Source: Rubrivirga sp. SAORIC476
GTDB taxonomy: Bacteria; Bacteroidota; Rhodothermia; Rhodothermales; Rubricoccaceae
DNA length: 64,000 bases
Assembly: GCF_002283555.1 (NCBI RefSeq)
Contig: NZ_MVOI01000006.1
Span: forward strand, 1 to 64,000
Reading direction: 5' to 3'
The first letter of the stretch is position 1; each line of letters opens with the position of its first letter. The translations under genes and the position numbers were made by a program. Positions 1 to 64,000 of this stretch are shown here, piece by piece. Below the pieces are notes generated by a model. That model worked only from the letters and a program-made list of their open reading frames with translations, was not told the origin of the DNA and made no database searches.

Positions 1-3000
1 CTCGCCGGTGCCGGTGGAGGGAATCCAGGTGGCGGTGGCGGCGTCGTAGCTCGTCTCGAGGTTGGGCGGGTTGGCGGCCGGGTAGTAGCCGGGCACGCCG
101 CGGACGAGGTTCATCGCCGCGAGGTCGTCGACGGTGAGGCCAGCCGACGGGGTTCCGAGGAAGCGGAAGCCCTTCGGATCGTCGATCAGGATCGACACGC
201 TACCCGGGCCCGTGGCTCCCACGGTCATCGTGAGCGGGACCGTGGTGGTCGGCTGCTCGGGATCGTTGGAGGTGATCACGAGGTCGGCCGTGTAGACGCC
301 GTCGACGAGTCCGGTCGCGTCGAAGGTGAGCGTGGCCGTCTCCGAGGCTCCGGGGGCGACCGTGCCGCTGGCGGGTGCGACCGTCACGAACGGCGGGTCG
401 GGCGGCGTGGGCCGCGGCGACGCCGAGACACTCGGCGGCAGGATCTGCGCCGTGAGGTTGTTGTGCATGTACGCCGCATTGAAGACCATCTGGAGGGCGT
501 CCGTGCCCGCCGCGTTCTCGATGCCGATGGTGTGCGAGAGCGGGTCGCTCGCGTCATCGGTCATCGTGAGGTAGTTGAGGTCGATCTGGCCGCTGGCGTA
601 GAGGACCGCCTGGAAGGTGGTGGCCTCGGCCGCGACGTTGTAGTGCGGCACGTCGGTGAACTGCACGATGAAGTGCCCCTCGCCCGAGTCCCAGTAGGTG
701 ATCGTTCCCCCGGCGAGCGGGTTGAGATCGTCCCAGTACATCGCGATCAGGTTGTTCGGCGTGCTCGTGCTCGGCATGTTCTGGTTGGTCAGCGATGAGC
801 TGCCGCTGCCGAACGTGAGCAGGCCGTTGGAGCCGATGTAGATCGTGCTCTGCGAGGCGCCATAGAACGGGAACGAGAACGGGAGCGTCAGCGCGCCCGA
901 GGCCGCGTCGTCGCCGAGGGCGACGGGGGTGCCGATCTCCTCGATGTCGAAGAAGTAGGCGCTCGGTCCGCCCGCCTCGTCGGAGTCGGCGAAGGTGTTG
1001 CCGAACGTGTCGGAGCCGCTGCCGAGGGCCCTTCCGGTGCCGCCGAGGGCGGTCTCGTCGCTGGCCTTCGGAGCCGACGTGTCCGCTGCCGGGGCGGCGG
1101 ACGGGGCCTGCGGACGCGCGGCGGCGTCGCCCGGACGGACCTCGTTCTGGATCGAGGCCGACCACGTCAGGCCAGCGTCACCGGGCGAGGCCGTGTTCGA
1201 GATCGTCACGTCGCTCGTGGTCGTCTCGTCCACCTCAAGGGAGACCGAGACCGAGCCCGGCGTCACGTCGATGGACGGCGGCGGCAGCGGCAGCGTGACG
1301 CTGTACCCCTGGTCGGTGTAGCTGTCGTACATCGTCTGGAGGGCCGCCGAGGAGTAGCCCATGTTCACCGCGGCCTGGATGACGGCCTGCGCCGCCTGCG
1401 GCTGCGTGGTGCCGCCATTCGTCATGGCGAGGCCCTCGAAGACGGCCGTGTCGGTGTCTTCGCGGCCGAGCACGTCCCAGATGCGCATGTTGGACGTCGA
1501 CCAGTGCTGGCCGCGCGCGTGGGGGGCGCTGCCTTCCGGGTAGTCCGTGGCGCGGTCGGTCACGCGGCCGTTCCAGCACTCGTTGTGGCCGTCCCACTTG
1601 AAGACCCAGTCGTAGGCCGCGTCGGAGGGCGTCAGGAGGCCGAGCGAGCGCGTGTAGCTGGCAGCCACGTAGTCACCGAAGCCCTCCGAGAGGCCGTCGC
1701 CGTTGGAGATGGCCGCGAGCCAGTCGTGGAGGCCGTGGCCGAGCTCGTGGATCACCACGTCGGCGTCCTCGGCGTCGTCCACGCAGCCCTCGCCGAAGAC
1801 GACGATGTCGCTCCCGCTGGAGAAGTACGAGTTGTCGGCGCCGTTGGCCCCGTGCGGGTCAAAGCGCACGCCCGTCGTGTAAGCCTGCGGCGTCGCGTCG
1901 ATGCCGAGCTCCACGTTGACGTACCGCATGTAGTTGTCGATGTGCCAGTACGTGTTGGCCGCCTCGAAGGCGTCGGCGTTGCGCGAGTAGTCGTAGTTCG
2001 GCGAGGCCTGCGCGAAGAGGCCCTTCGCAGGCGCCTCCAACTCGCGGATCTCGGCCCACGGGCCGACGAGATTGTAGTTGACGCCATCGAACGTGAGGTC
2101 GCGCAGCGTCACCGCCGAGCGCGCCGCCGTGAGGGCCGCCGTGTCGGCGTCGCCGCCGTCGACGTACTGACCGCCGTAGAGGACGCCCGCTCGCGTGAGC
2201 GGGTCGGGGTTGAAGATCATCGCCGTCCCGTCGACGCGGGAGAACATCGTCGGCTCGGCCAGCGGGACCATCGACCGCACCGGCGGGTCGTCGTCGTCGT
2301 GCCCGGCGTGGTAGATCGTGCGGTCCGCCACGCGGACGAGCTCGCCCGTGTGGGCGTCCACGATGCCTTCCCAGGAGCCGCCCGGCACGCCGCCTTCGAC
2401 GCGGACGCTCCAGGCCAGGCGCGTCGGAGAACTCGGCCAGATGACGAGCTCGGTCTGCTCGAACAGCGGCTCGGACCGCACGCCGAGGTGGGCGTAGACG
2501 GCCGAGCGCGCGGCGCCCTCGCCCACGGCGGGCCGGATGTCGACGGCCGTGAGGTCGTCGCGGTAGCCGTTGGCGAGGAACTGGACGCGGTCGCGCCGGT
2601 CGATCGTCACCACCGTCTCATCGCCCCACACGGGCACGCCCGCGACAGTCTGGCGGAAGCGGACCACGGTGCCCGCGCGACCCTCCCGGACGCGCTGCAG
2701 CACGAGGTCGGACGCGTCGAAGGTCCGCAGCCCGACCACGGAGGGGTTGCTCGTCAGGTAGGCGCGGGCCTGGCTCTCCGGCGAGCCAGGCGCCATCGGC
2801 GCGTTGATCGCGGCCAGGATGGCCGGGCGCGACGAGCCTACGAAGGTCAGGCCGTCCGGCGCGAGCTCCGCGACGGGGTCGGCCCCGAGCACCAGCGGGC
2901 TGACGGGCGCCGGCTTCTGGGCGAGCGCGGGAGGCGCCGTTGCCAGCGCGGCGAGCAACAGCGCGCCGACCAGATGGCGCGCTCGAGTAAAGGTGGAGAT

Positions 3001-3003
3001 CAT
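1..3003 (-). CDS. Secreted M36-like metallopeptidase, C-terminal part beyond the window
   Basis: Zinc endopeptidase, probably exported and anchored or released outside the cell. The first 28 residues form a signal peptide (MISTFTRARHLVGALLLAAL, then ...APPALAQ), which fixes the start. Residues about 70-130 look like an FTP propeptide (RFRQTVAGVPVWGDE), followed by a PepSY-like stretch (WEGIVDAHTGELV). The catalytic HELGH is residues 419-423 (bases 1735-1749), with LSEGFGDY about 20 residues later supplying the glutamate ligand typical of fungalysin/M36. Further on come a BACON-like domain, a NIDO-like domain (SNGLLTFG, FIVQFTDVP), another BACON-like repeat (GVYTADLVITSNDP) and the start of a module also present in the next gene. 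The frame is open to base 1 after 1001 codons, so the end, presumably a T9SS sorting domain, is missing. The M36 assignment rests on motif order, not on a search. Confidence 0.88.
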   Translation of the reverse strand, partial: MISTFTRARHLVGALLLAALATAPPALAQKPAPVSPLVLGADPVAELAPDGLTFVGSSRPAILAAINAPMAPGSPESQARAYLTSNPSVVGLRTFDASDLVLQRVREGRAGTVVRFRQTVAGVPVWGDETVVTIDRRDRVQFLANGYRDDLTAVDIRPAVGEGAARSAVYAHLGVRSEPLFEQTELVIWPSSPTRLAWSVRVEGGVPGGSWEGIVDAHTGELVRVADRTIYHAGHDDDDPPVRSMVPLAEPTMFSRVDGTAMIFNPDPLTRAGVLYGGQYVDGGDADTAALTAARSAVTLRDLTFDGVNYNLVGPWAEIRELEAPAKGLFAQASPNYDYSRNADAFEAANTYWHIDNYMRYVNVELGIDATPQAYTTGVRFDPHGANGADNSYFSSGSDIVVFGEGCVDDAEDADVVIHELGHGLHDWLAAISNGDGLSEGFGDYVAASYTRSLGLLTPSDAAYDWVFKWDGHNECWNGRVTDRATDYPEGSAPHARGQHWSTSNMRIWDVLGREDTDTAVFEGLAMTNGGTTQPQAAQAVIQAAVNMGYSSAALQTMYDSYTDQGYSVTLPLPPPSIDVTPGSVSVSLEVDETTTSDVTISNTASPGDAGLTWSASIQNEVRPGDAAARPQAPSAAPAADTSAPKASDETALGGTGRALGSGSDTFGNTFADSDEAGGPSAYFFDIEEIGTPVALGDDAASGALTLPFSFPFYGASQSTIYIGSNGLLTFGSGSSSLTNQNMPSTSTPNNLIAMYWDDLNPLAGGTITYWDSGEGHFIVQFTDVPHYNVAAEATTFQAVLYASGQIDLNYLTMTDDASDPLSHTIGIENAAGTDALQMVFNAAYMHNNLTAQILPPSVSASPRPTPPDPPFVTVAPASGTVAPGASETATLTFDATGLVDGVYTADLVITSNDPEQPTTTVPLTMTVGATGPGSVSILIDDPKGFRFLGTPSAGLTVDDLAAMNLVRGVPGYYPAANPPNLETSYDAATATWIPSTGTGE

Positions 3004-3124
3004 CGAGATCGGGGGGGTGGGGAAGGGCGGAGAAGCACGGAGGAGACATCGTGAGTCCCGAACGGCGCGGGACCCTGGCGACGCGACGATCCATCCCCGG
3101 ACCGTCTCTGTGCTCACCGATCCT

Positions 3125-3155
3125 TCATTCTACACCGCGGGTCGGGAAGCCACAA
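3125..3155 (-). promoter_or_regulatory. Possible promoter of the M36-like protease gene
   Basis: On the minus strand TTG (3153-3155) lies 20 nt before TAGAATGA (3125-3132), the same spacing as the rpmB promoter proposed at 15266-15296. The -7 box lacks the TT of the other sites and the leader would be about 120 nt, so this is tentative. The remainder of the 312-bp gap 3004-3315 holds only the two hairpins listed here. Confidence 0.3.
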
Positions 3156-3223
3156 CATGTGGGGCGACCTCCGGGCGAGATCCGCCCGTCACGGCCGACG
3201 CCCCTCGGTCCGCGAGCGAGACT

Positions 3224-3246
3224 CCCGACCTCGGTGCCGAGGCGGG
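3224..3246. repeat. Intergenic CCTCGG-CCGAGG palindrome
   Basis: CCTCGG (3229-3234) and CCGAGG (3237-3242) form a hairpin with a 2-nt loop and partly paired flanks. It belongs to the family of GCCTCGG/CCGAGGC palindromes found in at least seven other gaps of this window. Here it lies downstream of the metzincin gene, after that gene's stronger hairpin. Confidence 0.5.
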
Positions 3247-3261
3247 CATGCCTACACACGA

Positions 3262-3292
3262 CGGCGGCCGCTCCCGGAGGAGACGGCCGCCG
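3262..3292 (-). terminator. Hairpin terminator of the metzincin gene
   Basis: CGGCGGCCG (3262-3270) pairs perfectly over 9 bp with CGGCCGCCG (3284-3292), 23 nt beyond the stop codon on the minus strand. There is no T-tract, as with most hairpins in this window. Confidence 0.6.
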
Positions 3293-3315
3293 CACGCACG
3301 CACCCGGAACGCTCC

Positions 3316-6300
3316 CTACCGCACGACGACGGCGGATCGGGTCACCACGGTGCCGCCCGCTTCCAGACGGACCACGTAGACGCCCGCCGCCAGCGAGCCG
3401 CTGTCCAGCGTCGCCTCGTGACGACCCGCGCTCAGCGGACCGTCCACCAGCGTCGCCACCGACCGGCCGCGCACGTCGTACACCGTCACGCGCGCCGGGC
3501 CCGCCTCCGGCAGCGCGAACGACACCCGCGCCGCGCCCGTCGACGGGTTCGGCGCGATCGCCGTCAGCTCGACCTCCGTGATCGCCGCCTCAGCCGAGGC
3601 CGAGGTGCCGATCCGCAGCACGAACCGGTCGGTCGCGTTCGCGCCGTCGGCAAAGTCGCTCGACGGGATCACGTCGGTGAACGCCTCCAGCGTCCGCGCG
3701 ACGTCGAACGCGTAGCTCGACGCCATCCGGACGTCGATCTCGCGACCGGTCACGAGGTCCACCAGCACGACCGGCAGGCTGGCCGGCAGCGCGTCGGCGT
3801 CCCACGAGAGCGTGAACCGCGAGCCGGTGCCGCGCGCCTCGATCGCCAGCGGGATCTCGGCCGCCGCGAACGGACGCACATCATGTCCGAGGAACCGGCC
3901 ACCTGCGCGCGCCCCGATCTGTGCGTACGCCTCGGCGGGCACCTGGAACTTCGGCGTGTCCTCGTCGGCGTCGAACGCGGCCGACGCGCCGTCCACGAAG
4001 CGGATCGACAGCGCGCGGTCCGCCACCGGGGCGCCCTCGGCGTCGACGCCCGACAGCGAGAACGCCAGCCTCGGCGCCTCGGCCGACCGAGCGACTGAGG
4101 CCGACCGGGCCGCCGAGGCGGGCTGGGTGGCCGAGAACGGGATCGTGATCACGCGCGGGTTGCCGTTGACGCGCGGCCCCTTCGCCTTGGCCCGGAACGC
4201 CTGCCACGGCGCCACCGAGACCGGGTCTTCGACCCACGTCCGCGTCTCGGGGTCGTAGACCCACAGCGGCGCGTTCGGGCTCAGCTCGTCGCCGCCCGGC
4301 CACGTCGCGATGCCGGTCAGGTCGAGCGTCTCGCCGAACGGGTTGGCGAGGAAGTTGAACCGGGCGCCGTCGGTGTCGAGCGTCACGTCGACGTCGGCCG
4401 TGTTGGCCGGCAGGGGGGTCGAGAGGGTGACCGGGAATTCGTAGCCCAGGCTGACGTTCGGGTTGCCCTGGTTCTTGTCGTACATCTGCCAGCGGAAGCC
4501 GTGGCCGAGCGCGAGCACCTCGCCGGTGCCGAGCGCCGGAATCCAGCTCCCGGCGACGGGGTCGTAGTCGGTCCAGAGGTTGGGCGCGCGCGCGTTGGGG
4601 TAGTAGCCGGGCACGCCGCGGACGAGGTTCATGTCGGCGAGATCGTCCACGGTGACGCCGTCGGCGGGGGCGCCGAGGTAGCGGAAGCCGAGCCGGCCGT
4701 CGATCACGATGGAGACCTCCCCACTGCCGTCGTCGACCGTCAGCGTGATGGGGACCGTAATCGTCTCCTGGGTCGGGTCGTTCGTCGAGAACACCAGGTC
4801 GGCGGTGTAGGCGCCCTCCGCCAGGTCGGCGGCGTCGAAGGCGACCGCGATGGGCGCCGAGCTGCCGGGCGCGACCGTCCCGGCCACGGGCGACGGGGCG
4901 ACCCACAGCGTCGGCGCTCCGAAGGAGGCGCGGAACCGCATGTCGTTCCCGGTCCAGGTCGATGCGCCGCCGGGCGTGCCGTCGAACGAGATGAGCGCGG
5001 TGCCGCCGGCGTACGGGTCGGCCTCGGCGTAGGTGAACGGGAGCGCACCGGCGTCGAAGTCGAAGAACCACGTCACCACGTCTCCTGCGTTCACCGAGAC
5101 GGGCGTCGTGAGGGCGAACTCGACGAAGTCCCAGTCGGCCACGGTCAGGTCGAAGGGAATGGCGTCGAGCTCGGGGCCTGCGGTCCCGGTCCCGGCATAC
5201 ACACGCAGCGTGCCCGAACTCGTCCAGGTCGCGTTGTCGGCCGGGCCGTAGATGTCGGTCGCGATGGACGTGAGCGTTCCATCACACGGAGCCGTGAGAG
5301 ACTGCCCGAGTTCACTGCTTCCCTCGGTCGACCGGGTGAAGAAGTCGACGGCGTCCTGCTCGACGACCTGGCCGTCGACGCAGGCGGCCATCGCCACGGC
5401 GTCGTCGGCCGTCGTGACGTTGGCGAGCGAGAGGGACCACGCCAGGTCGGAGTCCGTGGAGGCGTTCGCGATCGTGACGGTCTCTGTCGCCGTGCCACCT
5501 ACAGGAAGCGTGAGCGAGAGGGCCGGCGGACTGACCGAGGCGACCGGCGGCGACACCGTGGACGCGCGGAAGGCGGCGACCGTCGCGCCGCGCTCGTCGA
5601 TCACACGGGCGTTGTCGCGGAGGTCGCGGTCGCCGGAGGCCGAGCCGCGCACGACGACGTCGGGGTTGGACCACTGCGGCAGGCGCGTGCACGGGCTCGC
5701 CGAGCAGTTGCTGTACGACATCACCGTCCGCCAGGAGGCCTCGCCGCTGGTCGCGTCCTGAAATTTGCCGTGTCCGTAGGCGTAGGGCGTCGTGGAGCCG
5801 TCCGCCTCGGGGTTGTGGCGGAGGCCCATGTTGTGGCCGAGCTCGTGGGCGAATGACAGGTTGCCGACGGCGCAGTCGTACGCGGTCACCGTAAACGCCG
5901 ACGAGGCGCTCGAGTTGATGTAGCCGCGCCCGCACGACCCGTAGACCGAGCTGGACGGGCCGATCAGCGCGACCAGGTCGGCGCCGTACTGGTCGCGGAG
6001 CGCGTGGACCTCGTCGAAGGTGCCGTCCGTCTGTCCCTGGAAGGCGGGCAGGTCGGTCGCGGTCGAGCCCGACGATGCGCCCGGCGTCTCGTAGGCATGG
6101 ACGAGGCGCAGCCGGGGCTGCACCGCACTGTTGTCGGAGGCCGTGTTGGACGCATCGACGGCGGCCTGCGCGAAGGCGACCGGGTCGGCGTAGACGGTGC
6201 TGACCTGAGAGGTGTAGGCCACGATCACGTCGATGGTCGGCGACGCGCTCCCGGCCGCAGGGCCACCAGCCGCCCCAGCGGGCGGGAGGCCCGGTACCCG

Positions 6301-6780
6301 ATCCTCCCGATCCTCGCCGGGCAGGGCGCCTTCGTCGTGGTCGCGGAACACGCTCGTGTCGAGGCGGAACAGGGCATGGAGCCCGCCCCCGAGCGGGCGC
6401 ACCTCGTAGACGGCGCCATCGTGCCAGACGGAGCCCGTCACCCAGCCCCGCCGGGCGACGAGAACGGCCTGCGAGGCGGCCCCGTCGCGTCCGGCCCACG
6501 AGGCGTCATCGGCCGCGCGGCGCTCGAATCGGCTCGGCGCGAGGACGGCCTCGGCGCGGCCCGGGAGCGTGAGGCGGACTGCCCCCTGCTCTCCGAGCAC
6601 CGCCGCGTCGGCGCGGACGAGGTCGATGGCGGAGACGCCGGGTTCGGCCTGGAGCTGGCGGAGGCGTCCCTCCTGCTCCGGTGTCAGCGCGAGGGACGCC
6701 GGGGTGGGGGAGAAGAGAGCAGGCTGGGCCAGCGCGGCCGGGGCCGCGAGCACCGCGAGGAGAAAAAAGACTGTGCGCAT
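3316..6780 (-). CDS. Secreted metzincin (reprolysin-like) protease with T9SS sorting domain
   Basis: Exported zinc protease of 1154 residues. The start at 6780 is chosen because MRTVFFLLAVLAAPAALAQ is a clean signal peptide; an in-frame ATG ten codons upstream would bury it. The metzincin signature HELGHNMGLRH is residues 312-322, followed by a Met-turn (VMSY) about 40 residues on, as in M12B/reprolysin-like bacterial enzymes. BACON-like Ig domains with the repeat SNDP/TNDP follow, then a 200-residue module beginning GFRYLGAP and containing NLVRGVPGYYP that is shared with the protease encoded next to it. The last 85 residues (APNPSTGAARVSFALPEAG ... GVYVVRLEAGG) are a T9SS type A sorting domain. 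Start and stop are supported by a hairpin just downstream. The 251-bp gap to the divergent acnA shows no convincing promoter, only TATTCTG near 6985 for acnA. Substrate unknown. Confidence 0.9.
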   Translation of the reverse strand: MRTVFFLLAVLAAPAALAQPALFSPTPASLALTPEQEGRLRQLQAEPGVSAIDLVRADAAVLGEQGAVRLTLPGRAEAVLAPSRFERRAADDASWAGRDGAASQAVLVARRGWVTGSVWHDGAVYEVRPLGGGLHALFRLDTSVFRDHDEGALPGEDREDRVPGLPPAGAAGGPAAGSASPTIDVIVAYTSQVSTVYADPVAFAQAAVDASNTASDNSAVQPRLRLVHAYETPGASSGSTATDLPAFQGQTDGTFDEVHALRDQYGADLVALIGPSSSVYGSCGRGYINSSASSAFTVTAYDCAVGNLSFAHELGHNMGLRHNPEADGSTTPYAYGHGKFQDATSGEASWRTVMSYSNCSASPCTRLPQWSNPDVVVRGSASGDRDLRDNARVIDERGATVAAFRASTVSPPVASVSPPALSLTLPVGGTATETVTIANASTDSDLAWSLSLANVTTADDAVAMAACVDGQVVEQDAVDFFTRSTEGSSELGQSLTAPCDGTLTSIATDIYGPADNATWTSSGTLRVYAGTGTAGPELDAIPFDLTVADWDFVEFALTTPVSVNAGDVVTWFFDFDAGALPFTYAEADPYAGGTALISFDGTPGGASTWTGNDMRFRASFGAPTLWVAPSPVAGTVAPGSSAPIAVAFDAADLAEGAYTADLVFSTNDPTQETITVPITLTVDDGSGEVSIVIDGRLGFRYLGAPADGVTVDDLADMNLVRGVPGYYPNARAPNLWTDYDPVAGSWIPALGTGEVLALGHGFRWQMYDKNQGNPNVSLGYEFPVTLSTPLPANTADVDVTLDTDGARFNFLANPFGETLDLTGIATWPGGDELSPNAPLWVYDPETRTWVEDPVSVAPWQAFRAKAKGPRVNGNPRVITIPFSATQPASAARSASVARSAEAPRLAFSLSGVDAEGAPVADRALSIRFVDGASAAFDADEDTPKFQVPAEAYAQIGARAGGRFLGHDVRPFAAAEIPLAIEARGTGSRFTLSWDADALPASLPVVLVDLVTGREIDVRMASSYAFDVARTLEAFTDVIPSSDFADGANATDRFVLRIGTSASAEAAITEVELTAIAPNPSTGAARVSFALPEAGPARVTVYDVRGRSVATLVDGPLSAGRHEATLDSGSLAAGVYVVRLEAGGTVVTRSAVVVR

Positions 6781-7031
6781 GAGAGAACGGGGGGAAGACG
6801 ACCGTGACATGGGGCCACTCGAGGAGGTCGTTCAAGGACTAGAGCGTCGGGTATCGGTCTGGACACCTCAAGATTGACCTCGGCCAGGATAGACCGGGTG
6901 CAGCATCCGACAGCGTGACAGCTGGAGCCCGTGGAGATCCGGTCTGTCCTCCAGCCCGACGGCACCTCTTCGTCCCTGAGGCGTGTATTCTGCCCCCCTC
7001 CCCCGACGACCCGACTCTGGACCCCTCCGAC

Positions 7032-9752
<2,721 letters not shown>

Positions 9753-9780
9753 CGACGGACGGACCGCCTCTGAGACTCTT

Positions 9781-9812
9781 CGCCCGCCTCGGTGACCGTG
9801 CCGAGGCGGGCG
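9781..9812 (+). terminator. acnA terminator hairpin (GCCTCGG palindrome)
   Basis: CGCCCGCCTCGG (9781-9792) pairs with CCGAGGCGGGCG (9801-9812): a perfect 12-bp stem with an 8-nt loop, 28 nt after the acnA stop. It lacks a T-tract. The core belongs to the recurring intergenic palindrome family. Confidence 0.65.
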
Positions 9813-9892
9813 TCGTCGCGTCTGGGGGGAATGGTCCCCCGGTTCCAGTGAGATGCCTCGGCCGTGCCAGGGGGGAGGCACAGGGCCAAGCC

Positions 9893-9900
9893 TACGTTGC
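9893..9900 (+). promoter_or_regulatory. Candidate -7 box for a small RNA
   Basis: TACGTTGC matches the TAnnTT box seen before many genes here. No gene starts on the plus strand downstream; instead a structured stretch ends in a T-tract terminator at 10004-10040. No TTG is found 20 nt upstream. Confidence 0.4.
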
Positions 9901-9906
9901 GGTCCC

Positions 9907-10040
9907 CTTCCCCACGGGTGCCGCCGTCGCTCGCGTCGGTGGCCCCGTTCCGGGCGGGATGACCATCGGGCCGTCTTCGGACGGCTTGCCCGGGACGGCA
10001 CGCCTGCCCTCGGTGCTTCGGCGCCGGGGGCAGTTTTGTT
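9907..10040 (+). ncRNA. Candidate structured small RNA between acnA and the response regulator gene
   Basis: About 134 nt lie between a TAnnTT promoter box (9893-9900) and the only classical T-tract terminator I found (10004-10040). The interval folds: GTGCCG (9918-9923) can pair with CGGCAC (9996-10001), enclosing GCCGTC-TTCG-GACGGC (9970-9985), a perfect UUCG hairpin. No open frame in it resembles a protein, and the following gene is on the other strand, so it is not a leader of that gene. I do not recognise it as 6S, SRP, tmRNA or RNase P RNA. The 5' end is estimated from the box. Alternative: the terminator serves read-through from acnA. Confidence 0.4.
10004..10040 (+). terminator. Intrinsic terminator with T-tract
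   Basis: CTGCCC (10004-10009) pairs with GGGCAG (10028-10033), then a T-G wobble, then CGGTGC-TTCG-GCGCCG (10011-10026): a 13-bp stem with a UUCG loop, followed directly by TTTTGTT (10034-10040). The T-tract orients it to the plus strand, although the hairpin could also serve the response regulator gene converging from 10082. Confidence 0.75.
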
Positions 10041-10081
10041 GCCAGGAGCGGAGCCGACCGCGCTTGCGGATCCGGTGCCCG

Positions 10082-10756
10082 TCAGTCGCCGTCCGGCTGG
10101 AGGACGCCGGTTCGCCACGCCCACGCGACGAGCTGCGGCCGCGTCCGGATGCCCAGCTTGTCGTAGACCGTGTGGACGTGCTTCTTGATGGTGCTCTCCG
10201 TCACGAAGAGGCGGTCGGCGATGTCGAGGTTGCCCAGTCCCTCGGCGACGAGCAGCGCCACCTCGCGCTCCCGAGCGGAGAGGGCAGCGAGCGCGTCCTC
10301 AGCGTCGGAGCGGCGGGTGGCGCGGCCCTGGTCCTGCTGCCGGCGGCGGTGGTAGAGCGCGCTGATGCGGCGGCTGAGCCAGCCCACGTCGCCCCGGCCT
10401 GCGCCGCGGACGGCCTCGGCGATGGCGGCGAGCGGCTCGCGTTTGGAGAGGTAGCCCGCCGCGCCCGCGTCCAGGACGCCCAGGATGTAGGCCTCGTCCT
10501 CGAAGGCGCTCAGCACCAGGACCGCCGTCTCGGAGCCTTGCTCGGCCAGCCGCTCGACCACGTCGAGGCCGGTCAGGCCGGGCATCTCCATGTCGAGAAC
10601 GAGCACGTCCGGCGCGTGCTCGGCGACGACCGCCAGCGCCTCGGGACCGGAGGAGGCCTCGGCGACGACTTCCAGGTCGGGTTCGCGGTCGAGGTGGGCG
10701 CGCAGACCGGCCCGGAACGTCGGGTGGTCGTCGGCGAGGGCGAGGCGGAGCAGCAT
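10082..10756 (-). CDS. NarL/LuxR-family response regulator
   Basis: Cytoplasmic DNA-binding response regulator of 224 residues. The receiver domain (residues 1-120) has the acidic pair Asp9-Asp10, the phosphoacceptor Asp55 in VLVLDMEMPG and the lysine in YLSKREP. A LuxR/GerE helix-turn-helix follows at about 155-215 (LSAREREVALLVAEGLGN ... ESTIKKHVHTVYDKLGI). It lies 72 bp downstream of, and on the same strand as, a histidine kinase with the HisKA_3 dimerisation domain that typically partners NarL-type regulators, so the two almost certainly form one two-component system. Target genes cannot be read from the sequence. Confidence 0.95.
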   Translation of the reverse strand: MLLRLALADDHPTFRAGLRAHLDREPDLEVVAEASSGPEALAVVAEHAPDVLVLDMEMPGLTGLDVVERLAEQGSETAVLVLSAFEDEAYILGVLDAGAAGYLSKREPLAAIAEAVRGAGRGDVGWLSRRISALYHRRRQQDQGRATRRSDAEDALAALSAREREVALLVAEGLGNLDIADRLFVTESTIKKHVHTVYDKLGIRTRPQLVAWAWRTGVLQPDGD

Positions 10757-10828
10757 GGCGAGTGGGGTGGGGCCACGGAAAGGAACGGCCGCCGTGCCGG
10801 GCGGGAGGTCAACGCGCGTACCGTTCCG

Positions 10829-13798
10829 TCACAGCGGCAGCCAGGCGCGGACGCGCGTCCCGGCGCCCGGCGTCGAGGTCACCTCGGCCCGTCCCCCCAG
10901 GGCGTCGGCCCGCTCGCGCAGGCCCGCCAGCCCGAAGTGGTCGCCGCGCACGTGGGCGACGTCCGAGATGTGCGTGTCGAACCCGCAGCCGTCGTCGGCC
11001 ACCTCCACCTCGGCCATGCCGCCTCGCTCCCCGAGGCGGAGCGTGACGGAGGCGGCCTGGGCGTGGCGGCCGACGTTGGCGAGGGCCTCCTGCACGATCC
11101 GGGTCGCGGCGTGCTGCACCTCGACCGGCCACCGGCGCCCGTCGGCGTCGAGAGCCAGCACCACCTCCACGTCGGGCGCGGTGCGCTGGAACCGCTCGGC
11201 GGCGGCACGGACGGCCGCCGCGGCGCCGAACGTCCCGACGTGCGGCAGGCGGATGTCGGCCAGCACGCTGCGCAACTCGTCGGACGCCTCGTCCAGCGTG
11301 GAGCGGACTGTGTTCACCTCGGCCCGCTCCGCCTCAGGGACGAGCGTCGCGAGGCGGTCGAGGTCGTGCCCGACGCGGTACAGGTGCTGCATGGTGCCGT
11401 CGTGGAGTTCGCGTGCCAGACGGATGCGCTCGGCTTCTCGGCTCCCCGCCAGCCGCCGCGCGACCTCCGCGGCGTCGGCCCGGCGTCGCTCGCTGCGGCG
11501 GACGCTCACCCAGCCCAGCCCGCCGACGCCCGCGAGCACCAGCAGCCCGAGCAGCCCCTGCACCGCGCGGCGCTCCCACCACACGGGCGGCACCTCCACG
11601 TGCAGGCGTGAGGGCTCGGGGGCGAACACCCCGGCGTGGTTGCTCCCGACCACCTCGAACGTGTACGTGCCGGGCGGAAGCGCGGCATAGCGCGCCTCGG
11701 GCGCCGCCCCGTCGGTCTCGGTCCACGCGGTCTCCAGCGGGGCGAGGCGGTACCGGTACCGGTTGCGCCTGGGTCGCGTGTAGTCGAGCGCCGCGAAGCG
11801 GACCGCGAAGCGGCGCCCGGAGGGGGCCAGCCGGAGCGTGTCGCCGGACGCCATCGATCGATGAACCAGGCTTCCCCGCTCGACCTGCGAGAAGCGCACC
11901 GGCGGACGGAACGTAGACGGACGGACCTCGGTTGGGCGGAAGGCCGTGTAGCCTCCCGGACCGCCCATCCGGATGGTCCCGTCGGCGTCGCGGTGGGACG
12001 ACATCAGGTCCACGATGTCGCCGTGGAGGCCGTCGGCCTCGGAGAAGGTGACGACGTCGCGCGTGACCAGGTCGAGGCGGGCGATGCCGCGGTCGGTGCC
12101 CAGCCACAGCGCGCCGTCTCCGGCCTCGATCCGGTGGACCACGTTGGACGGCAGGCCGTCGGCGATGCGCAGGCAATCGGTCTCGTCGGTGGCCGGGACG
12201 TACCGGCAGGCCCCGGAGCCGACGGTCGCCAGCCACAGCGCGCCCGGGTCGGCAGGGCTCTCGGCGACGTGCCAGACGATCGGCGTCGCGAGGTCTCGGC
12301 TGACGCCGGTCCTGTGGAACGCATTCTTGCTGGGGAAGAACCGGTCGAGGCCGCCATCGGACCCGACCCAGACGCGTCCGCTGCGGTCGGTGTAGATCAC
12401 GTTCACGGCCGCGTCCGCGAGCCCGTCCCCGCCGCCCTCGCCTTCGCGGAACGCGCGCCACTGCTCGTTTTCGCGCAGCCCCATGCCGTACGATGTCGCG
12501 ACCCACAGACGCCCGTCCCGTTCCACGATGTCCCGAATCGGTAAGCTGTTCTGGACCTGTAGCGCAGAGCCGAGGGTCTGGTTGAGGAGGTCGGCCGGCT
12601 CGGTCCGCCCGGTCTCCGGCCAGAAGCGCCACATGCCGCTCCGCTTGCTGCCGAGCCACAGACCGCCTCCCTCGGCCGGGGAGACACGCCAGATTGCGCT
12701 CTGGTTGAGGTCCGATCCGGTCCGGTAGCCCTCGACGGACCCGTCCGCGCGGCGGCGGAACAGGCCGCCGTTGGTGGCCACCCAGACGTCGTCGCCGAGC
12801 GTGGTCAGGCCGTTGACGCGTCCGTCTCCCAGGCCCTCGGCCGTGGTCACCGCGTGGAAGCCGGACCGAGGCGGGGTCCAGCGGTGAAGCCCCTGCTCCG
12901 TCCCGATCCAGACGCCGCCCTGCCGGTCCTCGAACAGCGCCATCACATCGCGCCCGACCAGCCCGGCCTCTCGCTCTATCGCCACCACCGTATCCCGAGC
13001 CGGCAGGTAGAGCCGGAGCCCGGACTCGGACCCGAGCCACGCGCGTCCCGGCGTAACGAGAGTCTGGGACGACCGCCCGACCACGTCCAGTGGCCATCTG
13101 GTGACGAGGCGGCGCTCGCGCCCGTCCACACGGACCACGCGTCCATCCATCAGAACCGCGCGCAAGGCCCCGTCTTCGATCCACCCGGCTCGGGGGGCGG
13201 TCTCCGGTCCGTCGGTCTGCGCAGGGCGGCAGGTGTCTGTCGTGAGGGTGAGGTTGCAGTCCCGCAGCCACACCGCCTCCCCGACGCGAACCATGGGCGA
13301 GGCGGTCGGCCCCCCCTGGAAGACCCGCCGAGCGGTCCCGTCGGGGCGGAGGTGGATGGCCCCTTCTCGGGCCGACAGCCACAGGCCCCCGGCATCCGAG
13401 TCGAGAAACCGGACGGCCGTGACGCCCAGGGAGTCGAGGGCTGCCTCGGCCACCTCCTCGAACCGGTCCGCGGCTCGGGTCAGCCGGGCGAGGCCGCCCT
13501 CTGTGGCCGCCCACACTGCCCCGGTCGCGTCGGCGTGGACGGCGTACACGACGTTCGAAGGAAGCCCGCCCTCGCCCTCCTGCCAGACGTCGAAGCGGAC
13601 GCCGTCGTAGCGTGCCACGCCGTCGTTGGTGCCCACCCACAGGAAGCCCAGCGAGTCCTGCGTGATGGAGAACACGCGCGGGCTGGGCAGGCCGTCCCCG
13701 AGTCCGATGTGCCGGAGGCGGACGGTACCCGCGGTCTGGGCGGACACGGCGCTCGCGCACGCGAACACGCAGGTTGCGAGCAGAATCCAGACGCGCAT
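10829..13798 (-). CDS. Histidine kinase with periplasmic beta-propeller sensor (Reg_prop/Y_Y_Y)
   Basis: Membrane sensor kinase of 989 residues. After a signal peptide (residues 1-20) come many propeller blades of the two-component regulator type, recognisable by repeats such as GFLWVGTNDGVARYDG and GGVWIGTEQGLHRW, covering about residues 25-620. A Y_Y_Y domain follows (LPPGTYTFEVVGSN), then one membrane helix (GLLGLLVLAGVGGLGWV). The HisKA_3 box ARELHDGTMQH places the phosphorylated histidine at residue 799, and the ATPase domain shows VQEALANVGRHA and DDGCGF/GLAGLRERA. In Bacteroidota such sensors often read periplasmic saccharides, usually as one-protein hybrids; here the regulator is a separate downstream gene. 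The ligand is unknown. A TAGCTTCG box lies 19 nt before the ATG. Confidence 0.94.
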   Translation of the reverse strand: MRVWILLATCVFACASAVSAQTAGTVRLRHIGLGDGLPSPRVFSITQDSLGFLWVGTNDGVARYDGVRFDVWQEGEGGLPSNVVYAVHADATGAVWAATEGGLARLTRAADRFEEVAEAALDSLGVTAVRFLDSDAGGLWLSAREGAIHLRPDGTARRVFQGGPTASPMVRVGEAVWLRDCNLTLTTDTCRPAQTDGPETAPRAGWIEDGALRAVLMDGRVVRVDGRERRLVTRWPLDVVGRSSQTLVTPGRAWLGSESGLRLYLPARDTVVAIEREAGLVGRDVMALFEDRQGGVWIGTEQGLHRWTPPRSGFHAVTTAEGLGDGRVNGLTTLGDDVWVATNGGLFRRRADGSVEGYRTGSDLNQSAIWRVSPAEGGGLWLGSKRSGMWRFWPETGRTEPADLLNQTLGSALQVQNSLPIRDIVERDGRLWVATSYGMGLRENEQWRAFREGEGGGDGLADAAVNVIYTDRSGRVWVGSDGGLDRFFPSKNAFHRTGVSRDLATPIVWHVAESPADPGALWLATVGSGACRYVPATDETDCLRIADGLPSNVVHRIEAGDGALWLGTDRGIARLDLVTRDVVTFSEADGLHGDIVDLMSSHRDADGTIRMGGPGGYTAFRPTEVRPSTFRPPVRFSQVERGSLVHRSMASGDTLRLAPSGRRFAVRFAALDYTRPRRNRYRYRLAPLETAWTETDGAAPEARYAALPPGTYTFEVVGSNHAGVFAPEPSRLHVEVPPVWWERRAVQGLLGLLVLAGVGGLGWVSVRRSERRRADAAEVARRLAGSREAERIRLARELHDGTMQHLYRVGHDLDRLATLVPEAERAEVNTVRSTLDEASDELRSVLADIRLPHVGTFGAAAAVRAAAERFQRTAPDVEVVLALDADGRRWPVEVQHAATRIVQEALANVGRHAQAASVTLRLGERGGMAEVEVADDGCGFDTHISDVAHVRGDHFGLAGLRERADALGGRAEVTSTPGAGTRVRAWLPL

Positions 13799-13817
13799 CG
13801 TCGAAACAGTGGAGGCT

Positions 13818-13825
13818 CGAAGCTA
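13818..13825 (-). promoter_or_regulatory. -7 promoter box of the propeller kinase gene
   Basis: TAGCTTCG on the minus strand, 19 nt before the ATG at 13798. It fits the Bacteroidota -7 consensus TAnnTTTG and implies a very short leader. A matching box serves the divergent gene at 13867. Confidence 0.55.
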
Positions 13826-13866
13826 ACCGCCCCCCGATGTCGCGGCCCCCGTCGGAGGGTCCAGCC

Positions 13867-13874
13867 TACCTTGT
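13867..13874 (+). promoter_or_regulatory. -7 promoter box of the small membrane protein gene
   Basis: TACCTTGT, 20 nt before the ATG at 13895, nearly the same spacing as the divergent kinase promoter. No clear TTG box upstream. Confidence 0.5.
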
Positions 13875-13894
13875 GGCGTTCCCCTCCCGAGCTC

Positions 13895-14338
13895 ATGTCT
13901 GACGTCACGTCTCTCGCCCGCACCCTCCGCATCCTCTGGCTCGCCATCTGCGCGAGCGGCGGGCTCGCGATGGCCGTCTTCGGCTACCTCGCCACCACTT
14001 CGGAGCCGACGATGCCCGAGGCGGCCGAGGTCGGCTTCTACGGCGTGGCGCTGCTGTCGATGGTCGCCACGGGCATCGCGTTCACCCTCATCCGGGCGAT
14101 GGAGCGCCGCCTCCTCCAGACCGAGACCGAGTCTGAGGCGGGAGGCATCATCCGCACCTTCGGGATCGGTGCGCTGGGGACGGCCGAGATGCCCGCCATC
14201 GCCTCGGGCGTCGCGGCCTTCCTCACCGGCGAGCTGCTGGTGCTCGCCTTCGGCATGATGCTGTTCGCGTTCGCGCTGCTGACGTGGCCCAGCGACGACC
14301 GTGTCGCCTACTGGCTCGCCCTCGGCCAGCGGGGCTGA
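13895..14338 (+). CDS. Small integral membrane protein, function unknown
   Basis: 147-residue protein with about four hydrophobic segments: roughly residues 11-32 (LWLAICASGGLAMAVFGYL), 46-66 (VGFYGVALLSMVATGIAFTL), 90-112 (IGALGTAEMPAIASGVAAFL) and 113-130 (ELLVLAFGMMLFAFALL). A short charged loop (AMERRLLQTETESE) lies in the middle. I recognise no family motif. The start is supported by the promoter box 20 nt upstream, and the gene ends in its own hairpin, so it is a single-gene transcript divergent from the two-component system. A link to that system is possible but unproven. Confidence 0.8.
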   Translation: MSDVTSLARTLRILWLAICASGGLAMAVFGYLATTSEPTMPEAAEVGFYGVALLSMVATGIAFTLIRAMERRLLQTETESEAGGIIRTFGIGALGTAEMPAIASGVAAFLTGELLVLAFGMMLFAFALLTWPSDDRVAYWLALGQRG

Positions 14339-14365
14339 CCACCTCTGGAGCGCCCTCCGAGGTGG
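14339..14365 (+). terminator. Hairpin terminator
   Basis: CCACCTC (14339-14345) pairs with GAGGTGG (14359-14365) and GGAG (14347-14350) with CTCC (14355-14358), immediately after the stop codon. No T-tract. Confidence 0.6.
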
Positions 14366-14422
14366 ACCGCCTCGGGCGTCGCGCGGGAGGGCAACGAGGT
14401 GTGGGGGAGCGCGGAACGAGAC

Positions 14423-14452
14423 GCGGGGCGCCCCCCGAAGGAGACGCCCCGC
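14423..14452 (-). terminator. Terminator of the rpmB-rpmG-DUF4295 operon
   Basis: GCGGGGCG (14423-14430) pairs with CGCCCCGC (14445-14452); read on the minus strand the inside forms a UCUCC-UUCG-GGGGG tetraloop helix. It lies 22 nt beyond the last stop codon of the operon. Confidence 0.7.
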
Positions 14453-14474
14453 GAACGGAGTCGGCGGAGCCGAG

Positions 14475-14651
14475 CTACGCGGCCTGGGCCGCCTTGAGCT
14501 CGTCCTGGACCGTGCTGGCCTCGACCATCTTGGAACGGAACTCGAACTGGCCGTTCTGCTTCTTCGAGGCCACGATGATCTTCGCCATCTGCTTGGCCTC
14601 CTGGCCGGCGCCACGGTTCGTCCGCTGGTTCTTTGAGACTTTCTTCGCCAT
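14475..14651 (-). CDS. DUF4295 ribosome-associated small protein (probable bL38)
   Basis: 58-residue basic protein, MAKKVSKNQRTNRGAGQEAK at the N-terminus and a conserved-looking middle (KIIVASKKQNGQFEFRSKMV). Size, the MAKK start, the pattern K-(x)-G-x-F-x-F and the position directly after rpmB and rpmG match the Bacteroidota DUF4295 family. From memory, this family was seen as an extra large-subunit protein (named bL38) in a Flavobacterium ribosome; I am less sure of that link than of the family. It is the last gene of a three-gene operon and is followed by a strong hairpin. The gene is short enough to be missed by automatic callers. Confidence 0.85.
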   Translation of the reverse strand: MAKKVSKNQRTNRGAGQEAKQMAKIIVASKKQNGQFEFRSKMVEASTVQDELKAAQAA

Positions 14652-14725
14652 GGGAGTGGGGGTCTGGGAGTCGTGAGGAGGGGTACGCGGGGAACGCGCC
14701 CCACGATCCGCGCACTACGGACGAG

Positions 14726-14896
14726 CTACTTGATCTCGCGGTGGAGCGTGTGCTTCCGGAGCGTCGGGTTGTACTTCTTGAGCTCCAGCCGCGCGGTCGT
14801 GTTGCGGCGGTTCTTCATCGTCGCGTAGCGCGAGGTGCCGGGCGCCTCGGTGCACTCGAGGATCACCTGGTGGCGGACGTCTTTGCCCTTGGCCAT
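14726..14896 (-). CDS. rpmG: 50S ribosomal protein L33 (bL33)
   Basis: 56-residue large-subunit protein near the E site. The sequence [20 protein letters not shown] followed by [20 protein letters not shown] and [15 protein letters not shown] is a textbook bL33. Only one cysteine is present, so this is the zinc-free type rather than the four-cysteine paralogue. It lies 49 bp after rpmB and 74 bp before the DUF4295 gene on the minus strand, as in other Bacteroidota. Confidence 0.97.
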
Positions 14897-14945
14897 GGTC
14901 GTCGGGGTCTAGTGCGTCGCAGAGCGGCGCGGCAGAAAGGTCGGG

Positions 14946-15185
14946 TTAGACGAGCGAGGTGCCCTTCGCGCGGGCGTCCTTCAGCACGGCAGTGATGCCG
15001 TTCTTGTTGATCGTCTTGATCGTGGTCGCGGACACGCGGAGCGTGATCCAACGGTCCTCCTCAGGGATGTAGAACCGCTTCTTCTGCAGGTTCACGTTGA
15101 ACCGCCGCCGCACCTTGTTGTGGGCGTGGGAGACGTGGTTGCCGAACATCGGCTTCTTGCCGGTAAGCTGGTCTTTGCGGGCCAT
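14946..15185 (-). CDS. rpmB: 50S ribosomal protein L28 (bL28)
   Basis: 79-residue large-subunit protein. MARKDQLTGKKPMFGNHVSH and the NKVRRRFNVNLQKKRF motif identify it, and TLRVSATTIKTINKNG is the conserved C-terminal part. The ATG at 15185 gives the normal family length; a longer in-frame extension upstream has no family support. It is the first gene of the ribosomal trio and has the best promoter of the window 80 nt upstream (TTG-N20-TAGGTTCA). Confidence 0.98.
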   Translation of the reverse strand: MARKDQLTGKKPMFGNHVSHAHNKVRRRFNVNLQKKRFYIPEEDRWITLRVSATTIKTINKNGITAVLKDARAKGTSLV

Positions 15186-15265
15186 CGGTCGGCGCGGCAA
15201 GTCCGCGCGGGGATCTCGGGGGAGGGGTCCGGCACCGGCGCGAGTGCGCACGGGAGCCGAGCCCA

Positions 15266-15296
15266 TGAACCTACGGACCCGCGGCGCCGAGGCCAA
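15266..15296 (-). promoter_or_regulatory. Promoter of the rpmB operon
   Basis: On the minus strand TTG (15294-15296), exactly 20 nt, then TAGGTTCA (15266-15273). Both boxes and the spacing fit the Bacteroidota housekeeping promoter (TTTG/TAnnTTTG). The resulting leader of about 70 nt before rpmB is GC-rich and could fold, but I see no recognisable ribosomal-protein binding site. Confidence 0.6.
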
Positions 15297-15429
15297 CCGC
15301 TGAGAGCCCGTAGCGTGTGAGTCTGGGGCGAAGACGGGACCGGGGGATGGGGGATGGGCAACCACTCCTGGCAGGCTCCGGAATGGCATCCCGGCCCTCT
15401 GCTCGTTCTCCGTTCCCCCGCCCTCACCG

Positions 15430-16671
15430 CTACAACAGCCCGAAGCGGAGCTGGACGACGTGGTTGCGGCGGCGAAGCTGGCCGAGCAGGCGCCCGTCCT
15501 CGACGCCATACGTCGCGTACTCGAGGCGGAAGGCCCGCGTCACGATCCCGATGCCCGCCGACGGCATGCCCTGGCTGAGACCCGCGCGCACTGCCAGCAC
15601 GCCGGCGAGGCGGGCGCGGACGCCACCCCGCAGGCCCGCCTGCGTCGACTGGTCGAAGTCAGAGGTCCGTGCCGACGAGTAGTCGACGCCGACGGCCGCA
15701 TCGGCGAGGCCGGGCACCGAGGGGAGGCGGTACGCGGCGCCGAGCCGCACGACCGCCTCGGCGGGCCGGTCGTCGAAGCGCGCCTCCAGCGTCGCGATCT
15801 CGACCGCGTCGTCGGGGTCCTCCTCCGACCCCTCGATCACGATCGACCGGTCGAAGTCGTAGTCGAACGAGCCGCCCACGTTCGACACCGAGGCGCCCAC
15901 GTCCAGCCCGGGCACGCCCACGTCGGTCGCATAGGCGCCCACCGCGAGGCGGACGCCGTCGGCCCGGAGCACGTACAGTTTCTCGGCGTCCGGGTCGAGG
16001 GCGTCGACCGGCGAGGCCTTGGCGGTCACGCGCCGCTGGACGTACGTCGCCGAGGCGCCGAGGCGGAGGCCGAACGGGATCGTCAGGCCGGCGGGCGTCT
16101 TGGACAGGTCCACGCCCGCCACCACCGGCACGGCGAGGTCGGCACGGCTGTAGAGGTCGATGAACGGGATGCCGCCGCCGCCGTCGGTGATGCGGCCCCG
16201 CGTGACGGCCTGCGCATAGGCGCCCACGCCGACGGCGGCGGGGCCGGTCGCGAAGCGGACCGACGGCCCCAGCACGGCGAGGTCGGCCGTCTTGGGTTGC
16301 CCACCGATGCGGAACGCCTCGTCGTAGAGGCGCTCCAGGCGACCCGGGTTGGCCGTCCGGATGCTGTCCAGGCCCTCCTCGATGGCCGGGCCGAGCTCGT
16401 CCCGGTAGTAGGCCCACGTCTCGTTGACGTTGCCCCCGACGCCCGCGGCGGCGCCGAGGACCGTGACCGTCAGCCCGCGGTCGGTGACGTGGGCGGGGTT
16501 GGAGAGGAACGGCGAGTCGAGCGTCGGCAGCGCGACCACGGCGCCGCCGGTCGCGACCCGCGCGAGATCGGTGATGGCGACCGGCGCCTCGTGAGCCGGG
16601 GTGACGAAGGGCTGGGCGACGGCAGCAGGCGCGGCGCTCAGGAGCGCGGCGAGCCAGAGAAGGCGGGGCAT
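15430..16671 (-). CDS. Outer-membrane beta-barrel protein (PorV/TraF-like)
   Basis: 413-residue exported protein. MPRLLWLAALLSAAPAAVAQ is a signal peptide and fixes the start at 16671 rather than the in-frame ATG 36 bp upstream. The N-terminal pattern ARVATGGAVVALPTLDSPFL then SNPAH resembles the opening of PorV/FadL/TraF-like barrels (GGAxxALP...NPA), and the rest alternates amphipathic strands, ending in an aromatic/hydrophobic C-terminus (VVQLRFGLL), as expected for a barrel inserted by BAM. It follows a TPR-like lipoprotein gene on the same strand by 122 bp and may be co-transcribed. Ligand or role is unknown; the family name is based on pattern only. Confidence 0.75.
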   Translation of the reverse strand: MPRLLWLAALLSAAPAAVAQPFVTPAHEAPVAITDLARVATGGAVVALPTLDSPFLSNPAHVTDRGLTVTVLGAAAGVGGNVNETWAYYRDELGPAIEEGLDSIRTANPGRLERLYDEAFRIGGQPKTADLAVLGPSVRFATGPAAVGVGAYAQAVTRGRITDGGGGIPFIDLYSRADLAVPVVAGVDLSKTPAGLTIPFGLRLGASATYVQRRVTAKASPVDALDPDAEKLYVLRADGVRLAVGAYATDVGVPGLDVGASVSNVGGSFDYDFDRSIVIEGSEEDPDDAVEIATLEARFDDRPAEAVVRLGAAYRLPSVPGLADAAVGVDYSSARTSDFDQSTQAGLRGGVRARLAGVLAVRAGLSQGMPSAGIGIVTRAFRLEYATYGVEDGRLLGQLRRRNHVVQLRFGLL

Positions 16672-16793
16672 GGTGGGGTCCGGGGGGAGGGCCTCAGGGA
16701 GACACACGAACGGCGACGGCTGCCAGGGGAGGGCGCTCCGAAGAGGCCCGGCCCGCCTGGCCGCGCGTCGCCGTCGGCGAAGGGAGAGCGGGC

Positions 16794-17681
16794 TTACTCG
16801 GCCGTGCAGTAGTCGGCCACGGCGTCCTCGAACTCGATGTAGACTTCGAGCGCGGTGTCGACGATCTCAGCGGCGACGGAGCCGCTGCCGAGCAGGCTGG
16901 CCCGCGTGTCGAGCGACAGCAGCGCCTGGCCCAGTCCGCGGATCGAGCCCTCGGCCTGATCGCGGACGGCGTCCTCGTCGTCGGCGCAGATGGCGATCGA
17001 GCCGTCCGAGAGGCGGTACCACGTCGTGGTCTCGGGCAGTTCCTCGGAGATGTAGAGGTACGCCTGCATGAACGTCGAGACGGCACTCACGGCGAGGGCC
17101 TGCGCGATCCGGTCCTCCGAGAGGCCCAGCGCGCGGAGCTCGGCGACGGCGCCCTCGCGGTCGTACGCCAGCTCGCCGTCGACGACGGTCGTGCAGAGGT
17201 CGAACGACTGGATGGCGTCCGGCAGGAGGCCCTGCAGCAGGTCCTTCGCCTCTTCGAGCGTCTCGGCGTAGGCCAGGATGTCCTCGAAGCCGTCCACGCC
17301 CGCCGGGTCGAAGGCCTCGGCGTTGGGGTCGGAGGCGTACGAGCAGACGCCGCGGCCGGCCGTGGCCGCCGAGCCCGTCTCGCCGGTGAACGTCGTCAGG
17401 TACTGGCCGACGCGGTCGAGGTCGATCAGGTCGATGCCGTCGCGCTGCAGGAGCGTCGTCGCGAGCTCGACGCGGACGACGGCGTTGGTGGGCTCCGACT
17501 CCAGCGCCTGCCCGAGCAGGTCGACGGCCTGGGCGTAGTCGCCGCGGTCGCGCGCCAGGATGGCGTCGTCGACCGCCACGTCGACGCCCTGCTCGAGGGT
17601 GAGACCGGGGCCGGTCTCGTCGCAGGCGGAGAGGGGGAGGAGGCAGAGAGCTGCCAGCAGCAGCGCGAACGGGCGAGACAT
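16794..17681 (-). CDS. TPR-like lipoprotein
   Basis: 295-residue protein with a lipoprotein signal (LLAALCLLPLSAC, Cys20). The first repeat after it (ILARDRGDYAQAVDLLGQAL then ESEPTNAVVRVELA) is a typical TPR helix pair; the rest is mostly helical and acidic with several conserved-looking cysteines outside the lipobox, possibly disulfides (GVCSY, FDLCTTV, IAICADD, DYCTAE). Such lipoproteins often work as scaffolds for outer-membrane proteins, and the next gene downstream encodes a barrel. A TAGGTTTC promoter box lies 62 nt upstream. No enzyme motif is visible. Confidence 0.8.
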   Translation of the reverse strand: MSRPFALLLAALCLLPLSACDETGPGLTLEQGVDVAVDDAILARDRGDYAQAVDLLGQALESEPTNAVVRVELATTLLQRDGIDLIDLDRVGQYLTTFTGETGSAATAGRGVCSYASDPNAEAFDPAGVDGFEDILAYAETLEEAKDLLQGLLPDAIQSFDLCTTVVDGELAYDREGAVAELRALGLSEDRIAQALAVSAVSTFMQAYLYISEELPETTTWYRLSDGSIAICADDEDAVRDQAEGSIRGLGQALLSLDTRASLLGSGSVAAEIVDTALEVYIEFEDAVADYCTAE

Positions 17682-17743
17682 ACGAACCGGGATCAGGTGT
17701 GGTGGGGAGACGTGTCTTCGGTATCGGCCAGACCCGTCGCCTC

Positions 17744-17751
17744 GAAACCTA
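17744..17751 (-). promoter_or_regulatory. -7 promoter box of the TPR lipoprotein gene
   Basis: TAGGTTTC on the minus strand, 62 nt before the ATG at 17681; close to the consensus TAnnTTTG. No TTG box at the expected distance. Confidence 0.45.
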
Positions 17752-17836
17752 CGGTCTCATCTTGCGATTGACCCGTGCAGAGCGGAACCGGAGCGCTCCC
17801 GGAGACCACTCTTAAGAACCTCCTCCCACCGTTGGC

Positions 17837-17850
17837 CGGCCCGGAGGCCG
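17837..17850 (-). terminator. Weak hairpin after the LolC/E gene
   Basis: CGGCC-CGGA-GGCCG (17837-17850), 20 nt beyond the stop codon at 17871 on the minus strand. Short stem and no T-tract; read-through into the lipoprotein gene is possible. Confidence 0.35.
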
Positions 17851-17870
17851 TTTGGACTGTGGACGCCGGT

Positions 17871-19175
17871 CTACGCCCCCGACTGGACCGCCCGCGCCGG
17901 GTCGATCGACGCCGCCCGCGCCGCCGGGTAGACCGCGGCCAGCGCGCACAGCCCGACGGCCACCACGAGGACCACGCCCACGTCGAACGGACGGATGGCG
18001 ACCGGGTACGCATCGATCACGAACGACCCCGCCTCGGCCATCTTCACGATCCCGAACGTCTTCTGAGCCAGCGAGACCGCTAGGCCCAGCGCTAGCCCGA
18101 TCCCCGCGCCGACGCCGCCCACCAGCAGGCCCTCCAGTAGGAAGATGCGCCGCACGTCCGCCCGGCTGGCGCCCATCGCCTGGAGCGCCCCCAGGTCGCG
18201 TTGCTTCTCGATCACGATCATCGTCAGCGCCCCGACGATGTTGAACGCGGCCACCACGATGATGAGCGCGAGGATGGCCGACGCCGCCCACTTCTCCAGC
18301 TTCATGACGCTATAGAGCGAGCCCTGGAGGTCGTACCACGTGCGGACGGTGTACTGGCCGGGGAACGCCGCGTCGAGGCGTTCCTGGAACACGCCCTGCA
18401 CGGCGGCGGCGTCGTCGAGGTCGGTCAGGCGGAGGTCGAGGCCGGTCACGCGGCCGGTCATCTGGAAGAGCCGCTGTGCTTCGGCGAGGCCCACGAACAC
18501 GTGCGTCTCGTCGTAGGTCGGCTCCAGCGAGAAGGTGCCGCGGACCTCGAAGGCGCGCTGGTCGGGCAGGCCGAACGGGTACAGGCCGATGGCGCGCTCC
18601 AGCGCCGCGGCCGAGAGCAGCGACACCGTGCTGCCCGGCACCCGCCCGGCCTCGGGGCCGCCGTCGAGCGACACGCCCGGCTGAGGCGCGCGGACGCCCG
18701 TCCGCCCCGCCAGCGCCGCCCCGATCACGATGCCCACCGTGCCGTCCTCGCGCCCGAGGCTGAAGGCGCCGTCGAGGATCGAGCGCTCCACCTCCGCGTC
18801 CAGCGCCGACGGGTCCACGCCGCGCACCGTCACGACCTGGTTGAGCGCGCCGCTGTCGTCGGTGGCGAGCAGCGCCTTGCCCTCGACGAAGGGCGTCGCC
18901 GAGACCACGCCGGGCTCCAGCCGCGCCAGCGCCGCCAGCGTGTCGATGTCGGCGATGCCGCCGCCCTCGACCGACTCCACGCGCACGTGCGGGTCGTAGC
19001 TCACCAGCAGGTCGCGCACCACGTCGTAGAAGCCGTTCAGCACGCTCAGCACGACCACCAGCGCGGCCACGCCGACGGCCACGCCGGCGACCGAGATGCC
19101 GGAGATGACCGAGATCAGCGTCAGCCGACGGCGGCTGGCGAGGTAGCGGCGCGCGATGAGGAAGCGGTAATCCAA
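17871..19175 (-). CDS. LolC/LolE-like lipoprotein-releasing ABC permease
   Basis: Inner-membrane FtsX/MacB-type permease of 434 residues. It has the family layout: one N-terminal helix after FLIARRYLASRRR (SVISGISVAGVAVGVAALVV), a large periplasmic domain (about 60-300), then three helices at the C-terminus (AASAILALIIVVAAFNIVGA, GVGAGIGLALGLAVSLA, VVLVVAVGLCALAAVYPAAR). The motif EKQRDLGALQAMGAS is the coupling region contacting the ATPase. In Lol systems it extracts outer-membrane lipoproteins; many lipoprotein genes lie nearby. The only sensible start is TTG at 19175 (MDYRFLIARRYL), because no ATG or GTG gives the conserved N-terminus. No LolD ATPase gene is adjacent, so it must be elsewhere. 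Confidence 0.88.
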   Translation of the reverse strand: MDYRFLIARRYLASRRRLTLISVISGISVAGVAVGVAALVVVLSVLNGFYDVVRDLLVSYDPHVRVESVEGGGIADIDTLAALARLEPGVVSATPFVEGKALLATDDSGALNQVVTVRGVDPSALDAEVERSILDGAFSLGREDGTVGIVIGAALAGRTGVRAPQPGVSLDGGPEAGRVPGSTVSLLSAAALERAIGLYPFGLPDQRAFEVRGTFSLEPTYDETHVFVGLAEAQRLFQMTGRVTGLDLRLTDLDDAAAVQGVFQERLDAAFPGQYTVRTWYDLQGSLYSVMKLEKWAASAILALIIVVAAFNIVGALTMIVIEKQRDLGALQAMGASRADVRRIFLLEGLLVGGVGAGIGLALGLAVSLAQKTFGIVKMAEAGSFVIDAYPVAIRPFDVGVVLVVAVGLCALAAVYPAARAASIDPARAVQSGA

Positions 19176-19391
19176 CGGAGAGGGAGGAGGAAAGAGCGCT
19201 GGAAGGCAGGAAGAGAGGAGCGCAGGACAAACGCGCCTTGGTCCCTTACCTCTGCCGTCCTTCGCGGGTGCGTTGACACAGGCGGGGCAGCCGGTCGAAG
19301 GGTAACGCCGCGTGTCCGCCTCGTCCTGCCCTTCCGCAGAGGAACCCGAACGACGGCGCCCCGGGTACGCGCGGATCGTCCGCCCCGACCC

Positions 19392-21446
19392 ATGCGCTCC
19401 GTCCTCCTGCTCGTTCTGTTCGCGTTCGCGATGCCCACCCAGGCGCAGTCGGCGCTGGCGGAGGCCGAGGCGCGGCTGGCCGCGGGCGACTCCAGCGGCG
19501 CGCACGCCCTCCTCTACACCGCGCTCCGGGACGCCGACGACGACACGCCCGACCGCGCCGCGCTGACGCGCCTCCGGCTCCGCCTCGAACTGGCCGGGGT
19601 CGGGATGGGGAGCGTGCCGCGGCCCTTCCGCCACCAGCAGATCGTCGACGGCGCGACGCGCCTCCTCCGCCTCGCGCCCGCCGACACGCTCGCGCTCCGC
19701 GTGCTCGTGGACGACGCCGTGTGGACGGTGCTCCAGTGGCACGACCGCGTCCGCTTCGGGGACGTGTCCTCGCCCTACGGCGCCTTCATCAGCCCGGCCG
19801 AGATCGCGTCCCGGATGTCGACCTCGCGGTTCGACATGGACGACCGCGCGGCGATGGGCCCGCCGCTCGAACGCGACGGCCGCGCGCGGGACGCCCACCG
19901 CGACGCCGTCCGCTGGCTGGACACGTGGCGCACCGCCGACCCCGCCTCGTCCGCCGCGGCGCAGGCTGCCGCCACCCTGAACGTCGTCGCCCGCGACTGG
20001 GCCGGCCTGCTCGCCCTCGCCGAGGCCTGGAGCGCCGCCTCGGGCGACCCGCGGGCCGACCTGTACGCCGGCCTCGCCCACCACCACCTCGGCGACGCCG
20101 AGGCGGCCGGAGCCGCGTTCGACCGGGCGCTGCCGCGGCTCGCGCCCGTCGCCCGCGCCCGCTTCGAGAACGTCCGCCCGCTGCTGCCGCTGGACGCGCG
20201 CGAGGCCTATGACGCCGACCCGGCAGGGACGGCGGCGCGCTTCTGGGCCGAGACCGACCCGCGCCTGCTCACCGCGCGCTCCGAGCGGCGCGTCGAGCAC
20301 CGCGCCCGCGTCGTCGAGGCGGACCTCCGGTTCGGGCGGAGCGTCGGCACGTTGTGGGAGCCGCCCGGTCCCGGCGCCGACACCGAGCAAGGCGTCCTGT
20401 GGGTTCGCTACGGGCCGCCGCGCCGCGCGATGTCGTTCACACCCAGCGAGTTCGGCGTCGCGGCCTACGGCGACGACAACTTCCGCGTCTGGGACTACGA
20501 GGACTTCCAGTTCGTCTTCGACGACCCCGAGCGCGACGGCGCCTTCCGCACCTACAGTCCGCCCGCCGTCGCGTTCTCCGGTCCTGGCGCGTCGGCGCGG
20601 CGCGACGACTTCGTGATGCGCGACCGCGCCATGCAGCGCACCGACCCGCAGCGGTCGCAGGACCTGCCCACGGCCGAGGTGCCGGTGCTCGTGTCGCGCT
20701 TCCGCGCAGCGGGCGGTGGCACCGAGGTGGTGGTCGGGTTCGGGGTGCTGGTCTCGGAGATGCCGCCTCCGGTGCGAACGGGCGCCTTCGCCCTGACCGA
20801 CGGTCAGGTGACGGACCGCGCCGTGCAGGAGCGCGACCGGCTCGCGGCGGGCCGCATCGTGCGGAGTGGGGGGGAGGCGGTCTGGGCCGAGGCCGCGACC
20901 CTCCGCCTGTCCGGCCCCGGGACGGTCCGCGTGGAGGCCGAGGCGGCCGGAGGCACGCCACGCGGCGCTGCCGACGTGGCCATCGAGCCGCTGGCGGACG
21001 GCGTGGCTGGCGCCGGCCTTCGGTTCGGCCTGAGCGACCTGCTGCTGGCGACGAGCGTGGACGACGAGGGACGCGGCCCGGTCGTCCGCGACGGGCTGGG
21101 CATCGTGCCCGCGCCGCGGGCCGCGTTCGCCACGACGGACCCGGTGTACGTGGTGCTGGAGGCGTACGGCCTCGCGATGGATGAGGGGCGGACGCGGACG
21201 ACGGTCGAGGCGACCCTCCGCCCGGTGGCGCGGCGCGGCGGCCTCCTCGGTCGCCTCTTCGGCCGCGGCCAGGGACCGGGCGTTTCCGTGACCACCGAGG
21301 CCAGCGGCGTTCGCGCCGACGAGGTCGTCTCGTTCTTCATCGACATCCGGGACCAGGACCCGGGCCGCTACACGCTCACGGTCACCGTGGAGGATGCCGT
21401 CGCGGGTCGGTCCGCCTCGGCGCAGCGCGAGGTGGTGCTGGAGTGA
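19392..21446 (+). CDS. GWxTD-domain exported protein
   Basis: 684-residue protein with a signal peptide (MRSVLLLVLFAFAMPTQAQ). Residues 20-270 are helical and TPR-like (LAEAEARLAAGDSSGAHALL). The GWxTD region follows: ARFWAETDPRLLTARSERRV, then VLWVRYGPPRRAM, FRVWDYEDFQFVF. The last 250 residues are predicted beta-rich. GWxTD proteins are widespread in Bacteroidota and relatives and lack a firm function. It is transcribed divergently from the LolC/E gene across a 216-bp gap in which I find no good TAnnTT box, and it ends before a pair of hairpins. The canonical GWxTD residues themselves appear replaced (GTLWEPPG), so domain assignment rests on flanking motifs. Confidence 0.8.
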   Translation: MRSVLLLVLFAFAMPTQAQSALAEAEARLAAGDSSGAHALLYTALRDADDDTPDRAALTRLRLRLELAGVGMGSVPRPFRHQQIVDGATRLLRLAPADTLALRVLVDDAVWTVLQWHDRVRFGDVSSPYGAFISPAEIASRMSTSRFDMDDRAAMGPPLERDGRARDAHRDAVRWLDTWRTADPASSAAAQAAATLNVVARDWAGLLALAEAWSAASGDPRADLYAGLAHHHLGDAEAAGAAFDRALPRLAPVARARFENVRPLLPLDAREAYDADPAGTAARFWAETDPRLLTARSERRVEHRARVVEADLRFGRSVGTLWEPPGPGADTEQGVLWVRYGPPRRAMSFTPSEFGVAAYGDDNFRVWDYEDFQFVFDDPERDGAFRTYSPPAVAFSGPGASARRDDFVMRDRAMQRTDPQRSQDLPTAEVPVLVSRFRAAGGGTEVVVGFGVLVSEMPPPVRTGAFALTDGQVTDRAVQERDRLAAGRIVRSGGEAVWAEAATLRLSGPGTVRVEAEAAGGTPRGAADVAIEPLADGVAGAGLRFGLSDLLLATSVDDEGRGPVVRDGLGIVPAPRAAFATTDPVYVVLEAYGLAMDEGRTRTTVEATLRPVARRGGLLGRLFGRGQGPGVSVTTEASGVRADEVVSFFIDIRDQDPGRYTLTVTVEDAVAGRSASAQREVVLE

Positions 21447-21465
21447 GGCGGACGCGTTCGCGCAG

Positions 21466-21486
21466 GGGCACGCCATCGGCGTGCCC
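21466..21486. terminator. Bidirectional terminator hairpin
   Basis: GGGCACGCC (21466-21474) pairs perfectly with GGCGTGCCC (21478-21486) around ATC, between two convergent genes. A second hairpin, CCGCGG-GATA-CCGCGG, follows at 21485-21500. Confidence 0.65.
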
Positions 21487-21530
21487 GCGGGATACCGCGG
21501 TCGGTCGGGTCCCGCGAGCCGACGAGCGGG

Positions 21531-22520
21531 TTACCGGGTCCGCGGCCGCACCCGCCGCCACCCGAGCGCGCCCCACAGGCCGAAGCCGAACGCGTTGAGC
21601 CACCCGTGCCGCGCCGTCATCCAGGCGATGTCGGGCGGGTCGACTCCGAGGCGCGTGCCGAACTGGAACCAGCCCGCGAGGACCATCGCCAGAGCGAGCG
21701 CGCCGCCTGAGACGGCCACCATCAGCCCCGCCGTCCGGTCCTCGAAGGCGCCCCCGCGGACGACGCCGAGCCCGCCCATGCCGATGGCCGACGCGGTGAG
21801 CACCGCCACCCCGAGTGCCTCGACGAGCGAGCCGCCCGCCGGGCCGCGGCTCAGCGCGATCCCCGCCGCGACGCCCCAGAACCCGACCGCCAGCCCGACG
21901 ACCAGCCCGGCATGCAGCCGGTGCCAGCGCGCCGGGAGCGTCCGTCCGAGGAGCCCTGCCCAGACCAGCACGAGGGCGCCCGCGTAGTGGAAATGCGCGG
22001 CCGTGAGGAGCGCCACGAGGCTCCCGTACCCGGTGTCGATGCCCGAGCGCGCGAGCACCAGCCAGAGGGCCCCGCCCGGCAGCGTCGCCCAGCCCAGGGC
22101 GAGGGCGGCCTCGGCGGCGTCGAGGCGGGCCGACTGCCACTGGCCGAGGGCCTCGCGCGCAGCCCACACCGCGAGCGTGACGGTCGGCAGCAGCCAGACC
22201 GCCGCCAGAGCGCCTGCGACCACGCCCTCCGGCACGAGCAGCGACCCGGCCGCGCCGATCATCCCCGGAATCAACAGCCACGACGCTGCCGTGAGGACGC
22301 GAGGGGCCGGGGCGAACGAGGCAGGCACGCTGGCCGTCAGGAACAGGGGGATCAGTGCCAGCGGCGCCAGCAGCACGAGGTGCGCCGCCTCCTCGGCTGT
22401 CCCCGTGTCGGTGGCGAGCGGGAGGAACAGCAGGCCCAGCCACGCGATCATGCCGGCGAACGCGATGCGGGAGAGGCGCTGGGTGAGGAACGGCACGGCG
22501 GCGGGAGCGAGAGGGCGCAT
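21531..22520 (-). CDS. YndJ-like polytopic membrane protein
   Basis: 329-residue integral membrane protein with about ten hydrophobic segments and very short loops. Motifs such as LTAAHFHYAGALVLVWAG and ARHGWLNAFGFGLWG match the pattern I associate with the YndJ family (PF14158) of Firmicutes and Bacteroidota, whose function is unknown. The ATG at 22520 (MRPLAPAAVPFLTQ) begins just before the first helix. The gene is divergent from the HtrA-like gene with a 183-bp gap. The histidines inside the membrane segments could bind a metal or haem, but this is speculation. Confidence 0.78.
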   Translation of the reverse strand: MRPLAPAAVPFLTQRLSRIAFAGMIAWLGLLFLPLATDTGTAEEAAHLVLLAPLALIPLFLTASVPASFAPAPRVLTAASWLLIPGMIGAAGSLLVPEGVVAGALAAVWLLPTVTLAVWAAREALGQWQSARLDAAEAALALGWATLPGGALWLVLARSGIDTGYGSLVALLTAAHFHYAGALVLVWAGLLGRTLPARWHRLHAGLVVGLAVGFWGVAAGIALSRGPAGGSLVEALGVAVLTASAIGMGGLGVVRGGAFEDRTAGLMVAVSGGALALAMVLAGWFQFGTRLGVDPPDIAWMTARHGWLNAFGFGLWGALGWRRVRPRTR

Positions 22521-22703
22521 GGTACGCCGACCCGGAGGGCACGGTCGCGAGGCGCCGCGCGTTGAGCGTCTCCCCCACGCCGAGACACGCGGAGCGACCT
22601 CGCGCCGCGAGGATGCCGCCTGCGACGCCGACGTGCGGTCCACGGCGTGTTCAGAAACCGACCGGAGCCGCCCCCGTACCCCCGCCTTCTCCACGGACTC
22701 GCC

Positions 22704-23840
22704 ATGCGACTCGCCCCCCTCGTCTTCGCCTTCGCCCTCGTCGGGTGCCAGCAGCAGGTTCACTCTCAACAGGCCGACGGCCCCGTCGCCGTCGACGCGC
22801 CCGGCGCGCTGGAGCGGGCCGAGATCCAGGTCGGGACGAGCCGCCGGACGGCCATCACGCGCGCCGTCGAGGTGGCCAGCCCCGCCGTCGTGTCGGTCAA
22901 CGTGATCGAGGTGCAGCGCGTCGTGCGCCGGGCGAACCCCATCGAGGAGCTGTTCTACGGGCGTCGGATCCCGGACCGCGTCTATCAGCAGGAGGTCCAG
23001 AGCCTCGGCTCGGGCTTCGTCATCTCCGAGGATGGCTACATCGTCACCAACGACCACGTCGCGGGGCAGGCCACCAAGATCACGATCGCGTTCCCGAACG
23101 GCACCCAGATGCCCGCCACGCTGGTCGGCAGCGACCCCGAAACCGACATCGCGCTCCTCAAGGTGGACCCTCCAGGGCCGCTCCCGTACCTCGCCTTCGA
23201 AGAGAACGGTGACGCGGTGGTCGGCGAGTGGGCCATCGCGCTGGGCAACCCGTTTGGCCTGTTCGAGGCCGCCGAGCCGACCGTCACGGTGGGCGTGGTG
23301 AGCGCCATCGGGCGCGACTTCCCGGCGCAGCAGGGCCGCATCTTCCGCGACATGATCCAGACCGACGCGGCCATCAACAGCGGCAACTCGGGCGGGCCGC
23401 TGCTGAACGCGCTCGGCCGGGTGATCGGCATGAACACGATCATCTACACCCAGTCGGGCGGATCGGTCGGGCTGGGCTTCTCGGTGCCGTCGTGGCGCGT
23501 CCGCCAGGTGGTGGAGGAGCTGCGGGAGGATGGCGTCGTGGACCGCTCCTTCTACACGGGCCTGAGCATCCGGCCGGTGAGCGCGCGGCTGGCGCAGCAG
23601 CTCGGCCTGAGCGACGCGCGCGGCCTGGTGGTGACCTCCATCGACTCGAACAGCCCGGCCGAGCGGGCGGGCTTCCTGCCGCGCGACGTGATCGCGACCA
23701 TCGAGGGCGAGCCGGTGCGCTCCAACGAGGACGTGCGCGACCGGCTGGTCGACAAGCGCGCCGGAGACTCGGTCCGCCTCGGCGTCGTCCGCGGCGGTGA
23801 GGCCCTCGACCTCACGCTGACGCTCGGGGACGCACGATGA
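22704..23840 (+). CDS. HtrA/Deg-type serine protease, lipoprotein with one PDZ domain
   Basis: 378-residue periplasmic serine protease for envelope quality control. The start at 22704 gives a lipoprotein signal (MRLAPLVFAFALVGC, Cys15), so the enzyme is tethered. The trypsin-like domain shows His118 (IVTNDHVAG), Asp148 (ETDIALLKV) and Ser229 (NSGNSGGPLL), a complete triad. One PDZ domain occupies about 275-375 (GLVVTSIDSNSPAERAGFLP, then DVIATIEGEPV). DegP has two PDZ domains, DegS one, so this resembles DegS in domain count but is lipid-anchored rather than membrane-spanning. The stop overlaps the next start (ATGA, 23837-23840), which implies translational coupling to the lipoprotein behind it. 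Confidence 0.95.
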   Translation: MRLAPLVFAFALVGCQQQVHSQQADGPVAVDAPGALERAEIQVGTSRRTAITRAVEVASPAVVSVNVIEVQRVVRRANPIEELFYGRRIPDRVYQQEVQSLGSGFVISEDGYIVTNDHVAGQATKITIAFPNGTQMPATLVGSDPETDIALLKVDPPGPLPYLAFEENGDAVVGEWAIALGNPFGLFEAAEPTVTVGVVSAIGRDFPAQQGRIFRDMIQTDAAINSGNSGGPLLNALGRVIGMNTIIYTQSGGSVGLGFSVPSWRVRQVVEELREDGVVDRSFYTGLSIRPVSARLAQQLGLSDARGLVVTSIDSNSPAERAGFLPRDVIATIEGEPVRSNEDVRDRLVDKRAGDSVRLGVVRGGEALDLTLTLGDAR

Positions 23841-24961
23841 GGAGAGGCACGCGGCACCGAGTGTGGGGCAGGAAGAGGAGACTCGGCACGCTGGCCGCCT
23901 GCCTCTTGCCCCTGGCTCTCCAGGCCTGTCTGCCGTCGAGCCAGAAGGAGAACAGCCGCGCCCTCGCCGCCGCCGACTCGGCCGCCCAGGCCATCGCCGA
24001 GGCGGTGCCGGTGGACACGCTCGCCCAGGTCTGGACCGCCCGTGCCCCCGAGGCCGACCCGATGACCGTGCCGTCCACCATCGCGTGGGTCGGCGGGGCG
24101 CTCGCGGTCGTGGAGACGCAGGAGGGCAGCGTCCGCCGGTTCTCGGCCGAGGGCGACTATCGCGACCGGACCGACGTGCCCACGGGCAGCTTCCCGTACG
24201 GCGCGGGCGTCCGTGGCGACACGCTGGTGGTGCTCGCGCGCGGGACGCCTGCGCTGCTGTGGGTCGTGCCGGGCGAGGGCGTCGTCCGCGAGGTCCCGGC
24301 GCCGCTCGGGGCCACGGTGGCGCTCGCCACGCGCGACGTGCTGGCCGTCCGTGTGGGCGGCGGGCCGGACACGCTGGCGCCCGCGGTCGTCCGGCTGGAC
24401 GAGCGGGGACGGGAAACGGCGCGGCAGGCGCTGCCCGGCTCCGCGTGGCGCTCGGTCGGCTTTCTGCGGTGGTGGCGCGACCGCGTGGTGGCGCTCTCCG
24501 GCTACCGCCCCGTCGTCGACCGCCTGGAGCCTACCGAGGCGGGCGGTCTCGGCGCGGCCGACACGCTCGCGCTGACGGGCTTCTACTCGCCCCAGCTCGT
24601 CCGCTCGGCGCAGTTCATGCGCGACGAGGTGGACGAGCCGCCGCTGCTCACGTCGAGCGCCGCCGCCCTCCTGGGCCGTCTGTTCGTGCTCAACCTCCGC
24701 TCCGACGAGGTCCGCGTGGATGTCTACGACCGGCGCGGCCAGCTGGAGCGCGTGCTCGTCAGCCCCACGCGGGGTCTGGAGATCGACGTGGCGCAGGACC
24801 TCGCGATCCGCCGCGCACCCGACGGGGCGGTCGAACTGGCGGTGCTGATGGTGCGCCCGCCAGGCGTCCTCCAGACGCCGGAGAGCCGGGTGATCCTGTT
24901 CCGGTGGGACGGCGCGCCGCCCGTCCCGTCGGAGCGCGATTCTGTCCCGACCCTCCCGTAA
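23837..24961 (+). CDS. Lipoprotein, probable beta-propeller, coupled to the HtrA gene
   Basis: 374-residue protein. An arginine-rich start (MRRGTRHRVWGRKRR) precedes the hydrophobic part and lipobox (LPLALQAC, Cys31). The mature part has short repeated strand pairs such as VGGALAVVETQEGSVRRFSA and GGLGAADTLALTGFYS, then VYDRRGQLERVLVSP, similar to 6-bladed/NHL-type propellers of Bacteroidota; no catalytic residues stand out. The start codon overlaps the stop of the protease gene by 4 bp, so both are made together and the protein may be a partner or substrate adaptor of the protease. The transcript ends at the palindromic hairpin 24971-25000. Family is uncertain. Confidence 0.75.
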   Translation: MRRGTRHRVWGRKRRLGTLAACLLPLALQACLPSSQKENSRALAAADSAAQAIAEAVPVDTLAQVWTARAPEADPMTVPSTIAWVGGALAVVETQEGSVRRFSAEGDYRDRTDVPTGSFPYGAGVRGDTLVVLARGTPALLWVVPGEGVVREVPAPLGATVALATRDVLAVRVGGGPDTLAPAVVRLDERGRETARQALPGSAWRSVGFLRWWRDRVVALSGYRPVVDRLEPTEAGGLGAADTLALTGFYSPQLVRSAQFMRDEVDEPPLLTSSAAALLGRLFVLNLRSDEVRVDVYDRRGQLERVLVSPTRGLEIDVAQDLAIRRAPDGAVELAVLMVRPPGVLQTPESRVILFRWDGAPPVPSERDSVPTLP

Positions 24962-24970
24962 AGGCTCGAA

Positions 24971-25000
24971 CCTCCCCGCCTCGGCACCGAGGCGAGGAGG
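24971..25000. terminator. Bidirectional terminator (GCCTCGG palindrome)
   Basis: CGCCTCGG and CCGAGGCG pair around CA, extended by CCTCC/GGAGG (24971-25000), between convergent genes ending at 24961 and 25015. Part of the recurring palindrome family. Confidence 0.7.
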
Positions 25001-25014
25001 GCCGGATGACGAGG

Positions 25015-28000
25015 CTACCGTACCACCGTGACCGTCCGCGCGGCTTGCTCGGTGCCCGCCACGAGGCGGATCACGTAGACGCCCGGCGCCAGCGACGCCG
25101 CCGGGAACGGCAGCTCGTGCGCCCCCGCCGCCATCGGCGCCTCGGCGAGGATCGCCACGCGGCGGCCCAGCGCGTCGAACACCGACACCGACACGTCGGC
25201 GGCCTCGGCCAGCGCGAACCGGACGCGGCCGACGCCGCCCACCGGGTTCGGGTCGACGCCCGCCAGCGTGAACGCTTCCGGGGCCTCGGCCTCGGACGCC
25301 ACCGGGCTCACGCTCAGCGTCAGCGGGTAGCGGACGACCGGCGTGGTCGGGTTGTTGGTCAGGAACGCGATCTCGTCGGTCAACTCGCCCGGCGGCAGGT
25401 CCGTCGCGTCCACCTCCAGGATCACGTCGAAGGCCTCGCGCGGGGCGATGGAGCGGTCGGCAAAGATCGGAGCCCCGGCGCGCACGCGCGTGCCGACGCC
25501 CGCGGGCAGGTCCGGCGGGTCGATGCGGACGAGCCGCGCCGTCGCCCCGCTGGCCGCGTCCGAGCGCGTGGTGACGAAGAACGAGCCGTCCGGGTCGAGG
25601 CGGTCCCGGAGCAGTCCGTACACGCCCATGGACTGGCCGAGCACGTCGGCCGAGAACACGCCGCTGGCCTCGCCGAAGCCCGCGCCGAACTGGTCGCGCG
25701 GGAGCAACTCGGTGGCCCCGCCCGTCATCTCCAGAAGGCCCTGCGCGAACGAGACGCCCGGCAGCGAGGTGGCCCCCGCGTCGATGTCGCGCCCGGCGAC
25801 GAAAGCCGGGTAGCCCGGCAGCAGCGCGCCGTCGGCGGTGACCGCGAGCACGCCCGACGTGGCGTACGACCCGATGAGGAAGGCGTCCAGCTCGGGGCTG
25901 TAGTCCATGCCGAAGGGCGTGAAGTCGAGCGGGACCGTGCGCCCGGTCGGTACGATGCTGCCGCTCGAGAGGGTGACCTCGGCGAGCGTGGCGTCTTCGA
26001 ACAGCGCGACCCAGAGCGACCCCGTCTGGTCGTTGTAGGCCACGCCAGTGACCGACGCGCCAAGGGCGGTCGAGCTAAACGTGTCGCCGGGGTCCATGAG
26101 GTCGCGCGCCAGGACCGTCGCCGTCGTCGTCGTCGTCGAGGCGCCGTCGAACAGCACGATGTCGCCGTTGGGCAACTGGGCGAGGTCGTAGAGCTTGGGC
26201 GCCGTGCCGAACGAGACCGCACCGAGCACGTCGCCGTCGTCGAGGGCCCCCGCCGACGACCGCATGCCCGCCGTCTCGGCGATGGCCGTGCCGGGTGCCG
26301 CCAGCCCGTCGAAGGCCGAGTGCCCCAGCGACGCGGCTGCGCCCGCCTCGAACCGGCTCGTGGCGGGCTCCAGCACGCGGACGAACGAGAGCGTCGCGTC
26401 GCCGCCGTTCTGGAGACTCAGCGTGCGCTCAGAGACGTCGCCGCCGTAGATGTTCAGCGGCAGGATCGGCTCCGCCTCCGTGATCGTGGGCTGGACGGCG
26501 CCGCCGACCGAGAACTCGATCGGGAACGGCGCCGGGTCGTCGCCGGGCTGGTTGGTCCGCAGCTCGACGCTGCCGCGATAGAAGCCGGTCTCCAGCGCGC
26601 TTGCGTCGACGGTCAGCGTGAGGTCTACGGAGCCGTTGCCCGGGATCACGCCGCCGACCGGAGTGACGTAGAACGGTGCCTCGCCCTCGGCCACGTCCAC
26701 CACGATGTCGTCGAGGAACCAGCCGACGTCGGTCACGCTGGCGTCGCTCTCGAAGCGGAAGGCGAACTGGACGGGGGTGGGGAAGCTCGCGATGCCCGCC
26801 ACCTCGATCGTGGCCGTCTCCCAGGCGCCCTCGGTGTTGCGGAGGAGGCCGCCGTCGGAGGAGGCGAGCTCCTCGAAGGTCTGCCCGCCGTCGACCGACA
26901 GGAGCACCGAGGCGATGTCGAAGCCCGTCTCGGCCTGGAGGTAGTACGCGAACGAGAGCGTCACGCGGCTGTCCGGCGAGGCGCCGCTCAGGTCGATGGT
27001 CGGCGTGCGGATCTGGCCGAACGTGTTGTCCGCGTAGGAGTCGATGAAGAGCGTGCTGCCGTAGTACAGCGCCGTCGGGCTGGAGTGGCCGGGCAGGGCC
27101 GCCGGGCCCGTCGTGCGCGTCTGCCAGCGGTCCGGCGCCGACTTCCGGTTGAAGAGGAACGACGCGAGCGGGTCGGCGCCCTCGAAGTCGGCCGAGAAGA
27201 CCGGCGCCGCGGTGCGGGCGGCCTCGGTGGTCTCGGGGAACGCGAAGGCGCGCGTGACGAGCCCCGTCAGCACGCGGTAGCTCAGGTCGAAGGTGCCCGC
27301 GTTGGACACCGGGAGGCCCGCCGTGCGCGTCTCGTCGGTGCCGAGGTCGCCGAGCGTGGTCGGGAGGTCGCCGACGGTCAGCTCCGGGGGGACGGCGCCG
27401 CCGGTCGTGAACGTCACCGGGACCTCGACCACGCCGCGGTCGTCGTCGTTGGAGCGGATGCGGACGATCCCCTCGACGATGGCCTGGCCGTTGACCCCGC
27501 CGATGGTGAGCTGGCGCGTCGTGGAGCCGCCCGCCGGGACGGTGCCAGTGCCGCTGGCGACGGAGAACGTCGGGGACGTGGTGGTCGGGAAGGTGTTCGT
27601 GCGCACGAGCTCGATCACGAAGTCGAGCGGCGCCGTGCTGTCGGCGTTGCCGATCACCAGCGGCACGGAGCGCGTGGCCCCCGCGTTCACGTCACCGAGG
27701 TCGATCGGGTCGGTGATCAGGAAGCGGTCGTCGATGGCCTGGCCATCCACGCTGAGCGCCAGCGTCGCCGTCGGCGGGTCGTAGTCGACGGTGTAGCCGA
27801 TGATGTCGAGCATCCGGATGTCGGCGTAGCGCAGTGGGTCGCGGGTGCCGCGGCCGAGGTTGGGGTCCATGATGCCGATCTTGCGCGCCGCGCCGAGGGA
27901 CGGTGGGCGCAGCGCGTCGTCGCGCCAGTGCGAGGCCTGCTGGCCGTCGCCGCCTTGCCGCGCGCCGGTGGCCGTCGAGACCTCGAACGTGGCCGGTCCG

Positions 28001-29013
28001 TCGAAGAAGACCTGCACCGGCTCGAAGTAGGTCACCCCGTTCTCGACCGTCAGCACGACCGAGTTGGGCGGCCCCGGCGTCACGACCCGCTGCGCGGTCT
28101 CAAAGCCGACGCCGTCGGTCAGGCTCTCGCCTGCCACCACGGCGTCCGGGCGGACGCGGAACAGGTCCCACGGCGCGAACAGCGGCTCCGAGCCCGCCGC
28201 CGTGACCCCGATGGCCGACGTGAACCCGAGCGCGTGCCCGATCTCGTGGATGGCGACGCCCTCGAAGTCCGTCTTGTCGCTGTCGACGCCGTCGGTCGGG
28301 TCGAAGTCGTACGGGAAGGCGTCGTTGAAGCCGATCGAGGGCACGTTGCCGAAGGGCGCCGAGGAGTTCGTGACGGCGGGCAGGTAGCCGAGCACCTGGA
28401 GCGAGATCTGCCCGCCGATGCCGCGGTTGAGGGTGGCGCCGTCGGCACTGGTCGAGGGGGTCGGGGATGGGATGGCGTTGTAGAGCGCCGTCTCCTGGGC
28501 GTCGGAGGCGCGGGCCTTCAGGCGCGCGACCATGTCGGCCGTGCCGGTCGTGCCGCCCGCGAACTGGAGCGCCGAGTTCGTGGAGCCGAGCACGTTGGCG
28601 TCGTAGGGCGTCCCGAAGCGCTCCGGGCCGTAGTCCACGTCGATCACCGCCGTGATGTCGTTCTGGAGGACCCGCTCCCAGCGCGCGGCCGAACGCCGGA
28701 AGGCGAGCAGCGCCTCGGGGCGGTCCAGCAGCTGGTCCGTCGCCCGCAGGACGATGCGGAAGCCCGACGTGCCCTCGGCGTTGAGCGACGGCAGCGGCGT
28801 CAGGCGCACGCTCTGGCCCGTCAGGTTCGCGGTCGCGTCGTGGAGGCCCTGCGCCTGCGCCTCGGTGGCCTCGTCGCAGATCAGGTCGCCGCCGGGACCG
28901 ACGGTCAGGATGTGGACGCCCGCGTGGGCGGGGAGGGGCTGCTGTGCGACCGCGGGCAGCAGCAGCGCGGTCAGGCTGAAGAGCGCCGCGAGGCGGACGA
29001 ACGACGAGGGCAT
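25015..29013 (-). CDS. Secreted NF038122-type metalloprotease, multidomain, T9SS sorted
   Basis: 1332-residue exported protein. The start at 29013 gives a signal peptide (MPSSFVRLAALFSLTALLLP then AVAQ); a 23-residue upstream extension does not look coding. The zinc motif is residues 256-260 in VAIHEIGHALGFTSAIG; the context (mature N-terminal domain with RWERVLQNDITAVIDVDYGP, then a Ser/Thr-rich loop) fits the NF038122 metalloprotease family as I know it. After the catalytic part come several Ig-like/choice-of-anchor domains, a MAM/laminin-G-like region (DSRVTLSFAYYLQAETGFDI), a propeller-like stretch, and a final T9SS type A domain (DPNPVGGVGRVRFALAEAA ... GVYVIRLVAG). Substrate is unknown. 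It is the third secreted metalloprotease in the window. Its transcript ends at the shared hairpin 24971-25000. Confidence 0.88.
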   Translation of the reverse strand: MPSSFVRLAALFSLTALLLPAVAQQPLPAHAGVHILTVGPGGDLICDEATEAQAQGLHDATANLTGQSVRLTPLPSLNAEGTSGFRIVLRATDQLLDRPEALLAFRRSAARWERVLQNDITAVIDVDYGPERFGTPYDANVLGSTNSALQFAGGTTGTADMVARLKARASDAQETALYNAIPSPTPSTSADGATLNRGIGGQISLQVLGYLPAVTNSSAPFGNVPSIGFNDAFPYDFDPTDGVDSDKTDFEGVAIHEIGHALGFTSAIGVTAAGSEPLFAPWDLFRVRPDAVVAGESLTDGVGFETAQRVVTPGPPNSVVLTVENGVTYFEPVQVFFDGPATFEVSTATGARQGGDGQQASHWRDDALRPPSLGAARKIGIMDPNLGRGTRDPLRYADIRMLDIIGYTVDYDPPTATLALSVDGQAIDDRFLITDPIDLGDVNAGATRSVPLVIGNADSTAPLDFVIELVRTNTFPTTTSPTFSVASGTGTVPAGGSTTRQLTIGGVNGQAIVEGIVRIRSNDDDRGVVEVPVTFTTGGAVPPELTVGDLPTTLGDLGTDETRTAGLPVSNAGTFDLSYRVLTGLVTRAFAFPETTEAARTAAPVFSADFEGADPLASFLFNRKSAPDRWQTRTTGPAALPGHSSPTALYYGSTLFIDSYADNTFGQIRTPTIDLSGASPDSRVTLSFAYYLQAETGFDIASVLLSVDGGQTFEELASSDGGLLRNTEGAWETATIEVAGIASFPTPVQFAFRFESDASVTDVGWFLDDIVVDVAEGEAPFYVTPVGGVIPGNGSVDLTLTVDASALETGFYRGSVELRTNQPGDDPAPFPIEFSVGGAVQPTITEAEPILPLNIYGGDVSERTLSLQNGGDATLSFVRVLEPATSRFEAGAAASLGHSAFDGLAAPGTAIAETAGMRSSAGALDDGDVLGAVSFGTAPKLYDLAQLPNGDIVLFDGASTTTTTATVLARDLMDPGDTFSSTALGASVTGVAYNDQTGSLWVALFEDATLAEVTLSSGSIVPTGRTVPLDFTPFGMDYSPELDAFLIGSYATSGVLAVTADGALLPGYPAFVAGRDIDAGATSLPGVSFAQGLLEMTGGATELLPRDQFGAGFGEASGVFSADVLGQSMGVYGLLRDRLDPDGSFFVTTRSDAASGATARLVRIDPPDLPAGVGTRVRAGAPIFADRSIAPREAFDVILEVDATDLPPGELTDEIAFLTNNPTTPVVRYPLTLSVSPVASEAEAPEAFTLAGVDPNPVGGVGRVRFALAEAADVSVSVFDALGRRVAILAEAPMAAGAHELPFPAASLAPGVYVIRLVAGTEQAARTVTVVR

Positions 29014-29186
29014 AGAACCGAATGCGATGTGGCGGGCACACATGGTACGAACCGACGCCCGACGCCACGGGGCACAGCCCACCCTCCAGACCCCCCACAG
29101 GGACGGCTGGAGGCCCGGGTTGGGGCGTTCCCTCAGGAGCCTCCGTGCAGGCGCGCACGTTCAGGAGACGCCCCATCTCCACGCCG

Positions 29187-29858
29187 ATGCGCTCGCTCCC
29201 TCTCGCCCTGCTCCTGGCCCTCGCCGCCTGCGCGCCCACCGACCCCGCTGAGACGCCCGAGGCGGACGTACCCGCGCCGTCGCCACCCACCGCGGAGGCG
29301 CCGGAGCCCGCGGGCGCCGACACGCTCTCGATCACGACCGACACCGCCGACCTGGCGGCCCGCCCGGCGGCACCCGTCCGGGTAGAGGGCGCCTGCCCGT
29401 TTGAGGGCTGCGTCTACGGCACTTGGACCACCTCGGCCGAGACGACCGTCTACGCCACTGCCGATGCGTCGAGCGCGTCGTTCACCGTCCCCGCCGGGAC
29501 CGCGCTTGAGGCGGACCGCGGCTTCGTCCTCGTGACGCGGCTGGGTGAGGTCGTGGTGGATGCGGCCAGCGACCTGTACCTCGCCTCTGGCGAGACGGCC
29601 CCGCTGGCGCCCGGCGACACGCTCCTCGTGCTCGACTACGAGGGCGAGGGCAGCTCGCGCGTCTGGTTCGACGGCCGGATCGGGTTCTCCGAAGCTGGGG
29701 GCTTCCAGGGGCCACCCGGCGAGGAGCCCGCCCTCCGCCCGCTCACCGAGGCGGTCACCGAGTGGTGGGCCCACGTCACCGCGCCCGACGGCCGAAGCGG
29801 CTGGCTCTGGATGGACGAGACGCCCGACGTGAGCGGCGCCGACGCGCTCGGCGGCTGA
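29187..29858 (+). CDS. Lipoprotein, SH3-like, function unknown
   Basis: 223-residue protein with a lipoprotein signal (MRSLPLALLLALAAC, Cys15) followed by a Pro/Ala/Glu-rich linker of about 40 residues. The globular part contains GTWTTSAETTVYATADASSA and WAHVTAPDGRSGWLWMDE, which read like bacterial SH3 (cell-wall binding) strands, including the closing SGWLW. Two cysteines sit close together (ACPFEGCVYG). Start chosen on the signal peptide; an upstream in-frame ATG at 29022 would give an unlikely 55-residue leader. It is divergent from the large protease. No enzyme motif. Confidence 0.78.
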   Translation: MRSLPLALLLALAACAPTDPAETPEADVPAPSPPTAEAPEPAGADTLSITTDTADLAARPAAPVRVEGACPFEGCVYGTWTTSAETTVYATADASSASFTVPAGTALEADRGFVLVTRLGEVVVDAASDLYLASGETAPLAPGDTLLVLDYEGEGSSRVWFDGRIGFSEAGGFQGPPGEEPALRPLTEAVTEWWAHVTAPDGRSGWLWMDETPDVSGADALGG

Positions 29859-29867
29859 TCTCCCCCT

Positions 29868-29895
29868 GCCCGCCTCGATGCCGAGGCTAGCGGGC
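29868..29895 (+). terminator. Hairpin with GCCTCG palindrome
   Basis: GCCTCG-ATGC-CGAGGC (29872-29887), with an alternative outer pairing CCCGC (29869-29873)/GCGGG (29890-29894), just after the lipoprotein stop and before the AAA ATPase gene. No T-tract. Confidence 0.5.
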
Positions 29896-29958
29896 CTCGG
29901 GGGCGGAACGGCGCACGGCGGGCGGCGTGAAGGGACGCCAACAGAAAACCGTCCCCCG

Positions 29959-31497
29959 ATGGCAGACGCCCCCCAGATTTCGACGCTCGGCGACCTCAAG
30001 GCGTCGGGCTACCGGCCCCGCTCCGTCAAGGACGAGATCCGCGCTAACCTGATCGCCCGCCTCCAGTCTGGCGACGACGTGTTTCCCGGCATCCTCGGCT
30101 TCGACCGGACCGTCATCCCGCAGGTCCAGAATGCGCTGCTGGGTCGCCACGACTTCATCCTGCTCGGCCTCCGCGGCCAGGCCAAGAGCCGCATCGTGCG
30201 GATGCTGCCGTCGCTCCTCGACGAGTGGGTGCCCGAGGTCGAAGGCTCCGAGATCCACGACGACCCGCTGGACCCGGTCTCGAAGTACGCCCGCGACCTG
30301 ATCCACGACCAGGGCGACGAGACGCCGGTCTCCTGGCTCCACCGGTCCGCCCGCTACGGCGAGAAGCTGGCCACGCCCGACACGTCCATCGCCGACCTCA
30401 TCGGCGACATCGACCCGATCAAGGCGGCCACGAGGAAGCTGACCTACGCCGACGAGGAGGTGATCCACTTCGGCATCATCCCGCGCACGCACCGGGGCAT
30501 CTTCGCCATCAACGAGCTGCCGGACCTCCAGCCGCGCATCCAGGTGGGCCTGCTCAACATCATGGAGGAGCAGGACATCCAGATCCGTGGCTTCAACGTC
30601 CGCATCCCGATCGACGTGCTGATGGTGTACACGGCCAACCCGGAGGACTATACCAACCGCGGCTCGATCATCACGCCGCTCAAGGACCGCATCGACTCCC
30701 AGATCCTGACCCACTACCCGCGCGAGCTGGGCATCGGCGTCGAGATCACGCGGCAGGAGGCGTGGGCCGAGCGCGACGGCGCGGTGACCGTCCACGTCCC
30801 GCACGTCTTTCGGCAGATCGTCGAGCAGGTGGCCTTCGAGGCGCGGGCCTCCGAGTACGTCGATCAGAAGTCGGGCGTCTCGGCGCGGCTGACGCGGGCG
30901 GCGCTGGAGGACCTAGTCTCGGCCGCCGAGCGGCGCGCGCTGATCCACGGCGAATCTGAGACCACGCTCCGCGCGAGCGACCTCGAAGCCATCGAGCCCG
31001 CCGTGACGGGCAAGGTGGAGCTGGTCTACGAGGGCGAGCAGGAGGGCGCGCAGGGCGTCGCCCGGGCGCTCGTCGGCAAGGCGGTCTCTACCATCGTCAA
31101 GACCTACCTCCCGGACCCGACCGCCAAGGGGTCCGGCGCCGACGGTGGCCGCGCGGCCTACCGCGAGGTCCTCGGCTGGTTCTCGAAGGGCCACACGGTC
31201 GACCTCGACACCGACCTCCGCTTCGCCGAGTACGTCCAGCAGCTCGACCGCGTCGAGGGGCTCGGGGCGCTCGTGGACGCGCACACCGCGCCGCCGTCAC
31301 CCGCCGAGAAGGCGTCGATGATGGAGCTGGCGCTGGAGATGCTCCACCAGCACTCGCTGCTCGGCAAGGAGGTCGCCGACGACGGCGCCAGCTACGCCGA
31401 CATGATGGGTTCCGTCCTCTCCGGCCTCGGCTCCTTCGGCGCGGACGACGACGACGACCTCGACGACGACGAGGAGGACTACCGTCGCTTCGGCTGA
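29959..31497 (+). CDS. Magnesium-chelatase subunit I-like AAA+ ATPase
   Basis: 512-residue cytoplasmic AAA+ protein. Walker A is residues 70-77 (GLRGQAKS), a variant with Ala before the Lys. The segment GIFAINELPDL stands at Walker B with Asn in place of the usual Asp but with the Glu kept; IPIDVLMVYTANPEDYTNRG and ITPLKDRIDSQI are the sensor-1 and helical regions. All of this matches the stand-alone BchI/ChlI-like proteins common in Bacteroidota, which usually pair with a VWA protein as a MoxR-like chaperone. No VWA gene is next to it here; a GNAT gene follows after 3 bp. The C-terminus is an Asp-rich tail (ADDDDDLDDDEEDYRRFG). True chlorophyll synthesis is not implied. Start at 29959 chosen because upstream codons look non-coding. 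Confidence 0.9.
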   Translation: MADAPQISTLGDLKASGYRPRSVKDEIRANLIARLQSGDDVFPGILGFDRTVIPQVQNALLGRHDFILLGLRGQAKSRIVRMLPSLLDEWVPEVEGSEIHDDPLDPVSKYARDLIHDQGDETPVSWLHRSARYGEKLATPDTSIADLIGDIDPIKAATRKLTYADEEVIHFGIIPRTHRGIFAINELPDLQPRIQVGLLNIMEEQDIQIRGFNVRIPIDVLMVYTANPEDYTNRGSIITPLKDRIDSQILTHYPRELGIGVEITRQEAWAERDGAVTVHVPHVFRQIVEQVAFEARASEYVDQKSGVSARLTRAALEDLVSAAERRALIHGESETTLRASDLEAIEPAVTGKVELVYEGEQEGAQGVARALVGKAVSTIVKTYLPDPTAKGSGADGGRAAYREVLGWFSKGHTVDLDTDLRFAEYVQQLDRVEGLGALVDAHTAPPSPAEKASMMELALEMLHQHSLLGKEVADDGASYADMMGSVLSGLGSFGADDDDDLDDDEEDYRRFG

Positions 31498-31500
31498 CCC

Positions 31501-31992
31501 ATGACGCTCCGCCCCGCCACCCCTGCCGACGCCGCGACCGTGTGCGAGCTCGTCCGCGAGCTGGCCGCCTACGAGAAGGCGTCGGCGGACGACGTCTCGG
31601 CCTCGACGGCCGCGTTCGCCGCTGCGCTCGCGCCCGACGCCTCGCCCCGCCTCGGCTGTCTGCTCGCCGAGGTGGACGGCGTCGCAGCGGGCGTCGCGGT
31701 CTTCTTTCCCGCCTTCTCGACGTGGCGCGCGGGCTGGGGGCTTTATCTGGAAGACCTGTTCGTGCGCCCGGCCTACCGCGGGCAGGGCATCGGGCTGGCG
31801 TTGTTCCGCGCCGTCGCCGCGGAGGCCGTCGCGCGTGGGGCCGAGCGGCTGGAGTGGATCGTGCTCGACTGGAACGAACTCGCGCTCGGCTTCTACCGCT
31901 CGCTGGGCGCCGAGGCACTGGACGAGTGGACCAAGATGCGGCTCACCGGCGACGCTCTTGCCGCGCTGGCCGAGCCGGTGCGCGACGCGTAA
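31501..31992 (+). CDS. GNAT N-acetyltransferase, diamine/SSAT-like
   Basis: 163-residue acetyl-CoA-dependent acetyltransferase. The pattern ELAAYEK near the N-terminus, FFPAFSTWRAGWGLYLEDLF and the acetyl-CoA loop RPAYRGQGIGLALF are those of the spermidine/diamine (SSAT, thialysine) branch of the GNAT superfamily. WIVLDWNELALGFYRSLGAE completes the fold. It starts 3 bp after the AAA ATPase stop, so both share one transcript, which ends at a hairpin before a convergent gene. A polyamine or amino-acid substrate is likely from the family but not shown. Confidence 0.9.
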   Translation: MTLRPATPADAATVCELVRELAAYEKASADDVSASTAAFAAALAPDASPRLGCLLAEVDGVAAGVAVFFPAFSTWRAGWGLYLEDLFVRPAYRGQGIGLALFRAVAAEAVARGAERLEWIVLDWNELALGFYRSLGAEALDEWTKMRLTGDALAALAEPVRDA

Positions 31993-32025
31993 GGACGCGA
32001 TCCAACGTGTCTGCCAGACCGCCCC

Positions 32026-32045
32026 GGGCACGACGAGTCGTGTCC
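32026..32045. terminator. Bidirectional hairpin
   Basis: GGGCACGA-CGAG-TCGTGTCC (32026-32045, one G-T pair) between convergent genes ending at 31992 and 32083. Confidence 0.5.
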
Positions 32046-32082
32046 CTCCAGGTGCCCGGAGCGGGGCATCGTCGTTCGGCCG

Positions 32083-32742
32083 CTACTCCACCAACCGTCC
32101 GTTCTCCACCTCTACCTCGGCCCAGTTGGAGATCGCATCGGGCGAGGCGGCGATGACGCGGAGGCGGCGGCGCCCCGGCCCGACGGCGTCGAGGTCCAGC
32201 ACGAGTCGGTCCGCGTGGATGTCGAGGGCGTTCTCCTCCAGCACGCGGTCGTCGACGAGCGCGGTGCCGTCCTCGTCGTCCAGCATCAGCTCCGAGCCGT
32301 CGGTGGCGCGGGCCGTGAAGACGAGCAGGCTCGGGTCGGCCGGGTCGAGGCCTTCGACGCGCAGCGACAGCGACGGCCGGATGGCGGGCACGTCGCGCCC
32401 GAGGAGCACGTAGCCGACGCCCCCCACCTCGACGGGCACGAGGACCGGGCGCGGCGCCTCGTCGGACACGCGGACTACCACGCGGCCATCGCCGAGCGAC
32501 TCCACCTCGACGCCCGGCGCGGGCGGGAAGGTGGCCTCGGCATCGGTGCCGAGCAGCGACGCGACGGCGAGCGTGTCGGACTGCCCGCTGCGGATCTCGA
32601 TCTCCTGCAGTGGCGCCCGGAGTGGCCCCGAGGCGGTGTCGGCCAGGGCCAGCGAGGCGTCCGGCGGCGGCGCCGGGGCGTCGGCGGCGGTATCGCCGCA
32701 GCCGACGAGGGCGGCGGCGAGGAAGAGCGAGAGAGGGCGCAT
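32083..32742 (-). CDS. Lipoprotein of unknown function
   Basis: 219-residue protein with a lipoprotein signal (MRPLSLFLAAALVGC, Cys15). The mature part is acidic, rich in Ala/Pro and looks like two small beta-sandwiches: about 45-105 (IEIRSGQSDTLAVASLLG, VEVGGVGYVLLG) and 110-219 (LSLRVEGLDPADPSLLVFTA, ending RRLRVIAASPDAISNWAEVE). I recognise no family. The ATG follows directly on the stop codon of the release-factor-like gene (TAG then ATG), so the two are translated from one mRNA, an odd pairing of an envelope lipoprotein with a translation factor. Confidence 0.75.
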   Translation of the reverse strand: MRPLSLFLAAALVGCGDTAADAPAPPPDASLALADTASGPLRAPLQEIEIRSGQSDTLAVASLLGTDAEATFPPAPGVEVESLGDGRVVVRVSDEAPRPVLVPVEVGGVGYVLLGRDVPAIRPSLSLRVEGLDPADPSLLVFTARATDGSELMLDDEDGTALVDDRVLEENALDIHADRLVLDLDAVGPGRRRLRVIAASPDAISNWAEVEVENGRLVE

Positions 32743-33084
32743 CTACACGTCGGGGGGGCGGCGGAGCTTCTTCTTCTCCGACCGCTGGCGCTTGGCCTCC
32801 AGGCGGCGGCGCTTCGAGCCCCGAGTCGGCTTCGTCTGGCGCCGCGGCGTGACGGGCCGGTTGGCTTCTTCGAGACGCCGCCGCAGCTCTTGGACGGCGA
32901 GGGCCTTGTTGCGGAACTGGCTCCGCGAACTCCGTTCGTTGACGACGGTCCCGGTCGGCCGGTGCGTGAGGCGGACGGCCGTCTCGACCTTGTTGGCGCG
33001 CTGCCCACCCTTCGTGCTGCCCGAGAGCGTCTCCACGTCGCACTCGGCCATCAGGTCGTCGTTGGAGTCGGGGATGTCGGGCAC
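32743..33084 (-). CDS. GGQ release-factor-like protein (ArfB/PrfH type)
   Basis: 113-residue peptidyl-tRNA hydrolase domain protein. The catalytic GGQ is residues 26-28 in SGSTKGGQRANKVETAVRLT, followed by RSSRSQFRNKALAVQELRRR and a very basic C-terminal tail (RRQTKPTRGSKRRRLEAKRQ), which in ArfB-like rescue factors enters the empty mRNA channel. It lacks the stop-codon recognition domains of RF1/RF2, so a role in rescuing stalled ribosomes is likely. The start is GTG at 33084; ATG twelve codons later would trim a family-typical N-terminus. It shares a 53-bp gap with the divergent crtZ and its stop abuts the next start. Confidence 0.88.
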   Translation of the reverse strand: MPDIPDSNDDLMAECDVETLSGSTKGGQRANKVETAVRLTHRPTGTVVNERSSRSQFRNKALAVQELRRRLEEANRPVTPRRQTKPTRGSKRRRLEAKRQRSEKKKLRRPPDV

Positions 33085-33104
33085 AGCCGGATGGAAGGAG
33101 AGAG

Positions 33105-33112
33105 TAGGTTCT
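33105..33112 (+). promoter_or_regulatory. -7 promoter box of crtZ
   Basis: TAGGTTCT, 25 nt before the GTG start at 33138. It lies inside the 53-bp gap between crtZ and the divergent GGQ gene. Confidence 0.5.
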
Positions 33113-33137
33113 ACGGCGTCCTCGCCGTCTCGGTCCC

Positions 33138-33614
33138 GTGCTTCGCTTCGGTCTTCTCGTCGTCGCCGCCTTCGTCGTCATGGAGGTGGCGTCGTACGTG
33201 CTCCACCGGTTCGTCTTCCACGGCGTCCTGTGGCGCATCCACCGGACGCACCACGACCCGGCGCATGGCCACGGCAAGGGCATCGAGTGGAACGACCTCT
33301 TCTCCGTCGGCTTCGCGGCGCTCTCGATGGGCCTGCTGTGGGCGGGCCGCGCCGACCCGCTGGCGAGCACCGCCTTCCCGCTGGGCGTAGGCATCGCGGT
33401 GTACGGGCTGCTCTACTTCGTCCTCCACGATCTCTACGCGCACGGGCGGCTGGGACCGAAGAAGACGACGGTCTCGGCGGCGCAGGCCGTCAAACGGGCG
33501 CATGGGCGGCACCACCAGTCGCTGTCGAAGGTCGGCCAGGAGCCGTACGGGCTGTTCCTGTTCCCCCCGTGGATGGGGCGGCGGTTCGAGCGGAAACGGG
33601 ACCGCGCGGCCTGA
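33138..33614 (+). CDS. crtZ: Beta-carotene 3-hydroxylase
   Basis: 158-residue membrane di-iron hydroxylase that adds hydroxyl groups to beta-ionone rings of carotenoids. All histidine clusters of the fatty-acid-hydroxylase superfamily are present: His23/His28 (HRFVFH), His35/38/39 (HRTHH), His97/His102 (HDLYAH) and His122/125/126 (HGRHH). Hydrophobic helices precede and separate them. The start is GTG at 33138 (MLRFGLLVVAAFVVMEVASY); a TAGGTTCT promoter box lies upstream. The gene is isolated from other crt genes and ends 3 bp from a convergent gene. It fits a red, carotenoid-bearing organism. Confidence 0.94.
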   Translation: MLRFGLLVVAAFVVMEVASYVLHRFVFHGVLWRIHRTHHDPAHGHGKGIEWNDLFSVGFAALSMGLLWAGRADPLASTAFPLGVGIAVYGLLYFVLHDLYAHGRLGPKKTTVSAAQAVKRAHGRHHQSLSKVGQEPYGLFLFPPWMGRRFERKRDRAA

Positions 33615-33617
33615 GCG

Positions 33618-34607
33618 TCAGCGCGTCGCGGTGACGACGGCTTGGGCGCCTCCGGGGATCAGACGGACCACCGCTGTGGCGACGACGTGCGCGCCGTCGG
33701 GCTCGTCTCGCATCCACGTCTGCACGCGAGCCTGGTCCGAGGAGGCCTCGTCGGACCGGAGCGCCCAGCCGTCCGTCTCGAAGCGCGTCGTCAGGTCGGC
33801 GGCGGCGGACGCCAGCGTCCCGCCGGGAATCGTGAGGACGGAGTACGTGCCTCGATACTGCTGAGTCGCACCGTCGAAGCCGAAGCTCTGGGTGGACGAT
33901 TGCTCCCCCACCGATCGAAGCCAAGGCAGGTCGGGGCCTCGAAACACAGAGGGCTCGTCGGCCGGCTCGTCGATGATTTCGCCATCGCCGATCACGTCGG
34001 CCATGTCGACGGGCTCGTCGATGATCTCGCCATCGCCGATCACGTCCGTCATGTCGCTCGGCTCGTCGAAGATCTCGCCGTCGCCGATCACGTCGGCCGC
34101 GTCGTGGACGGTCACAGATTCCGGATCGGAGGCGCACCCACCCGCCTCGATGGAGATGCTCACGAAGGCGCCCCCTGCTTGGCGGGGCGCGAACAGCACG
34201 TCGCCGTGCGCGTCGGGGCCGCAGAGCCGGAGCCCCGTCGGTGCATACGGCGACGGCTCCGCCGTCCAGCCGGTCGGGAGGGGGTGGGTGGCGTAGGTCG
34301 CTGCGAGGGCGTCCGGGGTGCCGTCGAGGCGGGCGAAGCCGAGCGCGAAGAACGGGCCCTCGGGGGCCTCGGGCACGGGCTGGATCGTGATCCCTCCGAG
34401 GGCTGAGGCTTCGGGCGGCAGCAGCGTGCGGTCGATGCCCGCAGGCCACCCGCTCTGCTCGACCCCGACTGACGCGTCTCCCATGCTCGACCCCATCACG
34501 AACATGGAGAAGAACGCTTCGAGGAGTTCGTTTTCAGTGCTTTGCGCGCTCGCGGTGGAAGACGCGGCGGCGAGCAGCGCGAGGACGCCGAGGCGAAGAA
34601 GACGCAT
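33618..34607 (-). CDS. Exported protein with a triple 16-residue acidic repeat
   Basis: 329-residue protein with a signal peptide (MRLLRLGVLALLAAASSTAS then AQ). The centre carries three tandem copies of a 16-residue unit with consensus DVIGDGEIIDEPxDMx, making a strongly acidic linker between two globular halves. The pattern DGxIxDE could bind calcium, but it is not an exact EF-hand or RTX motif. The C-terminal half (GTYSVLTIPGGTLASAAADL, then WMRDEPDGAHVVATAVVRL) is beta-rich. I recognise no family. The promoter TTG-N21-TACCCTCC lies upstream, and the stop is 3 bp from that of crtZ. Confidence 0.75.
   Translation of the reverse strand: MRLLRLGVLALLAAASSTASAQSTENELLEAFFSMFVMGSSMGDASVGVEQSGWPAGIDRTLLPPEASALGGITIQPVPEAPEGPFFALGFARLDGTPDALAATYATHPLPTGWTAEPSPYAPTGLRLCGPDAHGDVLFAPRQAGGAFVSISIEAGGCASDPESVTVHDAADVIGDGEIFDEPSDMTDVIGDGEIIDEPVDMADVIGDGEIIDEPADEPSVFRGPDLPWLRSVGEQSSTQSFGFDGATQQYRGTYSVLTIPGGTLASAAADLTTRFETDGWALRSDEASSDQARVQTWMRDEPDGAHVVATAVVRLIPGGAQAVVTATR
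33951..34094 (-). repeat. Three 48-bp tandem repeats inside the acidic-repeat gene
   Basis: Three in-frame 48-bp units (34047-34094, 33999-34046, 33951-33998) that encode DVIGDGEI(F/I)DEPxD and differ at few bases. Their near identity suggests recent expansion or copy-number variation. Confidence 0.9.
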
Positions 34608-34631
34608 CGTGTGAGGGCGAGATCGTGTGCC

Positions 34632-34663
34632 GGAGGGTAGCCGCCGCCCGCGGCCCCTGTCAA
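34632..34663 (-). promoter_or_regulatory. Possible promoter of the acidic-repeat gene
   Basis: On the minus strand TTGACA begins at 34663; 21 nt after TTG (34661-34663) comes TACCCTCC (34632-34639), 24 nt before the ATG. The second box deviates from TAnnTT. Confidence 0.35.
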
Positions 34664-34691
34664 CGTCCGGCTCCCGAGCCTCCGGGGTGGC

Positions 34692-34717
34692 CCCGCCTGC
34701 CTGGGCGCCGAGGCGGG
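34692..34717. repeat. Intergenic palindrome between divergent genes
   Basis: CCCGCCT (34692-34698) pairs with AGGCGGG (34711-34717); the inside carries GGCGCCGAGG, related to the GCCTCGG palindromes. It sits upstream of two divergent genes, so it cannot be a terminator for either. Confidence 0.4.
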
Positions 34718-34746
34718 AGGCCGCGACGGGCCGGGCCGAGTGGCGC

Positions 34747-34754
34747 TAGCTTCC
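34747..34754 (+). promoter_or_regulatory. -7 promoter box of the ECF sigma gene
   Basis: TAGCTTCC, 19 nt before the ATG at 34774; same box and spacing as the propeller-kinase promoter. Confidence 0.5.
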
Positions 34755-34773
34755 GGCATCGCCCGCCGAAGCC

Positions 34774-35385
34774 ATGTCCGAGCCGTCCTCCGCCCCCCCG
34801 TCCGCCTCCTCCGAGGAGGACCGCGCGACGGTCGCCGCGGCCGTCGGCGGCGACCAGCGGGCCTACGAGCGCCTGCTCACCAAGTACCAGGGGCCGCTGC
34901 GGCGCCACGTCGGCAAGATGGTGCGCGACCAGGGGCAGGTGGACGACCTCGTGCAGGAGGCGTTCGTCAAGGCGTTCAGCAACATCGAGAGCTACAACCC
35001 GGCCTACGCCTTCTCGACGTGGCTCTACCGGATCACGACGAACCACACGATCGACTACATCCGCAAGAAAAAGCTGCCGACGTTCTCGATCGACAAGCCG
35101 GTCCAGACGCGCGACGGCCAGTTGCAGATGGAACTGCCGGACTCGACGTACCGCCCGGACCGCGCCATCGTCACCGACCAGCGCAATGAGATCCTGAGCG
35201 CGGCCATCGCCGAGTTGCCGGAGAAGTACCACCGGGTGATCGTGATGCGCCACCAGCAGGAGATGACCTACGAGGAGATCGCGACCGAGCTGGACCTGCC
35301 GCTGGGCACCGTCAAGGCGCACATCTTCCGTGCCCGCGCGCTCCTCAACAAGGCGCTCCGCGCACGACGCGCCGAGCTGGAGTAG
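34774..35385 (+). CDS. ECF-subfamily RNA polymerase sigma factor
   Basis: 203-residue sigma-70 family factor. Region 2 is at about residues 20-100 (YERLLTKYQGPLRRHVGKMV, DDLVQEAFVKAF, FSTWLYRITTNHTIDYIRKK) and region 4 at about 140-195 (LPEKYHRVIVMRHQQEMTYE, then LDLPLGTVKAHIFRARALLN). Region 3 is absent, as in ECF factors. No anti-sigma gene is adjacent: the downstream neighbour converges from 6 bp away and the upstream one is divergent. The sequence is close to the general-type ECF factors of Bacteroidota that act without a linked anti-sigma, so it may be regulated by expression level. Its own TAGCTTCC promoter box lies 19 nt upstream. Confidence 0.95.
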   Translation: MSEPSSAPPSASSEEDRATVAAAVGGDQRAYERLLTKYQGPLRRHVGKMVRDQGQVDDLVQEAFVKAFSNIESYNPAYAFSTWLYRITTNHTIDYIRKKKLPTFSIDKPVQTRDGQLQMELPDSTYRPDRAIVTDQRNEILSAAIAELPEKYHRVIVMRHQQEMTYEEIATELDLPLGTVKAHIFRARALLNKALRARRAELE

Positions 35386-35391
35386 CCGCCG

Positions 35392-36684
<1,293 letters not shown>

Positions 36685-36799
36685 GGGCGTGGAGGGACGT
36701 GCGTGGGGTGTACGGAGCGGCGTGCATCTGGCTCCCGGACGGGTCCTGGGAGGTGGGGACCCCCGCCGATCCCCCATGCCCGGAAATAAGCGGTCGGGC

Positions 36800-36807
36800 T
36801 AGGTTGA
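36800..36807 (+). promoter_or_regulatory. -7 promoter box of the CotH-protein gene
   Basis: TAGGTTGA, 22 nt before the ATG at 36830. Confidence 0.5.
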
Positions 36808-36829
36808 GCGCTCCCCACAGACCCCGCGC

Positions 36830-39328
36830 ATGCGCCTGGCTTCCCTCGTCGCCCTCGTCTCTCTCGTCAGCTTCGCGGGTGCCCACGCGCAGTCGGTCGT
36901 CGTCAACGAACTGCTCGCGTCCAACGCGACGACGCTCGCCGACCCCGACTTCGGGGACTACGGCGACTGGATCGAACTCTACAACCCCGCGAGCACGCCC
37001 GCCGATCTCAGCGGCTACTACCTCACCGACGACTTCGACGAGCCGACCCGCTGGCGCATCCCGGACGGGACCGTGCTCGCGCCGGGCGGCTTCCTCGTGG
37101 TCTGGACCGATGACGAGGACACGGGCCCGCCGGCCACGATCGCGCTGCACACCGACTTCAAGCTGTCCGGTGGCGGCGAGCAGGTCGGCCTGTTCGACCC
37201 CGCGGGGGCTGTCGTCGACACGCTGACGTTCGGCGAGCAGACGACCGACATCTCCTATGGTCGGTACCCGGACGGCGCCGCCGACCGCGGCGTCTTCCCC
37301 ACGCCGACGCCTGGCGCGGCCAACGACACCGCGCCTGGCGGCGACGTGCTGGAGGTCCCGACGGTGTCGCTGGAGAGCGGCTTCTACGGCAGCGGCGAGT
37401 CGGTCGAGCTGGGGGCCGAGGCGGGGGCCACCATCCGCTACACGCTGGACGGGTCGCCGCCCTCTGAGGCTTCTCCGGCGTACACCGCGCCGCTGGCGCT
37501 CTCCGCGACGACGGTGCTTCGGGCGGCGGCCTTCGCGCCGGACGCCGAGGCCAGCCCCGTCGTCACGCGAACGTTCTTCGTGGGCGAGGGAGGGGCGCTG
37601 CCGGTGATCTCGCTCGTGACCGACCCGGCGGGCTTCTTCAGCGACACGTCGGGCATCTACGTCGAAGGCACGAACGGCATTCCGGGACGCTGCCGGAGCT
37701 ACCCGGTCAACTGGAACCAGGACTGGGAGCGCGAGACGCAGTTCACGTTCTTCGAGCCCGACGGCGCGGGCGGCTTCGAGCGCGTGCTGGACCAGGGCGC
37801 AGGCGTCGCCATCTTCGGCGGCTGCAGCCGCATCTATCCCCAGAAGTCCCTCGAACTGCACGCTCGGAGCCGGTACGGGGCGTCCGACTTCGCGTACCGC
37901 TTCTTCGACGGTGTCGACATCGAGAGCTTCGACGACCTCGTGCTGCGGAGCTCGGCGCAGGACTGGTGGCGGACCATGTTCCGCGACGGCATGATCCAGA
38001 CGGTCACGCGCCACATGGACCTCGACGGGCAGGCCTACCGGCCCACGGTCGTCTTCCTGAACGGCGAGTACTGGGGCATCCACAACCTGCGCGAGAAGCT
38101 CAACGCGGACTACGTCGCCGGCCACTACGGCATCGCCGACGACGACGTGGAGCTGATCGAGGGGACGTGGGGCGGCCAGTCGGAGCACTACGACGCCTTC
38201 TCGGACTTCCTCGACGCCAACGACCTCAACGACCCCGACGCGTTCGCGTACGTGGAGACGCAGATGGACGTCGACCAGTACCTCAGCTACCTCGTCGCCG
38301 AGATCTACAGTGCCAATGCGGACTGGCCCGGCAACAACCTCAAGCTGTGGCGTCCGCGCACCGCGGAGGGCCGCTGGCGCTGGATGCTCTTCGACACCGA
38401 CTTCGGCTTCGGCGGCAACGCCAACGGCCAGGCGAGCAGCAACACGCTCGCTCTCGCGACGGAGCCCAACGGCACGGACTGGCCGAACCCGGCCTGGTCC
38501 ACGCATCTCTTCCGCCGCCTGCTGACGAACGACGGCTTCCGGCACGCCTTCATCCAGCGCCTCGCGGCACACATGACCACGACGTTCGAGCAGGAGCGCG
38601 TCGTGGGGGTGATCGACAGCCTCCAGGCGGCCATCGCGCCCGAGATGCCGCGCCACACGACGCGCTGGCCGCAGTCGGTGTCGTTCGGGTCGAGCTGGGA
38701 GGGCAACGTCCAGATCATGCGCGACTTCGCGCGCGACCGCGCCGTGAAGGTACGCGGGCACGTGAATGGCTACTTCGACGAGGTCTCCGGTTCGGCCCGC
38801 CTCGACGTGGGCGTGGCGGGCGGCGGACAGGTGATCGCGGAGGGCGTCCCGCTACCTCGCCAGGACCCGGCGGCGCCGTTCGAGTCCGTCTTCTTCCGCG
38901 GCGTCCCGGTGCGCCTGACCGCCGTGCCCGATGAGGGCTACTACTTCGTCGGCTGGTCTGGCGCGGCGAATGGCACCGAGCGCGACGCGTCGGTGGTGCT
39001 GACCGGGACGGCGGCGCTCACGGCCACGTTCGCGCTCGGGACGGATCGGGACGAGGCCGCCCTCGCGCAGACGACCCTCGGCCCGGCCTACCCGAACCCG
39101 GCCTCCGGCACGGCGACGGTCGAGGTGACGATGGCCGCGCCGGGTCCGCTCACGGTCCGCCTGGTGGACATGCTCGGCCGCGAGGTCGCCACGCTGGCCG
39201 ACGGGCCGACGGCGGCGGGGAGGCACCGGCTGTCGGTCGACACGCGCGGGTTGCCGAGCGGCGTCTACACGGTCGTGATGGCATCGGGCGACGTGCGCGC
39301 GTCGCGTCGGGTGGTCGTGGTGCGGTAG
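36830..39328 (+). CDS. Secreted CotH-kinase protein with lamin-tail domain, T9SS sorted
   Basis: 832-residue exported protein. Signal peptide (MRLASLVALVSLVSFAGAHA), lamin-tail domain at about 22-150 (VVVNELLASNATTLADPDFG, DWIELYNPAS), a chitobiase/Fn3-associated fold at about 175-245 (IRYTLDGSPPSEASPAYTAP), then CotH kinase at about 255-610. CotH landmarks are GGCSRIYPQKSLELHARSRY, VFLNGEYWGIHNLREKLN and the metal-binding MLFDTDFGFGG. A bacterial Ig/InlB-type repeat follows (VRLTAVPDEGYYFVGWSG), and the T9SS type A domain closes (AYPNPASGTATVEVTMAAPG ... VVMASG). CotH-family proteins phosphorylate secreted or spore proteins; here the kinase itself is predicted to be outside the cell, where ATP supply is unclear. 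It is a single gene with its own promoter box, closed by a palindromic hairpin. Confidence 0.92.
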   Translation: MRLASLVALVSLVSFAGAHAQSVVVNELLASNATTLADPDFGDYGDWIELYNPASTPADLSGYYLTDDFDEPTRWRIPDGTVLAPGGFLVVWTDDEDTGPPATIALHTDFKLSGGGEQVGLFDPAGAVVDTLTFGEQTTDISYGRYPDGAADRGVFPTPTPGAANDTAPGGDVLEVPTVSLESGFYGSGESVELGAEAGATIRYTLDGSPPSEASPAYTAPLALSATTVLRAAAFAPDAEASPVVTRTFFVGEGGALPVISLVTDPAGFFSDTSGIYVEGTNGIPGRCRSYPVNWNQDWERETQFTFFEPDGAGGFERVLDQGAGVAIFGGCSRIYPQKSLELHARSRYGASDFAYRFFDGVDIESFDDLVLRSSAQDWWRTMFRDGMIQTVTRHMDLDGQAYRPTVVFLNGEYWGIHNLREKLNADYVAGHYGIADDDVELIEGTWGGQSEHYDAFSDFLDANDLNDPDAFAYVETQMDVDQYLSYLVAEIYSANADWPGNNLKLWRPRTAEGRWRWMLFDTDFGFGGNANGQASSNTLALATEPNGTDWPNPAWSTHLFRRLLTNDGFRHAFIQRLAAHMTTTFEQERVVGVIDSLQAAIAPEMPRHTTRWPQSVSFGSSWEGNVQIMRDFARDRAVKVRGHVNGYFDEVSGSARLDVGVAGGGQVIAEGVPLPRQDPAAPFESVFFRGVPVRLTAVPDEGYYFVGWSGAANGTERDASVVLTGTAALTATFALGTDRDEAALAQTTLGPAYPNPASGTATVEVTMAAPGPLTVRLVDMLGREVATLADGPTAAGRHRLSVDTRGLPSGVYTVVMASGDVRASRRVVVVR

Positions 39329-39331
39329 CCT

Positions 39332-39347
39332 GCCTCGGCGCCGAGGC
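39332..39347. terminator. Perfect 16-nt palindrome between convergent genes
   Basis: GCCTCGGCGCCGAGGC (39332-39347) lies in the 27-bp gap between the convergent CotH and PBP genes. The cleanest member of the palindrome family. Confidence 0.65.
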
Positions 39348-39355
39348 GGGGGGAG

Positions 39356-42262
39356 CTAGAAGCCGATTCGGCCCCCGTCGCCAGACCGGGGCGACTCCTG
39401 CGGCTGGGGCGCGGGCGGCGCCTCCGGTGCGACCGGGGCTTCGTCCAGCGGCTCCAGCCTGAAGTCGCCATCGCCCACGAACTCGTCCTCGAACGGACCG
39501 GCGCGGCGGGCATCCTCCTCGCGCTTGTCGTCGCGGAAGGCGTCGGCGATCTCGCGCTCGATCTCGCGGCGGGCCTCGGCGATGGCCCGGTCGCGGACGC
39601 CCGCGACGCGGTCGGCCCAGCCGTCGCGCCAGCCGTTGCGGTCCACCTCGCGGGCGGCGCGGCGGAGCACCTCGCGGGCGGCCTCCCGCAGGATCGGGTC
39701 GTCGATCTGGTCCAGCTCGTCGAAGGCGTCGTCGAGCCATTCCTCGTTCTCGGCGAGGATCTCCTCACGCCGGCTCCGCGTGTCGCGGCGGTCGGGGAGG
39801 GGGTAGATCTCGTCGTCGCGCGGGTCGAGGCCGCGCCCGGGCGTGCGCGGGCCGTAGCCGTCCGGCACGTCCGCCTCGCCGCCGAAGAGACGGTCGCCGA
39901 CGCCCGCGAGCCAGTCTGCAACGCGGTCCCAGACGCCCGGTCCGTCGGCCTCGGGGTCCGGCTGGGGGAAGGCGAGGTTCGTGTCGACGAGGCCGTCGCG
40001 CTGGAACGTCCGGTTGAGGTCGCCGACGAGGCGGAGCGCGTTGTGGCCGCCCTGGCCCCAGTACGATGAGCGGAAGGTGACCCGCGGGTCGTCGAAGCCG
40101 ACCCACGCGCCGGTGACGAGGTCGGGCCGCATGAGGAGGAACCAGCCGTCGGCGCCGTCCTGCGTGGTGCCCGTCTTGCCCGCGAGGTCGCCGCGGCCGC
40201 TGAAGGCCGACCGGATCTCGGTGCCCGTGCCGCGGTCCACGACGCCGCGCATCATGTCGAGCAGGTCGACGGCCACCTCGGGGTCCAGCGCGCGGTCGGC
40301 GTCGGGTTCGAAGCGGGCGATCTCGTTGCCGTCGCGGTCCGTGATGTGGGTGACGGTGACCGGATCGCGCCGCGTGCCGCCCGAGGCGATCGTGGCGTAT
40401 GCGCCCGTCAGCTCCAGCAGCGACACGTCGCTCGTGCCGAGGGCCAGCGACGGGACCGCCTCCAGGTCGCTCGTGATGCCCATCCGCCGGGCCGTCCGCG
40501 CCATGTCTCTCGCGCCGACCTCGTCGACCAGCCGCGCGGCGATGGTGTTCTTGGAGGACGCGAGGCCGTCGCGCAGCGAGATCATCTCGCCGGAGGACTG
40601 ACCGCTGGCGTTCGCCGGCTGCCAGATCACGCCGTCGGCCATCTCAATGGACACGTCCTCGTCGGGCAGCACGTCGTCCGGGCGGAAGCCCTCTTCGAGG
40701 GCGCGTGCGTAGAGGAACGGCTTGAACGTCGAGCCCGGCTGGCGGCGAGCGCGGGCCACGTGGTCGTAGGCCGAGCGCGCGAACGAGCGGCTGCCGATCC
40801 ACACCTTCACGTGTCCGGTCTCGGGCTTGATGGCCGTCATCGCGACCTCCAGCCGCATCTTGACCGCGCGGAGCGAGTCGACGAACGACTCGGTGCTGCG
40901 GAGACGCTCCAGCACGGCCGCCGGCTCCTCGCCCGCGTCGACCGCCCGGCGGTACGTCTCGGTGCCGCGGACGAACGCGTCGGCGGCGTCGCGGCGGAGC
41001 GTCCAGAAGCGCTCGAAGGGCTCGGTGGTGCGGGACGCCGTCACGTAGGGCGCCGTGGTGGTGCCGAGGCGGGAGACCTCGGCCCGCCCCCACTCCACGT
41101 CGGCCACGGCCTGGAGCGCGTCGCCGAAGCGGGTGGCCGTCTCCTGCGCGTCCTGCTGCATCCGCCAGTCGAGCGTCGTGTGGATGGTCAGCCCGTCGCC
41201 GTAGAGGCTGTAGCCGGTGCGGTCGGCCCAGGCCTCCAGCCGCACGCGGACGTGCTCGGTGAAGTGGGGCGCGCGGCTGCGCTGGATCGACTGGCGCTCG
41301 AAGCGGAGGCCGAGCGGCTGCTCGCGCAGGTCGGCCGCCTCCGCCTCGGGCAGGTCGCCGAAGCGGACCATCTGGCCCAGCACCACGTTGCGCCGCGCCA
41401 GCGCTCGCTCCGGGTGGCGGTACGGGTTGTAGGACGAGGTGCCCTTCAGCATGCCGACGAGCGTCGCGGCCTGGAGCCGGTCGAGGTCGTCGGCCGAGGT
41501 CGAGAAGTAGGTCCGCGCGGCCATCTCGATGCCGTGCGCGTTGTACAGGAACGGGACCGTGTTGAGGTACAGCTCCAGGATCTCGTCCTTCGTGTAGACG
41601 CCCTCGATCTTGCGAGCCGTGATGGCCTCGCGGATCTTGCGCGTCACCGAGGCGCTGTTGCCGATGTCGTCCGGGAAGAGGTTGCGCGCGAGCTGCTGGG
41701 TGATCGTGGACGCGCCCCGCAGGCCGTCGCCAGTCAGCGCGCCCTTGAACACGGCCGCCCAGCCGAGCAGGTCCACGCCGCCGTGCGAGCGGAAGCGCCG
41801 GTCCTCGGTCGCGATCAGCGCGTCGACGACGTGGGGCGAGATGTCGTCCAGGGAGCGCCACTCGCGGCCCTGGCGGGCGTAGCGCGTCAGCTCGACGCCG
41901 TCGGCCGAGACGACGACCGAGGGGTCGATCTCGCGTGCATTCCGAAGGTCGCGGACGCTCGGCGTGAACGGCCACAGCAGGATCGTGTAGCCCATCAGCA
42001 GGAGCAGCCCCACCACGCCCATCACGGTCCCGAGGCCGGCCAGCCCGCCTGTGGTCCACAGCGCGCGCTTCGGCTTCGAAAGGTCGGGGTCGCGCACCTT
42101 GCCCCAGATGTAAACGGCCTTCGTGCGCAGCCACGTCCAGATCGCGACGGTGATCCGGCGGACGTGCGTCCACCACCACGTCAGCGCGCGACGCCAGCGG
42201 GGCGAAGGGCCGGACGCTGGGGACGGCGTCGGAGCAGGGGAGGGGGACGGGACGTCGGGCAT
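39356..42262 (-). CDS. Class A penicillin-binding protein (PBP1A-like)
   Basis: 968-residue bifunctional peptidoglycan synthase of the inner membrane. A Pro/Ser-rich cytoplasmic start and basic stretch precede one helix at about 72-97. The GT51 glycosyltransferase has catalytic Glu153 (ATEDRRFRSHGG), GASTITQQLARNLF and the KIREAITARKIEG region. The transpeptidase has Ser511 and Lys514 in PGSTFKPF, the SKN motif (SSKNTIAARL) and Lys696 in AGKTGT. About 190 residues follow the catalytic domain, rich in charged residues with a long helical stretch (REEILAENEEWLDDAFDELD, REIEREIADAFRDDKREEDA) and a Pro-rich end; this tail is longer than in E. coli PBP1A and looks lineage-specific. The gene is on the same strand as the kinase operon upstream, separated by a hairpin. 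Confidence 0.96.
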   Translation of the reverse strand: MPDVPSPSPAPTPSPASGPSPRWRRALTWWWTHVRRITVAIWTWLRTKAVYIWGKVRDPDLSKPKRALWTTGGLAGLGTVMGVVGLLLLMGYTILLWPFTPSVRDLRNAREIDPSVVVSADGVELTRYARQGREWRSLDDISPHVVDALIATEDRRFRSHGGVDLLGWAAVFKGALTGDGLRGASTITQQLARNLFPDDIGNSASVTRKIREAITARKIEGVYTKDEILELYLNTVPFLYNAHGIEMAARTYFSTSADDLDRLQAATLVGMLKGTSSYNPYRHPERALARRNVVLGQMVRFGDLPEAEAADLREQPLGLRFERQSIQRSRAPHFTEHVRVRLEAWADRTGYSLYGDGLTIHTTLDWRMQQDAQETATRFGDALQAVADVEWGRAEVSRLGTTTAPYVTASRTTEPFERFWTLRRDAADAFVRGTETYRRAVDAGEEPAAVLERLRSTESFVDSLRAVKMRLEVAMTAIKPETGHVKVWIGSRSFARSAYDHVARARRQPGSTFKPFLYARALEEGFRPDDVLPDEDVSIEMADGVIWQPANASGQSSGEMISLRDGLASSKNTIAARLVDEVGARDMARTARRMGITSDLEAVPSLALGTSDVSLLELTGAYATIASGGTRRDPVTVTHITDRDGNEIARFEPDADRALDPEVAVDLLDMMRGVVDRGTGTEIRSAFSGRGDLAGKTGTTQDGADGWFLLMRPDLVTGAWVGFDDPRVTFRSSYWGQGGHNALRLVGDLNRTFQRDGLVDTNLAFPQPDPEADGPGVWDRVADWLAGVGDRLFGGEADVPDGYGPRTPGRGLDPRDDEIYPLPDRRDTRSRREEILAENEEWLDDAFDELDQIDDPILREAAREVLRRAAREVDRNGWRDGWADRVAGVRDRAIAEARREIEREIADAFRDDKREEDARRAGPFEDEFVGDGDFRLEPLDEAPVAPEAPPAPQPQESPRSGDGGRIGF

Positions 42263-42272
42263 GGGGGGACGA

Positions 42273-42307
42273 GCGCGGCCTGCCCCCTACGGGCGAGGAG
42301 GCCGCGC
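42273..42307 (-). terminator. Terminator of the sigma-kinase operon
   Basis: GCGCGGCCT (42273-42281) pairs perfectly with AGGCCGCGC (42299-42307), with an inner GCCC/GGGC. It lies 76 nt beyond the kinase stop and immediately upstream of the PBP start, so it could also be part of the PBP leader. Confidence 0.5.
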
Positions 42308-42382
42308 GGATGCGCTCCCCTCAACGGACGGACCCGGCGCTCCGTGTCCGCGTCTCCTTCCGCAGCCCTCGTCCGGCGGGGG

Positions 42383-44995
42383 CTATCCCTCGTCCAGTTC
42401 CGCCAGCCGCCGCCGGTGGGGCTCGGCCCGAGCGTCGCGGTCGGTCGCCTCGTACAGCTCCACGAGGCGTCGGAGTGCGGCGGCCTCTGGGCCGGAGGCC
42501 GCGCGGATCGTTCGGTAGCCGTCCACCAGCAGCGGCTCGGCCTCGGCGAGGCGTCCCTGGCGCATCAGGCACTCGCCGAGCGCACTCTGCGACACGCCCG
42601 TCTGCCACGCATCGGGGCCCAGCGCGTCGCGCCGGCTGGCCAGGACGCGCCGCAGGATGGGCTCGCCTTCGCGCGCGCGTCCCGACCGCGCCAGCTCGTA
42701 GCCGAGGCCGCTGAGGGCATCCTGAATGGCCGGGTGATCGGCGGGGAGCGCCGTCCGGAAGACGCCGAGCGCCTCGCGGTAGGCCGCGACCGCGGAGTCG
42801 GGCCGACCGGCCTGTCCGTGCGTGATGCCGAGCTGATGGAGGTTGAATCCGACGTACGGGTGGGTCTCGCCGAGGTGCTCTCGATCCCAGGCGACGATCC
42901 AGCGGAACGTCTCGGCCGCTTCGTCGAGGCGGCCCCGGTCACGAGCGAGCGTGGCGAGGTGAAAGCGCGCCGTGACCGTGTAGACGTGGTCGTCGCCCAG
43001 CGCGTCCTGCCGGATGCGGTAGACCTCGTCGAACTGTTCTTCGGCACCCGCGAGGTCGTCTTGCTGACGGAGGGAGACGCCGAGCATCTCGCGCGTTGTG
43101 GCCACGCGCAACGGGCCTGCGTCTGGAGCCGACCGCTGGAGCGCGAGCGCATGGCGGAAGAACGGCTCGGCCTCGGCAGGCTGCCCTCGGTCCTGATCCA
43201 CACGACCCTGTTCGAGCAGGATGGCGGCGGCGTCGAGCGGATCGGCGGCGCCCGCCACGTCGGCGGCAGCGAGGACGGCGGCGGCCTCGTCCAGCGCGCC
43301 GGTGCGGCGGAGCGCAGCCCCGAGGTGGAGGCGGGCCAGGATCTCGGCGTCGGGATCGCTCGCCTCGGTGACCGCGAGCGCCTCGCGCAGAAGGGGGATC
43401 GAGGATGCCGGCGCCTCGCCGAGGTAGCGGGCCTGGCCCCGGGCCATGAGCGCGCGCGCGAGCACGTCGGGCGCCCCCGCCTCGCGCGCCGCATCGACGG
43501 CGCCGGCCAGCACCGAGTCGGCCTCGGCGTAGAGGCTGAGCCCCTCGAACGCCTCGCCGATGGTCGTGAGCACGTCGGCGAGGGCGGCGGGCTGGGCGGC
43601 GAGGGTGGCGCGGGCGCGGTCGGCGCCGCGGAAGAGCAGGTCCCGGGCGCGGAGGGTGTCCGGCCGCTCTGTCGGGGAGGCGAACGGGTCGGCGGCGTCG
43701 AACAGGCTCGTCACGAACGCGGTGGTCGCCTCGGCTCGGTCGCGCTCGGTCTGCGCCGCGTCGCGCTCGGCGGAGACCCGGGCCGTCGTGACCGCCGCGC
43801 CGCCGAGCAGGGCCGCCAGCACGGCGACCGTCAGCCCGACGCCCAGCCGGTGCCGCGTCACGAAGCGCCCCATCCGGTACGTCGCCGACTCGGGGCGGGC
43901 GCGGAGCGGCAGCCGCTGACGGTAGCGGCGAAGGTCGTCCAGCAACGCCTCGGCCGACGCGTAGCGGCGCTCGGGGTCGGCGCGGAGCGCCGCGAGGGCG
44001 AGCGTGTCGAGGTCGCCGCGCAGTGTGCGTGCGAGCCGGTCGTAAGTCGTCCCCTTCGCCCGGGCCGCCGCTTCGGTGAGGGCACCGCTGGGCGCGACCG
44101 GGTCGGGCCCGGTGGGCCGCCCGCCCGTCAGCAGCTCGTACAGGATCACGCCCAGGGCGTAGACGTCGGCCGCGGTCGTGATCGGCTCGCCGCGCGCCTG
44201 TTCGGGGGCCGCGTACTCGGGCGTGAGGACGCGGTGCTCGGGCCGCGTCAGCGCGTCGGCGTCGGTGTCGAGAAGCCGTGCGATGCCGAAGTCCAGGAGC
44301 TTGACGTGGGGCACGCCTTCGGCCTCCGCCACCAGGACGTTGGACGGTTTGAGGTCGCGATGGACGACCAGCCGCCGGTGCGCGTAGGCGACCGCCTCCA
44401 CGGTCTGCTCGAACAGGTCCAGGCGGGCGGGGACGCCGAGGCGGTGCGCGTCGGCATAGACCGTGATCGGCTCGCCCTCGGCCAGTTCCATGGCCAGGAA
44501 CGGGCGGCCGTCGTCGTGGGCCCCGGCGTCCAGCAGACGGGCGACGTGGGGGTGGTCGAGTCCGGCCAGGATCCGACGCTCGGCGTGGAAGCGGCGCAGC
44601 ACCTCGTCGGTGTCCATGCCGCGCTTGACGAGCTTAAGAGCGACCTCTTTCTCGAACGTCCCGTCGGCGCGGGCCGCACGGTAGACGGCCCCCATGCCCC
44701 CCCGCCCCAACTCGCCGACGACCCGGTAGGCGCCGACGCGGGTACCGGGCTCCAGGCCGGGCTCGTCGCGGCCGACGGCGTCGAGCAGGCCCGAGGCGAA
44801 GTCGGCCGCGCTCTCGCCCAGTGCCCGCTCCGCCTCGGCGTCGGCGTGGAGCAGGGCGGTGACGGCGTGGTAGAGGGCGGGGTCGTCGCCGCACTCGGCG
44901 CGCAAGAACGCGGTGCGTTCGTCGGCCGGGCGCTGGAGCGCCGCGTCGAACAGGGCGTCGGCCTCGGCCCAGCGGTCGGGGGCGAGAGGGGGCAT
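42383..44995 (-). CDS. Membrane Ser/Thr protein kinase with C-terminal TPRs
   Basis: 870-residue PKN2-type kinase. Before the kinase domain lies a 75-residue helical segment (RWAEADALFDAALQRPADER) typical of kinases encoded next to ECF factors. The kinase domain (about 88-360) has the glycine loop (GELGRGGMGAVY), Lys121 (EVALKLV), catalytic Asp214 (HRDLKPSNVL), DFG Asp235 and TPEYAAPEQARGE. One membrane helix is at about 384-404, then a periplasmic TPR array (about 430-870, e.g. LGETHPYVGFNLHQLGITHG). Start taken at 44995, 16 bp after the sigma gene; an ATG at 45019 that overlaps the sigma stop is also possible. Co-transcribed with the ECF factor. Confidence 0.92.
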   Translation of the reverse strand: MPPLAPDRWAEADALFDAALQRPADERTAFLRAECGDDPALYHAVTALLHADAEAERALGESAADFASGLLDAVGRDEPGLEPGTRVGAYRVVGELGRGGMGAVYRAARADGTFEKEVALKLVKRGMDTDEVLRRFHAERRILAGLDHPHVARLLDAGAHDDGRPFLAMELAEGEPITVYADAHRLGVPARLDLFEQTVEAVAYAHRRLVVHRDLKPSNVLVAEAEGVPHVKLLDFGIARLLDTDADALTRPEHRVLTPEYAAPEQARGEPITTAADVYALGVILYELLTGGRPTGPDPVAPSGALTEAAARAKGTTYDRLARTLRGDLDTLALAALRADPERRYASAEALLDDLRRYRQRLPLRARPESATYRMGRFVTRHRLGVGLTVAVLAALLGGAAVTTARVSAERDAAQTERDRAEATTAFVTSLFDAADPFASPTERPDTLRARDLLFRGADRARATLAAQPAALADVLTTIGEAFEGLSLYAEADSVLAGAVDAAREAGAPDVLARALMARGQARYLGEAPASSIPLLREALAVTEASDPDAEILARLHLGAALRRTGALDEAAAVLAAADVAGAADPLDAAAILLEQGRVDQDRGQPAEAEPFFRHALALQRSAPDAGPLRVATTREMLGVSLRQQDDLAGAEEQFDEVYRIRQDALGDDHVYTVTARFHLATLARDRGRLDEAAETFRWIVAWDREHLGETHPYVGFNLHQLGITHGQAGRPDSAVAAYREALGVFRTALPADHPAIQDALSGLGYELARSGRAREGEPILRRVLASRRDALGPDAWQTGVSQSALGECLMRQGRLAEAEPLLVDGYRTIRAASGPEAAALRRLVELYEATDRDARAEPHRRRLAELDEG

Positions 44996-45011
44996 GGTGA
45001 TGGGGTCGGGG

Positions 45012-45623
45012 TCACCCATCGCTCGTGAGATCGGCCGACGGCGGATCACCGGCCTCCCCGTCTTGCATGAGCTGGTAGAGGTAGGCGCGGGCGCGGCGCC
45101 AGTCGCGCTTGACGGTCGGCACGGAGCGGCCGGTCGCCTCGGCCACCTCGTCGTGCGTCATGCCGCCGAAGAAGCGAAGCTCGACGGTCTCGGCGAGGCG
45201 CTCGCTCTGGGTCGCGAGCCGGTCGAGCGCGGCATCGAGGGCGAGCAGGTCGTGGGCGTCGGCCTCGCCGTCGGCGGCGACCGCCAGCGCCTCGTCGAGT
45301 GGGAGGTCGCGGGCCGCCCCGCCGCGCTTCCGGGCGGCTCGGTCGCGCGCGTAGTCGACCAGCACGAACCGCATCGCGCGGGCGGCGAGCGCGAAGAAGT
45401 GCGAGCGGTCCCGGAAGGGCGGCGTCTCGCCGGCGGTCAGCTTGAGGTACGCCTCGTGGACGACGGCCGTCGTGTTCAGCGTCTCGCCGGAGCGTCGGCG
45501 AAGCCGGGCGCGGGCGATCTGGCGGAGCTCGTCGTAGACGTGGGGCAGCAGGGCGTCCAGTGAGTCGCGGTCGCCGTCGCGCGCGGCGGCGATCAAACGT
45601 ATGGTGGGGGTGTCGGAGGTCAT
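45012..45623 (-). CDS. ECF sigma factor, kinase-linked type (TIGR02999-like)
   Basis: 203-residue sigma factor. Region 2 shows LLPHVYDELRQIARARLRRR, TTAVVHEAYLKL and DRSHFFALAARAMRFVLVDY; region 4 shows LAETVELRFFGGMTHDEVAE and RSVPTVKRDWRRARAYLY. The HEAYLKL and RSHFF.AA..MR.ILVDYAR patterns are those of the TIGR02999/acidobacterial-type ECF group, usually encoded with a Ser/Thr kinase, exactly as here. No anti-sigma factor is encoded; activation by kinase phosphorylation is the expected mechanism. Start at 45623 (MTSDTPTIRL) is chosen because the upstream reading crosses the promoter region. Confidence 0.94.
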   Translation of the reverse strand: MTSDTPTIRLIAAARDGDRDSLDALLPHVYDELRQIARARLRRRSGETLNTTAVVHEAYLKLTAGETPPFRDRSHFFALAARAMRFVLVDYARDRAARKRGGAARDLPLDEALAVAADGEADAHDLLALDAALDRLATQSERLAETVELRFFGGMTHDEVAEATGRSVPTVKRDWRRARAYLYQLMQDGEAGDPPSADLTSDG

Positions 45624-45640
45624 GGCCGCGGCATACCGCC

Positions 45641-45650
45641 CAAAAAAGTA
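45641..45650 (-). promoter_or_regulatory. Candidate -7 box of the ECF-kinase operon
   Basis: TACTTTTTTG on the minus strand, 17 nt before the ATG at 45623; an A/T-rich island unusual in this GC-rich sequence, close to TAnnTTTG with two extra T. Confidence 0.45.
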
Positions 45651-45726
45651 AAGCGGACACCGGTATGGCACGGTGATCCGACGGGGGGACATTTTCCGAG
45701 GGAAGAGAGAACCGCCCCGATCTGTC

Positions 45727-48540
45727 ATGCGCGCTCCCGTCCTCCTCGCCGTTCTCGCCGCTCTGCTCGCGCCCGCGACGGCCCAGACCGCCTCGTTCGA
45801 ACTCCTTCCGCCTTCGGACTACAGCAACGTAGAGGCCGTCTCGCCGAACGGGGACGCCGTCCTGCTCTGGAGGAGCGCGTCCGACCTGCGGGAGGCCGTC
45901 TGGCACGACGGCGGCCTCACTCCCGTCGGCGCCCCACAGTGTGGGCCGTTCGACAGCTACCGCGCCTTCGCCGTCTCGGACGACGGCGTCCCGAGCGGGG
46001 TCGAGGAGGGAACAGACTCGGACCTCTGGCTCTGGCACGGGTCTGCGTGCCGCGCCGTGTCCGGGCCGGGGGCGGTCGAGATCGTGGCCGTGTCGCCCGA
46101 CGGCGCGCACGGCGCAGGGACTTACAGAGACGCCTCGGGCGGGGACGGCACCTACCGTGGAGGCATCGTCATCCGGGGGGAGGACACGTACGTCATCCCG
46201 CCCCAGGGCCCCGGGTTCGGGGTCTACGTGGCGCTCTCCTCCCTCTCGGAGGACGGGGCCGTGGCCGCCGGTGAGGAGTCCCGCGCTCAGGGGGGACCGA
46301 TCGACGGGGTGGTGGTCCGGGACGGCGTCAAGACGACTCTCCCCATCCTGGCTGGGGACCGGACGACAGTCGTCGACGTCGCGGGGGACGGGACGGTGCT
46401 GGCCGCGGCGGTGAGCCTCACGCCGTCCGCGATCCTCGGGCACTACCTGTTCACGGACGAGGAGGTTCTCGCTCTTGCTCCGTACGAGACGGCCTTCGGA
46501 TCGGCGGATGGCCGCGCGGCCTCGCGTGGCGGTGCGCGCGTGGTGGGGTCCGTGCAGATCGGCGCCGACGTGAGGGAGAGGGGAGCGGTCCTCTGGGAGA
46601 ACGGCGTCCCTCGCCCTCTGGCCGAGGTGCTCGTCGAGTACGGCGTCGACACGGGCGCCATCCCGGCATTCCTCACGCCCGTAGACATCTCCTCGAACGG
46701 CCGCGTCATCGTGGGGGAGACGGGGTCCGGTACCGACCGGCGGGTCTGGCGCGCGGTGCTCCCGGCGACGGCGCGCTGGGCGGAGGCCGCCGACGGACAC
46801 TGGGACGATCCCGGGCGCTGGGCTCCCTCCGTCGTCCCCGACTCGCTCACGGCCGTCAGCCTCGACGCGGCAGGCGGCGCGACCTACACGATCACGCTCC
46901 GCGACGACCAGGCGGCCGGCTCGCTCACGGCCCGCGGCACCGACGCCATCCTCTCTTTCGGGGGGCATGACCTCCGCGTCGGCGACCTCCGCGTCGGCGA
47001 CCTCCGCGTCGGGACCGAGGCTCCGGCCTCGCTCTACCTCACCGGCGGCACAACCACGGCGCGCGGTGACGTGATCGTCGGGGAGGGCGGGGAGGGGACC
47101 GGCGAACTCACTCTCGCTGGCGGACACGACCTCGCGGCCGGGGGGGGCGTCGTGGTCGGGGCCGCTGCCGCCGACGGCCTCAGCGGTCGGCTCGACGTGT
47201 TCGAAGGGCGGCTCGCGACCGCCGGCCCGCTCCACGTAGGCGTCGGGGACGGAGCCTCCGGGCACCTCGTCGCCGCTCCCGGCACGACGGTCCAGGTCAC
47301 GACCTCCTCGCTCTCGGTCTGGGGCGACCTGGGAAGCGCGACGGTCGACGCCGAGGGCGCGTTCGTGTCCATCGTCGGTGCGCTCGTGCTCGCGCAGGGC
47401 GAGGGCAGCGACGCGACCCTTCGGCTGTCCGGCGGCACGTTCTTCACGACGACGACCGACCTCTACGTCGGAGACGAGGGCGTGGGCGACATCACGCTCA
47501 CGACCGGCGCCTCGCTCTCGACCGGCGGGCAGGCGGTCGTCGGCGGGCTCACCGACTCACAGGGCCTCGGGGTCGTCCGTGTCGAGGACGGAGCCCGGTG
47601 GGACGTGCTCGGCTACGCGCTTGCCGTCGGGCTGGGAGAAACCGGCGGCGTGCTGCTCAGCGGCAGCGGCCTTCTGTGCGTCGCCGGCGACCTCGTCGTC
47701 GGCGAGAACGGGCTGGTCGATGGCCCAGACCCGTTGCGCGTGCTCGCGAACACCGACTGCGTCTCCACGCCGTCGGCGGACTCCGCACCGTCGTCGGGCT
47801 CCACGCGGACCGGCGGGGTCACCGTCGCCCGGCTCACGCTGGCCGACGGGGCCGACCTCGCCGTGCCGGCCATCGAGGTCGGCGAGGGCGGCGTGGTGGA
47901 CGGGGCAGGGGCGCTGGAGGTGCCGCTCACGAACGGCGGCACGCTCGCGCCCGGAGGGGACGGAGACGTGGGAACGCTCGCCCTCGCGGAGGCGCTGGCG
48001 CAGACGGCCGACGGGGTGCTCGCCGTCGAGGTGGGCGCCGCGGGAGCCGACGCGGTCACGGTGGCGGGCACGGCTCTGCTCGGCGGAACGCTCCGCGTGA
48101 CGGCCCTCCCGGGCGAGAGCCCGACGGTCGGCCAGAGCTACGCCGTGCTCACGGCGGGCTCGATCGCGGGCGCGTTCGACCGGATCGAGGCGCCGGACGG
48201 GCTGGCGGTCGCGGTCGGCCCGACGGCCGTGACGGTGACCGTCACCGGACCGGTCGACGCCGAGGAAGGCCCCGCGAGCAGGCTCGTGCTGGCGGCGCCG
48301 GCCCCGAACCCGGCCGCGGGGTCCGTCACCCTGGGCTATGCCATCCCCGAGGCCGGCCCGGTCCGGCTGGCGGTCCTCGACCTGCTCGGCCGCGAGGTCG
48401 CCCGCCTCGTCGACGGCGAGCGCCCCGCCGGGACCCACGAGGTCCGCCTCGACACGGCGCGGCTGGCGCCGGGCGTCTACATCGCCCACCTCGGGACCGA
48501 GGCGGGGGGGCTCACGCGGCGCCTGACGGTGGTGCGGTAG
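45727..48540 (+). CDS. Large surface protein: HAF-like repeats, beta-helix repeats, T9SS sorted
   Basis: 937-residue exported protein with a signal peptide (MRAPVLLAVLAALLAPATA). Residues 25-340 contain HAF-like repeats, short strand pairs around the theme VSPDG..AVGT/GE (VEAVSPNGDAVLLWRSA, SSLSEDGAVAAGEESR, DISSNGRVIVGETGSG). Residues 360-840 are Gly/Val/Thr-rich with a regular G-x-L/V period (LYLTGGTTTARGDVIVGEGG, ATLRLSGGTFFTTTTDLYVG), as in autotransporter-type beta-helices and PEP-CTERM surface proteins. The C-terminus (APNPAAGSVTLGYAIPEAGP ... GVYIAHLG) is a T9SS type A domain. It is divergent from the ECF-kinase operon across 103 bp, so regulation by that sigma factor is conceivable. 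Adhesin or matrix role is an inference. Confidence 0.85.
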   Translation: MRAPVLLAVLAALLAPATAQTASFELLPPSDYSNVEAVSPNGDAVLLWRSASDLREAVWHDGGLTPVGAPQCGPFDSYRAFAVSDDGVPSGVEEGTDSDLWLWHGSACRAVSGPGAVEIVAVSPDGAHGAGTYRDASGGDGTYRGGIVIRGEDTYVIPPQGPGFGVYVALSSLSEDGAVAAGEESRAQGGPIDGVVVRDGVKTTLPILAGDRTTVVDVAGDGTVLAAAVSLTPSAILGHYLFTDEEVLALAPYETAFGSADGRAASRGGARVVGSVQIGADVRERGAVLWENGVPRPLAEVLVEYGVDTGAIPAFLTPVDISSNGRVIVGETGSGTDRRVWRAVLPATARWAEAADGHWDDPGRWAPSVVPDSLTAVSLDAAGGATYTITLRDDQAAGSLTARGTDAILSFGGHDLRVGDLRVGDLRVGTEAPASLYLTGGTTTARGDVIVGEGGEGTGELTLAGGHDLAAGGGVVVGAAAADGLSGRLDVFEGRLATAGPLHVGVGDGASGHLVAAPGTTVQVTTSSLSVWGDLGSATVDAEGAFVSIVGALVLAQGEGSDATLRLSGGTFFTTTTDLYVGDEGVGDITLTTGASLSTGGQAVVGGLTDSQGLGVVRVEDGARWDVLGYALAVGLGETGGVLLSGSGLLCVAGDLVVGENGLVDGPDPLRVLANTDCVSTPSADSAPSSGSTRTGGVTVARLTLADGADLAVPAIEVGEGGVVDGAGALEVPLTNGGTLAPGGDGDVGTLALAEALAQTADGVLAVEVGAAGADAVTVAGTALLGGTLRVTALPGESPTVGQSYAVLTAGSIAGAFDRIEAPDGLAVAVGPTAVTVTVTGPVDAEEGPASRLVLAAPAPNPAAGSVTLGYAIPEAGPVRLAVLDLLGREVARLVDGERPAGTHEVRLDTARLAPGVYIAHLGTEAGGLTRRLTVVR
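46969..47013 (+). repeat. Three 15-bp tandem repeats in the surface-protein gene
   Basis: GACCTCCGCGTCGGC occurs three times in a row (46969-46983, 46984-46998, 46999-47013, the last ending GGG), encoding DLRVG x3. Unit length is a multiple of three, so slippage would change copy number without a frameshift. Confidence 0.9.
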
Positions 48541-48543
48541 CGG

Positions 48544-49188
48544 CTACCAGCGGTCTCCGTGACGCCCGCCGCGCCGCCCGCGTCGGCCACGGTCGTGGCC
48601 GCGGGCACGGAAGGGGTACGCTGTCAGCCCGACCGACAGGCGGCCCTCGCCGAAGTCCACTTCCTCGTCGGTGATGTCGAGCGTCACGTTGCCGACCTGG
48701 ACCTCGTCGAACCGGCCGCCGCCGAGGTGGACGGCCGCGTCCAGCGCGACGGTCGGGCTCAGGAAGTACGCCACGCCGAGCCCGGCCGTCAGGCCGCCGC
48801 CCCGGAGTTCGAGGTCGCGGTCGTCATCCTGGAGGACGGTGCCGCGCAGCGCCACGTCGAGGTACGGCCGCAGCGCATGTCCCGCGTTCAGGTTGAACCG
48901 ACCGCCGATCTCGCCCGCGCCGAAGTCGACCTCGTCCCGCCCGTCGATCTCGACGCGCCCGCCCGCCGCGCCCGCGTACAGGGTGAACACGGGCGAGAAG
49001 CCGTACCCCGCCCGCAGAGAGACCGTGCCGCCTTCGACCTCCACGTCGCTGCCGTCGTCGTCGATGACGAGGCCCTGGCCGTCAAGGCCGATCTGGAGCA
49101 GGAGGCCTTCGGTGTTGGACGCCCCATACGGCTGGGCGGCCAGCGGGAGCGAGAGGGCGAGGAGGGAGGCCGCGAGGAGCGTGCGCAT
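48544..49188 (-). CDS. Outer-membrane beta-barrel protein
   Basis: 214-residue exported protein. Signal peptide MRTLLAASLLALSLPLAAQP, then about eight amphipathic strands such as GGTVSLRAGYGFSPVFTLYA and ALRPYLDVALRGTVLQDD, with acidic Asp-rich turns (VIDDDGSDVEVEGG) that would face outside. The size fits an 8-stranded OmpA/OmpX/OprF-type porin-like barrel. The C-terminus is unusual: a basic Arg/Gly tail (RARGHDRGRRGRRGGRHGDR) after the last strand. Its stop lies 3 bp from that of the convergent surface-protein gene. Function unknown. Confidence 0.8.
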   Translation of the reverse strand: MRTLLAASLLALSLPLAAQPYGASNTEGLLLQIGLDGQGLVIDDDGSDVEVEGGTVSLRAGYGFSPVFTLYAGAAGGRVEIDGRDEVDFGAGEIGGRFNLNAGHALRPYLDVALRGTVLQDDDRDLELRGGGLTAGLGVAYFLSPTVALDAAVHLGGGRFDEVQVGNVTLDITDEEVDFGEGRLSVGLTAYPFRARGHDRGRRGRRGGRHGDRW

Positions 49189-49238
49189 GGCAGAGAGGAA
49201 GGGACCTCCCTAAGACGCCGTTCCCGGCCTCGTGGTTA

Positions 49239-49268
49239 CATCCCCGCTTCGGTGCCGAGGCGGGGATG
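49239..49268 (-). terminator. Terminator hairpin of the 566-residue lipoprotein gene
   Basis: CATCCCCGC (49239-49247) pairs with GCGGGGATG (49260-49268), and the inside continues to a stem of about 13 bp carrying the GCCTCGG/CCGAGGC-type core. It begins 7 nt beyond the stop codon at 49275. Confidence 0.65.
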
Positions 49269-49274
49269 GACGTC

Positions 49275-50975
49275 CTACCACGTCCGCCCGGTCCAGACCG
49301 CGTCGTAGACCGGCTCGCCGTCCTCGAACGCGGCCACCGCGCCGACCGCGTCGCCGAAGGCCGCGATCAGCGCGTCCATGTTGATGGCGGTCGGGAGGAA
49401 GCTCCGGAGCGCGGCCGCGTCCTCCAGCATCGCGTCGGTGACCTCCTGGCCCTGGCCCGTCACGGTGATGTCGAGGTAGCTCGGCATCCCGGCCGGCTGC
49501 ATCGGGTCGGACTGCGGGGCGAGGATGTGGAACGTGAGCGCCGGCGTGAGCGAGAACTCCTCGAAGGGCATCGAGAGGTCGAGTTCGGCCACGATCAGGC
49601 CGTCCACGCCGAGGTCGCGGATCAGGTTGTCGAGGCGCTGCGCCGAGAACGGGCCGGACGCGTCGGAGAAGAGCGACGTGAACGAGACCGCGTCGAGGTC
49701 GCGCAGCCCGCCGTAGGAGTGGCGGACGTACGACGCCGAGTTCTCGTCCTCGACGGCCCCGAAACGCTGGTACGCCGGCGACGCGATCACGTCGGCCAGC
49801 GGGATCAGCATCGCGTCGACGTGCTCGCTCATCTGTGCCGTCATGCCGTTGAAGAGGTCCACGAGCAGGCTCTCCCAGAAGGCGTCGCCGAGCTGGGCGA
49901 ACTGGCGGCTCCGCGTGGTCGTGGTGGTGGTCCGCACGCCGGTCACGTAGTTGTCGCTCGTCGAGGTGCTGGTCTCGGACTGGCTCAGGCCGCGCGCGGC
50001 GACGTTGAGCGTGACGAGCGCCAGCCGCCGGGCCCGGCTGAGCGGCGGGCTCTGGAAGGCGACCGGCTTGACGGCCGTCCACTCGACCTCGCGGTCGCCG
50101 ACGCGCACCTGCCCCTCCAGCGTCGCGGCGGCCCGGCTCGCGATGCCGACGAGGTTGTCGGCGCGCTCGCCGGTGACGGTCACGTTCGCGTAGTCGCTTG
50201 CGTACGACACCACGAGTGCCTGGCCGCCGCTGGGCGTCCGCTGCGGCTCGGGGCGGGCGTACTCCTCGACCTTGAGCCAGTTGTCGCCCCGGTTGATCGG
50301 GTTGCCCTGGGTGTGCGTCCAGACGCTCGCGGGCAGCTCGACGCGGTCGGCCGCGGCCACGACGGCCACGTCCCAGAAGCCCTTCACGCCCATCGTGGAG
50401 CCGAGCAGCGCGATCCGCAGGTCGGCGGCGTCGGAGGCGCTCCGGTCCAACTCCAGCACGAGCGGCTCGTTGAGGCTGATCGTGGCGTTCGCCGGGTCCT
50501 GGCCGTTGATGCGCACGATGCGGACCGGCGGCCGGGGCACGACGGAGAACGTCTCCTCCTGTCCGGTGCTGCTGGCGAAGCCGACCGACAGCGCGCCCGA
50601 GGCGGGCGTCTCGAAGAACGTGCTGTACGAGCCGGGGAACGTGCGCGGCAGCTCGGCGCCGTCCAGCGTGACGGTCCCGTCGAGGTTCAACAGGCCGATG
50701 CCGTTGCGCTTGAAGAGCGTCGTGGAGACGAGCGGCTGGCGGCTCTGCCACCCGCGGATGGCGTTCGTGCCCGCCTCGTCGGTTTCCTCGGGCGCGGCCT
50801 GGTCCGAGTATGTGACCATGTAGTTGATCTCGGCGAGGTCCGAGGTGGAGCCCGTCATGACGCGGGCCGCCAGCGTGCCGACCTGGTTCATGACCGTCCC
50901 GCACCCGGCGACGGTCAGCAGCAGGAGGGCGAGGGGAAGGGCGAGGCGCGTGCGCGCTGCAGCGGGAGAGGGCAT
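49275..50975 (-). CDS. Large lipoprotein of unknown function
   Basis: 566-residue protein with a lipoprotein signal (LALPLALLLLTVAGC, Cys25). The mature part has two apparent halves: about 30-300, beta-rich (GTVTLDGAELPRTFPGSYST, PPVRIVRINGQDPANATISL), and about 300-566 with helices (DAFWESLLVDLFNGMTAQMS) and a strand pair (LGVDGLIVAELDLSMPFEEF) reminiscent of lipoproteins that collect at the outer membrane. A Ser/Thr-rich linker (SETSTSTSDNYVTGVRTTTT) separates them. I recognise no family or active site. It lies 105 bp behind a membrane histidine kinase gene on the same strand and ends in a strong hairpin. Confidence 0.75.
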   Translation of the reverse strand: MPSPAAARTRLALPLALLLLTVAGCGTVMNQVGTLAARVMTGSTSDLAEINYMVTYSDQAAPEETDEAGTNAIRGWQSRQPLVSTTLFKRNGIGLLNLDGTVTLDGAELPRTFPGSYSTFFETPASGALSVGFASSTGQEETFSVVPRPPVRIVRINGQDPANATISLNEPLVLELDRSASDAADLRIALLGSTMGVKGFWDVAVVAAADRVELPASVWTHTQGNPINRGDNWLKVEEYARPEPQRTPSGGQALVVSYASDYANVTVTGERADNLVGIASRAAATLEGQVRVGDREVEWTAVKPVAFQSPPLSRARRLALVTLNVAARGLSQSETSTSTSDNYVTGVRTTTTTTRSRQFAQLGDAFWESLLVDLFNGMTAQMSEHVDAMLIPLADVIASPAYQRFGAVEDENSASYVRHSYGGLRDLDAVSFTSLFSDASGPFSAQRLDNLIRDLGVDGLIVAELDLSMPFEEFSLTPALTFHILAPQSDPMQPAGMPSYLDITVTGQGQEVTDAMLEDAAALRSFLPTAINMDALIAAFGDAVGAVAAFEDGEPVYDAVWTGRTW

Positions 50976-51028
50976 CGGCGTGGACGGAGGGGAGGAGTGG
51001 ACTCCAGAATCCCTACCCGGCCTCTCGG

Positions 51029-51056
51029 GCGCATCCCCGCCGCAGGGGAGGGGCGC
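51029..51056 (-). terminator. Weak hairpin between the kinase and lipoprotein genes
   Basis: GCGC(51029-51032)/GCGC(51053-51056) around CCCC(51035-51038)/GGGG(51045-51048). Weak; partial read-through into the lipoprotein gene is possible. Confidence 0.3.
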
Positions 51057-51079
51057 TCGTCATGCTGCCAGGACCCGGC

Positions 51080-52546
51080 CTACGACGCGCTGACCATCCC
51101 GACCATCGGGAGCGACCGGGTCGCCTCTCCGTCGCCCGACGCCCCCACCCGCGTGGTGGTCGCCGCGGGGAGGTGGAGATGGACGGTCGTGCCGCGGCCC
51201 GGCGCGCTGGTGATGTGCATCGTCCCGCCGAGCAGGTCCACGAGCCGGGCGGCCACCGTGAGCCCGAGGCCGGCGCCCTCGTGCGTCCGGGCGTCGCCCT
51301 GGGAGGCCTGCTGGAAGGGGGTGGTCGCGCGCGCCACGAAGGCGTCGGGCATCCCGATGCCGGTGTCGGCGACCTCCACCAGAACCTCGGAGCCCACGTC
51401 CCAGACCGCCACCGTGACGTGCCCCACCTCGGTGAAGCGGACGGCGTTGTCGACCAGGGCTGCGAGGACGCGAACGAGGAGATCGGGGTCGGAGAACGCG
51501 CAGGCGGCATCCCCGTGGGCCTCGATGGCGAGTCCTTTCCCGGCCGCCTCCGCCTGGTGCGCCTGGACGACCGTCTCGGCGACGGCCAGCACGTCGAGGG
51601 GGCGGCGCATGACCTCCGCCCCGGCGCTCTCGGCCCAGGTCAGGTCCAGCATGCCGTCCAGGGTCGTGCGGAGGCGGTGCGCGTTGGCGTCGATCTCGCG
51701 CAGGAAGTCGCGCTGGGGCCCCTCGACTTCGCTCATCAAGAGGTCTGAGACGCCGAGAATCGCAGCCAGGGGCGTGCGGAACTCATGGCTCATGTTGCTC
51801 AGGAGCACGTCCTTGGCTCGGCTGGCGGCCTCGGCCTGGGCCTGGGCCCGGCGCCGTTCGACGAGCTCGCGCTCCAACTGGTCGTTCGTCGCGTGGAGCT
51901 GGTCGGCCAGCTGGCGGAGCGACGACACCATCGGCCCCTCGTAGAGCGCCGCGAGCGCGGCCACCGACCCCGTGCAGCAGAGGAAGCTGAGGAGGTGGTG
52001 CAGACCCGCCTTGTCTGGCGGCAGGCTGGTCGGGAACGTCCAGCCGAGCGTCGTCGCGGCGACCATGCCGAGGCCTCCGGCCACCGAGATGCCTGCCGCC
52101 GCCCACCCGAGGCGGGCGCCGCCGAGGAACGCCGCGGCGAGCGGCGTCACCACCAGCCAGAACACCGCGCCCGAGGCCATCCCCAGGTCGTAGCACGCCA
52201 GCACGATCACGCCGAGCTGGAGCACGAGCACGAAGCCGACACTCAGCACCGGGAGCCCGACCCTCGCCCGCATCAAGAACGGGAAGGACGCATTCAGGGC
52301 TGCGATCCCGAGCATCACCGCGATGTTGGTGCCGTCAGAGTCGGGGACGTGATGGAGCGTGTGGAGCGCCGCGAACAGGACCATGTTCGCGGTCACGAGG
52401 AACGACAGCACCACGAAGAGCCGCGCGCGGAGCCGCATCACACGGTCCGAGGGCACCTCGGGGAGGAACCACTCGATGGCGCGCAGCGCGCCGGAGGGCG
52501 GCTCGGGCCGGTGGGAGGGAGAAAGCGGGGGGGCGAACGGCGGCAT
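51080..52546 (-). CDS. Membrane sensor histidine kinase
   Basis: 488-residue kinase. After a Pro-rich 40-residue start come about six membrane helices (residues 41-205: LFVVLSFLVTANMVLFAALH, LSVGFVLVLQLGVIVLACYD, MASGAVFWLVVTPLAAAFLG and others) with almost no periplasmic domain, so the helices themselves sense the signal (7TMR/MASE-like arrangement). A coiled coil follows, then HisKA with His254 (NMSHEFRTPLAAILGVSD) and an ATPase domain (ALVDNAVRFTEVGHV, VADTGIGMP, EGAGLGLTVA). No response regulator is adjacent. The gene is divergent from transketolase (151-bp gap). The region holding the G2 box is canonical, so it should be active. Confidence 0.92.
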   Translation of the reverse strand: MPPFAPPLSPSHRPEPPSGALRAIEWFLPEVPSDRVMRLRARLFVVLSFLVTANMVLFAALHTLHHVPDSDGTNIAVMLGIAALNASFPFLMRARVGLPVLSVGFVLVLQLGVIVLACYDLGMASGAVFWLVVTPLAAAFLGGARLGWAAAGISVAGGLGMVAATTLGWTFPTSLPPDKAGLHHLLSFLCCTGSVAALAALYEGPMVSSLRQLADQLHATNDQLERELVERRRAQAQAEAASRAKDVLLSNMSHEFRTPLAAILGVSDLLMSEVEGPQRDFLREIDANAHRLRTTLDGMLDLTWAESAGAEVMRRPLDVLAVAETVVQAHQAEAAGKGLAIEAHGDAACAFSDPDLLVRVLAALVDNAVRFTEVGHVTVAVWDVGSEVLVEVADTGIGMPDAFVARATTPFQQASQGDARTHEGAGLGLTVAARLVDLLGGTMHITSAPGRGTTVHLHLPAATTTRVGASGDGEATRSLPMVGMVSAS

Positions 52547-52659
52547 GGTCGTCGGGTATCGCAGGTCGTGTCCACGGTGTAAGCGCATCCACACATGGAG
52601 GTGCGTTTCCCGATCTAGACCGCGAAAAAGACCACGCGAGCGAACCTGACACGCCCCCG

Positions 52660-52667
52660 TAGCTTCT
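52660..52667 (+). promoter_or_regulatory. -7 promoter box of tkt
   Basis: TAGCTTCT, 30 nt before the ATG at 52698. Same TAGCTT core as the boxes at 13818 and 34747. Confidence 0.45.
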
Positions 52668-52697
52668 GAGTCCTCCCCCTGCCCCTTCCCCGCTGAG

Positions 52698-54713
52698 ATG
52701 GACACCCCCGCCCGGACCGCCGACGAGACCGCTCGCCTCGAAACCCTCGCCGCCAACGCCATCCGTGGCCTCACCATCGATGCCGTCGAGCAGGCCAACT
52801 CGGGCCACCCCGGCCTCCCGATGGGCATGGCCGACGCCGCGACGGTCCTCTGGAGCCGCTTCCTGCGGTTCAACCCGAAGGACCCGCACTGGGCCGACCG
52901 CGACCGGTTCGTGCTCTCGGCCGGGCACGGCTCGATGCTGCTGTACAGCCTCCTCCACCTGAGCGGCTACGACCTGCCGCTCTCGGAGCTGAAGACCTTC
53001 CGCCAGCTCGGCTCGAAGACGCCGGGCCACCCGGAGGTCCACCACACGCCGGGCGTCGAGACCACGACGGGGCCGCTGGGGCAGGGCATCGCGACGGCCG
53101 TCGGCATGGCCCTCGCCGAGCGGACGCTCGCGGCGCAGTTCAACACCGACGAGCACACCGTCGTGGATCACTACACGTACGTGATCGCGTCCGACGGGGA
53201 CCTGCAGGAGGGCGTCTCCAACGAGGCCTGCTCCTTCGCGGGGCACCAGGGGCTCGGCAAGCTGGTCGTCCTCTACGACGACAACTACATCCAGATCGAC
53301 GGCTCGACGGACCTCGCCTTCACCGAGGACCGCGCCGGGCGCTACGAGGCCCTCGGCTGGCACGTCATCCGCGAGGTGGACGGGCACGACAACGAGGCGG
53401 TCGCCGCGGCCATCGCGACGGCGCGCGACGTGCTCGACCGGCCCAGCCTGATCGTCTGCCGCACCACCATCGGCTTCGGCTCGCCGCATCACGCGGGCAC
53501 GCACGATATCCACTCGGACGCCCTCGGGGCCGACGAGGTGGAGGCCACGAAGAAGAACCTCGGCCTCCCGCTGGAGCCGTTCGCGATCCCGGAGGGCGCC
53601 GAGACGCTCTTCCGTGAGCAGGCCTTCCACGGGTCCGAAGTCCACTGCGACTGGGAGGGCCGGATGACAGCCTATGCCGAGGCGCACCCGGAGAAGGCCG
53701 CCGAGCTGACGCGCCGCCTCGCGGGCGACCTCCCAGACGGCTGGGCCGACGCGCTCCCGTCGTTCGACGCCGACGCGAAGGGCATGGCCAGCCGCGCTGC
53801 CAGCGGCAAGGTCCTGGACGCGCTCGCGCCCGTCCTGCCGGAGCTGCTCGGCGGCTCGGCCGACCTGACGCCGTCTAACAAGACGAAGGCGGCGGGCATG
53901 GAGAACCTCCAGCACGATTCGCCGGCCAACCGCTACGTCCACTACGGCGTTCGCGAGCACGGCATGGCGTCCATCATGAACGGCGTCGCGCTGCACGGCG
54001 GCCTGCGGCCGTACGGCGGTACGTTCCTCATCTTCAGCGACTACGGCAAGGCGGCCATCCGCCTCGGCGCGCTGATGAAGGCCCCGGTCGTGCACGTGTT
54101 CACGCACGACTCGGTCGGCCTGGGCGAGGACGGCCCGACGCACCAGCCCATCGAGCAACTCGCCGGGCTCCGCGCGATCCCCAACCTGCACGTCATCCGC
54201 CCGGCGGACGCCAACGAGACGGCCGCCGCCTGGAAGGTGGCGCTGGAGACGACCGACGCGCCGACCGCGCTCGCGCTCAGCCGCCAGAACCTGCCCACGA
54301 TGGCGGAGACCGCCGCCGCCGCTGCCGAGGGCGTCGCGAAGGGCGCCTACGTGCTCTCAGATGCCGACGGCGAGCCGGAGGTGATCCTGGTCGCGACCGG
54401 CTCGGAGGTCGGGCTGGCGATGGAGGCCAAGGCCCAACTGGGCGACGGCGTCCGCGTGGTGTCGATGCCGTGTGACCGGCTCTTCTTCGCGCAGGACGCG
54501 GCCTATCAGGAGTCGGTACTGCCGAAGGGCGTCCGCGCCCGCGTGGCGGTGGAAGCGGGGAGCACGTTCGGCTGGGGCCGCGTGGTCGGCCTCGACGGCG
54601 CGGTGGTCGGGCTGGACCGGTTCGGCGAGAGTTCGCCAGGCGAGGCGGCCTACGAGGCGCTCGGCATCACAGTCAACGCCGTCGTCGAGGCGGCGCGGCG
54701 CGTGATGGGGTGA
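52698..54713 (+). CDS. tkt: Transketolase
   Basis: 671-residue thiamine-diphosphate enzyme of the pentose phosphate pathway (moves two-carbon units between ketose and aldose phosphates). N-terminal [20 protein letters not shown] and [13 protein letters not shown], the TPP motif [13 protein letters not shown] with NYIQIDGST, and the pyrimidine domain ([39 protein letters not shown]) are all intact, and the length is normal for the family. The ATG at 52698 is the first in frame after the promoter box. The stop overlaps the GTG of the next gene, so a membrane protein of unknown role is translated with it. Confidence 0.97.
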
Positions 54714-55357
54714 CGCCCGGCGCTCTGGGCGAGCGGACGATCCGCCTGCGCCTGCCGCGAAGCACGCGGGCGGCGTTCGCCGGCTGCGCCGCGTTCGGCC
54801 TGCTCGGTCTGGTCCTCGCGTTCGACGCGGAGGCGAGGACGGCCGGGCTGCTGTCTGCCGCTTTCTTCGGCGGGCTGGCGCTGGCGTCGGGCGTCATCCC
54901 CCGCGAGGTCACGTTCGGGGCCGACGCGCTCACGCTCCGGAGCCGCTTGCGCCCCGTCTGGCACATCGCCTACCGCGACATCACCGGGTTCGGCCTCGGC
55001 CGTCTCAAGGCCCGCGGCGCGCGCTTCGGGTGGGCGCCGTACGAGAACGCCGCCGAGGTGGAAGAGGCCTTCGACGCGCTGCTGGCCGACGGCTCGATCT
55101 CGCTCGACCCTCTGAGCGACGACTTGGTCGAGGCCGACCTCGCTGGACTGGAGGCCTCGACGTTCGGGCTCTACGCTCTGGTCGGGGCCGTCGTCGTGCT
55201 CAGCGTCCTCGCACTGAGCGGCGTTCCGCTCTGGGATGCGCCCGAGTGGGTCTACCAGGTCGTCCTTCCGCTCGGCGTCTTCGGTGGGACGATGGGGGCC
55301 GCCTACTGGGTCATCCGCCGCCGGATGCGCCGCGACGACCACGAGGGGAGAGACTGA
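54710..55357 (+). CDS. PH-like membrane protein coupled to tkt
   Basis: 215-residue protein starting at GTG 54710, which overlaps the transketolase stop (GTGA). Two hydrophobic hairpins flank a soluble middle: about 20-60 ([38 protein letters not shown]) and 155-202 ([40 protein letters not shown]). The middle ([20 protein letters not shown] then [15 protein letters not shown]) reads like a bacterial PH-type domain. I recognise no named family. The coupling to tkt may be only transcriptional convenience. After it begins the 306-bp region that holds the leu/ilv leader. Confidence 0.75.
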
Positions 55358-55474
55358 AGTCGGGCGTATTCACAATTTGGAAGGGCTTCCGGGATTCATG
55401 GTTCCTTGGCAATCGCGGTTCTGTACGGCTACCATGCCTGCCCCCCGACGCGCCACTGCTTCCTGGCGCCTTCC

Positions 55475-55591
55475 GTGACCGCACTCGCCCTCCGTCTCGT
55501 CCCCGCGCCCGCTCCGGCGGCCGACGATATCGTGGTCCCCGCGGTCCTTCTCTCGCTCCTCCTTCTTATTGGCCTCCTCGTAGGAGGCTGA
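55475..55591 (+). CDS. Branched-chain amino-acid leader peptide (candidate attenuator)
   Basis: Candidate 38-codon leader peptide, GTG at 55475. It ends in IVVPAVLLSLLLLIGLLVGG: 14 of these 20 residues are Leu, Val or Ile, the three products of the pathway encoded downstream. The Leu run includes CTT-CTT-ATT and later GTA and GGA, codons that are scarce in the neighbouring genes. The start MTAL is the same as in E. coli IlvL as I remember it. The last codons coincide with the first arm of the hairpin at 55572-55588. A longer form from TTG 55406 is possible. Alternative reading: a one-helix membrane peptide; location before leuB and the hairpins favour a leader. Confidence 0.65.
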   Translation: MTALALRLVPAPAPAADDIVVPAVLLSLLLLIGLLVGG

Positions 55592-55656
55592 CCCCAAGAA
55601 GACCGACCGAGACACGCTGATTCGTCGCACTGCTCCTGGGTTGGTCGAACCCGAGC
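55572..55656 (+). promoter_or_regulatory. Transcription-attenuator-like RNA structure before leuB
   Basis: Arm 1 GCCTCCT (55572-55578) lies in the leader codons and pairs with arm 2 AGGAGGC (55582-55588). Arm 3 GCTCCTGGGTT (55632-55642) pairs with arm 4 AACCCGAGC (55648-55656), with CT bulged, 8 nt before the leuB ATG. Arm 2 can instead pair with GCTCCT of arm 3 (AGGAG/CTCCT), so stalling in the Leu/Ile codons would free arm 2 and block hairpin 3-4. This is the classical 1:2, 2:3, 3:4 layout. No T-tract follows arm 4, so it may act on translation or with a factor. No promoter box could be fixed upstream. Confidence 0.55.
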
Positions 55657-55663
55657 CCTCTTG

Positions 55664-56743
55664 ATGGACAGCGCCCCCCGAACGTACACGCTCGCCCTGC
55701 TTCCGGGCGACGGCATCGGCCCCGAGGTGACGGCCGAGGCCGCCCGCGTGCTCGACGCCGCGGCCGACGCCCACGGTTTCGCGATCCAGACCTCCGAGCA
55801 CGCCGTCGGGGGAGCCGGGCTGGACGCCGAGGACGACCCGCTGCCGCGCGCCACGCTGGACGCCTGTCTGGACGCGGACGCCGTCTTCCTGGGCGCCGTC
55901 GGCGGGCCGGACTGGGACGGGTACGCGGCGGACCTCCGCCCGGAGCGCGGGCTGCTGCGCCTCCGCGCCCGCCTCGGCGCCTTCGCCAACCTGCGGCCCG
56001 TCGCCGTCTCCGACGCGATGGCCGAGCGGTCGCCGCTGCGCCCGGAGCGCGTCGCCGGGACCGACCTGCTGATCGTCCGCGAGCTGACGGGCGGCATCTA
56101 CTTCGGCCACCCGCGCGAGCGGACGGCCGCGGAGGCCTACGACACGATGCGCTACTCGGTCGCCGAGGTCGAGCGGATCGCCCGCGTGGCCTTCGAGTGG
56201 GCCCAGAAGCGCAGCGGGCGCGTCACGTCCGTCGACAAGGCCAACGTGCTCGCATCGTCGGCCCTCTGGCGGGACGTGGTCTCGCGCATCGGCGCCGACG
56301 AGTACCCCGAGATCGCGCTGGAGCACCTCTACGTGGATCACGCTGCGATGGAGGTCGTCCGCGACCCGCGCCGGTTCGACGTGGTGCTGACCGGCAACCT
56401 GTTCGGTGACGTGCTGAGCGACCTCGCCGCGACGCTGCCCGGCACGCTGGGCTTGCTCCCGTCGGCCAGCCTCGGCGGGCGCGTGGGCCTGTTCGAGCCC
56501 GTCCACGGGAGCGCGCCCGACCTGGCGGGCCAGGGCGTCGCCAACCCGCTGGCCGCCATCCTGAGCGGCGCCATGCTGCTCGACGCGCTGGGCGAGGGCG
56601 CCGCCGCCGCGTCCGTCCGCCAGTCCGTCGACGCCCTCCTCACCGACGGCCCGCTCCCGGCCGACCTCGACGGGACCGCCTCCACCTCCGACGTCGGCGC
56701 CGCCGTGGCCGACGGAATCGCTTCGTTCACCCTCACCTCGTAG
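55664..56743 (+). CDS. leuB: 3-isopropylmalate dehydrogenase
   Basis: 359-residue NAD-dependent enzyme of leucine synthesis: oxidises and decarboxylates 3-isopropylmalate to 2-ketoisocaproate. Typical motifs are LLPGDGIGPEVTAEA, VFLGAVGGPDWDGY, RPERGLLRLRARLGAFANLR, RELTGGIYFG, SVDKANVLASSALWRDVV, VDHAAMEV, DVVLTGNLFGDVLSDLAATL and EPVHGSAPDLAGQGVANPLA. ATG at 55664 is used; the TTG just before it adds only one residue. It is the first structural gene of the superoperon, 72 bp after the leader-peptide stop, and ends 4 bp before leuA. Confidence 0.97.
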   Translation: MDSAPRTYTLALLPGDGIGPEVTAEAARVLDAAADAHGFAIQTSEHAVGGAGLDAEDDPLPRATLDACLDADAVFLGAVGGPDWDGYAADLRPERGLLRLRARLGAFANLRPVAVSDAMAERSPLRPERVAGTDLLIVRELTGGIYFGHPRERTAAEAYDTMRYSVAEVERIARVAFEWAQKRSGRVTSVDKANVLASSALWRDVVSRIGADEYPEIALEHLYVDHAAMEVVRDPRRFDVVLTGNLFGDVLSDLAATLPGTLGLLPSASLGGRVGLFEPVHGSAPDLAGQGVANPLAAILSGAMLLDALGEGAAAASVRQSVDALLTDGPLPADLDGTASTSDVGAAVADGIASFTLTS

Positions 56744-56747
56744 TCCG

Positions 56748-58355
<1,608 letters not shown>

Positions 58356-58356
58356 A

Positions 58357-58434
58357 GGGATGGAGGGATACGGGATGCGGCGTGCGCAGAACGCCCATTC
58401 CGAGCCCCGCATCCCTCTCTCCTCCCTCCATCCC
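58357..58434 (+). repeat. Nested inverted repeat between leuA and ilvD
   Basis: Outer arms GGGATGGAGGGA (58357-58368) and TCCCTCCATCCC (58423-58434) are perfect complements; inner arms GGGATGCGG (58372-58380) and CCGCATCCC (58407-58415) also match exactly. The motif CATCCC recurs outside the arm (CGCATCCCTCCC, 58435-58445). It looks like a REP/BIME-type element or an mRNA-stabilising hairpin inside the operon. Confidence 0.75.
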
Positions 58435-58445
58435 GCATCCCTCCC

Positions 58446-60179
58446 ATGAGAAGCGACACCGTCAAAGCCGGATTCGAGCGCGCGCCGCACCGGAGCCTCC
58501 TCCGGGCGACCGGCCAGATCGAGTCCGACGCGGACTTCGACAAGCCGTTCATCGGCGTCTGCAACTCGTACATCGACCTGATCCCGGGGCACGTCCACCT
58601 GCAGTCGTTCGGCAAGGTGGTCAAGCACGCCGTCCGCGCGGCGGGCGGGGTCCCGTTCGAGTTCAACACGATCGGCGTGGACGACGGGATCGCGATGGGT
58701 CACCTCGGGATGCGCTACTCGCTGCCCTCGCGCGAGCTCATCGCCGACTCGGTCGAGACGGTCGCCGAGGCGCACTGCCTGGACGGGCTCGTCTGCATCC
58801 CCAACTGCGACAAGATCGTGCCGGGCATGCTGATGGGCGCCCTGCGCATCAACATCCCGGTCGTGTTCGTGTCCGGCGGGCCGATGGCGGCGGGGCGGCT
58901 CCCCAACGGCGAGGCCATCGACCTGTCGACGGTGTTCGAGGGGGTCGGCCGTCACCAGACGGGCGAGATCGACGACGCGCAGCTGCTCCAGATCGAGTCG
59001 CTCGCGTGCCCGACCTGCGGCTCCTGCTCGGGCATGTTCACGGCCAACTCGATGAACTGCCTGGCCGAGGTGCTCGGGCTGGCGCTGCCCTACAACGGCT
59101 CGATCCTGGCCACCGACCCGCGCCGCCGCGAACTGGCGCGGACCGCCGCCCGCCGCGTCGTGGAGCTGGTCGGCGAGGGCCTCAAGCCCCGCGACATCGT
59201 GACCGCCGACGCCCTCGACGACGCCTTCGCGCTCGACATGGCGATGGGCGGCTCGACCAACACGGTGCTCCACCTGCTGGCGCTGGCCCGCGAGGCCGAG
59301 GTGCCGTACGATCTCCGCCGCATCGCCCAGGTCTCCGCGCGGACGCCCTACCTGTGCAAGGTGTCGCCGTCGGTGCCGGACGTCCACATGGAGGACGTCG
59401 AGGCCGCGGGCGGCGTCCCGGCGCTGCTCAAGGAACTCGACGCCGTCGGGCGCCTCCACCCTGACCGCCCGACGGTCGCCGGGCCGCTGCGCGACACCAT
59501 CGCGGCGGCCGAGAACAAGAACCCGGCGATCATCCGTCCGGCCGAGAAGGCGTTTCGCGCGACCGGCGGCCTGTCGGTGCTGTTCGGCAACCTGGCGCCC
59601 GAGGGCGCCATCGTCAAGAGCGGCGCGGTCAAAGAGGAGATGCTGACGTTCGAGGGCCCCGCGAGGATCTTCGAGTCGCAGGAGGAGGCCATCGACGGCA
59701 TCCTGGGCGGCGAGGTCCAGAAGGGCGAGGTGGTCGTGATCCGCACCGAGGGCCCGAAGGGCGGGCCGGGGATGCCGGAGATGCTCGGCCCCACCTCGGC
59801 GCTCGTGGGCATGGGGCTGGACGCGTCGGTGGCGATGATCACCGACGGGCGGTTCTCGGGCGCGACCCGCGGGCTCGCCATCGGCCATGCCTCGCCCGAG
59901 GCGGCGTCGGGTGGCCCCATCGGCGCCGTCGAGCCCGGCGACCGCATCCGCATCGACGTGCTGGCGGGCACGATGGACCTGCTCGTGGACGAGGCCGAGA
60001 TCGCGCGTCGCCTCGCGGCGAAGCCCGCCTTCGTGCCCAAGATCCGGTCCGGCTGGCTCGGCCGGTACGCCCACTTCGTGACCAGCGCCTCCGACGGCGC
60101 CATCCTCCGCCTCCCCGAGGCCGCCGTGCCCGCCTCGGGCGACGGCGCGACGGTGTCGGTCCAGCCCCTCGCCTCCTGA
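58446..60179 (+). CDS. ilvD: Dihydroxy-acid dehydratase
   Basis: 577-residue Fe-S lyase of isoleucine/valine synthesis: dehydrates 2,3-dihydroxy acids to 2-keto acids. Cluster-ligand cysteines are present in the expected motifs: Cys39 ([11 protein letters not shown]), Cys117/Cys121 ([12 protein letters not shown]) and Cys188/191/194 ([17 protein letters not shown]). Other landmarks are [25 protein letters not shown] and [20 protein letters not shown]. Length is at the longer end of the 550-620 range of the family. Start at 58446 ([20 protein letters not shown]) is supported by the family N-terminus. Sugar-acid dehydratases (Edd) share the fold, but operon context fixes the role. Confidence 0.97.
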
Positions 60180-60252
60180 TGGTTCCGGCGGGCCGCCCAT
60201 CCGGCTGCCCGTCGCCGCTTCACCCTCCGCTGGCGTGCCTGCCAGCCTCCCC

Positions 60253-62046
60253 ATGTCCACCGCAACCCTACCCAAGCCGGCCCACCGCGCCACGCCGACG
60301 CCCGCCACGGCGCCCGCGGCCGAGGCGCCCGTCCTGACCGGCGCCGACATCTTCGTCAAGAGCCTCGAGGCCGAGGGCGTCGAGTTCGTGTTCGGCCACC
60401 CCGGCGGCGCCATCATCAAGATCTACGACGCGCTGGCCCGCATCCAGCCGTCGTTCGAGCACATCCTGGTCCGCCACGAGCAGGCCGGGGCGCACGCCGC
60501 GGAGGGCTACGCCAAGGCGACCGGCAAGGTCGGCACCGTCCTCGTGACCTCCGGGCCGGGCGCCACCAACACGGTCACCGGCATCGCCGACGCCATGCTG
60601 GACTCAGTCCCGATCGTCGTGTTCACCGGCCAGGTCTCGGTCCCCCTGATCGGCGGCGACGCCTTCCAGGAGGTCGACACGATGGGCGTGACGCGGTCGG
60701 TCACCAAGCACAGCTTCCAGGTGCGCTCGGCGGCCGACCTCGCGCCGACCATCAAGGCGGCCTACCACATTGCGCGGACGGGCCGCCCGGGTCCGGTCGT
60801 GGTGGACCTCCCCAAAGACATCCTCGTGGAGGAGGCGCCGTTCGAGTACCCCGAGTCGGTCCACCTGCGCGGATACGCCGTGCCGACGGCCGGCCTGCCG
60901 GAGAAGATCGAGCGCGCGGCAGGCATGATCCGCGGCGCCGAGCGCCCGTTGCTCTACGTCGGCGGCGGGACGATCTCGTCGAACGCGACCGAGGCGCTGA
61001 CCGACCTCGCGCGCCACACCCGCATCCCGGTCACGACGACGCTCCACGGCCTGGGCGCCTTCCCCGAGACCGACGAGCTTGCGCTCGGCATGCTGGGCAT
61101 GCACGGGACGTACTGGGCCAACATGGCCGTCCAGAACTGCGACCTGCTGATCGCCGTCGGCGCGCGCTTCGACGACCGCGTGACGGGCCAGCTCGAGGCG
61201 TGGGCCCCCCACGCCGAGGTGATCCACATCGAGATCGACCCGTCGTGCGTCTCGAAGAACGTCTACGCCGACTGCGCCATCCTGGGCGACGTGGGGACGG
61301 TGCTCGGCCAGATCGCGCCGCTGCTGGAGCCCAAGGACACGGCCTCCTGGCTCGCGACCATCGACGCGTGGCGCCAGCAGGCGGAGCCCGAGATGCGGAC
61401 GCCCCCGGGCGACCCGGACGGGCCGCTCGGCGCCGTCGAGGCGATCCGCAAGCTAGGCGCGAAGGCGGGCGACACGGGCGTGCTCACCACCGACGTCGGC
61501 CAGCACCAGATGTGGTCGGCCCAGCACTTCGGCTTCGGCCGCACGCGGAGCCACATCACGTCGGGCGGTCTCGGCACGATGGGCTTCGGCTTCCCGGCCG
61601 CCATCGGCGCGGCCTTCGGCCTGCGCGGCACCGACGCCGTCGTGGTCTCCATCAACGGCGACGGCGGCTTCCTGATGAACATGCAGGAGCTGGGCGTGGC
61701 GAGGGCGCACGGGCTGCCCATCAAGGTGGCCATCATCAACAACAGCCGCCTCGGGATGGTGCGCCAGTGGCAGGAGCTGTTCCACGCCGAGCGCTACAGC
61801 CACACCGACCTCTCGGACACCAACCCGGACTTCGTGGCGCTCGCCGAGGCCTTCGGGTGCGCGGCCTTCCGCGCGTCGACGCCCGCCGAGGCCGACGCGG
61901 CCATCGAGGCGGCCTGGGCCGTCACGGACCGCCCGGCGCTGATCGAGTTCGTCGTCCCCCACCAGGAGATGGTCTTCCCCATGGTCCCGGCCGGCGCGGC
62001 GACCGACAACATGATCCTGCGCCGGTGGCCCGGCGAGGACGCCTGA
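60253..62046 (+). CDS. ilvB: Acetolactate synthase, large (catalytic) subunit
   Basis: 597-residue thiamine-diphosphate/FAD enzyme that joins two pyruvates, or pyruvate and 2-ketobutyrate, for valine/leucine and isoleucine synthesis. Catalytic Glu is in VRHEQAGAHAAEGYAKATGK; other motifs are TSGPGATNTVTGIADAMLDS, GQVSVPLIGGDAFQEVDTMG and RTGRPGPVVVDLPKDI; the TPP motif is NGDGGFLMNMQELGVARAHG with NNSRLGMVRQWQ. The Ala/Pro-rich first 25 residues are an extension before the conserved ADIFVKSLEAEGVEFVFGHP. Start at 60253 is preferred to a GTG 18 bp upstream. Regulatory subunit encoded 5 bp downstream. Confidence 0.97.
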   Translation: MSTATLPKPAHRATPTPATAPAAEAPVLTGADIFVKSLEAEGVEFVFGHPGGAIIKIYDALARIQPSFEHILVRHEQAGAHAAEGYAKATGKVGTVLVTSGPGATNTVTGIADAMLDSVPIVVFTGQVSVPLIGGDAFQEVDTMGVTRSVTKHSFQVRSAADLAPTIKAAYHIARTGRPGPVVVDLPKDILVEEAPFEYPESVHLRGYAVPTAGLPEKIERAAGMIRGAERPLLYVGGGTISSNATEALTDLARHTRIPVTTTLHGLGAFPETDELALGMLGMHGTYWANMAVQNCDLLIAVGARFDDRVTGQLEAWAPHAEVIHIEIDPSCVSKNVYADCAILGDVGTVLGQIAPLLEPKDTASWLATIDAWRQQAEPEMRTPPGDPDGPLGAVEAIRKLGAKAGDTGVLTTDVGQHQMWSAQHFGFGRTRSHITSGGLGTMGFGFPAAIGAAFGLRGTDAVVVSINGDGGFLMNMQELGVARAHGLPIKVAIINNSRLGMVRQWQELFHAERYSHTDLSDTNPDFVALAEAFGCAAFRASTPAEADAAIEAAWAVTDRPALIEFVVPHQEMVFPMVPAGAATDNMILRRWPGEDA

Positions 62047-62051
62047 TCCCC

Positions 62052-62627
62052 ATGACCACGTTCACCCAGCAGCAGCTCCTGCGCAAGCGCGCCAACGGCG
62101 AGACCGTCCTCCACGACGCGCCCGAGGACCCGCAGACGCACGTCCTCTCGATCCTGATCGAGAACCATGCCGGCGCGCTCAACCGCGTCGTCAACCTGTT
62201 CTCGGCGCGCAACCTGAACCTCGACAGCGTCTCCGTCGGCACGACCGAGGACCCGACCACGTCGCGGCTGACCGTCGTCACGACGGGCACGCGGCGGCAG
62301 GTCCGCCAGGCGGTCCGCCTGGTGCGCCAGCTGCTCGACGTGCTGGCGCTCGACGAGTTCGTGCCTGGCGAGCCGGTCGTCGAGCGCGAGCTGTGCCTCG
62401 CCAAGCTGGCCGCGACAGCCGCCGAGCGCTCCGGCCTGCTGGAGCTCGTCCGCGGCCTGGGCGCCAGCGTCGTCCATGCCGACCGCGAGGCGGTGACGGT
62501 CGAGGTGACCGGCACGGCCTCCGAGGTCGACGCCTTCATCGAGGTCGTCAGCGAGCACGGCCTCCTCGAGGTCGCCCGCTCGGGTCGCCTCGTCCTCCAT
62601 CGACAGCGGCACCTGTCGCTCCCCTGA
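62052..62627 (+). CDS. ilvN: Acetolactate synthase, small regulatory subunit
   Basis: 191-residue subunit that binds valine and tunes the large subunit. An N-terminal extension of about 28 residues ([20 protein letters not shown]) precedes the ACT domain ([39 protein letters not shown]), followed by the C-terminal domain that activates IlvB ([31 protein letters not shown]). Length is close to E. coli IlvH plus the extension. It lies 5 bp after ilvB, so the two subunits should be made in step. Symbol ilvN is used for any small subunit; ilvH would be equally valid. Confidence 0.95.
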
Positions 62628-62696
62628 CCGTCGCCGCCTCGGCCCCGAGACGGACCGACACGAGGGCGCGCCACCGGCGCCCCTGCGGGTGCCCTC
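62628..62696 (+). promoter_or_regulatory. Structured spacer between ilvN and ilvC
   Basis: Two hairpins in the 103-bp gap: CTCGG-CC-CCGAG (62638-62649), a palindrome-family member extended by CCGT/ACGG, and GAGGGC (62662-62667)/GCCCTC (62691-62696) enclosing GCGCC-ACC-GGCGC (62668-62680). They could reduce read-through into ilvC or stabilise the mRNA 3' end; no own ilvC promoter box of the TAnnTT type is visible (only TACCCCCG at 62713). Confidence 0.35.
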
Positions 62697-62730
62697 CCGT
62701 CCCCTGATCCTGTACCCCCGACTCTCTAAC

Positions 62731-63768
<1,038 letters not shown>

Positions 63769-63849
63769 CCTGACGACCGCCCTTTTGCGTGTCGCGTGTG
63801 CTTCCGCACGAGCGCCCGCCACGCAGCACGTACCACGCCACGAGGCCCC

Positions 63850-64000
63850 ATGACCATCACCGAAGCCATCCTCGCCCAGCACGCCGGGCGGGACCGCGTG
63901 AGCCCGGGCGAGACCGTCTGGATCGACGTCGACACCCTCATGACGCACGATGTCTGCGGGCCGCCGACCATCGAGATCTTCCAGCGCGAGTTCGGCCGCG
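63850..64000 (+). CDS. leuC: 3-isopropylmalate dehydratase large subunit, N-terminal part (cut by window)
   Basis: First 50 codons of an aconitase-family protein that runs past the window end. MTITEAILAQHAGRDRVSPG, then ETVWIDVDTLMTHDVCGPPT and IEIFQREFG, match the N-terminus of the shorter LeuC/homoaconitase type 2 enzymes (MTITEKILA.HAG...V.PG..V), in which the HDxxxP loop starts the substrate site. The place after ilvC in a leu/ilv operon supports LeuC; the small subunit leuD should follow outside. The 81-bp gap to ilvC holds only a weak hairpin (GCGTG...CACGC-type). Confidence 0.88.
   Translation, partial: MTITEAILAQHAGRDRVSPGETVWIDVDTLMTHDVCGPPTIEIFQREFGR

Follow-up and report, generated by a model that had tools for sequence, protein, structure and literature searches.

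GibS of Bacteroides thetaiotaomicron is an intergenic small RNA of about 145 nt that has its own promoter and a Rho-independent terminator. It is conserved in its genus, is relatively unfolded and carries a long, single-stranded, conserved 5' seed, and its targets are proven (PMC7366714). B. thetaiotaomicron has no Hfq, and 27 of its 49 high-confidence intergenic small RNAs are strain-specific (PMC7366714). The -7 box of Bacteroidetes promoters is TAnnTTTG, and a -33 motif is not always present (PMC7366714). We found no literature on small RNAs in Rhodothermota and Salinibacter.

The candidate RNA described here lies in a 64,000-nucleotide stretch (the window) of contig C6, which is 72% G+C and belongs to a genome of 4.48 Mb. 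The genome is related to Rubrivirga, with a Rubrivirga MAG among its near relatives. The candidate sits in a 329-nt gap between two convergent genes. The upstream neighbour on the same strand is acnA, which encodes aconitase (7032-9752, plus strand; Pfam Aconitase, 3e-169, and Aconitase_C) and has its stop at 9752. The convergent neighbour is a LuxR-type response regulator gene (10082-10756, minus strand; Pfam Response_reg and GerE), which has its stop at 10082 and is adjoined by a gene for a histidine kinase with a beta-propeller sensor (10829-13798, minus strand; Pfam Reg_prop, Y_Y_Y and HisKA_3). Our calibration sample was 464 kb of the same contig, taken in stretches, in which a codon-usage model called 400 genes, roughly one tenth of those in the genome. 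The acnA/regulator gap is among the longest of the 66 convergent gaps in this survey.

We believe, with a probability of roughly 0.55, that the element in this gap forms a short, non-coding transcription unit of its own on the plus strand, specific to the species or to close strains. Judging from its promoter-terminator pairing, the predicted transcript would span 9905-10040 (plus strand; about 131-137 nt); we placed its start a few nt 3' of the -10 box and its end at the T-tract. The original prediction held that no coding frame fits here, and this was correct: no gene was called across the candidate, and the overlapping open frames have no Pfam match, for which reason a coding remnant was rejected as well. 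The region holds a 14-codon GTG frame, and nothing recommends that frame as coding.

Transcription of the unit would depend on a -10 box, TACGTTG (9893-9899, plus strand), which is present as originally claimed and matches the box used in this genome. Boxes of the type TAnnTTG are specific to this genome and are recognized by their enrichment upstream of genes; the tmRNA gene is preceded by TACGTTG too. In the 464 kb, TAnnTTG occurs 45 times in intergenic DNA versus four times in genes, and 35 of the 45 intergenic occurrences lie upstream of co-oriented genes. Seven of the other ten fall in one AT-rich island, and the rest are the candidate, a site at 280705 and a site at 364254. At positions of this kind, the background amounts to about 0.07 boxes per kb. 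The site at 280705, which lies outside the AT-rich island, lacks a strong terminator and is possibly a false box; thus, chance TAnnTTG boxes do occur. No -35 consensus was seen in 29 aligned TAnnTTG sites upstream of genes. Because ordinary promoters of this genome show no such consensus, the missing -35 is no objection to the candidate promoter, and we dropped it as an argument. The TAnnTTG box without a -35 resembles the Bacteroidetes -7 box TAnnTTTG (PMC7366714). As for the AT-rich island (C6:282000-289000), it has almost no genes called by the host codon model and has tRNA-Arg, tRNA-Pro and tRNA-Cys genes at its edge; it is probably a mobile element.

At its other end, the element carries an intrinsic terminator, a 13-bp stem-loop (10004-10033, plus strand) followed by TTTTGTT. 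The full sequence at 10004-10040 is CTGCCCTCGGTGC-UUCG-GCGCCGGGGGCAG plus TTTTGTT. This terminator is strand-specific, with a fold energy of -26.2 kcal/mol on the plus strand versus -18.8 on the minus strand. Two of its pairs are G-U, which turn into A-C mismatches on the minus strand, so that the 13-bp stem is continuous solely as plus-strand RNA. When all hairpins followed by T-tracts are counted in the 464 kb, their number equals chance; strong intergenic ones are rare (n = 16). The statement that this is the sole T-tract terminator in 64 kb holds for a strong hairpin plus T-tract, and a second intergenic survey match in the window, at 29950-29968 on the minus strand, is a weak one that overlaps the end of a gene.

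Box and terminator were found together more often than our controls would predict. Four of the 16 strong intergenic terminators have a same-strand TAnnTTG 30-250 nt upstream. Besides the candidate, these pairs belong to a tRNA-Ala gene, to a leader with Met codons before a gene of Cys/Met metabolism, and to a conserved RNA downstream of atpC. When TAnnTTG was sought on the opposite strand or downstream, 0-1 pairings resulted, and permuted seven-letter motifs (ending in TTG, TAG or ATG) also gave 0-1; the six-letter permutation ATnnTT, which is less specific, gave four. From the background rate, about 0.015 chance TAnnTTG boxes are expected per terminator, and the candidate pair exceeds this. 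As the numbers are small (4/16), the pairing statistic is support and not proof. Nevertheless, the other three pairs place the candidate among genuine short transcription units, and because the pairing beats its controls, it is likely that a short non-coding RNA of about 130 nt is made here. The calibration on this genome thus strengthens the small RNA reading beyond what the original prediction could show.

The main rival to an autonomous transcript is that the terminator forms the distal 3' end of the acnA mRNA. RNA polymerase would then pass a T-less hairpin just beyond the gene and stop at 10004-10040, leaving a long 3' untranslated region, and the box would be a chance match. The terminator does share its strand with acnA and lies 251 nt past it with no intervening gene, and the 14-bp hairpin just past the acnA stop (9781-9812, approximate to a few bases; plus strand) has no T-tract. 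However, a chance box at the candidate spacing is unlikely because of the low background of about 0.07 per kb. Other T-tract terminators at mRNA ends in the 464-kb survey mostly lie 20-112 nt past the stop codon, and those more than 150 nt from an upstream stop are mostly in leaders just before the next gene. Moreover, three congeners finish acnA with the near hairpin alone, which is followed by other genes. Taken together, we consider a distal acnA end somewhat unlikely.

The hairpin next to acnA is one of a dispersed set. The sequence GCCCGCCTCGGTGACCGTGCCGAGGCGGGC, without a T-tract, occurs at about 9781-9812, at C6:74799 and 245952, and in at least a dozen other places. The look-alike copies that we checked on C6 are mostly 8-33 nt past stop codons. 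It may be a recurrent gene-end element that ends or protects mRNAs.

It had been argued that the neighbouring transcripts end before the element on both sides. This was not confirmed. acnA does have the near hairpin past its stop, but that hairpin lacks a T-tract. On the regulator side, nothing terminator-like was found on the minus strand from the stop of the gene (10082) up to the element. Thus, the regulator mRNA probably runs into the element. The contention that the element needs its own explanation is weakened accordingly, since it rested in part on the mistaken idea that both neighbours terminate. As the regulator mRNA lacks its own terminator ahead of the element, the unit probably marks a boundary between convergent genes.

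We turn next to what the body of the RNA might contribute. It is predicted to fold on the plus strand into hairpin 1 (9920-9943), with 7 bp plus 2 bp and a CUCG loop, and hairpin 2 (9945-9998), a long stem with an inner UUCG hairpin at 9970-9985. The inner hairpin is as perfect as had been noted (GCCGTC-UUCG-GACGGC). The proposed closing stem of GTGCCG (9918-9923) and CGGCAC (9996-10001) is indeed complementary, but it is absent from the minimum-energy fold, which prefers the two local hairpins at 9920-9943 and about 9945-9998. The foldable sequence had been offered as evidence, and in this respect the original prediction failed. The candidate as a whole has a folding z of about -3.2 to -3.6, which comes mostly from the terminator. 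The body without the terminator (9899-10003) is not unusually stable (z -1.4); among 1320 intergenic windows, 20% have a z that low or lower. After this control, folding stability was rejected as evidence for the body.

It is possible that the RNA acts in trans in the manner of GibS, using a single-stranded 5' segment to pair with its target mRNAs and doing so without Hfq; this overlaps with the independent unit that we favour. The size is near that of GibS (about 145 nt), the promoter and terminator are its own, and the C-rich 5' segment is partly unpaired. Hfq was not found in the nine family genomes searched, and the family would in this resemble Bacteroides (PMC7366714). However, the 5' segment pairs with translation starts worse than its own shuffles do (in 400 genes, roughly one tenth of the total), and no conserved seed emerged from 60 relatives searched by blastn and 30 by covariance model. 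We rate a GibS-type role as quite unlikely. Blocking of ribosome-binding sites by the C-rich 5' tail was considered separately and is not supported, the pairing with starts being weaker than that of the shuffles.

Conservation was a point on which the original prediction had staked itself, and neither blastn nor the covariance model yielded a homologue. In a blastn search of 9860-10045 against 60 relatives, only three short matches appeared, in relatives G002 and G019, and they were judged to be chance matches in coding sequence. A single-sequence covariance model of 9915-10003 found only itself in 30 genomes. Regions after regulator homologues elsewhere hold no such element. The Rfam scan that had been recommended gave no family match at gathering or relaxed thresholds, and the best sub-threshold plus-strand matches were noise (E about 1). 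The 6S and 6S-Flavo RNA models (RF00013 and RF01685) had no match in this genome at E <= 1, and searches of plasmid and viral collections returned nothing. As a positive control, the atpC-downstream RNA was recovered by blastn from all three congeners, with identities of 90-98%. Since the same kind of search found that RNA, the negative result for the candidate is meaningful at the genus level. In sum, the part of the small RNA reading that concerns its own promoter and terminator signals stands, and homologues are missing.

A further alternative takes the element for transcriptional noise or for the leftover of a rearrangement. In the latter case, the regulator/kinase pair would have come beside acnA, and box and terminator would be remnants of a lost leader or gene. 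Consistent with this, other genes follow acnA in the congeners, and the best family match of the regulator is only 54-56% identical and is not next to acnA. Attenuator leaders of the same anatomy exist in this genome as well. Yet all 13 pairs of the terminator stem are unbroken, and one would expect such a stem to be lost from a remnant in decay. We regard a relic as unlikely. It is also conceivable, although very doubtful, that a young species-specific regulatory RNA came with this accessory sensor-kinase/response-regulator pair and controls the pair or the aconitase gene without Hfq.

Our preferred model for the independent unit is as follows. RNA polymerase would start a few bases past the TACGTTG box at 9893-9899 and copy about 130 nt, and the RNA would fold into two GC-rich hairpins before transcription stops at the strong terminator (10004-10040). 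The transcript would converge on the tail of the response-regulator mRNA, and a local effect seems most likely. With its one-way terminator, the unit would probably separate the convergent genes, both by overlapping the regulator 3' tail in antisense and by blocking read-through that comes from acnA. We infer both transcription and role from sequence signals, and the label 'regulatory small RNA' is not established for this element. We discarded attenuation of a downstream gene, since the gene that follows is encoded on the opposite strand.

The survey of contig C6 also brought other RNAs and leaders to light. The atpC-downstream RNA (C6:364254-364356; RNA 364262-364356) is uncatalogued, about 85-90 nt long and without an Rfam match. 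Its layout is a TTGACC-N17-TACCTTG promoter, then ATCGGGTTGAGCACGCCCAGCCCCGCCC...CTCCCCGAC, then a T-tract terminator. Among the same three congeners, C-terminal protein segments of acnA are only 81-83% identical, against 92-98% for this RNA. The RNA is also found after atpC in another genus (G004), where its middle has diverged and its stems are kept.

One leader attenuator (C6:243600-243924) encodes the peptide MTSLRPALASTPYSGYWFMRSAGRRHSG, which contains a Tyr-Trp-Phe run, followed by a T-tract terminator; it precedes a fused chorismate mutase-prephenate dehydratase-DAHP synthase gene. Another (C6:278268-278520, minus strand) has the Met-rich peptide MRCMGMIMCMARSGQERSRLGRR and a T-tract terminator before a gene for a PLP enzyme of Cys/Met metabolism. 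At C6:149746-150058, a T-tract terminator lies just 5' of an asparagine synthase gene. A promoter-like TTGACC...TATCGT accompanies it, as does what may be a leader frame containing Asn (SINLVNRNL, read by eye); this is a probable asparagine attenuator. Finally, a strong hairpin with eight T's (C6:124287-124324, minus strand) occupies a divergent gap, roughly 500 nt away from the gene for tmRNA, and is possibly another orphan RNA end.

These observations provide a recipe for this high-GC genome: a TAnnTTG box combined with a rare T-tract terminator. Besides a tRNA and a leader attenuator, the recipe recovers at least one RNA that is conserved but uncatalogued. The candidate fits it too and is thus a reasonable entry for a future transcriptome. 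On its own, the candidate is one predicted, unconserved orphan transcript, and the atpC-downstream RNA is the better lead.

How, then, does the candidate compare with known systems? It is similar to 6S RNA in size and in being short and non-coding. However, 6S RNA folds into a rod with a central bubble and paired ends, whereas the candidate is predicted to form two separate hairpins. With the amino-acid leader attenuators of the same genome it shares a TA-box promoter-like site, a length in the range of about 100-250 nt and a T-tract terminator. Those leaders encode a leader peptide and are followed by a biosynthetic gene; the gene next to the candidate is on the other strand. The atpC-downstream RNA is alike in its TAnnTTG box, its short non-coding body, its T-tract terminator and, in this genome, its convergent gap, but it is kept at 92-98% identity in the three congeners and can be traced to a further genus of the family, whereas the candidate has no relative. 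Compared with GibS, the candidate is GC-rich, strongly folded and unconserved, and it is known from sequence alone. Its likeness to the small RNAs of B. thetaiotaomicron as a group is broader and extends to its intergenic position, its promoter and terminator, its length of about 130-145 nt, the absence of Hfq and a restricted distribution, as those RNAs are often strain-specific.
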